Assembly (NCBI GenBank): GCA_937872405.1
Contig: CALMSP010000066.1
Location: 1 to 35,277, forward strand
Origin: an uncultured Saprospiraceae bacterium
GTDB lineage: Bacteria > Bacteroidota > Bacteroidia > Chitinophagales > Saprospiraceae
Direction: 5' to 3'
Length of the DNA: 35,277 nt
This document shows, one piece after another, positions 1-35,277 of the stretch; the first letter of the stretch is position 1; each line of letters begins with the position of its first letter. A model generated the notes under the pieces. The model searched no databases. It was not told the DNA's origin and saw only the letters and a list, made by a program, of their open reading frames with translations. Made by a program: the position numbers and the translations under genes.

Positions 1-50
1 GTTCCATAGATGAACATTTGCAGACCAAAGTATGAAATTTAAACATGCTC
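1..50 (-). repeat. Partial copy of a MITE-like element (left-end part)
   Basis: These 50 bases are the exact reverse complement of 27522-27571, the left 50 bases of the complete 161-bp element in the 27.5 kb region. The outer end (CATGCTC) is followed by TTA at 51-53, the same triplet that flags both sides of the complete copy, so TTA is the probable target-site duplication. The rest of this copy lies beyond the window edge. No gene is seen between here and smpB. Confidence 0.85.
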
Positions 51-179
51 TTAGGCTTTTGGCAACGCGCAAGCAAGCACAGTGCTATGTAAGCGGAGCA
101 GGTTGTTCAGGAAAAAGGAAACTTTTGCACAACTTCCTTCGTTTATCAAAGCGCAACCCAATAGCGACACCGTTAAAAC

Positions 180-647
180 ATGGCAGAAAAAAAGCATAAA
201 TCAATAGAGGTGGTCAATCGGCGCGCCTCTTTCGAGTATTTCCTCACCGATCGGCTGGAGGCAGGTATTATGCTGCGCGGTACCGAGATCAAATCGGTGC
301 GAAAGGGCAATGTGAACCTCTCCGATGCCTATTGCACCTTCGACGACAGCGAACTATATGTGCGCAACCTTTTTATATCGGAGTATGAAAATGGCACTTA
401 CGCCAATCATGAGCCACGCCGCACCCGCAAGTTGTTGCTGCACAGCCGCGAATTGCGCAAACTCGAACGGCGCGTCAAGGAAAAAGGCTTCACCATTGTA
501 CCGTATCGGCTCTATCTGAATGAGCGCGGCTTTATTAAATTGGAAATTGCCTTAGCGCAAGGTAAGAAATCATACGACAAGCGGGAAACCATCAAAGAGA
601 AAGAAAACAAACGCGACTTGGATCGCCTGAAAAAGATCAAACTCTGA
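180..647 (+). CDS. smpB: SsrA-binding protein SmpB
   Basis: SmpB binds tmRNA (SsrA) and carries it to stalled ribosomes, where trans-translation tags the unfinished peptide and releases the ribosome in the cytoplasm. The 155-residue product has the family's usual length and layout: an N-terminal strand with NRRASFEYFL, the hallmark GTEIKSVRKGNVNLSDAY near residues 35-52, and a lysine/arginine-rich tail (residues about 125-155) that occupies the mRNA channel. The ATG at 180 gives the expected N-terminus. No tmRNA gene is visible in the window. A clear hairpin terminator follows the stop codon, so the gene appears to be transcribed alone. Confidence 0.96.
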   Translation: MAEKKHKSIEVVNRRASFEYFLTDRLEAGIMLRGTEIKSVRKGNVNLSDAYCTFDDSELYVRNLFISEYENGTYANHEPRRTRKLLLHSRELRKLERRVKEKGFTIVPYRLYLNERGFIKLEIALAQGKKSYDKRETIKEKENKRDLDRLKKIKL

Positions 648-657
648 AAAATAAGGT

Positions 658-690
658 AGCTCCGGTCAGTAACAACCGGAGCTTCTTCCT
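658..690 (+). terminator. Intrinsic terminator after smpB
   Basis: A perfect 9-bp inverted repeat (AGCTCCGGT at 658-666, ACCGGAGCT at 675-683) with an 8-base loop is followed by a T-rich tail (TCTTCCTCATT). It starts 11 bases after the smpB stop codon. Between it and scpA (691-920) I see no gene and no convincing promoter. Confidence 0.8.
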
Positions 691-920
691 CATTACTTCG
701 GGCGTTCTCTCAGCGTATGTTCAGAAACGCCTCTCAAGGCTTGTGAATGTGATCCGCCCGGAGCGGAAAATTTGTATGTAGAGAGATTGATAGCTTCTAA
801 ATCAACGCCATAAATTTAGCATTTTTTAAAATATAAAAAATTTTCACTTGTGTTTTTTTTCTGCTATCTTCCAAATTTCAGAGGATACAGGTGGAATAAA
901 CCAGCTTTTCAATAGCCAAC

Positions 921-1658
921 ATGAACGCAAGTTATACCATCAAACTGCCTCAATTTGAAGGCCCATTCGATCTGTTGCTATTTTTTATCGAACGTGACGA
1001 ACTCGATATCCACGATATTCCTATTGCCAAAATTACCGATGATTTTTTACAATACATCCACCAGGCCGAGCGCATGAACATTGACTTAGCCAGCGAATTT
1101 GTGCTGGTGGCAGCCACCCTGTGCCGCATCAAAGCTAAAATGCTGCTACCGCGCAAGCAAGTGGATGAAGCCGGTCATGAAATTGATCCCCGCGAGGAAT
1201 TGGTGCAACGCCTATTAGAATACAAACGCTACAAAAGTGTGCTGGAAGAGATTCGACAACTGGAAGAAGTACGCGCACAACGAATTAGCCGAACTTTCGC
1301 AGCACAAGAATTGACACAAATAGCCACTAAGGCACTGGTGGACAATGAGTTAGAATCTATAACTTTATTTAAATTATTGCGCACTTTCGAGCGGATGGTG
1401 CGGCGCATGGAAGACGCCAAACCACAAACGATACACGAAATCGCGCAGTTTTCTTATACCGTAGAAGCCGAGCAGGCACGCATCCTGGAGAAGGTGGATC
1501 GGGGCAAAAGAGCTGATTTTAAAGGTGTTTTTAAGGATTGCACCAATCGCATTCACGCCATCGTGATCTTCTTGGCATTATTAGAATTGCTCAATCTTGA
1601 GCAACTTAAGATAACGGTCGGGCTGGGCGCCAATAATTTTTGGATAGAAGCGGTATGA
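921..1658 (+). CDS. scpA: Segregation and condensation protein A
   Basis: ScpA is the kleisin subunit of the bacterial SMC condensin. With ScpB it bridges the SMC heads and helps organise and segregate the chromosome. The 245-residue protein opens with the family signature FEGPFDLLLFFIERDELDIHDIPIAKIT (residues about 13-40) and has the expected helical N-domain (VAATLCRIKAKMLLP). A charged middle section follows, then a C-terminal winged-helix region (VIFLALLELLNLEQL) that contacts the SMC head. Length is normal. scpB and smc are not in the window. It converges on bshA with about 100 bases between them and no strong terminator. Confidence 0.95.
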   Translation: MNASYTIKLPQFEGPFDLLLFFIERDELDIHDIPIAKITDDFLQYIHQAERMNIDLASEFVLVAATLCRIKAKMLLPRKQVDEAGHEIDPREELVQRLLEYKRYKSVLEEIRQLEEVRAQRISRTFAAQELTQIATKALVDNELESITLFKLLRTFERMVRRMEDAKPQTIHEIAQFSYTVEAEQARILEKVDRGKRADFKGVFKDCTNRIHAIVIFLALLELLNLEQLKITVGLGANNFWIEAV

Positions 1659-1762
1659 TTGGAGGCTGAAAGGGCCGCGTCAATATTTAAACTTATTTTA
1701 TGTTTTATAAAACCTTGAAAAACAATATATTGTAAAGAATCGGGCGCCACTTACTGCACATG

Positions 1763-2914
1763 CTAATAGTTGCTCACCACGCTATGCACCACAGTACGCA
1801 GTACTTCCTCGTAGTAGGCTTCATATTGGGGTAGAATATTTTTAATATCAAACAGTTTTGCTTGCTCCAGTGCATTCGCTCGAAACTGCTGCAGCACCTC
1901 GTCGTTGCTTAAAATAGTGATAGCATTTTGCGCCATTTCCTCTACGTTGCCGATCTCACTGAGGAAGCCCGTTCGCCCATGAATATTGACTTCCGGCAGC
2001 CCGCCGGCATTACTCGAAATCACCGGCACTTCGCAAGCCATCGCCTCGAGGGCCGCCAGCCCGAAACTTTCATTTTCGGAAGGCATAATGAACAGATCGG
2101 CAATAGCCAGCAGTTCTTCAATAGCATCCTGTTTGCCCAGAAATCGCACTTCATGATGCAGCCCCAGCTTCCGACATAGTTCTTCCATGTTGTGCCGTTC
2201 GGGTCCATCCCCCACCAGAATCAACTTACTGGGAATTTTGTCATACACTTTTTTGAACACTAAGATTACATCTTCTACGCGCTTTACGCGCCGGAAGTTG
2301 GAGATGTGCAGCAAAATGCGTTCGCCATTGGGGGCGATAGCTTTTTTAAAATGGTCTTTATTTGATTTTACAAAACGGTCAAAATCAATAAAATTATAAA
2401 TAACCCGAATGTCCTTATTTATATTAAAATAATCGTAGGTCTGTTGCCGCAAACTTTCGGAAACCGCCGTCACGCCATCCGATTTGTTGATGGAGAAAGC
2501 GACCACCGGCGCGAAGGTATTATTATTACCAACGATCGTAATGTCGGTGCCGTGCAAGGTAGTAATGAAAGGTACGTAACGCCCTTCGGAGAGCAGAATT
2601 TTTTTGGCAACGTAAGCTACCGTGGCATGTGGGATGGCATAGTGTACATGCAGTAGGTCCAGATTTTCAAACTTAACCACATCCACCAATTTACTGGCCA
2701 GTGCGGTATCATAGGGCGGATATTCAAAGAGTGGGTATTCTTCTGCGGCTACCTCGTGAAAAAAAACATTCTCATGGAAAGTAGATAGCCTTACCGGCCG
2801 CCGGTAAGTAATGAAATGTACCTGATGACCCCGCTTGGCAAGCCCAAGCCCAAGCTCTGTAGCCAACACACCGCTACCGCCATAGGTAGGATAACATACG
2901 ATGCCTATTCTCAT
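1763..2914 (-). CDS. bshA: N-acetyl-alpha-D-glucosaminyl L-malate synthase BshA (GT4 glycosyltransferase)
   Basis: BshA transfers GlcNAc from UDP-GlcNAc to L-malate, the first step in making bacillithiol, the low-molecular-weight thiol used by Firmicutes and many Bacteroidota in place of glutathione. The 383-residue protein is a GT-B fold, GT4-family enzyme. The N-terminal domain starts IGIVCYPTYGGSGVLATELG, a glycine-rich loop typical of BshA, followed by HVHYAIPHA. The C-terminal donor-sugar domain has SNFRRVKRV, the LVGDGPE motif and the EX7E motif in SENESFGLAALEAMA. The BshA-like N-terminus and length separate it from other GT4 enzymes. bshB and bshC are not in the window. Confidence 0.93.
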   Translation of the reverse strand: MRIGIVCYPTYGGSGVLATELGLGLAKRGHQVHFITYRRPVRLSTFHENVFFHEVAAEEYPLFEYPPYDTALASKLVDVVKFENLDLLHVHYAIPHATVAYVAKKILLSEGRYVPFITTLHGTDITIVGNNNTFAPVVAFSINKSDGVTAVSESLRQQTYDYFNINKDIRVIYNFIDFDRFVKSNKDHFKKAIAPNGERILLHISNFRRVKRVEDVILVFKKVYDKIPSKLILVGDGPERHNMEELCRKLGLHHEVRFLGKQDAIEELLAIADLFIMPSENESFGLAALEAMACEVPVISSNAGGLPEVNIHGRTGFLSEIGNVEEMAQNAITILSNDEVLQQFRANALEQAKLFDIKNILPQYEAYYEEVLRTVVHSVVSNY

Positions 2915-3001
2915 ACTGCTGTTTCAGAAAAAGATGAACTACTAAGGTGTCTTGATTGTGCAAGTATTAGAATAGGATACATCTGAGGGGGCAAATTGTT
3001 T

Positions 3002-3058
3002 AGAGCCGCTATCATGCTCCGCTTTGACGGGAAGCGCGCGGGCATGGTAGCGGCGTCT
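3002..3058 (-). terminator. Long stem-loop terminator of the T9SS type A gene
   Basis: GCCGCTATCATGC at 3005-3017 pairs with GCATGGTAGCGGC at 3042-3054 (13 bp with one G.T wobble). A smaller nested hairpin sits in the loop. It begins a few bases after the minus-strand stop codon at 3063. The T-run on the minus strand is poor, so it may work partly as an mRNA 3'-end stabiliser. Confidence 0.6.
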
Positions 3059-3062
3059 CTAT

Positions 3063-5900
3063 TTAGTTCGTTTTAAGGAGCTTTTCTGTATGTACTTGAT
3101 CTTTGACCAACAGGCGCACCAAGTATAATCCGGCAGGACGGCCACTCAGATCAAGCGGAATGCTAAGCTGTTGCGCCGTGCCTTGCTGTATTTGCAGTAC
3201 TCGCTGCCCGCTCATATTGAACACCTGTACCTGCACTGGAGCAGCTTCCCGAAGTTCCAATTGCAACAGCGCCTGCCCCGTTGTTGGGTTGGGCATTAGT
3301 CGCACTTGATTAATCGCTAAGGGTTCGTCCGTGCTGGTCAGCGTGCCAACTACTACTGTAGCTATTTCGCGACAACCAAACCGGTCGGTCACAGTTACAG
3401 TGTAGGTTCCTGCACTCAAGCGCACAGCGGTTTTGTTGGTGCTACCATTGCTCCAAGCGTACCGGAAAGGTGCTACGCCATTGCCAGGCTCTACCGTAGC
3501 AAATCCGTCGCCTACACCGGATGCTGTTTCGCTGCGGCTTTCGGTGCTCAATGCTAAGGAAGGTGGGCATCGGATGATATTGAAATTGTCTAAGTCAACA
3601 AAATAACTACCCGCTCCCCAAGAAGCGCGGATTCGGATTTTGATTGCCTGGTTTACGAAATTGTCTAACCGGATCACCACCTGCCGCATTTCGATGGAGG
3701 GGGGGTGGTTATCCGCATTAATCGTGAAAACCGTCGTGTAGCTATTGCCACAATCCGTAGAAAGCTGTACTTGAATAGAATCGCCGGGGGTCAACACTTT
3801 GGGCATGGTTCCGTTGGCCTGCACGTTTACCATTCGATACTCGAAGGTAAGGCTATCGCCTGACATAAGCGGGCCGATAGCTGGTGATGTTACTTCCAAC
3901 ACTCGATTGGTGGTAGAAAGAATATCGTAGAGTACCCGACTGGGGCTACCGTGTGCTTGCTCTACCCGCGCCGAAGCTGGAGCTGTCCAACCTTGTGGTA
4001 GCCGCCCGCTTTCAAAATCCTCGGCGTATGGCGTCGGCATGGCGGTCATAAACATAACGGTTGCGGTGTCGTTGGCAACAAACAAATCTCCAGGTGCAGT
4101 AACCCACGCTTTCAGATCGTAAACGCCGGGTGCGATCGAGCTAAATGACGTATTAAAGGTGTAAGTCGCCTGAGCGCCTGGCATGATGGTCAAGGTGCCT
4201 ACATTTTCTGTGACAATAGGGCTATTATTCACTTGATAAGATACATTGAACCCAGCTACACCTGATGTGCCAAAATTGCTGATGGTCAGCCGGACTCGGT
4301 CTTGCGCGTTACCACAATCACCTGTGTTGATGTTTTCTGCTTTGAGCATAGCCAGATCGCGCGCCAGCGGGGTAGCAATGAAAATATTATCAATACCCAT
4401 ACCTTCGCGACCAACAGAAAAATCAGACGACATCACGAATCTGATACGCACATCACTTTCGCCAGCTGTACCTTCCAGAATGTTGGAAGCCGTAGCCCAG
4501 CCGTCGAAGCCGCCCGTACCGCTCCACCAATCACGCTCGGTATTATTGTACCAATTGATGCCGGTACCCGCCCGACCCACCTTGCGCCAAGCAGCGCCAC
4601 CATTGGTGCTTACTTCCACCCAGCCTTGGTCGCAGCAGGATTCAGAGTTGAAATGCAGCGAAAAAGTCAAGCGCGGGTCTTCCTGAAAATTACTAAAATC
4701 AAGACAAGGCGACAGTAAATAAGATAATTCGTTGTTGTTGTAATTGCCCGATAAATTGGTTACCCAAGCATTGCTGCCACTGGCGGCTCTATTAATAATG
4801 GTTCCTGAAGGCCGGCCAAATGCCCAGCTCGGATTTTGACTATTATCCGCAACCGTCCAGCCGCCGGTCCATCTTTCAAAATCCATGATATAAGGATTAT
4901 CGGTAATGGTTGGGATGCTCGTAATTACCAAAGTAGAAGTATCGTTCTTGCGGTCGCTGTCCGCTTCCAGTTCCGTCCAAGCCTGAATGATATAAATATC
5001 GGCATTCGAAAAGTTGAACTGGGTTTCAAATTCAATAAGGGCGGAGCTATCTTTACCCAAAACCCCGGTGTAAAAACCATCTGTAGGAATCGGTACGCCT
5101 GCGTCCACTGCATTTACACTGTAGCGAAATGGGATAAGCGACTGTGGGTCGCCGCCAAAATTTTCTAATTTGATAGTGACTGTTTCTAAGCCCAAGCCGC
5201 ATTGCGTAGCTGGGCTGAGTACTGCGCTAATGCCAACATCATTAGCCCAGAGTGTTTCGAATGCGAAAGGGCCTAAGCGTCGGCTGGTATCGCCGCTGGC
5301 GCAAATAGCTGAAAGATAAACGTTGTAAGCGGTCTTTTCATCTAAGTTTCGCAGCGTTGTGATCGTATCTGTGGTGATGGCAAAATTACCATTGCCAGGC
5401 TGGAATCCGGCAAGTCCATATTCCAATAAGTAGATGCTCCCGGGTTCGGCGCGCGCCCAACTTAGTGTAGCTACCCGTGCTCGCACATTGCTGATACGCA
5501 CACTGGCAGGTGGCATAGCTAAGCAGGCCGGGCAAGTAACAATGGCCGTAAGGGTGATGTTGGCTATCGGGCGCGGGCCATCCGAAAAGACCAAAATACG
5601 CTCCGGGTTGTAAATAGCATAAGCGATCTCACCATCGAAGCCGCCCGACGTAAAGCGCAAGGTAACGGTGTCGCCTGTTGATACTTCCACTGGAAATGCC
5701 CGAAAGAAGCCATTATCATTCACCCCATCGAGGGTATAAATAGTTGGCACGCCATTGATGGTAACCGTCAGGAAAGCATTATTCCAACCATCGCCGAAGG
5801 TATCATACAATTCTAAGGTAAAAACACAACTTTGGGACTGCGCATTTGCCGAAAGCCCACCCAGTATGAATAAGAAAAAAAGTAAAATTCGTACTTTCAT
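3063..5900 (-). CDS. Large secreted protein with T9SS type A sorting domain
   Basis: This is a 945-residue exported protein of unknown substrate or ligand. Residues 1-20 form a signal peptide ending in ANAQ. A beta-sandwich region follows (FGDGWNNA, common in Bacteroidota surface proteins). Then come a fibronectin type III-like module (about 132-215), two CARDB-like modules each introduced by 'ND' strands, two MAM/jelly-roll-like segments and one SprB-like repeat (about 790-855). The last 80 residues are a typical type A T9SS signal: VRLMPNPTTGQALLQLE, then FNMSGQRV and PAGLYLVRL. T9SS cargo is exported through the outer membrane and usually anchored to A-LPS or released. The gene stands alone with its own terminator. 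No catalytic domain was recognised, so adhesion or matrix binding is only an inference. Confidence 0.9.
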   Translation of the reverse strand: MKVRILLFFLFILGGLSANAQSQSCVFTLELYDTFGDGWNNAFLTVTINGVPTIYTLDGVNDNGFFRAFPVEVSTGDTVTLRFTSGGFDGEIAYAIYNPERILVFSDGPRPIANITLTAIVTCPACLAMPPASVRISNVRARVATLSWARAEPGSIYLLEYGLAGFQPGNGNFAITTDTITTLRNLDEKTAYNVYLSAICASGDTSRRLGPFAFETLWANDVGISAVLSPATQCGLGLETVTIKLENFGGDPQSLIPFRYSVNAVDAGVPIPTDGFYTGVLGKDSSALIEFETQFNFSNADIYIIQAWTELEADSDRKNDTSTLVITSIPTITDNPYIMDFERWTGGWTVADNSQNPSWAFGRPSGTIINRAASGSNAWVTNLSGNYNNNELSYLLSPCLDFSNFQEDPRLTFSLHFNSESCCDQGWVEVSTNGGAAWRKVGRAGTGINWYNNTERDWWSGTGGFDGWATASNILEGTAGESDVRIRFVMSSDFSVGREGMGIDNIFIATPLARDLAMLKAENINTGDCGNAQDRVRLTISNFGTSGVAGFNVSYQVNNSPIVTENVGTLTIMPGAQATYTFNTSFSSIAPGVYDLKAWVTAPGDLFVANDTATVMFMTAMPTPYAEDFESGRLPQGWTAPASARVEQAHGSPSRVLYDILSTTNRVLEVTSPAIGPLMSGDSLTFEYRMVNVQANGTMPKVLTPGDSIQVQLSTDCGNSYTTVFTINADNHPPSIEMRQVVIRLDNFVNQAIKIRIRASWGAGSYFVDLDNFNIIRCPPSLALSTESRSETASGVGDGFATVEPGNGVAPFRYAWSNGSTNKTAVRLSAGTYTVTVTDRFGCREIATVVVGTLTSTDEPLAINQVRLMPNPTTGQALLQLELREAAPVQVQVFNMSGQRVLQIQQGTAQQLSIPLDLSGRPAGLYLVRLLVKDQVHTEKLLKTN

Positions 5901-6143
5901 AGAATGATTTTTTGCGTTAATTCTTCGGGCATTTTTGGAGGAGCCTAAAAGAACGCTTAAAAATAACTAAAAAAACAATATTGCACTTTTTTTGCGATAC
6001 CGCCCGTGCTTTTGCGGACAAGGTTTCGTCACGAAAATTACATTTTTGTGAAACATTTTTGTATCCTTGCTGTTACACCATAGTAATTTTACCCCCAAAG
6101 GTACCCGACGCATTTGGTTTAATGAATACAAGATATCGAAATC

Positions 6144-7070
6144 GTGGCGGTTTATTCAATAAAAGATCTGGAAAAGTTGTCAGGCATAAAAGCCCATACT
6201 ATACGAATATGGGAGCAACGCTATGGTATTGTGGCCCCCCAACGCACCAAGACGAACATCCGCTATTATGATGATGAAGATCTCAAATTACTCCTGAATG
6301 TAGCGCTACTCAATAAAAATGGCATCAAAATCTCCAGAATAGCTAAGATGTCGCCTGCCGAAATTGCGGAAAAAGTATCCGCTATTTCTGAAATCAACTT
6401 CGAATATGCCACACAATTAGATGCGCTTACGATTTCTATGATTGAAATGGACGAGTACAAGTTCGACCGTATCATTTCTACCAATATCCAACAGATGGGT
6501 TTCGAGCGCACCATGCTGGAAATTATCTATCCATTTTTGGAAAAACTCAGCTTGCTGTGGCTCACGGGTTCGATCAATCCAGCGCAGGAAAATTTTATGA
6601 GTTACCTGATCCGCCGAAAAATTATTGTTGCTATTGATCAGGCGCCGCTTTCGGTGGGTAAAGATGTCCGAAAGTTTTTGATCTATTTGCCGGAAGGCGA
6701 GCATCAAGAACTCACCATGCTATTCATGCAGTACCTGATCAAATCAAGAGGCAACCACGCTATCTACATCGGTCAAGATATGTCGCTTGCTGATGTAAAG
6801 GACGCTTACGATATTCACCGCCCGGATTATATCTTTACCATGATCTCCGAAAGTTTTGGTAAAGAACCCGTACAGCGCTACATAGAAAAACTCGCCGCCG
6901 CTTTTCCTGATACTCAGTTATTATTGTCTGGTTATCAAATAGTTGCACAGCAAGTTAAGCCCTTTGGTAATGTCTCCATTTTCAAGAGTTTACAGCAAAC
7001 CATGCAGCTGCTTGATGGGCTGCGCGTTCGTCAGAGTCGTAGTGGTATGATGGCTCCCAGCAACTCCTGA
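6144..7070 (+). CDS. MerR-family regulator with a degenerate B12-binding (CarH/LitR-like) domain
   Basis: This is a 308-residue transcription factor. An N-terminal MerR winged helix (residues 1-70; YSIKDLEKLSGIKAHTIRIWEQRYG) is followed by a helical cap and a Rossmann-like cobalamin-binding domain (about 175-295). CarH/LitR proteins use adenosylcobalamin to sense light. Their cap motif is W-x9-E-H. Here it reads W139...E149-N150, with Asn replacing His. The DxHxxG cobalamin motif is reduced to GEHQEL, keeping H187 but losing Asp and Gly. Cofactor binding may therefore be altered or lost. A GTG start at 6144 gives the standard MerR N-terminus; no ATG fits. It is divergent from the T9SS gene and 113 bases ahead of comF. 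Its targets are unknown. Confidence 0.88.
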   Translation: MAVYSIKDLEKLSGIKAHTIRIWEQRYGIVAPQRTKTNIRYYDDEDLKLLLNVALLNKNGIKISRIAKMSPAEIAEKVSAISEINFEYATQLDALTISMIEMDEYKFDRIISTNIQQMGFERTMLEIIYPFLEKLSLLWLTGSINPAQENFMSYLIRRKIIVAIDQAPLSVGKDVRKFLIYLPEGEHQELTMLFMQYLIKSRGNHAIYIGQDMSLADVKDAYDIHRPDYIFTMISESFGKEPVQRYIEKLAAAFPDTQLLLSGYQIVAQQVKPFGNVSIFKSLQQTMQLLDGLRVRQSRSGMMAPSNS

Positions 7071-7183
7071 TGCTTCCGGTTCCACGGATTTTTATTTTTT
7101 CCTATCATTATCTGACAAGTACGTGACTTTTTCGTTGGCATCTCGTCCAAATATCATATTGCAAAACATTCAAAATCTTGAAG

Positions 7184-7888
7184 ATGCTACACGAATTGCT
7201 CCATCCCATGCAGGATTTGCTATCGCTGATGTATCCGAATTTGTGCGCCGCTTGCAGCGAACAGGCGCCACCGCGTCAAGAAGTCATTTGTCTGCGATGT
7301 CAATATAAACTGCCACGCACCAATTTCCATCAAGAAAAAGATAATCCTTTTACCGAGCGTTTCTGGGGGCGGGTACCATTGGAAAGTGGTGCCGCTTTGT
7401 ACCATTTCGTGAAGGGTGGGCGCGTGCAGGATTTGATCCATCGGCTCAAATATGAGGGGCGTCGGGACATTGGTACCCAATTGGGTAAACTTTATGGGGC
7501 GCAACTACGCGAATCGCCGTGGTTCAAGGGCGTAGAATTGATTGTACCGGTTCCGTTGCATCCAGCGAAGGAGCACCGCCGGGGCTACAATCAGAGTGCG
7601 CTTATTGCTGCCGGTTTGTCAGAGACGATGGGTGTACCCTGGCTACGTCAGGGGTTGATTCGGGCAGCATTTACCGAAACCCAAACCCGTAAATCCCGAA
7701 CCGAGCGTATAGCAAATGTGGCGCGCGTTTTCCAAATTGGCAATGCTGCCAAGCTGCTTGGTAAGCATATCTTGTTGGTGGATGATGTAATGACGACTGG
7801 CGCTACACTCGATGCCTGTGCAGAAGCTATACTAGAATTGCCCGGTACGCGACTTAGTATGGCGACCTTAGCTATTGCTGATGCCTGA
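7184..7888 (+). CDS. comF: ComF family phosphoribosyltransferase-like protein
   Basis: ComF proteins are needed for late steps of natural DNA uptake in competent bacteria, and the family is also found in non-competent species. The product has an N-terminal four-cysteine zinc finger (CAAC...CLRC) and a type I phosphoribosyltransferase domain with the PRPP loop VDDVMTTGATL near the C-terminus. The ATG at 7184 (MLHELLHP) is preferred over the in-frame TTG two codons upstream (7178). Length is 234 residues, typical for the family. Its neighbours give no competence context, so the symbol reflects family membership only. Confidence 0.88.
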   Translation: MLHELLHPMQDLLSLMYPNLCAACSEQAPPRQEVICLRCQYKLPRTNFHQEKDNPFTERFWGRVPLESGAALYHFVKGGRVQDLIHRLKYEGRRDIGTQLGKLYGAQLRESPWFKGVELIVPVPLHPAKEHRRGYNQSALIAAGLSETMGVPWLRQGLIRAAFTETQTRKSRTERIANVARVFQIGNAAKLLGKHILLVDDVMTTGATLDACAEAILELPGTRLSMATLAIADA

Positions 7889-8004
7889 TACGATTTTTTA
7901 ATTTTATAAAATATTGATAAACAAAGTGTTATCAACAATTCAACACATTACCTTCGGTTGAAAATGGTCTAAGAAAACGGCCAAACCCCCAAAGTGTCAT
8001 ATAC

Positions 8005-8040
8005 AAAGCGCGCCAGAAAATTTATTCCTGACGCGCTTTT
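8005..8040 (-). terminator. Terminator hairpin downstream of the cohesin/SprB gene
   Basis: AAAGCGCG at 8005-8012 pairs perfectly with CGCGCTTT at 8032-8039, and CAG/CTG extends the stem after one mismatch. It lies 24 bases beyond the minus-strand stop at 8064. It may also stop read-through from comF on the plus strand, where it ends in TTTT. The 7889-8004 stretch also holds a 7-bp stem (TTGATAA at 7914-7920, TTATCAA at 7929-7935) and no gene. Confidence 0.7.
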
Positions 8041-8063
8041 CCAGACAAAGATGCGCTAACGAA

Positions 8064-11000
8064 TTAGCGCAGCAGGGTTACATCACCCCGATAGATCAGG
8101 CGTATATTGTCAATAAATTCTACTTCAATAATATACACATAGACGCCGGGATTAGCCAGTTTGTTATTCAAACGCCCATCCCATAGGCGCACGCCGTTGC
8201 ATTCGGGTTGCAGTGTTTCCCGCGAGAACATCAGATTGCCCCAGCGATCAAAAATACGTGCCGATGCAATGCCTCGCACACCGTTGCAAGTGAAAATGCG
8301 GAAGTCATCATTCGGACCATCGCCATTGGGCGAGAACGCATTGGGGATATATACGTTGCGGTTATAATCCACTTCTACCATTACCATGCCCTGACCTTTG
8401 CAGCCATTTACATCCGTCACTACGAGCGTGTATTTATTTGATTGTAAAGGTTTTACAAATGGACTTTCAACATTAGGAGCCGATAGCGCCGTATTAGGCG
8501 ACCAAGCGAAAGAAGCTATTCCTAAAGAAGAGATCACAATGGGCAGCAATTGTGTGGAATCGCCAAGTTCTACTTCAACGACTGCGGGATCGAAGATGAC
8601 TTCAATCGGTGCAGGTTGATTGACCGTTAAGGTTTGTTCTAAACGGCATCCGGCAGGGTCTTCAATCGTTACTACAATCGCTCCGGCAAACACAGACGTT
8701 GGCTGATTGACGGCAAAACGCACGCCGCTGTTGTTGATTTGATAGGTATAATCAAACAAATTAGACCCTACGCCGCCAAACACGGTATCAATAACCAATA
8801 GGGTACTCTCGCCGAAGCACCGTGGGTCTGCAGGCTGTCGGATATTAGCGACAATAGGTTGTGGCTCTAAAATGGTGTAGGAAAGTGTATCCGTGCACCC
8901 TTTTACATCTGTGATGGTCACGCTATACGTGCCAGGGGCCAGCATCCGCGCAATGGAAGCATTGGCAGGTGCCGCATTATTTGACCAAGTGAAAGGCGCG
9001 GGCCCTACTGGGTTGATATTGGCATTGGCATTAAATACGACTGATATCCGACCGTCGTTATCACCGCTACAACTCACAGAAGGCGTTGTATTAGCCACAT
9101 CAATGGTTAACTGTAACTCATCGGGTTCGGTGAGTTGCACTAATTGAGTCTTAGCGCATCCATTGGCATCTGTGATGATAGCATTATAGACCCCAGCCGT
9201 AAGATTGGTAAGTGCCCCCGTTGTTTCGGTGCGCCCTTGCCATTGGAAAGTGAAGCCAGGCGTCCCACCGGAAGGTGTCAGCGTGATAGCTCCATCCGAC
9301 AAGCCATTGCAACTCACAGGTACAGCATCCACTTGAATCAAGATAACCGGCGGCGACGGGATATTTACGGTATCAATGCCAAAACAGTTATTGGCATCAG
9401 TAGCTACAACTACTTGATTTCCAGCACATAATTGCGTTGCTAAAGAGTTGGCTACACCCGTTTGCACCTCCCCTGATTGCCAACTGTAAGTAAACAAAGC
9501 GGTGGTGCCATTGCTGTATTGAGCGGATGCGCGCGCACTGCCATCGCAGGTGTTTTCGGCACAACTGGTACCGACAATATCCGAAAACATAATTTCAATG
9601 GCCGGCGGGTCAGTCACCGTAGCGCTAATGGTGGCAGGTGTACAGTTATTGGCATCTACCACCGTCACCTGATAAGTACCCGCTTTCAATTGTCCATATA
9701 CATTTGCTGTAAGCGTGTCATTCTGTGGCGTATTTGCCCAGATATATCGGTAGGGTGCCGTGCCGCCGCTTGCAAAAACGGTCAACCGTCCATTATCAAA
9801 ACCAACGCAGGTTGGCGATATAGCTACAATACTATCAATTTGCACCGGATCGGGTGAAGTAATTTGGGCTTGAGCCGTATTGGTACAGCCATCGCTGGCG
9901 GTTACGGTCACGATATAAGTGCCTGGGCTTAGGCCGCTGATCGTCTGTCCACTGGCACCGTTACTCCACTGATAGCTGGTAATTGTTGTGCCCGATACCG
10001 GTATGGCGGAGGCCGTTAGCGTACCATCGGTACTATTGGGGCAGCTCACAGCATCATCGGCGAGGGGCTGTAAGGTTGGTGGCGTGGGCGCAGAGATTGT
10101 AATATCTAAAGGTAACGAACAGCCATTGCCGTCGGTCACTTCTATGGTGTAATCACCAGCCCGTAGGTTAACAGCTATCGAATCTGTTTGATTTTGTGGG
10201 TCATTCCATCGGTAAGCATAAGGCAGTACACCACCGGTGACGGTCACGCTTGCTCGTCCATCATTGCCAACCACACAGGTTTCATTTTGCAGATCAGCTA
10301 AAACAATTGCTAATGGTGGCGGCTCATTGATCAAAAACGTATCCACTACTCGGCAGCCTTGTGGGTCGCTATCACTCATGGTGAGAATAAAAGTACCCGC
10401 GCCAAGCCCGTTGAGTTCGCTGGTGTTGTTGGTATTGTTAGGTGCGGGCAGGTTCGGTCCAGTCCAGTTAAATGTATAAGGTAGCGCCTCCGAGTTGGCG
10501 GGGATCGTACTTCCACGCACACTGATGCGCCCGTCGCTATCACCATGGCAAGTTACATTTTCTAAGGCTAAGCGCTGTATCGAAAGGGTTTTTACGGCGC
10601 CCACATTGTAGGTTTCAATCACTTCGCAGTTGTTATCATCCGTAAGGGTGACCGTATATTGCCCAGGGTTCAGATTGTCAAATCTGGATACGCTGGCGAT
10701 CACGGGCCCGGCTACATGGCTCCACTGGAAGGTATAATTGCCGGATGCGCTGCGCCCGCCCGATGCCGTTACCACAACAGATCCATTCTCCGAGCCAGAG
10801 CAAGTGGCATTGGTGATTACTTCGGTAGCCAATAAGCGTGGTGGCTGCGACAGGTTAAGACTTGCAGGCGGGTAATTACACCCTTTTGCGTCGGTAATCG
10901 TTACAGAGTAGGGCCCAAATGGCAATCCGTTAAGTTGGGAAGTGTTGCTGGGCGTTGCTACATTCCAAACAAATGTGAAGCGGTTCTCCGGATTACTGAG

Positions 11001-12674
11001 TTCTACGCCTTCTTCGTCCACAACCGCGCGCACGGAGCCATCGTTGGCGCCAAAGCACCTCGGCGGCGTGGGTACCAGCGATAATCCTATCAGCGGTGCC
11101 CGAAATACTTCAATCGTGTCTGTTACTGTATTAACAGGGGTTTCCGAATCGCGCGCGGTGATTTCGTAGCGGCCAGCCGCGAGATTTTCTACCCGGAAAG
11201 CAACACCAGCATTGTTGATCGTAAAAGGACCATTCACTGGCCCCGCAGGCGTAATGGCTCGCCAAGTAAAGGAATAGGGGGGCGTACCGCCGAACATGGT
11301 CAGTGAAAAAGCGCCATCTGTACTGCCTGGGCAGCTTACGCTATCCTGCACCAATAAAGGAATTAACGTGTTGGACGTTAATGCGATGATTCCATTACGA
11401 CCAATAAAGCCTACTTCTTCGGTATTGCCATTTACGATTTCAATATTTGTGGGTTCATTGACAAACCGCAGCAAACTTCGGCTGCCTAAGGGCCCTACGG
11501 CCCGGAAACAGATTTCAAAAATGCGTGAACTATCAGGCCGTGTAATGCCCATTAGGTTTAGCCAAGACATTGTAAGTTGCCCATTGAGCGGTATTGGATT
11601 GAAGCTGCCACCGTCCAAATCTGGTAGATTGAATGCGCCCACATTGAGAAATTGTAATACCGATGGATCCCACTGGATGGACAATTGAATGGATTGTATA
11701 TTGTTAAAATTTTCCACCGTCACCGGCACGCAGATATTTTCACCTGGCAGGGTAGTTGCGGCAGGCAGCGAAAAGGTCACCGCCGTACAACTATTCATAG
11801 CCACTTCAAAACTCGTGCTGCAGCTTTTTCCATCGCGTACCGTCACTGTGTACACCCCTGATTGCGGCACAAAAAATTCTACTTCATCGCCATTGCGCGG
11901 CGCAGTGCCGATGCGGCCTTTCACTGCAGGATTGGAATTGAGCGTAATATCTATCTGATAACGGCGCAAGGGATCAAACTCTGGTAAGCCGCCCCGCACT
12001 CGAAAAGTACCCATACACCCCGATGCACTTGCATTGGGATTGATGTCCGTTGCTTGAATAGCATTCAGATACACCACCGCAAAAGCGGCATTGGTACTGA
12101 CACTAACGCAAGGACCAGCCGGGCTACCTTCATATTCCGCATTATTGCCATTCAATCGGTCGTATGTAATAGGCGCAAACCACCACAACCTCGGGTTGCC
12201 ATTGTTGAATGCCATTTGCAAAAAACCATCATTCACGAACGTGATGTCGCCTTGTAAGTTTTGACCAGGCGCTACATAAAATAGGCCACTGGGCGGCGGC
12301 GGTGTATTGACCTGGCAAGGGTCGGCGCGTACGGCCGCAGCGGTTGGGCCCATCACGGTAGGGCGGCAGGCATAAAAGCCATAGCCCACGCCAGCAGGTG
12401 TAGCTGGTATCGGATCACCATTCAAAACGGCATCTCGGTTGTGAATAATATCCAACTCATCGCCGAAGCACAAAAAAATTGTATCGGGCGTCACATCATT
12501 GCTTTGACCACGGTGCGCTCCGAAGCGAATCGTTCCAGCATTATTATTGGGGCAAAGCGTCTTAGCCAACTCTGGGCTGCCCAGTTTACCTTGTATGTTG
12601 ATTTCCATTGGCCGCTGTGCGTGTACCGCCACCGCAAGCAGCAATAAGGCAATCGGGATAATATGTCTCACCAT
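8064..12674 (-). CDS. Giant secreted protein: cohesin-like domain, SprB-type repeats, gliding-motility (T9SS type B) C-terminus
   Basis: This is a 1536-residue surface or secreted protein. Residues 1-20 are a signal peptide ending HAQ. Residues about 40-295 form an N-terminal region of unknown fold rich in Cys and Pro. A cohesin/dockerin-binding-like beta-sandwich follows at about 297-432 (GENICVPVTVENF, WDPSVLQF, FEICFRAVG). Then come about eleven SprB-like repeats from residue 444 to 1390, each starting like SCPGSTDG and ending like AGTYTVTVTD. The last 95 residues carry the gliding-motility C-terminus (YIPNAFSPNGDGPNDDFRI, FDRWGNLMF, NPGVYVYIIEVEF), a type B T9SS signal. Known SprB is a mobile cell-surface adhesin; an adhesin or matrix role here is inferred. 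The ATG at 12674 directly precedes the signal peptide. Confidence 0.92.
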   Translation of the reverse strand: MVRHIIPIALLLLAVAVHAQRPMEINIQGKLGSPELAKTLCPNNNAGTIRFGAHRGQSNDVTPDTIFLCFGDELDIIHNRDAVLNGDPIPATPAGVGYGFYACRPTVMGPTAAAVRADPCQVNTPPPPSGLFYVAPGQNLQGDITFVNDGFLQMAFNNGNPRLWWFAPITYDRLNGNNAEYEGSPAGPCVSVSTNAAFAVVYLNAIQATDINPNASASGCMGTFRVRGGLPEFDPLRRYQIDITLNSNPAVKGRIGTAPRNGDEVEFFVPQSGVYTVTVRDGKSCSTSFEVAMNSCTAVTFSLPAATTLPGENICVPVTVENFNNIQSIQLSIQWDPSVLQFLNVGAFNLPDLDGGSFNPIPLNGQLTMSWLNLMGITRPDSSRIFEICFRAVGPLGSRSLLRFVNEPTNIEIVNGNTEEVGFIGRNGIIALTSNTLIPLLVQDSVSCPGSTDGAFSLTMFGGTPPYSFTWRAITPAGPVNGPFTINNAGVAFRVENLAAGRYEITARDSETPVNTVTDTIEVFRAPLIGLSLVPTPPRCFGANDGSVRAVVDEEGVELSNPENRFTFVWNVATPSNTSQLNGLPFGPYSVTITDAKGCNYPPASLNLSQPPRLLATEVITNATCSGSENGSVVVTASGGRSASGNYTFQWSHVAGPVIASVSRFDNLNPGQYTVTLTDDNNCEVIETYNVGAVKTLSIQRLALENVTCHGDSDGRISVRGSTIPANSEALPYTFNWTGPNLPAPNNTNNTSELNGLGAGTFILTMSDSDPQGCRVVDTFLINEPPPLAIVLADLQNETCVVGNDGRASVTVTGGVLPYAYRWNDPQNQTDSIAVNLRAGDYTIEVTDGNGCSLPLDITISAPTPPTLQPLADDAVSCPNSTDGTLTASAIPVSGTTITSYQWSNGASGQTISGLSPGTYIVTVTASDGCTNTAQAQITSPDPVQIDSIVAISPTCVGFDNGRLTVFASGGTAPYRYIWANTPQNDTLTANVYGQLKAGTYQVTVVDANNCTPATISATVTDPPAIEIMFSDIVGTSCAENTCDGSARASAQYSNGTTALFTYSWQSGEVQTGVANSLATQLCAGNQVVVATDANNCFGIDTVNIPSPPVILIQVDAVPVSCNGLSDGAITLTPSGGTPGFTFQWQGRTETTGALTNLTAGVYNAIITDANGCAKTQLVQLTEPDELQLTIDVANTTPSVSCSGDNDGRISVVFNANANINPVGPAPFTWSNNAAPANASIARMLAPGTYSVTITDVKGCTDTLSYTILEPQPIVANIRQPADPRCFGESTLLVIDTVFGGVGSNLFDYTYQINNSGVRFAVNQPTSVFAGAIVVTIEDPAGCRLEQTLTVNQPAPIEVIFDPAVVEVELGDSTQLLPIVISSLGIASFAWSPNTALSAPNVESPFVKPLQSNKYTLVVTDVNGCKGQGMVMVEVDYNRNVYIPNAFSPNGDGPNDDFRIFTCNGVRGIASARIFDRWGNLMFSRETLQPECNGVRLWDGRLNNKLANPGVYVYIIEVEFIDNIRLIYRGDVTLLR

Positions 12675-13265
12675 GTTCTAATGGATTAAATAATTGATTA
12701 TTGAAAGATCATTAGGTAGATTATTGAAAATCAATACCTTACAGTTATAAGGAGTTGTAAATGGTTTTCATACCAAACGTTCCTGTTTATTTTGGACTTC
12801 AGGTTGCTTGCCGTATTTAGGGGCTTGCCAGGACGTGCAAAAATAACAAAGAAACGCAGATTGCCAATAAGTAACCCAGGCTTACGGGTAAACAACGTCG
12901 GAAGACCATTTAAAAGTACGGGATTCTCTTTTTTAATATTGTCAAAAAAGAGGCTTTCTCTTCAAATTAGCTGATTTTAAAGGGGTTTCAGGCTATGGAA
13001 AATTGCTATGCGCAGGTGCTTTGAGTGGCTAATCTTTCAAATGATACTTTATTAAAATTTCTATATCAACCATTCAAGATTTCAATATTTCATCATGCCT
13101 CTTCACACAAATATTTGATTACAAGAATTTTACCCATTAAAAATAACAAGCCTTTAAAATAATTCCTGTTCTAAAAATAGGGCAATGGGTCAAATCAATT
13201 ATTTTACAATCTATATTTTGCAATCTCGTAAAGATTTACAAAATTTTATCCCATCTTATGCCTCA
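12675..13265. other. 590-bp AT-rich intergenic region without a recognisable gene
   Basis: This is the leader of the giant SprB-type gene plus the 3' side of hutI. I see no ORF with convincing coding character on either strand. It contains a pair of 11-bp direct repeats near 12.7 kb and an AT-rich 9-bp hairpin (CTCTTTTTT at 12926-12934, AAAAAAGAG at 12944-12952). No TAnnTTTG promoter with good spacing was found. A fully decayed gene cannot be excluded. Confidence 0.5.
12696..12729. repeat. Two 11-bp direct repeats in the leader of the giant SprB-type gene
   Basis: GATTATTGAAA occurs at 12696-12706 and again at 12719-12729, a spacing of 23 bp (about two helical turns). They sit 22-55 bases upstream of the minus-strand start at 12674. 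They could be a binding site for a dimeric regulator or just AT-rich chance; nothing else supports a function. Confidence 0.4.
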
Positions 13266-14501
13266 TCAAATTCGCGTTCCTTTTATAAAAACCTGTTCGA
13301 TCCAAGGGCTGCCAAAGGAATAAGGCAAAAATGCTACGCTGGGAGCCGGTCGGGTAATAAAAAAATTGGCCCATTTGCCTGGACTAATGCTACCGTGCGT
13401 TGCCTCCAGTTCCATCGCGCGCGCGCCATTGAGCGTAGCGGCATGAATGGCTTCTTCGGGCGTCAGGCGCAGGCGAATACATGCTAAAGACAATACAAAT
13501 GGCATATTGCCGGAAGGCGAAGTGCCAGGGTTGTAATCGGTGGCTAAGGCTATAGGTAGCCCGGCTTCCAGCAGGCGACGGGCAGGCGGCAGGTGCGGAT
13601 CGTTGAGAAAAAAAGGCGCGTTGGGCAGCAGCGTTGGCATGGTATCGCTATTGCGAAGGCAGTCAATTTCGGCATCCGTAAGCACTTCGAGATGATCAAC
13701 CGATAGCGCGCCATGCCGTACCGCCAACTCGATGCCCCCCATCGTATGGAATTGGTTGGTATGAATCTTAGCCCGCAGGCCGTAGCGAGCACCGGCTGCT
13801 ATAATTTGCTCCGTTTCTGATACGCTGAAGAAATTTTTTTCACAAAAAGCATCTATGTAATCGGCAAGCCCTTCGTCGGCAATGCGCGGTAGCATCTCCT
13901 TGATAATCAGGTCAATATAGCCTTGTCGGTTATCTTTGTACGCCATCGGTAGCGCATGAGCACCCAGAAAAGTAGCCTTAATCGTGATGCTCGATTGTTC
14001 GCGTAGGCGACGAATAACGCGCAGCATTTTCAACTCGCCATCAAGGCTAAGGCCGTAGCCGCTCTTGATTTCTACGGCGCCGGTGCCCATTCGTTGTATA
14101 TCGAGCAGCCGCGCTTGTGCTTGCTCCAGCAGGGCTTCCTCTGGCGTTGCTTGCAGGCGTTGGGCAGAATGCAAGATGCCGCCGCCGCGTTGGGCAATCT
14201 CCTCGTAGCTCAGCCCTTTGATGCGATCCACAAATTCGCCTTCCCGACTTCCGGCATACACCAAATGCGTGTGCGAATCGCACCAGCACGGTAGAATCAG
14301 CCGGTCGCTGACATCTATTTCCCGGTCGGCACGCAATGGGCAATCCGACATATTGCCAAAGCTATGAATGCGTTCGTTTTCTATCAATAACCAAGCGTTA
14401 TCCAAGGTAGGTAGCACGGCCATATCCACGCCGCGCACCAACGGCTTTGGGGTGGTTTCGGCGAGCACCAATGTCTTGATATGTTTGAATAACAGACGCA
14501 T
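13266..14501 (-). CDS. hutI: Imidazolonepropionase HutI
   Basis: HutI hydrolyses 4-imidazolone-5-propanoate to N-formimino-L-glutamate, the third step of histidine breakdown. The 411-residue protein is a metal-dependent amidohydrolase with the metal-binding HTH pair (H77, H79 in CDSHTHLVYAGSREGEF). Other family motifs are IKSGYGLS, ATFLGAHALP, HTNQFHTMGG, DHLEVL and the C-terminal TDYNPGTSPSGNMPF. Length matches the family. No hutH, hutU or hutG gene is in the window, so the pathway, if complete, is dispersed. Neighbouring genes on the same strand are 98 bases away and functionally unrelated. Confidence 0.95.
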   Translation of the reverse strand: MRLLFKHIKTLVLAETTPKPLVRGVDMAVLPTLDNAWLLIENERIHSFGNMSDCPLRADREIDVSDRLILPCWCDSHTHLVYAGSREGEFVDRIKGLSYEEIAQRGGGILHSAQRLQATPEEALLEQAQARLLDIQRMGTGAVEIKSGYGLSLDGELKMLRVIRRLREQSSITIKATFLGAHALPMAYKDNRQGYIDLIIKEMLPRIADEGLADYIDAFCEKNFFSVSETEQIIAAGARYGLRAKIHTNQFHTMGGIELAVRHGALSVDHLEVLTDAEIDCLRNSDTMPTLLPNAPFFLNDPHLPPARRLLEAGLPIALATDYNPGTSPSGNMPFVLSLACIRLRLTPEEAIHAATLNGARAMELEATHGSISPGKWANFFITRPAPSVAFLPYSFGSPWIEQVFIKGTRI

Positions 14502-14599
14502 AGTGATACATTTCGGCGAATTATTTTATTACTTTTACAAAACAGCACATTTGTTTTGATTGTATAAATTATTGATTTTTAGAACTTAACAAGCAATAT

Positions 14600-15268
14600 T
14601 CAATACCAAACTGTTATGTCATCCAAGGTCTTTCTTTTCAAATTCGGTACTTGTACCTCTGGCACCGGATACCCCACTGGAATGAGTAGGAAAGGTTTTT
14701 CATGCTCGGGTCGCTGGAGCACCTTTTGCAAAAAATTCATCGGGCTGGGGGTATGCGTGAGCGCCACCAATCCTGCATAATGAATCGCTGTTAGCAACAG
14801 CCCGCAGGCAAGCCCAACGGATTCGTTGACATAGTAGCATTTGTGCTTTTCGCCGTTTATGATGTCGTAGCTTTTTTTAAATACAACAATCAGGTACGGC
14901 GCAATTTCTAAAAAAGGCTTGTGCTCATCCGTGCCCAAGGGCGCCAAATCTTGCAACCACGCTTCGCCCATACGCCCGTGGTAATTGATGAATTCTTCCT
15001 GCTCGGCGGCTTCTCGAATCTGCCTTTTCACATCAGGGTCCGCAACAATACAGAACGTCCAAGGCTGTTTGTGTGCACCAGAAGGTGCCGTAGAGGCAGT
15101 CAGCACAATCTGTTCAATAAGTTCGCGCGGCACAGGGCGGTCAGAAAATTCGCGCACAGTACGCCTTTGGTTCATCAAATCATAAAAATCGCGGCTGCGC
15201 TGGAGCATATCAGCCTCCGCAAAATGCAGCGGTTCATATGTAATAAAACCCGATTCTTGTTGCATCAT
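14600..15268 (-). CDS. Iodotyrosine deiodinase-like nitroreductase-fold flavoprotein
   Basis: This is an FMN-dependent nitroreductase-superfamily enzyme of 222 residues. The FMN-binding N-terminus reads RRTVREFSDRPVP, followed by APSGAHKQPWTF. The C-terminus (ACGLLLTAIHYAGL, LIPVGYP, VPNLKRKTLDDI) closely follows animal iodotyrosine deiodinase (IYD) rather than generic nitroreductases. The three residues that hold the amino-acid part of halotyrosine in IYD are present with exact spacing: E92, Y96 and K117 (E91/Y95/K116 if the second Met at 15265 is the start). Those numbers equal the ones I recall for the Haliscomenobacter hydrossis IYD. Reductive dehalogenation of halotyrosines is therefore likely in vitro; the natural substrate is unknown. 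Confidence 0.88.
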   Translation of the reverse strand: MMQQESGFITYEPLHFAEADMLQRSRDFYDLMNQRRTVREFSDRPVPRELIEQIVLTASTAPSGAHKQPWTFCIVADPDVKRQIREAAEQEEFINYHGRMGEAWLQDLAPLGTDEHKPFLEIAPYLIVVFKKSYDIINGEKHKCYYVNESVGLACGLLLTAIHYAGLVALTHTPSPMNFLQKVLQRPEHEKPFLLIPVGYPVPEVQVPNLKRKTLDDITVWY

Positions 15269-15390
15269 AATATGAACGATTAATTATTTATCATTTATAT
15301 TTTCCGTACAAAACACTGAAAATCAAACATTTAATTTGGTTAAAATTATTTTAATCCCATCACAACCGCTTAATAAAAATATAACCTTGG

Positions 15391-15432
15391 TCACCCATCA
15401 CCTATCACCCACCACCTATCACCCATCACCCA
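15391..15432. repeat. Short imperfect tandem repeat at the 3' end of birA
   Basis: Units of about 7-9 bases alternating CACCCATCA, CCTATCA and CCCACCA run from 15391 to 15432. The repeat covers the last birA codons (GGT GAT GGG TGA on the minus strand) and continues past the stop. It is a short-tandem-repeat type element rather than a hairpin. Confidence 0.6.
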
Positions 15433-16195
15433 AAAAAACAATCTCCTTCGTTGCAAAAGTTTCAGTAGTGCCCCCAGCATGTTGGATGACCAACCGCCCT
15501 GTTGGTTCTACGTGGCTAATGCGAGCAGCAAATACCTCCTGCCCAATCTGTCGCCGAAAATGACGCACTTCCCCCAATCCAAAAAGATGTTGCGTATATT
15601 CTTCCAATAAAAAATGTAAGTTTTTAGAATTTTTTAACTGAAAATAGCGTTGTTCGAGCGCCTGACAAAGTGAGTTGAGCAATTCGTACAGATCGAATAC
15701 CCGCATGGTTTCTAAGGCCAGCGAAGTAGCGTGAGGTGCCTGCGCCGAAAAAACCGTTTGATTCACATTGACCCCCATGCCTACAATGCTCGATTGCAGG
15801 GTCTGCCCGCTAAGCGTATTTTGGATCAAAATGCCTGCAATTTTGCGATTCTGTATGTAAATATCGTTGGGCCACTTGATTTTAACGGTTTTTTCGGCAT
15901 ATCTTGCAATAAAGTCGCGAAGGGCTAAGGACACGCACGTATTGAGCGCAAACTGCTTGGCTGCGGAGAGCCACTGTGGGTAGAGCACTACACTAAAGGA
16001 CAGATTTTGCAAGGGTTCGCTCTCCCAAGCACTGCCAAGTTGTCCTTTACCCGCGTACTGATGAAAGGTAGAAATGACAGTTCCTTCAGTTGGTGCGTTT
16101 TTTGAGAGTAATCCAGCAGCGTAGGCATTGGTAGAATCCAACTGAGGAAAGTCTAAAAAAACCTTTCCAATAAAAAGCGTGTTTTTAATGTGCAT
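15419..16195 (-). CDS. birA: Biotin-[acetyl-CoA-carboxylase] ligase (monofunctional BirA)
   Basis: BirA activates biotin with ATP and attaches it to the carrier lysine of acetyl-CoA carboxylase and other biotin enzymes. The 258-residue protein has the catalytic BPL/LplA fold: substrate loop HQYAGKGQLGSAW (the GRGRxGR equivalent), catalytic-lysine motif VKIKWPNDIYI, then KIAGILIQN and GMGVNVNQ, and a small C-terminal SH3-like domain. It lacks the N-terminal winged helix of E. coli BirA, so it cannot be the self-repressor seen there. It is divergent from rsfS, with a good TAnnTTTG promoter upstream. The C-terminus ends inside a short tandem repeat, which may have altered the last few residues. 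Confidence 0.93.
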   Translation of the reverse strand: MHIKNTLFIGKVFLDFPQLDSTNAYAAGLLSKNAPTEGTVISTFHQYAGKGQLGSAWESEPLQNLSFSVVLYPQWLSAAKQFALNTCVSLALRDFIARYAEKTVKIKWPNDIYIQNRKIAGILIQNTLSGQTLQSSIVGMGVNVNQTVFSAQAPHATSLALETMRVFDLYELLNSLCQALEQRYFQLKNSKNLHFLLEEYTQHLFGLGEVRHFRRQIGQEVFAARISHVEPTGRLVIQHAGGTTETFATKEIVFLGDG

Positions 16196-16232
16196 TTAAA
16201 AAAAATTGGTATTTTTATTAACGGAAGCGGTT

Positions 16233-16261
16233 TTGCCCGCCCTTTTTCATCCGCATATTTG
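16233..16261 (+). promoter_or_regulatory. Candidate promoter of rsfS(-ftsH)
   Basis: TTG at 16233-16235 and CATATTTG at 16254-16261 (7 of 8 to TAnnTTTG) are separated by 18 bases, within the usual Bacteroidota range. The expected start of transcription is about 15 bases before the rsfS TTG codon. Confidence 0.4.
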
Positions 16262-16294
16262 CAAAACTAATAAAATCTGAATTTGAATTCTCAA
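16262..16294 (-). promoter_or_regulatory. Candidate promoter of birA
   Basis: On the minus strand, TTG (16294-16292) and TAGTTTTG (16269-16262, exact TAnnTTTG) are 22 bases apart. The start of transcription would be about 60 bases before the birA ATG. Its -7 box abuts the -7 box of the opposite rsfS promoter. Confidence 0.5.
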
Positions 16295-16669
16295 TTAAAA
16301 ATCAAAGCGCAGCAACTGACTGCCGAAGCGTTGAACGACCTGATCATTGACAGCATCCAGGACATCAAAGGCAAAAATATTCTCTTGCTCGATCTGCGTC
16401 ATTTGGAGGATGCGCCCGCTGATTTCTTCATCATTTGCGAAGGGGAATCGAATACACAAGTGAAAGCGATTTCCAACAATATCTATCGCCGATTGAAAGA
16501 AGACGCGCGCACAGCACCCTTGCACATCGAAGGGCAGAGCAACGCCCGCTGGATTTGCATGGACTATTTTTCGGTGGCAGTGCATATTTTTTACAAAGAA
16601 GCCCGTACTTTTTATGAGTTGGAAGACCTTTGGAGCGACGCTATTTTCACAGAATATGAAAATATATAA
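16283..16669 (+). CDS. rsfS: Ribosomal silencing factor RsfS
   Basis: RsfS binds ribosomal protein L14 on the 50S subunit and blocks joining with 30S, damping translation during starvation. The 128-residue product shows the DUF143/Oligomerisation-domain pattern: ILLLDLRHLEDAPADFFIICEGES, then NARWICMDYFSVAVHIF and a YELEDLWSDA C-terminus. The start is the TTG at 16283. No in-frame ATG lies before the conserved region and a stop lies just upstream at 16271. It precedes ftsH by about 105 bases on the same strand, and no terminator intervenes, so co-transcription is likely. Confidence 0.93.
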   Translation: MNSQLKIKAQQLTAEALNDLIIDSIQDIKGKNILLLDLRHLEDAPADFFIICEGESNTQVKAISNNIYRRLKEDARTAPLHIEGQSNARWICMDYFSVAVHIFYKEARTFYELEDLWSDAIFTEYENI

Positions 16670-16774
16670 AGATTTTGATGCCATTTGTTAAGAATTCGGC
16701 AACGAAAAGCCTTCTGCTGCGTTCTTATCGGAAGTGAGCTTATACATGTGAATCCGTAAAAGCGTATTTTTTAA

Positions 16775-18793
16775 ATGGATAATAACAACAACAAAGATAA
16801 TAAGCCGAACGGCGCGCGTTTTAATACCTTTTGGATATATGGTATTATTGCGCTGCTGCTTATTGCGGTGAATATCTACAGCCTGAAGGACGCCAAAAAG
16901 GAGCAAATCGCTATGAACCGGCTGGAGCAAATGCTCATTGACCGAGATGTAGATCGCATTGAGGTGGTGAATCGGGCTGTGGCACACATTTATATTAAGA
17001 ATGAAAAACTTGATGACCCCAAGTATGCGGATGCGGCCAAAAGCAATCTCAGCGGTGGTCGCTACCATTATTGGATGGAGATTGGTTCGGTGGATGCTTT
17101 CTACAAATTCGTAGAGGAAGCGCAAGTCCGCGCCGGGCTGCCGCGCAATGAATTGGTAAGCCCTATTGCCGAAACTCGCAACGAATGGTACAAACAGCTC
17201 TTGGGCTGGATAATTCCTTTCGCTTTCATTATCCTCATTTGGGTATTCATTATGCGACGTATTGGTGGCGGCGCCGGCGGTCCAGGGGCACAGATTTTCA
17301 ATATTGGCAAATCAAAAGCAACGCTTTTTGATCAAAATGCAAAAGTGAATGTGACGTTTCAGGATGTAGCTGGGCTGGACGAAGCCAAAGAAGAGGTTAT
17401 GGAAGTCGTGGATTTTCTAAAAAATCCGAAAAAATACACCGCGCTGGGTGGCAAAATTCCGAAAGGAGTACTACTCGTAGGCCCTCCGGGCACTGGTAAA
17501 ACCCTCTTGGCAAAGGCCGTGGCTGGCGAAGCGGGTGTGCCGTTCTTCTCTATTTCTGGGTCAGATTTTGTGGAAATGTTTGTAGGCGTAGGCGCTTCGC
17601 GGGTACGTGATCTTTTCAAACAGGCACGGGAAAAGGCGCCTTGTATTGTATTTATTGACGAAATTGATGCCATCGGCCGCGCTCGTGGTCGCGCCAGTAT
17701 GCAAGGTGGCAATGACGAACGCGAAAATACCCTCAACCAACTACTGGTAGAGATGGATGGCTTCAGCACAGATAAAGGCGTGATTCTGATGGCGGCTACC
17801 AATCGCCCAGATGTACTCGACAGTGCGCTGCTGCGACCGGGGCGTTTTGATCGCCAGATTGGTATTGACCGACCTGACCTCAAGGGCCGCGAAGCCATTT
17901 TTAGCGTGCATTTAAAAAATATCAAAAAAGCGCCAGATGTCACCGCGTTTGCCTTGTCAGAAATGACGCCAGGCTTCGCCGGAGCGGATATCGCCAATGT
18001 ATGCAATGAAGCAGCCCTCATTGCTGCTCGTCGCAACAAGAAAATGGTGGATATGGATGATTTTAACTCCGCGCTCGACCGAGTAATTGGTGGCTTGGAA
18101 AAGAAAAATAAACTGATTTCACCTGACGAGAAACAGATCATAGCTTATCACGAAGCCGGACATGCGGTGTGCGGCTGGTACCTCGAACATGCGACACCTT
18201 TAGTAAAAGTAACCATTGTACCTCGCGGCATTGGCACGCTGGGCTATGCACAATATCTGCCAAAAGAGGAGTACATCACTCGTACCGAACAACTGCTCGA
18301 CCGAATGTGCATGACTTTCGGAGGGCGTGCTGCCGAACAGATCGTGTTTGGTAAGATTTCGACAGGTGCGCAAAGCGACTTAGACCAGGTGACCAAAATG
18401 GCCTACAGCATGATCACGGTGTTTGGTATGAATGAAAAAGTAGGGCAAGTGTCGTTCTACGGTATGTCGCAAGACCAGTTCATGCAGCGGCCCTATTCGG
18501 ATGAAACGGCTACTCTGATTGATGAGGAAGTACGTAAATTGCTCGACAGTCAATATCAACGGGCACAGCAATTGCTAAGAGAACGCCGAAAAGAACTGGA
18601 AATCCTCGCGGATGCCCTATTGGAGAAAGAGGTACTGCATAAATCGGATATTGAACGGATGATTGGCCCTACGCCTTTCCCGCAGCGCGAGCAACATCCG
18701 CAGCCTTCTTCTGCACATCAGCAGAATGGGCAACCGGAAGAAGACGCCGCAGCGGAAACGGAAGAAATTCAAGAAGAAGAAATAAAAAGCTGA
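16775..18793 (+). CDS. ftsH: ATP-dependent zinc metalloprotease FtsH
   Basis: FtsH is a membrane-bound hexameric AAA protease that degrades misassembled membrane proteins and some regulators. The 672-residue protein has TM helices at about 18-36 and 142-160 flanking a periplasmic domain. The AAA module carries Walker A GPPGTGKT (236-243), Walker [10 protein letters not shown] (293-301) and the second region of homology ending RPGRFDR (354-360). The protease domain has HEAGH (459-463) and the third zinc ligand in SDLDQVT. The C-terminal tail is Gln/Glu-rich and low-complexity. It ends in a strong terminator shared with the convergent EamA gene. Confidence 0.97.
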
Positions 18794-18826
18794 CAACCAA
18801 TACTTTTTAGTTTAAATAAAACTTCG

Positions 18827-18870
18827 AAATGATGATGTGCTTGCCAATTTGGGTGCATCATCATTTTTTT
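18827..18870 (+). terminator. Bidirectional terminator between ftsH and the EamA gene
   Basis: AAATGATGATG (from 18827) pairs with CATCATCATTT (18856-18866), followed by a run of T to 18870. The same structure overlaps the minus-strand stop codon of the transporter gene (18861-18863), so it can serve both convergent genes. Confidence 0.85.
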
Positions 18871-19748
18871 ATTTGAACCTTTTTTAAAATAGGATAACTA
18901 AATACGGCTGTGAGAATAATGATCACTCCCCAATAAAAATGGCTGGTAAGCTGCTCATGATCTTTCAAGATCAACCAAGCGAGTGCAATGCCGTACACTG
19001 GCTCCAGATTGACTGTAAGGTTGGCCGCAAAAGCAGACAATTGCCTTAGGGCACGCAAAGCCAATACGTAAGCCAAAGTAGTACACAATAACGCCAGTAT
19101 TAGTAAATATATCCAATCGAGTATAGATGGTATGATTCGTACCGGCGCGTCAGAAAATGCAAAATAAGCTGGCAATACCAAGCTCAGGAAGATCGCCGCG
19201 CTACCCAGTTCTAAAAAAGTAATTTCAAAAGCATTCCGATCGCCCATCACTTTTTTGTTCAACGTGGCAAACAATGCCGCCAACAGCGCAGCGCCCAGCC
19301 CTACCCACAGCCCAGTGAGCAGTGACAATTCCGTGCCATTCACTATCAGCACCATGCCTGGAATAATGAGTAATCCCAACCCGACTTCAACCCATTTTAT
19401 TCGCTGACGCATAATGAGGGGTTCGAGAATAGACGTAAAAAACGACGTGGTGGCCATAGCAACCAATGCAATAGAGGCATTCGACAATTTGATGGCGCCA
19501 TAAAATGCCAGCCAGTGCATACCAACCAGTACGCCTATACCCAAAAACTGCCACAACAATCGCCGGGGAAGCGTTCGAAACATACGCCCTACACGAATAA
19601 ACAGCAGTAAACTCAGACTGGTCAGCCACACACGCCACCAGACCAACGCCAGCGCTGATAAAGAAATCAGATCACCCAAAATAGCTGTGAAGCCAAACAA
19701 AAAAACAGCAATGTGCAACTCTATGTAAGCCCGTAAGGTCGAATTCAT
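18861..19748 (-). CDS. EamA/DMT-family transporter
   Basis: This is a 295-residue inner-membrane protein of the drug/metabolite transporter superfamily. It has two EamA repeats of five helices each (about 1-135 and 150-290). The glycine and small-residue patterns are typical, for example VWWRVWLTSLSLLLF, GIGVLVGMHWLAFYGAIKLS and LEPVYGIALAWLILKDHE near the C-terminus. These proteins export metabolites, amino acids or related small molecules; the substrate cannot be predicted. It is convergent with ftsH and divergent from the peroxiredoxin-like gene. Confidence 0.92.
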   Translation of the reverse strand: MNSTLRAYIELHIAVFLFGFTAILGDLISLSALALVWWRVWLTSLSLLLFIRVGRMFRTLPRRLLWQFLGIGVLVGMHWLAFYGAIKLSNASIALVAMATTSFFTSILEPLIMRQRIKWVEVGLGLLIIPGMVLIVNGTELSLLTGLWVGLGAALLAALFATLNKKVMGDRNAFEITFLELGSAAIFLSLVLPAYFAFSDAPVRIIPSILDWIYLLILALLCTTLAYVLALRALRQLSAFAANLTVNLEPVYGIALAWLILKDHEQLTSHFYWGVIIILTAVFSYPILKKVQIKK

Positions 19749-19776
19749 ATGCTTCTTTGTACCCTGTTATAACGCT

Positions 19777-19805
19777 GAAATATAGCTGCCAAAGCGCTTC
19801 TTCAA
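19777..19805 (-). promoter_or_regulatory. Candidate promoter of the EamA transporter
   Basis: On the minus strand, TTG (19805-19803) and TATATTTC (19784-19777, 7 of 8 to TAnnTTTG) are 18 bases apart, about 30 bases ahead of the ATG at 19748. Confidence 0.35.
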
Positions 19806-20011
19806 CGCGCTGTAAATTGCATAAGATTTATGGAATCCCATTATAAAATCAACCATTTTTTAAATAGCATTATTCGCATTTTTTATAAAAACTTGCTCGC
19901 TGCATCCGGAAGCAGTAAGTATTTCTTTGCCGGCAACCGGAGCGTGTTTAACAAAATTTAAACTTTTATTACTTTCCAGTGTTAAATTATGGCTCAATCA
20001 TATACACACTC

Positions 20012-20551
20012 ATGTCACTTGCTTATACAGAAACAGAGGCATTAGTGCAAATGGTAGCCAATACGGGCGATAATTTGTACGATCTTTCTAACAGACAACC
20101 AGTAATGCTTGTTTTTCTGCGTCACTTCGGTTGTACCTTCTGTCGGGAAGCACTGGCGGATATTGCCAATAAAAGAGTTTCCATTGAGAATACCGGCACC
20201 CGTATTGTATTTGTACACATGGCCGAGCACGAGTTGGCGGAACGCTATTTTGATCGTTATGGCTTAGAAGGCGCAATGCATATCAGTGACCCAGCGTGTA
20301 AGTTTTATGCAGCTTTTGGGCTGGTAAAAGGCAGCCTTACCCAACTGTTTGGGCTACACTCCTTCATTCGGGGCTTCCAGTCAAGCATTGTAGAAGGGCA
20401 CGGCTTGGGCCCCATGCTTGGTGATGGTTTTCAGATGCCGGGCGTGTTTGTATTGCATGAAGGAGCGGTGCGGGAAAGTTTTATCCATAAACTTGCTTCG
20501 GATCGCCCGGATTATGTAAATTTGGCAAAGTGTTGCTTACTCGAAACTTGA
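20012..20551 (+). CDS. Peroxiredoxin-like (AhpC/TSA-type) thioredoxin-fold protein
   Basis: This is a 179-residue cytoplasmic redox protein. VMLVFLRHFGCTFCREALADI (read as two parts: strand, then C-x-x-C helix start) places a CTFC pair where thioredoxins and atypical peroxiredoxins have their active cysteines. Later strands (IVFVHM, FYAAFGLVKG, PGVFVLHEG) fit the 'peroxiredoxin-like 2 / SelL' group, which reduces peroxides or disulfides. The ATG at 20012 is preferred over the GTG at 19979, because the extra 11 residues are not conserved in character. It has its own promoter region and terminator. The exact substrate is unknown. Confidence 0.82.
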   Translation: MSLAYTETEALVQMVANTGDNLYDLSNRQPVMLVFLRHFGCTFCREALADIANKRVSIENTGTRIVFVHMAEHELAERYFDRYGLEGAMHISDPACKFYAAFGLVKGSLTQLFGLHSFIRGFQSSIVEGHGLGPMLGDGFQMPGVFVLHEGAVRESFIHKLASDRPDYVNLAKCCLLET

Positions 20552-20612
20552 GCGCTTTTCCTATAGATTACATATATGTTTTCCCAACAAATAGACACAA
20601 TATTCCTGCTCG

Positions 20613-20640
20613 TGCCTTGAACTTTATTCAAGGCATTTTT
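20613..20640 (+). terminator. Intrinsic terminator after the peroxiredoxin-like gene
   Basis: TGCCTTGAA (20613-20621) and TTCAAGGCA (20627-20635) form a perfect 9-bp stem with a 5-base loop, followed by TTTTTATTTT. Confidence 0.88.
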
Positions 20641-20689
20641 ATTTTAATACTATTGGAGGCAACTTGCTCCTTCGCAAACTTCTATTGAT

Positions 20690-21790
20690 ATGATCGGATG
20701 GAAATTTTCAGACTATGTCCCCGGCATGGAGGGGCAGGCCCCTTTTGACCGGCTGTTCAAGGTATTCCAAGAATTGCTGCTTTATACCTCCGGGGAGGTG
20801 TCGGAGGCGCTGTCATGGCTCACCGAGTTAGATAAAGAATATAAGCTAACCGATGACGACTACGGCATGGCGGACTTCATCCGTGACCTAATTGACAAGG
20901 GCTACATCCGCATGGATGAAGGGCAGGCGCCAGGCTTCGTACCCTCCTCAAAATTGGAAATCGCATTGCGCCGGCGCGCACTGGAAGATGTATTCGGGCA
21001 GTTAAAAAAGTCGAAACGGGGCAATCATAATACTCGGCAAGGTGGCCGCGGCGACGAAGTAACCTCCGATTTTCGCCCTTTTGAATTTGGTGACCCCCTC
21101 GACAACCTCGCCGTGTCGGAATCCTTACGCAACGCACAGATCAACCACGGTATTGATGATTTTCAACTGGCTCAAGAAGACCTCGAAGTGTATGAAACGC
21201 TTTACCAAAGCCAAATGAGTACCGTATTGATGATTGACATCTCGCATTCGATGATCCTGTATGGCGAAGACCGCATCACCCCCGCGAAGAAGGTGGCAAT
21301 GGCGCTATCAGAACTCATCACCACCCGCTATCCAAAAGATACACTGGATGTAATTGTGTTTGGCAACGATGCGTGGCAGATTGAAATCAAAGATTTACCA
21401 TACTTGGAAGTGGGTCCTTACCATACCAATACGGTGGCCGGCCTCGAGTTGGCTATGAATATTCTGCGCCGTCGCAAAAATCCGAACAAGCAAATTTTTA
21501 TGATTACCGACGGCAAGCCAACTTGCATTAAAAAAGGTAAAAAATACTACCAAAACAGCTTTGGGCTGGATCGCAAAATTGTGAGCCGCACTTTGAGCCT
21601 GGCTGCTCAGTGTCGCAAATTGCAAATACCCGTCACCACCTTCATGATTGCGCGCGACCCGTATTTGGTCAATTTTGTAGATCAATTTACCCGCGCCAAC
21701 AATGGCAAGGCATTCTACAGTAGCCTACAGGGTTTGGGTGATTTTATTTTCATGGATTACAAAAACAACAAAGCGCGCCGCAATCGCTAA
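20690..21790 (+). CDS. VWA-domain protein (ChlD/CoxE-like)
   Basis: This is a 366-residue cytoplasmic protein with no signal peptide. The N-terminal half (about 1-170) is helical and charged, with a GRGDE-rich linker. The C-terminal half is a von Willebrand factor A domain with an intact MIDAS: DISHS (183-187), threonine in YHTNTVAG (about 246-248) and ITDGKPT (272-278). Such proteins normally work with MoxR-type AAA ATPases as metal-dependent adaptors in protein remodelling. No ATPase is adjacent; the MoxR gene in this window is 11 kb away on the other strand. The next gene downstream (79 bases) is a secreted protein. Confidence 0.88.
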   Translation: MIGWKFSDYVPGMEGQAPFDRLFKVFQELLLYTSGEVSEALSWLTELDKEYKLTDDDYGMADFIRDLIDKGYIRMDEGQAPGFVPSSKLEIALRRRALEDVFGQLKKSKRGNHNTRQGGRGDEVTSDFRPFEFGDPLDNLAVSESLRNAQINHGIDDFQLAQEDLEVYETLYQSQMSTVLMIDISHSMILYGEDRITPAKKVAMALSELITTRYPKDTLDVIVFGNDAWQIEIKDLPYLEVGPYHTNTVAGLELAMNILRRRKNPNKQIFMITDGKPTCIKKGKKYYQNSFGLDRKIVSRTLSLAAQCRKLQIPVTTFMIARDPYLVNFVDQFTRANNGKAFYSSLQGLGDFIFMDYKNNKARRNR

Positions 21791-21869
21791 GCAAGTACCG
21801 ATTTTCCAATGTTTTCCAACAATTTATCGGCGTAGGGCAGCGTTGATACGTTCAAAGGAAAACAACATC

Positions 21870-22799
21870 ATGGTGAAATTCATTTTTCCGATACTGCTGC
21901 TCCTGCTGAGCACTGCCGGTTATGCCCAAAAAAAGCAAGTAGCAGCACTGAGCGCCGATGCGCAGCAAGAATTAAAAATATGGGAAGATACCTTAGCCGT
22001 ACTGGGCTATGCTGTTGTGAATGATTCACTGCCGGACTATCGTTTTGCAGCTTGCCACAAGCTCATTCCTACCTTGGTCAAGGCTTTAAAAATCGAAAAC
22101 TCCTTCCAGTATCCTTTCGAGCGCCTGAGGTCTATTTCTATTCAATACCCGCAGGATAGCTCGTTTCGCATTTTCACTTGGCAATTGTATGTGGACAAAG
22201 ACGAGTACCGTTACTACGGTGCTATTCAGATGAATTCGCCGGAACTAAAGCTCTTCCCACTATCAGATCGGGCAGCTACCGTGAGCAACATTGAGCAGGA
22301 AGTGCTGACGCCGGAGCGCTGGTTTGGCTCGGTATATTACAACCTTAAAGAATGCAAAAACGCGCAGGGTAAGTATTACCTGCTTTTCGGATTTAATGGG
22401 TATAGTTTTTTTCACAAGCGTAAAGTGGTAGATGTATTGCATTTTAAAGATGGCAAACCACTATTTGGTGCCCCAGTATTCCTAAAAGAGGAAAAAGGCT
22501 ACCCCACGCAGAGCAAAAAGCGACTGCTGTTGGAATATTCGGTGGCAGCCAGTGTGCGTTTGAATTATGACCCAGCATTGGAGTTATTAGTCTTTGATCA
22601 TCTGATTGCGATGGAAGGCCAATACGGCGAAGGCATGACGATGGTGCCGGACGGAAGCTACGAAGCCTACAAATACGAAAAAGGCCTTTGGAAATACATA
22701 CCCAAGCTACATACGGAAATCATGGATGAGGCGCCTCGGCCGCAACCCATACTCGACCAGCGCGAAAAGAATATTTTTGGTAAAAGCGGCGGCAAATGA
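21870..22799 (+). CDS. Secreted protein of unknown function
   Basis: This is a 309-residue exported protein. The ATG at 21870 is chosen because it begins a clean signal peptide (MVKFIFPILLLLLSTAGYAQ), while the longer frame upstream is a shadow of the VWA gene. The mature part is rich in aromatic beta-strand patterns (FRIFTWQLYVDKDEYRYYG, YYLLFGFNGYSFF, KVVDVLHFKDGKP) and ends with a charged tail. No catalytic motif was recognised. I know similar uncharacterised proteins only as a general Bacteroidota type. It follows the VWA gene closely and converges on the YceI gene. Confidence 0.82.
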   Translation: MVKFIFPILLLLLSTAGYAQKKQVAALSADAQQELKIWEDTLAVLGYAVVNDSLPDYRFAACHKLIPTLVKALKIENSFQYPFERLRSISIQYPQDSSFRIFTWQLYVDKDEYRYYGAIQMNSPELKLFPLSDRAATVSNIEQEVLTPERWFGSVYYNLKECKNAQGKYYLLFGFNGYSFFHKRKVVDVLHFKDGKPLFGAPVFLKEEKGYPTQSKKRLLLEYSVAASVRLNYDPALELLVFDHLIAMEGQYGEGMTMVPDGSYEAYKYEKGLWKYIPKLHTEIMDEAPRPQPILDQREKNIFGKSGGK

Positions 22800-22822
22800 C
22801 TTGCGTAATAGCCATGCCTTCT

Positions 22823-23452
22823 TTATAATAGCTGAACACAAAGGTCTAAGTCAATAGCAATTTCGTTGGCTACCTTGATTAGTCCCATCATCGGGCGGGG
22901 CGGGCGGATACCGTAATCCGTAAGTAGTAATTTTTTATTACCCTTGAATCGGTACTCGCGCTCCGTTGCTTGCATAGCCTGCACAAGGAGCGTTTCCTTA
23001 CGGCTCACCCCAGCAATGGTGATTTGCGCGGTCGCATTCATAGTTGCCCAATCGCCATTGGGGGTCAGGCGCGTATCGCAGGACTGCCGCACTTCCAGCA
23101 ATTCAATAAAAATATGCGGGTACTCATTGGCTTTGAGCGCCTCGTACATGTCATTATTCATAGCCTTATTGCCGCAGTGCAATTTTTTGGACTGTACCTG
23201 CAGAATAGCTTTTGAAAATCGAATCCGATCACCGATCTTTATAATGCTGGACTCTGCCTTGGGAAAAGATTCTGTGCAGTGGCAAGTAAAATCCGTTACA
23301 TTACTAGTGCCCTCAATACGAAGCGAGCTACCCTGCATGATTTGAAACGCTACCGTGCGGCTCGTGCTGGCGGGCAACAGCAGCAAAGCTGGTAGCAACA
23401 AGACGAACGCCGAGAGAAAAGGTACTTGAGTGGGAACGGATAGCTTGTTCAT
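22823..23452 (-). CDS. YceI family protein (second copy of the YceI-porin-YceI unit)
   Basis: This is a 209-residue exported protein with an N-terminal signal/hydrophobic segment (about 8-36) and a YceI lipocalin-like beta-barrel. Family marks are SSLRIEGTSNVTDFTC, NNDMYEALKANEYPHI, ITIAGVSRK and LLLTDYGIRPP. Characterised YceI proteins bind polyisoprenoid lipids in the periplasm. It is the last gene of a three-gene minus-strand unit, with the porin 74 bases upstream and a hairpin between them that may lower its expression. It is clearly divergent from the 25-kb YceI copy and carries several cysteines (CHC), which that copy lacks. Confidence 0.9.
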   Translation of the reverse strand: MNKLSVPTQVPFLSAFVLLLPALLLLPASTSRTVAFQIMQGSSLRIEGTSNVTDFTCHCTESFPKAESSIIKIGDRIRFSKAILQVQSKKLHCGNKAMNNDMYEALKANEYPHIFIELLEVRQSCDTRLTPNGDWATMNATAQITIAGVSRKETLLVQAMQATEREYRFKGNKKLLLTDYGIRPPRPMMGLIKVANEIAIDLDLCVQLL

Positions 23453-23472
23453 CAGGAAACGTATTTTAGATA

Positions 23473-23505
23473 AGCCGTGCCCGGCATGGAAAACCCGACA
23501 CGGCT
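23473..23505 (-). terminator. Hairpin between porin and YceI genes (possible attenuator)
   Basis: AGCCGTG (23473-23479) pairs with CACGGCT (23499-23505), and the stem extends inward through a T.G wobble and further GC pairs. On the minus strand it follows the porin stop by about 20 bases and has no good T-run, so partial termination or mRNA protection is more likely than a full stop. Confidence 0.55.
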
Positions 23506-23526
23506 CAGCGATTTTTAACCTTATTT

Positions 23527-24915
23527 TTAGAATCCTAATACCGCTTCAATCATAAACCCATTGAATTTACCTTCCGAACGAATATCCGTTCTTGGAAAAT
23601 CCTTATAGTCCTGATTGATATAAGCGCCTTTTAGTAGCAAATTTTTGGTAGCGAACCACCCTGCGGCCACTTCATAGCGGTTTACAGTTAAATCGGCAGC
23701 TTGCTGTCCGTCGCGGATGCGAGCGTCAAGCGCGCCCGTGACCGTATTGTAGCGCCCACCAATGAACACTTGCTCATTCTTGAAGAAACGATAAACGCCT
23801 TCCACGCTCATTTGGCTAACCTCTCTTTTGTCTGGTTTCGTTTGTCCTTCCCGACGAGGATCACCATTGGCATAGCCTTGCGTTTGTTCGTAAGTGGCAA
23901 ACACTTCCAGCCCTTTGAATTTTAGGAAAGGATTGATCTGCCAAGATATAACATTGTTGGTCAAACCCGGATTAATGCGCCCCGACGTAAAACGGTTAGC
24001 CGTTGTACTGGCAGTAACTGCGCCCCCCGATAGGAAAGATTGCGGCTCCATGGCAAAATAGAAACGTGAACCAGTGCGGTCGCCACCGTACAGGGTGTTG
24101 CGCGGCGTTTCGTTATTCATGTACATCGAGCCAGACAGACGCAGGCGGAAGTCATCGCCCAGTTGTTTGTCGTATGCCAATTTTGTATAAATAGATGGGC
24201 TTTTTTTCTGATTCGGGCCATAGTCTCGTACATCGCCATTGATCAAGCCACCGGTCAAACCTACCATCAGCATCAGGTCGTTGGTCGGAAATACATACAC
24301 TTCGCCACCGATTTCGGTCGTAAAGGCATCCATGATGTAATTGCCCACGAAGGGATTGTAAATCGCGTTGCCATTATCCGTGCGGCGGAACTGCTGGTCG
24401 CCATAGTTTACTTGAAAATGTCCGATTTTCACGCGCAGGTACTTGCTAAACCAGTCGGGGTTGCCAAACATTGGCAGCTTGTCCACTTGTACGTAGCCAC
24501 CTTTCACCCAAAATTCGGGGTGGTGACGCGACGACATATAATTTTCCAGCGATAGACGAATACCGTCTTCTAATTGCACGTCGAGGTTCAGGTTGGCGGT
24601 TGCCAAATTAAAGCCATTGCCCAGCGGGTAGAGCTGGTTCAGGTTCGTTTTGCCATCGGGCGCGAGCAGTTCGGCTGCGTTGTTTTCGTGGCTCAGCGCT
24701 TGGTATTGTTGGGTAAAAGCGCCGCCAATGCGCACTTTTACACCATCAAATTCTACAGTGTCGGCCTTGGTCGGCTCAAATACGTTCACGCCTTGCTGAT
24801 TCCATTGGCGAAAGTATTGAATAGCAGGTTGTTGTGCCATAACCAGGTTAGCGAAGGCGACAAACGATACGATTGCCATTGCCTTATAGGCTTGATGAAA
24901 GCATTTCATACACAT
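23527..24915 (-). CDS. Outer-membrane porin (OprO/OprP-like beta-barrel)
   Basis: This is a 462-residue outer-membrane protein. A signal peptide ends at ANLVMAQ (about residue 28). The rest is an alternating beta-strand barrel ending in the aromatic C-terminal strand IEAVLGF, as expected for Omp85-inserted porins. Features such as DGIRLSLENYMSSRHHPEFWVKGG and YLRVKIGHFQVNYGDQQFRR match phosphate-selective-porin-type proteins of Bacteroidota. The solute is unknown. It sits between two YceI genes (38 and 74 bases away) on the same strand, which suggests one transcription unit. Two ATG-type starts are close together (M1, M3); this does not affect the signal peptide. Confidence 0.88.
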   Translation of the reverse strand: MCMKCFHQAYKAMAIVSFVAFANLVMAQQPAIQYFRQWNQQGVNVFEPTKADTVEFDGVKVRIGGAFTQQYQALSHENNAAELLAPDGKTNLNQLYPLGNGFNLATANLNLDVQLEDGIRLSLENYMSSRHHPEFWVKGGYVQVDKLPMFGNPDWFSKYLRVKIGHFQVNYGDQQFRRTDNGNAIYNPFVGNYIMDAFTTEIGGEVYVFPTNDLMLMVGLTGGLINGDVRDYGPNQKKSPSIYTKLAYDKQLGDDFRLRLSGSMYMNNETPRNTLYGGDRTGSRFYFAMEPQSFLSGGAVTASTTANRFTSGRINPGLTNNVISWQINPFLKFKGLEVFATYEQTQGYANGDPRREGQTKPDKREVSQMSVEGVYRFFKNEQVFIGGRYNTVTGALDARIRDGQQAADLTVNRYEVAAGWFATKNLLLKGAYINQDYKDFPRTDIRSEGKFNGFMIEAVLGF

Positions 24916-24953
24916 TATTTTTTTAAAATGGTGAGTGAATATTTTTATAAATT

Positions 24954-25556
24954 TTATTTACCTGTTGTTCGGTTATTACTAACCGTAGGTGTCATTTTTA
25001 CCGAAAAACCGATGGTGACTTCATTGCCCGTTTTCATGGTGCCCATCAAGGCAGTAGGCGGATCAATGCCGTATTCGGTCATTAGAATGCTGCGCGAACC
25101 CTCAAATTGTAAGCTACCATCTTGCAGCACTTTGCCTTTTACATCCATGCTGATCGTTCTGGTCACGCCGGCTACAGTCAGGCTACCGCTCGTTTTGATT
25201 TTGTAGTCATTACCGCTTTTTTCTAAGGCGCTTACACTGCCAAGTTTGTAAGTAATATTAGCATGTTGATCACTTTTTAAAGCACTGTAGGTTCTTTTGT
25301 CCATCGCTGAGCCTTTCGAACTTTTGATGCCATTCACCGGAATGGTCACACTTAGGCTATTGATGGCTTTGAGCAAATTGCCATCCAAGGTCAGGTCGGC
25401 GCTTGCTTGTACTTTGCTTACATTGGATTCCCAATCGTGCAGGTTGGAAGTACCCGCAATTGTCATTTTACTGGAAGTAATTTCGTATGCTGTTTGTGCA
25501 CTGGCCCACTGCAACATTCCGAAGGCAACTATTAGGAAAAAAATTGAACGTGCCAT
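24954..25556 (-). CDS. YceI family protein (first copy)
   Basis: This is a 200-residue periplasmic protein. The signal peptide is at residues 1-20 (MARSIFFLIVAFGMLQWASA). The YceI domain shows MTIAGTSNLHDWES, MDKRTYSALKSDQHANI, SLTVAGVTR and SILMTEYGIDPPTALMG. YceI barrels hold long isoprenoid or fatty chains. It is the first gene of the YceI-porin-YceI unit. Its upstream region holds an exact TAnnTTTG box and a Crp/Fnr-like palindrome, so regulated expression is likely. Confidence 0.93.
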   Translation of the reverse strand: MARSIFFLIVAFGMLQWASAQTAYEITSSKMTIAGTSNLHDWESNVSKVQASADLTLDGNLLKAINSLSVTIPVNGIKSSKGSAMDKRTYSALKSDQHANITYKLGSVSALEKSGNDYKIKTSGSLTVAGVTRTISMDVKGKVLQDGSLQFEGSRSILMTEYGIDPPTALMGTMKTGNEVTIGFSVKMTPTVSNNRTTGK

Positions 25557-25591
25557 ATTGTATCATTTTTGTTGATAAAAACTAACTGGCA

Positions 25592-25599
25592 CAAAGGTA
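25592..25599 (-). promoter_or_regulatory. -7 promoter box of the YceI-porin-YceI unit
   Basis: TACCTTTG on the minus strand is an exact match to TAnnTTTG, 36 bases ahead of the YceI ATG. No TTG lies at the normal -33 spacing, consistent with a promoter that needs an activator. Confidence 0.6.
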
Positions 25600-25644
25600 G
25601 GTGAACAAACATTCGTGTGACACTGACAAGCGTCAGGGGTATTC

Positions 25645-25660
25645 AGTGATCTTTGTCACA
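25645..25660. promoter_or_regulatory. Crp/Fnr-type operator upstream of YceI
   Basis: AGTGA - six bases - TCACA on the plus strand (TGTGA - N6 - TCACT on the minus) differs by one base from the Crp consensus TGTGA-N6-TCACA. Its centre is about 67 bases upstream of the predicted start of transcription, a position used by class I Crp/Fnr activation. A second smaller palindrome (CTGAC-AAGC-GTCAG) lies between it and the promoter. No Crp/Fnr gene is in the window. Confidence 0.55.
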
Positions 25661-25706
25661 CATAGCCCAGTAAAAGGAGCGTGAGTCATCTTTTTCAGAA
25701 TGGAAC

Positions 25707-25797
25707 TACAACATAAATCGCGTATAAAACATTGGATTTCAGCATTTTAAGAGTATTGCCCATCATTTCTTTTGTACAATATAAATAGCGTATAAAA
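25707..25797. repeat. Pair of 23-bp direct repeats beside the propeller gene
   Basis: TACAACATAAATCGCGTATA... at 25707-25729 recurs at 25775-25797 with 21 of 23 bases identical (consensus TACAAYATAAATMGCGTATA then AAA). The units are 68 bp apart, in the gap between the 3' end of the propeller gene and the YceI promoter. They may be operators or relics of a duplication; no gene fits between them. Confidence 0.6.
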
Positions 25798-25805
25798 ACG
25801 AGGCT

Positions 25806-27056
25806 TCATTCAACGGTTAATGCCTGTAAATCCATCAACAATATCACAGGGTTGCTATTTTCATTTACACGCTCGAAAGTATTTTTAATAGCTTGCGGCA
25901 GGTTGTTGTAATTATATTTTTCCAATAATGCTTTTTGCACGTCTGGTCTGCTTACCACCATGAGTGCTTTACCCTCGTAGCCATCATACACCGGCCATAG
26001 CCGTATGTCTTTCAATAAAAAAAGCCTACCGGTTTTATGCTGTTTATCATAGCGGAAAAGATGATGCTGCCTTTGATATCTGAACCCCAAAAACAAGTCA
26101 TCAGGTGTATCATGTATTAGCTCAGGAGTGGCAATAATATCAGGATTATTCATCCAATTTAGCACAGCCAAATTAAAATCCTGCGCTTTTTTATTCTTTT
26201 CTTCTAATAGCTGGGCTATGCTTGCTTTTCGTTGGGGTTCATTACTAAATTTTAGTAAATACAAAGGATGTATTTCATTGCCATTACATTTATAAATGGT
26301 ATCATTGGCTATATCACAGCTTAGAAAACCATGATCAGAGGTAGGAAAAAAATAGCCACTAATATGAAATCCCCTATCAGCAAAAACTTCCTGAATAGGC
26401 GCACGGGCATCTATTACTTGCCCTGTTGTCGTATCCAATAAAAGGATGTTATCATTAAAACCTAATTCATCAAAATGCAATGCGTTGCCTCTGTGCAACA
26501 GATATTTACTTCCCATCGGGGCAAATTTTGCTGCCGGAATATTTAATGATGCACTTTTTAAAAACATCCCAGATGTATCATAAAAAAAACTTTTAGCCCT
26601 TATATTATCCATGAATTCCAATAAGGTATCGCCATGTAAATAAAGGTCTTGTAAGTAAGAAAAATTGCCTGGGCCCGGCTGGTTGGCGTCTATTTTTTTT
26701 AAAAACTCACCCTTATTATTAAAAATTAAAATACTCTTCGTATTACTAATATCCAGAATATTATAAACTATCAATAAATGCTTGGTTGCTATAATTTTTT
26801 CTACCCTATCCATAGCGCTTTCAGGCACGAACTGTAAAGGCACCGCGTCAACAGCCGACCAGAAGTGTTGCTCGGATATGGTGGTGAACTTTTGTAAATC
26901 TATGAAAATGGTTTCTATGTCGTCGTGTGCGTGCTGCTCGTTGCTATTGGCTACGCGGCAGCCCAATACCCCAAAAGTGAACAGAAACGCGAGGCAACAA
27001 ACCAGATATTGATATGGATGCATCATGACTATTTTAATTTTATTATGGATTTTCAT
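25806..27056 (-). CDS. 6-bladed beta-propeller lipoprotein
   Basis: This is a 416-residue exported protein. The N-terminus has a basic region, a hydrophobic stretch and a lipobox-like VLGC with cysteine at residue 33, so it is probably a lipoprotein. The start may be M1 (27056) or M11/M12. The body shows repeated beta-strand motifs of the kind found in NHL/TolB-like six-bladed propellers common in Bacteroidota (IFNNKGEFLKKID, DTSGMFLKSASLN, FRYQRQHHLFRYDKQHKTGRL). Its function is unknown. In Bacteroides, related propeller proteins often neighbour small cysteine-containing peptides, and here a broken peptide gene lies just upstream. Codon use is more AT-rich than that of neighbouring genes. 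Confidence 0.8.
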   Translation of the reverse strand: MKIHNKIKIVMMHPYQYLVCCLAFLFTFGVLGCRVANSNEQHAHDDIETIFIDLQKFTTISEQHFWSAVDAVPLQFVPESAMDRVEKIIATKHLLIVYNILDISNTKSILIFNNKGEFLKKIDANQPGPGNFSYLQDLYLHGDTLLEFMDNIRAKSFFYDTSGMFLKSASLNIPAAKFAPMGSKYLLHRGNALHFDELGFNDNILLLDTTTGQVIDARAPIQEVFADRGFHISGYFFPTSDHGFLSCDIANDTIYKCNGNEIHPLYLLKFSNEPQRKASIAQLLEEKNKKAQDFNLAVLNWMNNPDIIATPELIHDTPDDLFLGFRYQRQHHLFRYDKQHKTGRLFLLKDIRLWPVYDGYEGKALMVVSRPDVQKALLEKYNYNNLPQAIKNTFERVNENSNPVILLMDLQALTVE

Positions 27057-27082
27057 TAATTGTCAACAGTACATATTAAATT

Positions 27083-27140
27083 GGATGTCAGATAACATTT
27101 ATTCAACTTAATGCATTGAATCTATAAGAATCTGACACCC
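27083..27140. repeat. Nested inverted repeat ahead of the propeller gene
   Basis: GGATGTCAGAT (27083-27093) pairs with ATCTGACACCC (27130-27140), 10 of 11 bases. Inside it ATTCAA and TTGAAT form a second perfect 6-bp stem around a 9-base loop. It lies between the peptide gene and the propeller start and could be an attenuator, a processing site or a tiny mobile-element relic. No target duplication is evident. Confidence 0.55.
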
Positions 27141-27195
27141 AAAGTTTTGTTTTTACTAAAAAAACGTAGTATGATGGCAAACAGCAATCATATTT

Positions 27196-27424
27196 TTACT
27201 GATGCCTACCATCACAAAAGCCTTGATCGCCTGAAGCACAGCCACCCGAACCACACTCACATCTTAGTAACTACCGTTCCAGACCCATCAGTACACCATT
27301 TATAAACTGTAGCAGATGCTGGAAGTGGCCAGCATCCATGATACCCTAAAACGGTGTTAGAATTTGTGCAGAAAAATAAAACGAAAAGAATACTTGGAGA
27401 TAGTGATTTTAAACATTTTTTCAT
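27196..27424 (-). pseudogene. Frameshifted gene for a small cysteine-rich secreted peptide
   Basis: From the ATG at 27424 the frame runs 55 codons to a TGA at 27259-27257. The first 28 residues form a signal-peptide-like segment (MKKCLKSLSPSILFVLFFC), then YHGCWPLP and VYKWCTDGSGTVVTKM. In the +1 frame right at that stop the reading resumes as CECGSGGCASGDQGFCDG and ends at TAA (27198-27196). Joined, the product would be about 75 residues with six cysteines after the signal segment, evenly placed. A one-base insertion or a sequencing error explains this most simply. Similar peptides accompany 6-bladed propeller proteins in Bacteroidota (the NVEALA-type association), but I cannot assign the family. 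Confidence 0.6.
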
Positions 27425-27455
27425 GACTTATTATTTTTAAAATTAGACAATAATA

Positions 27456-27493
27456 CAAATTTAGTAGTAGTAGTAGTAGTAGTAATAGTCAAG
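27456..27493 (-). promoter_or_regulatory. Promoter of the cysteine-rich peptide with microsatellite spacer
   Basis: On the minus strand, TAAATTTG (27463-27456) is an exact TAnnTTTG -7 box, with a TTG at 27492-27490. The 26-base spacer is made almost entirely of CTA triplets. The recalled optimum for this promoter class is about 17-23 bases, so loss of one to three triplets (23, 20, 17) would bring it into range. The leader to the ATG is about 25 bases and A/T-rich, as is usual for Bacteroidota. Confidence 0.6.
27462..27488. repeat. (TAG)n trinucleotide microsatellite
   Basis: Seven perfect TAG units (27462-27482) are followed by TAA and TAG. It is the only simple trinucleotide tract of this length seen in the window and it lies between promoter elements rather than in a gene. 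Confidence 0.95.
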
Positions 27494-27521
27494 TAGGAAG
27501 AAAAAAATTAATATAGACTTA

Positions 27522-27682
27522 GAGCATGTTTAAATTTCATACTTTGGTCTGCAAATGTTCATCTATGGAACCTCACTTTGCCTTTTTCTCGCTCCGTAGC
27601 GCTGCTATGCAGCTCAAAAAACGCTTCGTGAGAACCCAAATCTGATCATTTTCGACTTCAAAAACGAATTTTAAACATACTC
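27522..27682 (+). mobile_element. Complete 161-bp MITE-like element with TTA target duplication
   Basis: The ends are GAGCATGTTTAAATTTC and, inverted, GAGTATGTTTAAAATTC, nearly identical over 17-20 bases. TTA flanks both sides (27519-27521 and 27683-27685). It has no coding frame. The inner part holds a GCTGC-TAT-GCAGC hairpin. The GAG(C/T)ATG ends with a three-base TNA duplication resemble the IS1031 group of the IS5 family, so a non-autonomous relative mobilised by such a transposase is a reasonable inference. Partial copies with identical ends sit at both window edges. Confidence 0.85.
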
Positions 27683-27776
27683 TTAACATTATCTGTTTAA
27701 AGTGGCATTCGGTAGTCAAGAATCAGGAGTAGTATGATGGGCTATCCTATACATTATGGACGGTTCGTGATTTCAA

Positions 27777-27827
27777 TTAGCTCAGGAATGACAACAATAT
27801 CAGGATTATTCATCCAATTTCGTAGCA
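27777..27827 (-). pseudogene. Relic of a second beta-propeller gene
   Basis: Bases 27777-27820 match 26117-26160 inside the intact propeller gene at 41 of 44 positions, in the same orientation. Translated, the relic reads NWMNNPDIVVIPELI against NWMNNPDIIATPELI in the intact protein. Stop codons close the frame on both sides, so only this fragment of a paralogue remains recognisable. Confidence 0.7.
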
Positions 27828-27937
27828 ATTACCCCGTTATTAGCTGACGCCCCCATGTTTTTTTTCATTGCCGCGATGCTTCTTCGCAATTGAATATTCC
27901 AACTTTCCGTTTTAGGTAGTATCTTTACTTTTTTCAT
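27806..27937 (-). CDS. Possible 43-residue basic small protein
   Basis: An ATG at 27937 opens a 43-codon frame (MKKVKILPKTESW, then MKKNMGASANN) ending at TAA inside the propeller relic. It is lysine-rich with no signal peptide or known motif. It may be a real small gene whose 3' end was replaced by the relic, or chance. It is the only frame worth noting in 27686-28004; I see no promoter for it. Confidence 0.2.
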   Translation of the reverse strand: MKKVKILPKTESWNIQLRRSIAAMKKNMGASANNGVIATKLDE

Positions 27938-28004
27938 TGTGGTTTTACGACTCCGACCATGTACAATCACACCAATTGCACTAATACTTTAAATTTCATT
28001 ATTA

Positions 28005-29072
28005 ATGACTGCACCAAAGTTTCTCGCGCACGCTAATTCTTTTCATGCAGAATTGCGCAAACGTATTAATGACTATTTTGTGGAAGTAGGCAAAGCCAAA
28101 ACCGGTAATTATGAGCTGTTTGTAAAAGCTATCATATTGGTTGTGAGCTTTGTATGCATTTACATACATTTAGTGTTTTTCACACCCCCGTACTGGCTGG
28201 CCCTGCTAGAATGCGTTGTGTTGGGTGGGTTGACGGCGGCTATTGGCTTCAACGTCATGCACGACGGGGCGCATGGGAGTTTCAGCCGCTACAAATGGGT
28301 GAATGAATTGGCTGGGCTATCGCTCAATTTTTTGGGGGCGAACGTTTTCCTCTGGAAAACCAAGCACAATGTAGTGCATCATACCTTCACCAATATTGAC
28401 GGGGTGGACGATGACATTGATGCGCGCCCTTTCTTGCGTATGTGCGAAACGCAAAAGCGCTACAAAATTCACCGCTACCAGCACCTGTATTTTTGGATGG
28501 CTTACTCCCTGCTCTATCTGTATTGGGTTTTCTTTACAGATTATGAAAAATATTTCACCAGAAAAGTAGGCAATATGCCCCTGCAAAAAATGAGCCTACG
28601 CGAGCATATTATTTTCTGGTCATTCAAGTTGGTACACTTGTCTCTTTTCGTCATCATCCCAATTTATATGGTTGGGTTCATACCTTGGCTTATAGGATTC
28701 CTCGTATATGGTATGGTTACAGGCATTATTCTCAGCATGGTATTCCAGTTGGCACACGTTGTAGAAGATACGCACTTTGCCGTACCGCTACAGCCCGCCA
28801 ATCAGATTGAAGATGAGTGGGCGATTCATCAACTGAATACGACGGCTAATTTTGCTACCCGCAACAAGATTATTACCTGGCTGGTGGGCGGGTTGAATTA
28901 TCAAATTGAGCATCATCTTTTTCCACAAATTTCCCATATTCATTATCCGGCTATTAGTAAAATTATTAAGCAGGCCTGCGCCGAATATGGCGTTCGCTAC
29001 ATCGAATATCCGAAAACCCGCGTGGCATTAGCATCGCATGTTGCACACTTGCGGCAGTTGGGCAGGATGTAA
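28005..29072 (+). CDS. Membrane fatty-acid / acyl-lipid desaturase
   Basis: This is a 355-residue integral membrane di-iron desaturase that introduces a double bond into acyl chains of lipids or acyl-CoA using O2. Three histidine boxes are intact: HDGAH (86-90), HNVVHH (121-126) and QIEHH (300-304). The glutamine in the third box is typical of front-end (delta-5/6-like, linoleoyl-CoA) desaturases. No fused cytochrome b5 domain is present, so an external ferredoxin or cytochrome must supply electrons. TM helices lie at about 38-60, 65-85, 160-178 and 205-250. It follows the accessory region on the plus strand and ends at a strong terminator. Confidence 0.93.
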   Translation: MTAPKFLAHANSFHAELRKRINDYFVEVGKAKTGNYELFVKAIILVVSFVCIYIHLVFFTPPYWLALLECVVLGGLTAAIGFNVMHDGAHGSFSRYKWVNELAGLSLNFLGANVFLWKTKHNVVHHTFTNIDGVDDDIDARPFLRMCETQKRYKIHRYQHLYFWMAYSLLYLYWVFFTDYEKYFTRKVGNMPLQKMSLREHIIFWSFKLVHLSLFVIIPIYMVGFIPWLIGFLVYGMVTGIILSMVFQLAHVVEDTHFAVPLQPANQIEDEWAIHQLNTTANFATRNKIITWLVGGLNYQIEHHLFPQISHIHYPAISKIIKQACAEYGVRYIEYPKTRVALASHVAHLRQLGRM

Positions 29073-29161
29073 TTATACCTTTTAAGATGCCAGAAGAGCC
29101 TCAAAAACAATTAGTTAGCTGAATGCAAATGCGTCTTTTACGCTTGAAATTGGTATAATAG

Positions 29162-29203
29162 AAAAAGGCAGCGGTTTTGTAAAAAAACTGCTGCCTTTCT
29201 TTC
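29162..29203 (+). terminator. Intrinsic terminator of the desaturase gene
   Basis: AAAGGCAGC (29164-29172) and GCTGCCTTT (29190-29198) form a 9-bp stem, extended inward by GTTTT/AAAAC-type pairing, then CTTTC. Confidence 0.85.
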
Positions 29204-29209
29204 ATCACT

Positions 29210-29245
29210 AAAAAAAGGGCTATGCACAAACGAGGTGGCATAGCC
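29210..29245 (-). terminator. Intrinsic terminator of the MoxR-DUF5682 operon
   Basis: On the minus strand GGCTATGC (29245-29238) pairs with GCATAGCC (29225-29218) and is followed by C and seven Ts (29216-29210). It is about 267 bases beyond the DUF5682 stop. The 29246-29511 stretch between them holds no gene I can recognise. Confidence 0.8.
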
Positions 29246-29511
29246 AGCAATTATAGGGCTACAGTATAGGATACTCTTTATAAAAGCCGAAGCAAATATG
29301 ACGTCTTGTTGTGAACTGTACTTTAAGGTGGCGTTAAGTTTGAATTAAAAAAATGCCAGCGTTATAACGGAGCGATACAACCCTGGCAACAAAAGCGACT
29401 TTAGATTGCAGGAAAGATTGACAATATAAAAGAGAGAAGATAACAGCAATAGATCAACATTTTGACAAGACAAATATTCTGTGATAACATGAATTGAAAA
29501 TTAAGGTGAGG

Positions 29512-31743
29512 TTAATTTCTCTTTAAATTCTCACCAATCCCTAATAGCAGGCGCAGTGCAGGTAGTTGATTCATCATGTCATGCATTGGGGTTTCTTGAT
29601 TTAGCGGAGTATAAGCTACAGCAGTATCCGCTAATTGCAGTATGCTCGCCCGCTCCCGGTCTGTGAAAGGAGCAAACGCACGGCGCAGAATGGGTAGGAT
29701 CTGTTCAAAATCTTGCGCCGGAAGCGTTTCAAGCCATTCGTTTAGGATGAGCCACAGTTGCTGATTGTAAATAAAAGCCAGCCCGCTACTATAGAGAAAA
29801 CCTTCGATCCATTGTGCAGCGAGCGCGGGGCTTGCGCTGAGCGACAAGGCATAACTTAGCAGCACGCTTACTGTGTCCGTGCTTATATATTTTTGATCGA
29901 ATAGTAATCGGGTACAGCCGCCACGCAAGCGTTCGTATATGGCCGGTGCATAGATAATTTGATGCAACGTATGCCGCCAAGTTTGCAAATGAGTAGCATC
30001 CTGTAATAAGGCAATGGCATGATTGGTCGTTATAATCCATTGAAACAAGTCTGTTGCGAGGTCTTCACCAACACCCGAACAGGCGGCAGGTAGCCCGATA
30101 CATATACGTGGCACCAACTCATGGGCCAGTTTTTCAAGGAGCATCGTATCCGTTTGTCGGAGGTCGCTGTAGCGCATCATCTGAACGAGCGGCTCCAGCA
30201 CTTGCATCAGGCGCAAGATATCCGGTGCATGCACAATCATATCCTGCAAGCGTTGTAGCAAAGGATTCATTGCTTCGGGTAGCGCGGCCTGCATTGCTTC
30301 TTGTATCAAACCGGCGATGTCGGGTAGCTCTGTTGCGAGCAGTGCTTTTTGCTGTACGCGGTGGGCTGCTGCTTCGTACACAGTGTTGCCCCACATACCT
30401 GCTTCTATCAGTGCTAATCCAAACGCTGGCTGCCAATGCAGGGTCCAAGATTCCCGAAAACTCCCTTTTTGCCAAAGCGACGCAGGTTGTAAAGTACCCC
30501 AGGGTACATCCAGCAAGCGCAGGCGATGCAGCAATATGCTGGCTTCCAGTTGGATTTCTTTGCGTAAGTCGAGTTGCTTGACAACAGATGTAGCAGACTG
30601 GTAGGCTTTCGTTAGCCGGACAGCTTTGATGCAACGCTCCAAATCCTGCTGTAATGCAGCTGCCATTCGATTGGGGACATGGCCAATTACATTTCCTACA
30701 ATTAGCTCATTTTCAATCCATTGGAGTGGTTCTTGATCGCCATTACAAAGCGCCGCTAATGCCGCTTCGCGCATTTCTTCTACGCCGGGCAGCGGTAAAT
30801 TGCGCAGGCTGGCCAATGTTTCGGATAAATGTACCGCCTCCAGCACATTGGCGGTGGAGGCCTCAAATCGAGCTGCACGTAGCAGTTGGGCTGCTTTTGT
30901 CATCCAAACGACGGGCGCTTCCGAGCGATGTTGAAATAATAATTCGTACCATGCTGGCGACAGTACCCCTGCCCGATAACCGCTCTGAAAGGCTAAGCGC
31001 TCGTAGCTCCAGGGCGTCCAAGTGGCTTCGGTAGGCAATTTAGAAATACCTTTCAGCAATTGATTATCGGCACTTTTTTTAAAATGCTGCCATCCGTGCA
31101 GCACAGGCGCATGCCAAGCGCCGCATACCACGGCGATACGTTCGTACCCTTTGTCCACGGCTTTACGAATACCCTGACGCATATACGATTCCCGCAGAAG
31201 CGTCAGATAGGACTCTTGCCGTTGGAGGGTCTCCCGCAGCGCAGACATCATCTCGATGATAGCTTCAAATACATCTGTCTGATGTTGGGTATGCTCGAAT
31301 ATCACTTCCCACCAACGTTCACTATCAGTGAAGCCTGCCAACTGCGCAATGTAAGCGATGGGATCATGCGCCGGAAATAATTCCTGATCATCCCATTGCA
31401 GGCTGATTCGTTGTGCTGGTTGGTTCTGAACAACAAAGGCTAACGACATCGGGAGGTCAATTAGCTGTGTCGGAATATGCTGTTGCAAGCCATACTGCAA
31501 AGCCTGCCATTCAGGAGAAAAGGTTGCAAACGGCAACCAAGATGCCTGTGTCAGATTTTTAGGATTGTATAGTAGGATAGCGACGGGCGGTTGTAGGTCA
31601 GCATCTGCTGCGTGCCTGATGACAGACTGTGCGTCGGCAGGGCTTTCAAGCAAGAGGCAGTCTGGTTGCCATTGCTCCAGCGCTTGCAAAAGATGTCGGG
31701 CCGAGCCGGGCCCGTGATGACGGATGCCAAAAACACGCACCAT
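29512..31743 (-). CDS. DUF5682 family protein
   Basis: This is a 743-residue cytoplasmic protein with no signal or TM segments. The N-terminus VRVFGIRHHGPGSARHL with LLLESPADA a few residues later is the mark of DUF5682, whose N-domain I believe belongs to the TraB/ChaN/EreA-like superfamily. The C-terminal two thirds is all-helical and leucine-rich (ends ALRLLLGIGENLKRN). The ATG overlaps the MoxR stop by one base (TGATG), so the two are translationally coupled. In many bacteria DUF5682 travels with MoxR, VWA and DUF5691/SWIM proteins in operons of unknown role; only MoxR is here. The molecular function is unknown. Confidence 0.8.
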   Translation of the reverse strand: MVRVFGIRHHGPGSARHLLQALEQWQPDCLLLESPADAQSVIRHAADADLQPPVAILLYNPKNLTQASWLPFATFSPEWQALQYGLQQHIPTQLIDLPMSLAFVVQNQPAQRISLQWDDQELFPAHDPIAYIAQLAGFTDSERWWEVIFEHTQHQTDVFEAIIEMMSALRETLQRQESYLTLLRESYMRQGIRKAVDKGYERIAVVCGAWHAPVLHGWQHFKKSADNQLLKGISKLPTEATWTPWSYERLAFQSGYRAGVLSPAWYELLFQHRSEAPVVWMTKAAQLLRAARFEASTANVLEAVHLSETLASLRNLPLPGVEEMREAALAALCNGDQEPLQWIENELIVGNVIGHVPNRMAAALQQDLERCIKAVRLTKAYQSATSVVKQLDLRKEIQLEASILLHRLRLLDVPWGTLQPASLWQKGSFRESWTLHWQPAFGLALIEAGMWGNTVYEAAAHRVQQKALLATELPDIAGLIQEAMQAALPEAMNPLLQRLQDMIVHAPDILRLMQVLEPLVQMMRYSDLRQTDTMLLEKLAHELVPRICIGLPAACSGVGEDLATDLFQWIITTNHAIALLQDATHLQTWRHTLHQIIYAPAIYERLRGGCTRLLFDQKYISTDTVSVLLSYALSLSASPALAAQWIEGFLYSSGLAFIYNQQLWLILNEWLETLPAQDFEQILPILRRAFAPFTDRERASILQLADTAVAYTPLNQETPMHDMMNQLPALRLLLGIGENLKRN

Positions 31744-32855
31744 CAGAGCGGTACAATTTGCCGACAGGCATCATAAAGGTCTTGCCAGTCGTCGCGTTTT
31801 TTGACAATCGTTTCTAAGTATTCCTGCCAAGCGACCAGGTCTTGCTGATTGTCTTTCACAATAGCGCCCGTCAATCCGGCGGCCAGGTCGGCGGCGCTCA
31901 CCGTGCCGTTGCCAAAATGAGCAGCTAAGGCCTGCCCATTATACATCACCGAGATAGCCTCGGCCGTGCTGAGGGTGCTACCTGGCGATTTGAGTTTGTG
32001 GCGGCCATCCTCGGTTTTGCCGCTGCGCAACTCTCGGAAAATAGTTACCAGTCGTCGGATTTCGGCTAAAGATGTTGCTTGCTGCGGCAGCTCCAGTGCC
32101 TGCGCCTTATTGGTCAAGCGATTTTGCACGATCTGTACCTCTTCTTCCAGCGTGGCGGGCAGGGGCATCACGATGGTATTGAAGCGTCGGCGAAGAGCGC
32201 TCGATAATTCATTTACCCCGCGGTCGCGGTCGTTGGCCGTAGCGATAATATTAAATCCATTTACAGCCTGCACCATCGTATTCAACTCTGGAATAGGTAG
32301 CGCCTTTTCCGAAAGGATCGTAATGAGCGCATCCTGCACATCAGAGGGGATACGGGTTAGCTCCTCCACCCGCGCGATCTTGCCACTCTGCATCGCAATC
32401 ATTACTGGGCTGGCTACAACGGCAGCCATAGCGGGCCCCTCGGTGAGCAGGCGCGCATAATTCCAACCGTACCGGATAGCATCTTCGCTTAGTCCGGCGG
32501 TGCCCTGCACCAACAACGACGAATCGCCGGTGATAGCGGCAGCCAGATGCTCTGATACCCAAGTCTTTGCGGTACCAGGCACACCCGTGAGCAGCAAGGC
32601 CCGATCGGTGAGCAAGGTGGCCACTGCCATTTCCATTAAGCGACGATTACCAAAGTATTTGGGTTCAATCACAAAACCATGCTCCAATGTACCCCCCAGT
32701 AGGTAGGTCACTACCGCGCGAGGCGACAGTTGCCAATTGGCAGGGCGCGGGTACGTATCGGAGGCTTTGAGGGCTTCCAATTCAGCGGCATAAGCAACTT
32801 CGGCTAAAGGCCGTAAAATCGGGCGAGTATCCGTAGCTTGAGCGTCTTGTTTCAT
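31743..32855 (-). CDS. MoxR-family AAA ATPase
   Basis: This is a 370-residue AAA+ chaperone-type ATPase. Walker A is GVPGTAKT (91-98) and Walker B-like is VEELTRIPSDVQDAL, followed by the sensor/arginine motif ATANDRDRGVNELSSALRRRFN. These features place it in the MoxR group that remodels partner proteins together with VWA-domain adaptors. It is co-oriented with thiL (27 bases upstream) and overlaps DUF5682 downstream. No VWA gene is adjacent, which is unusual. The substrate is unknown. Confidence 0.9.
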   Translation of the reverse strand: MKQDAQATDTRPILRPLAEVAYAAELEALKASDTYPRPANWQLSPRAVVTYLLGGTLEHGFVIEPKYFGNRRLMEMAVATLLTDRALLLTGVPGTAKTWVSEHLAAAITGDSSLLVQGTAGLSEDAIRYGWNYARLLTEGPAMAAVVASPVMIAMQSGKIARVEELTRIPSDVQDALITILSEKALPIPELNTMVQAVNGFNIIATANDRDRGVNELSSALRRRFNTIVMPLPATLEEEVQIVQNRLTNKAQALELPQQATSLAEIRRLVTIFRELRSGKTEDGRHKLKSPGSTLSTAEAISVMYNGQALAAHFGNGTVSAADLAAGLTGAIVKDNQQDLVAWQEYLETIVKKRDDWQDLYDACRQIVPL

Positions 32856-32882
32856 ACAATAATAATCACCGATGCATGGGTG

Positions 32883-33920
32883 TTAAAAATGCGTCCATCC
32901 TTGTGCTTGTAATTCATGGATATTGCCGCCTTTGGTATGCAATTTGATACCATCTTTGGCTTCTACAATTTCGCCAGCGATGTAAATATCCGGTAGGAAC
33001 CGAATCTTGTCAACATCTTGTGGTGCAATCGTAAAAAGCAGCTCATAGTCCTCGCCGCCATTGAGCGCGCAGGTTATTGGGTCGAGTTGGAATTTTAATG
33101 CCATCAGCTGCGCATCGGGGTGGATGGGGATGCCGCTTTCTTCGAGATAAGCCCCCACGCCAGATTGCTTGCAAATATGAAACAAATCAGAGGCCAATCC
33201 GTCTGAAATGTCAATCATGGCGGTTGGTACAAGCGCATTTTTCGCAAACATATCAATGATGTCGCGCCGTGCTTCTGGCTTCAGTTGCCGCCCGATAAGA
33301 TAGGTTTGTTCTTCTAAGTCGGGCTGCACATTAGGGTTGGACAGGTAGATTTGTTTTTCGCGTTCTAACAATTGCAACCCCAGATACGCTGCGCCTACAT
33401 CGCCACTGATACAAACCAGGTCACCCACGCGCGCGCCATTGCGATAGACTAACTTATCCGATTCGCCCTGCCCGATGGCTGTTACACTGATAATCAGCCC
33501 TTTATTAGAAGCCGATGTGTCGCCACCTACCAAATCCACGCCATAGCGCTCGCACGCTGCATAGATACCGGCGTACAGTTCTTCGAGCGCCTCCACCGAG
33601 AAGCGATTGGACAGCGCCAGTGAAACCGTAATCTGCTTGGGCTGGGCATTCATCGCATAAATATCCGACAGGTTGACCACCACCGACTTGTAGCCAAGGT
33701 GCTTGAGCGGCATATACATCAGGTCAAAATGGATGCCTTCCACCAGCATATCCGTTGATACTACTGTGAGCTGCCCCGTATTGTCAATCACGGCCGCATC
33801 ATCACCTACGCCCCTTATGGACGATGCGTTTTGCAATTGCGCTTGTCCGGTGAGGTGATCAATCAGTCGGAATTCTCCTAATTCGTTGATTTCCGTGCGT
33901 TTAGGCTGTGTTTCTGCCAT
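32883..33920 (-). CDS. thiL: Thiamine-monophosphate kinase
   Basis: ThiL phosphorylates thiamine monophosphate to thiamine pyrophosphate, the last step of B1 cofactor synthesis. The 345-residue PurM-like enzyme has the N-terminal GVGDDAAVIDN and STDMLVEGIHFDLMYMP motifs (metal/ATP sites), VNLSDIYAMNAQP, VGGDTSAS, the MIDISDGLASDLFHI helix and the C-terminal ALNGGEDYELLFTI motif. No thiamine riboswitch or other thi gene is visible nearby. It lies 65 bases after the thioredoxin gene, with a hairpin between, and 27 bases before moxR, suggesting co-transcription with the latter. Confidence 0.95.
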   Translation of the reverse strand: MAETQPKRTEINELGEFRLIDHLTGQAQLQNASSIRGVGDDAAVIDNTGQLTVVSTDMLVEGIHFDLMYMPLKHLGYKSVVVNLSDIYAMNAQPKQITVSLALSNRFSVEALEELYAGIYAACERYGVDLVGGDTSASNKGLIISVTAIGQGESDKLVYRNGARVGDLVCISGDVGAAYLGLQLLEREKQIYLSNPNVQPDLEEQTYLIGRQLKPEARRDIIDMFAKNALVPTAMIDISDGLASDLFHICKQSGVGAYLEESGIPIHPDAQLMALKFQLDPITCALNGGEDYELLFTIAPQDVDKIRFLPDIYIAGEIVEAKDGIKLHTKGGNIHELQAQGWTHF

Positions 33921-33943
33921 GGATGTATTTTGGAAATATGATA

Positions 33944-33987
33944 GGGGCTGAGCGATTTTTGTTACAATCGTGTAGCCCCATTTTTTT
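33944..33987. terminator. Hairpin between the thioredoxin-TPR gene and thiL
   Basis: GGGGCT (33944-33949) pairs with AGCCCC (33974-33979), with CGAT/ATCG pairing inside. The run of seven Ts lies on the plus-strand side, opposite to the direction of both flanking genes. It can stop antisense transcription on the plus strand; on the minus strand it may only attenuate read-through into thiL. Confidence 0.5.
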
Positions 33988-35164
33988 ATTTCATTGCTTT
34001 GATGTTCAAAAGGAGCTCCTCCGTGCCGCTATAGTCTTCATCGTTGGCTTTAGCTATGGCAATGGCATTTTCGGCAGCAGCGAGCGCCTGCTTCTTTTTA
34101 CCTAATTTGTAATAGACGGCTGCAAGCGTGTCGTTGTTGTAATGCAAACTTTTGATTTTCACCGATTTTTCTGCCCACTTGAGTGCTTCGGCGAGCATTT
34201 TTTTGTCGGTTACACTTTCATAAAAAGCCCAAGCGATATTATTTAGTTCATTATAATGGTCACTTGGATATTTTTTGTAATAATTGACGGCTGCTTTCGC
34301 AAATTGGTCGGTGTCGCCCTCATATTGCGCAAGTATCATGCTCACATGGGCCGCGTACTGCTCGGCGATAGCAGGGGGCAGCTTCGCCTGAAAGGCTTTC
34401 CGAATGTCCGCCATTTCTGGGAGCGTGCCGCCGGTTTGCGCCAACATCTCTGAAATAATCGTATTCTGAACCAAATTCATCACCTGCCCTTTACCAAAGG
34501 CATCCTCAAATTGGCGAATATTATTTACCATGTATTTGAACTGGCGGGAATCGCTGCCCTTCAGGTTTTGCGCAATGAGCATCATAGCTTCCGGCGAACT
34601 CCAATCACTCGAAGATTCCAGCCATACCTCTATGAGTTCTTCGGTACGCGGGTGCATGGCGCGCTGGAAAACTTCTAAGGCTTCGGCAAGGAATTCGGGT
34701 GTGCGTTCGCCCGCATCGTAACGCGCTTCATAAGCCGATAGTCGGAGTTGAGGGTTAGTGGCCACACGGCTTGCTTCTAAAAATGGTGCCGGCTCATAAT
34801 ACCCCACCAACCGATGCGCTACTTTACCGTCGCCATCAATGAACAAAAAAGTAGGATAAGCGCGGACGCCATACTGCTGCGCCAGTTCGATGCCCGCTCC
34901 TTTTTCCATGTCAATTTTTACATTGATGAAATTCGAGTTAAAAAAAGTGCCTACTGCTTCATCCGTAAATGTATTTCGATCCATCATTTTGCAGGGGCCG
35001 CACCATACAGCATAAGCATCCACAAAAATCAATTTATCTTCTGCTTTTGCTTGTTGCAATGCCTCTGACCAGGGCACTTGTTCAGTAAATTGTATGCCTT
35101 CTTTTTGTGCAAACAATGCACTTGCAAAGCAGGCAATCATGACTACGGATAGGAATGTTCTCAT
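33986..35164 (-). CDS. Exported thioredoxin-fold protein with TPR region
   Basis: This is a 392-residue periplasmic thiol-disulfide protein. The signal peptide is at residues 1-19 (ends SALFAQ). The thioredoxin domain follows, with the active site WCGPC at 54-58 and cis-proline in RAYPTFLF. A long helical region follows, with TPR-like repeats near the C-terminus (AEALKWAEKSVKIKS, AAVYYKLGKKKQALAAAENA). Such proteins reduce or isomerise disulfides in exported proteins; the TPR part probably binds a partner. It is the first gene of the minus-strand run leading to thiL. No clear promoter was found in the 63 bases up to the repeat. Confidence 0.88.
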   Translation of the reverse strand: MRTFLSVVMIACFASALFAQKEGIQFTEQVPWSEALQQAKAEDKLIFVDAYAVWCGPCKMMDRNTFTDEAVGTFFNSNFINVKIDMEKGAGIELAQQYGVRAYPTFLFIDGDGKVAHRLVGYYEPAPFLEASRVATNPQLRLSAYEARYDAGERTPEFLAEALEVFQRAMHPRTEELIEVWLESSSDWSSPEAMMLIAQNLKGSDSRQFKYMVNNIRQFEDAFGKGQVMNLVQNTIISEMLAQTGGTLPEMADIRKAFQAKLPPAIAEQYAAHVSMILAQYEGDTDQFAKAAVNYYKKYPSDHYNELNNIAWAFYESVTDKKMLAEALKWAEKSVKIKSLHYNNDTLAAVYYKLGKKKQALAAAENAIAIAKANDEDYSGTEELLLNIKAMK

Positions 35165-35227
35165 GGAGATGTATTTTTAAAAGATGAATGATGTACGAAC
35201 CAACATTGGATAGTGCCATTTTTTTTA

Positions 35228-35277
35228 GAGTATGTTTAAAATTCGTTTTTGAAGTCGAAAATGATCAGATTTGGGTT
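35228..35277 (-). repeat. Partial copy of the MITE-like element (right-end part)
   Basis: These 50 bases are the exact reverse complement of 27633-27682, the right 50 bases of the complete element, preceded by TTA at 35225-35227. The copy continues past the window edge. It has the same orientation as the partial copy at 1-50. Confidence 0.85.

Follow-up and report, generated by a model that had tools for sequence, protein, structure and literature searches.

This locus raises the question of why a short gene for a secreted, cysteine-rich peptide beside a beta-propeller lipoprotein gene is split over two reading frames, and whether the two halves belong to one gene at all. The peptide gene and the propeller gene downstream of it lie on the minus strand of the window, the whole 35,277-nt stretch of a Saprospiraceae contig that was analysed (Table 1). 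The initial annotation had described a signal-peptide frame of 55 codons running into a cysteine-dense tail in the next frame, joined at TGA 27257-27259 into a product of about 75 residues whose part beyond the signal segment holds six cysteines, and a co-directional propeller gene about 140 bases downstream. The open reading frame coordinates agree with each of these points and add the strand, which had been left out. The first frame extends from ATG at 27424-27422 to TGA at 27259-27257 and encodes 55 residues (MKKCLKSLSPSILFVLFFCTNSNTVLGYHGCWPLPASATVYKWCTDGSGTVVTKM), while the tail frame opens at 27261 on the same strand and stops at TAA 27198-27196. Reading through gives 75 residues with six cysteines past the signal segment, and the first ATG of the propeller gene lies 139 bases past the stop of the tail. 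The window copy, being split over two frames, has no uninterrupted reading frame. Signal peptides here and below were called by a simple hydrophobicity rule.

Table 1. Features of the peptide-propeller locus in the window; bit scores of the peptide parts are on a profile of intact relatives.
Feature	Position	Strand	Remarks
DUF5128 (PF17170) 6-bladed beta-propeller, probable lipoprotein	25806..27056	-	Pfam E 4.7e-19; 69.2 bits against a gathering cut-off of 22.9
Cysteine-dense tail of peptide gene, neighbouring (+1) frame	27196..27261	-	CECGSGGCASGDQGFCDGRHQ; 8.7 bits alone; lifts the joined product to 32.8
5' part of peptide gene (signal peptide and first half of mature peptide)	27257..27424	-	11.9 bits alone
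Likely promoter (predicted role)	27456..27493	-	CTTGAC 27493-27488, (ACT)7 27483-27463 and TAAATTTG 27463-27456
Miniature inverted-repeat element, 168 bp	27519..27686		GAGCATGTTTAAA ends, TTA on both sides

The peptide family and its members

As a single query, the first 53 residues of the peptide returned only noise from the genome of origin and 101 other genomes, and matches of this query at two loci (L003 and L004) were dismissed on inspection. The family surfaced only once the regions upstream of propeller genes were examined. An intact 63-residue peptide is encoded 83 bases upstream of a second propeller on contig C89 of the same genome, and the same arrangement of intact peptide and propeller is found in two further Saprospiraceae genomes (G106 and G024). 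A search with a profile of these peptides brought in members from G175, G412 and G403, in each case immediately followed by a propeller; G412 holds two intact members and G029 another, all directly upstream of propellers. Among 398 genomes of the order, an eight-row profile that includes the window sequence itself found matches in Saprospiraceae only, and the newly found copies on G412:C11 and G403:C19 again precede a propeller. At the level of the class, two weak matches fall outside the family Saprospiraceae: one, in a genome of another family (G995), is a 76-residue peptide directly upstream of a propeller, and beside the other no propeller was seen.

The members share the core C-x(n)-V-x-[RK]-C-x(n)-C-x(n)-Q-x-x-C, from which the final cysteine is absent in one member. 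This core, preceded by a signal segment, defines what is called here the VIRC-type subfamily of Saprospiraceae peptides (C..V.[RK]C..C..Q..C), a grouping introduced in the present analysis. The joined window product carries the core, with C34, C44, C51 and Q56 aligned and, in most, C59 as well. All VIRC-type members found in Saprospiraceae, including that of the window, immediately precede a DUF5128 propeller gene encoded on the same strand.

Scored on a profile built from six intact relatives, the joined product obtains 32.8 bits, whereas its N-terminal part and its tail by themselves obtain 11.9 and 8.7, respectively. The real mature sequence reaches 27.1 bits on this six-member profile, compared with a best score of 13.8 among 19,953 scored shuffles of the whole mature sequence and of 23.2 among 20,000 shuffles of the tail only. 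The profile scores and the shuffles together argue that the tail in the second frame is homologous to the C-terminus of the family. That the two frames are unrelated chance ORFs and the cysteine tail a coincidence of composition would suit their shortness and their low separate scores, but the chance of this is negligible, since no shuffle reaches the joined score, intact relatives occupy the same position beside propellers, and both the shuffle test and the pairing counts given below contradict it.

The window peptide is therefore very probably, as judged from these alignments, a broken member of a real and unnamed family. The proposal of a small, broken, secreted cysteine peptide within a peptide-propeller module is upheld by the intact relatives beside propellers. 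Similarly, the expectation that the joined product should have intact homologues, and that these should adjoin propeller lipoproteins, holds both in the same genome (the 63-residue peptide on C89) and in other Saprospiraceae (G106, G024, G175, G412, G403 and G029). None of the eight peptides scanned had an above-cut-off match in Pfam or NCBIfam, and searches of the open-access literature for NVEALA, DUF5128, PF17170 and PF14055 returned nothing relevant. As such, the description of the system as undescribed stands for the peptide family, for which neither a Pfam or NCBIfam model nor an open-access paper was found, but not for the pairing, which is not unique to this organism.

Pairing of peptide and propeller genes

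The window propeller is a clear member of the DUF5128 (PF17170) family, a label in which a peptide partnership is absent. Its likely lipoprotein start lies near 27026-27023 (MMHPYQYLVCCLAFLFTFGVLGC), about 30 bases inside the first ATG, and an FGVLGC lipobox can be read behind this internal methionine. Searching the genome contigs with the propeller found a single close relative, an orthologue with 43-45% identity in a genome of the same genus (G001). A sequence search of the PDB returned nothing better than weak, 70-residue matches to TRIM2/TRIM3, and an AlphaFold2 model built from two sequences was unusable (pLDDT 42). On one strand of G001 (L033:5613-9005, G001:C19), a lipoprotein with a cysteine-rich C-terminus is followed by a 301-residue membrane protein with a CGAC motif and then by the propeller orthologous to that of the window; the 301-residue protein has a thioredoxin-like domain at Pfam E 0.0025, which is below the cut-off. 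In the window itself, two similar secreted proteins (22823-23452 and 24954-25556, with SSLRIEGTSN / TIAGTSNLHDW), YceI-like by eye, flank a gene for a porin-like protein of 462 residues just downstream of the propeller.

Propellers were drawn from 248 genomes of Saprospiraceae and from loci found through the peptide, and were compared with 231 other ORFs of at least 200 residues from the same DNA. A peptide was counted when it had 40-140 residues, was secreted, had at least three mature cysteines and was encoded no more than 700 nt upstream on the same strand. Such a peptide precedes 32 of the 73 propellers but only 4 of the 231 other ORFs, a count that is conservative because the window and the G403 pair both scored negative; dropping duplicate loci leaves 28 peptide-bearing propellers. 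In terms of gene order, the pairing of peptide and propeller is systematic. Over half of the propellers lack a recognisable peptide, and these proteins may therefore serve some other purpose.

The peptides appear to change rapidly. For example, an array in G235 (L086, G235:C27) consists of five tandem peptide-propeller units in which the five peptides are almost the same over their first 40 residues and have leaders that end in a VEALAQ-like motif, while the mature cysteine-rich parts do not align. The propellers of the array are 21-25% identical to the first. Read from the genes, these loci are two-gene units with a fast-changing peptide.

A further observation concerns AcrB-type (RND) permeases, often of a divergent type: 7 of 33 propeller loci have one no more than 12 kb away, against 1.4 expected (p ~3e-4 in a post hoc test on genomes chosen partly for the pattern). 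These loci are L037 (G000:C89), L036, L086, L124, L125, L127 and L128, and none is at the window.

The initial annotation had linked the locus to NVEALA-type peptides, which it placed beside propellers in Bacteroides. This neighbourhood was seen directly in one contig of a Bacteroidales MAG (L152, JAIROC010000148.1), where two NVEALA-like peptides precede DUF5128 propellers by 82 and 69 nt and score 16.0 and 10.9 bits on PF14055, under the curated threshold of 27. The arrangement in the window can thus be regarded as a variant of a known, functionally unstudied pairing. Both cases have a short, cysteine-containing secreted peptide directly upstream of a PF17170 propeller, with the units in tandem in the Bacteroidales contig. 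However, the NVEALA label itself does not fit the window peptide: the joined product has no match to PF14055 and lacks the NVEALA leader motif, and the NVEALA-like peptides of L152 do not score on the profile of the window family. PF14055 had no match in the genome of origin or in 98 other genomes of the phylum, while the control, Bacteroides ihuae, was matched. The propeller neighbour common to both is gene context and not membership. Peptides in two Saprospiraceae genomes (G235 and G290) have VEALA-like leaders by eye, and one of these matches the core of the window family with a score that none of 2000 shuffles reaches. The alignments therefore suggest a link between two different peptide families that share the same pairing.

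The frame break, the likely promoter and the mobile element

The split into two frames most likely reflects either a recent lesion, the favoured cause, or an error in the assembly, and not programmed frameshifting. An assembly or sequencing error in the draft MAG, with the gene intact in the living organism, is the lesser of these possibilities but a sizeable one. The source genome (G000) is a draft of 318 contigs that is 87% complete, the order of peptide and propeller is otherwise normal, and the tail still fits the family well, which also means that any real lesion must be young. Against such an error, some two dozen further genes of the window appear to be full-length, so its sequence is not generally error-prone, and loss of the peptide beside a kept propeller has occurred independently in two other genomes. 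G403:C19 lacks the 5' part of the peptide gene where this borders on an apparent insertion sequence, and G001:C55 has lost the peptide but still has, ahead of the propeller, the sequence that immediately followed the peptide's stop codon, which brings the cases of peptide loss with a kept propeller to three when the window is included. These independent losses and the mobile element at the promoter make real decay plausible. At L123 (G001:C55, ~7209-7100, minus strand) a repeat-bearing promoter element runs into a short cysteine-rich remnant that reads CYDCCPWDCSD in one frame and looks like a deleted peptide gene.

Production of the full peptide by programmed +1 frameshifting, which the initial annotation had offered as the other option, is very improbable. 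Conservation of the downstream frame at the protein level despite the stop would be in keeping with it, but every intact homologue is a single uninterrupted frame, and inspection of the junction (ACTAAGATGTGAGTG) by eye found neither a release-factor-2-like (CUUUGA-like) slip site nor an upstream AGGGGG-like stimulator or internal Shine-Dalgarno-like sequence.

The miniature inverted-repeat element, inserted immediately 5' of the likely promoter, occurs in the same genome in at least 40 near-identical copies and has 24 matches in the same-genus genome. Its terminal inverted repeat also occurs at positions 38-50 and 35228-35240, that is, at both ends of the window, so the element probably breaks the assembly.

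Upstream of the peptide gene the window reads CTTGACTATT(ACT)7AAATTTG. Within this region, TAAATTTG agrees exactly with the -7 box of Bacteroidota, TAnnTTTG (PMC2483708). By pattern searches, on which repeat counts in the genome of origin rest, CTTGAC followed by a trinucleotide repeat occurs there at this single site. Further sites of this kind in G001 stand upstream of secreted cysteine peptides or cysteine-rich lipoproteins, and one of them precedes the gene that heads the cluster containing the orthologue of the window propeller. The G001 sites are on C24 (L122, ~7288 and ~8997), C19 and C55. The distance from TTG, taken as the -33 element, to the -7-like box is 11, 14, 17, 20, 20 and 26 in G001 and 26 in the window; the usual spacing is about 20. 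The repeat may belong either to the spacer of the promoter or to the leader of the transcript.

In G001, two units in tandem match in 5' leader and peptide but carry (TAT)9 and (TAT)4, respectively, and for the window one allele, (ACT)7, is available. The differing repeat number between near-identical units of the same genus suggests phase-variable expression, and a repeat-controlled regulon of secreted cysteine-rich genes in the genus of the window is possible on the distribution of these sites. Among 30 units whose upstream regions were checked for repeats with units of at least two bases, repeats were present in this genus only and are thus not a general feature of the module. A comparable case is the control of lipoprotein promoters by a trinucleotide repeat in the vlhA genes of Mycoplasma gallisepticum (PMC6258824). 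Both have a trinucleotide repeat of variable length, with conserved flanks, upstream of genes for surface or secreted proteins. The phylum, the repeat and the type of gene differ, and the present case is known from sequence alone.

Possible roles of the pair

Taken as a whole, the locus is best explained, with a probability of roughly 60%, as a two-gene unit of a Sec-secreted, disulfide-rich peptide and its cognate DUF5128 propeller, in which the peptide is broken here. Both proteins would be exported, and the peptide would fold through its four conserved cysteines. The propeller would be anchored by its lipid and bind the peptide encoded beside it, either on the cell surface or within the periplasm; from the gene pairing, the odds that the propeller is the direct binding partner are about even. 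The peptide would then most likely be released as a competition or recognition factor that the propeller protects against or receives, and in the genus of the window the promoter repeat may tune or switch expression.

Such a division of labour is proposed because the peptides change fast and the propeller is kept after peptide loss, the latter being expected of a protective partner. A role in competition and immunity is nevertheless tentative on this genomic evidence, and we would call it rather unlikely. Typical membrane-active antimicrobial peptides differ from the mature peptides here, most of which are near-neutral or acidic, and this counts against a classical antimicrobial role. The closest comparison, in manner of working only, is with class II-type bacteriocin-immunity pairs, in which a small, variable, secreted peptide likewise has an adjacent membrane-anchored partner that is kept after loss of the peptide. 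In contrast to these, neither a double-glycine leader nor a dedicated exporter or peptidase was seen, the peptides are not cationic, and the present pairs are known from their genes.

The main functional rival has the propeller sensing the peptide as a signalling ligand or processed pheromone, with no part for the peptide in competition. The pairing data (32/73 against 4/231) also fit this, as do the near-neutral peptides, and the thioredoxin-like 301-residue membrane protein between the cysteine-rich lipoprotein and the propeller in G001 would suit a redox or processing step. On the other hand, only peptide and propeller recur at most units in the gene maps, in which neighbours were read from their N-termini and are partly annotated, and loss of a peptide with its partner kept is more typical of toxin-immunity than of ligand-receptor pairs. 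Signalling of this kind is judged unlikely.

Returning to the two-gene unit of peptide and cognate propeller, its wider meaning would lie in a system diversified across Saprospiraceae. Each small disulfide peptide would have its own surface propeller as partner, pairs would duplicate into arrays that keep a fixed leader while the mature parts change, promoter repeats would switch individual pairs and peptides would at times be lost with the propellers retained, as in interbacterial competition or self-recognition, and the NVEALA pairs of Bacteroidales would belong to the same system. This larger picture is speculative, and the chances are well against it. Most small cysteine-rich proteins in Bacteroidota lack annotation, and no function is assigned to the DUF5128 propellers; a peptide family distinct from NVEALA that sits beside these propellers across genera offers a candidate partner and a testable role for both. 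If the pairs do prove to be recognition or competition factors under repeat control, they would represent a new kind of interaction at the cell surface, in a phylum of importance to waste-water sludge and the gut.
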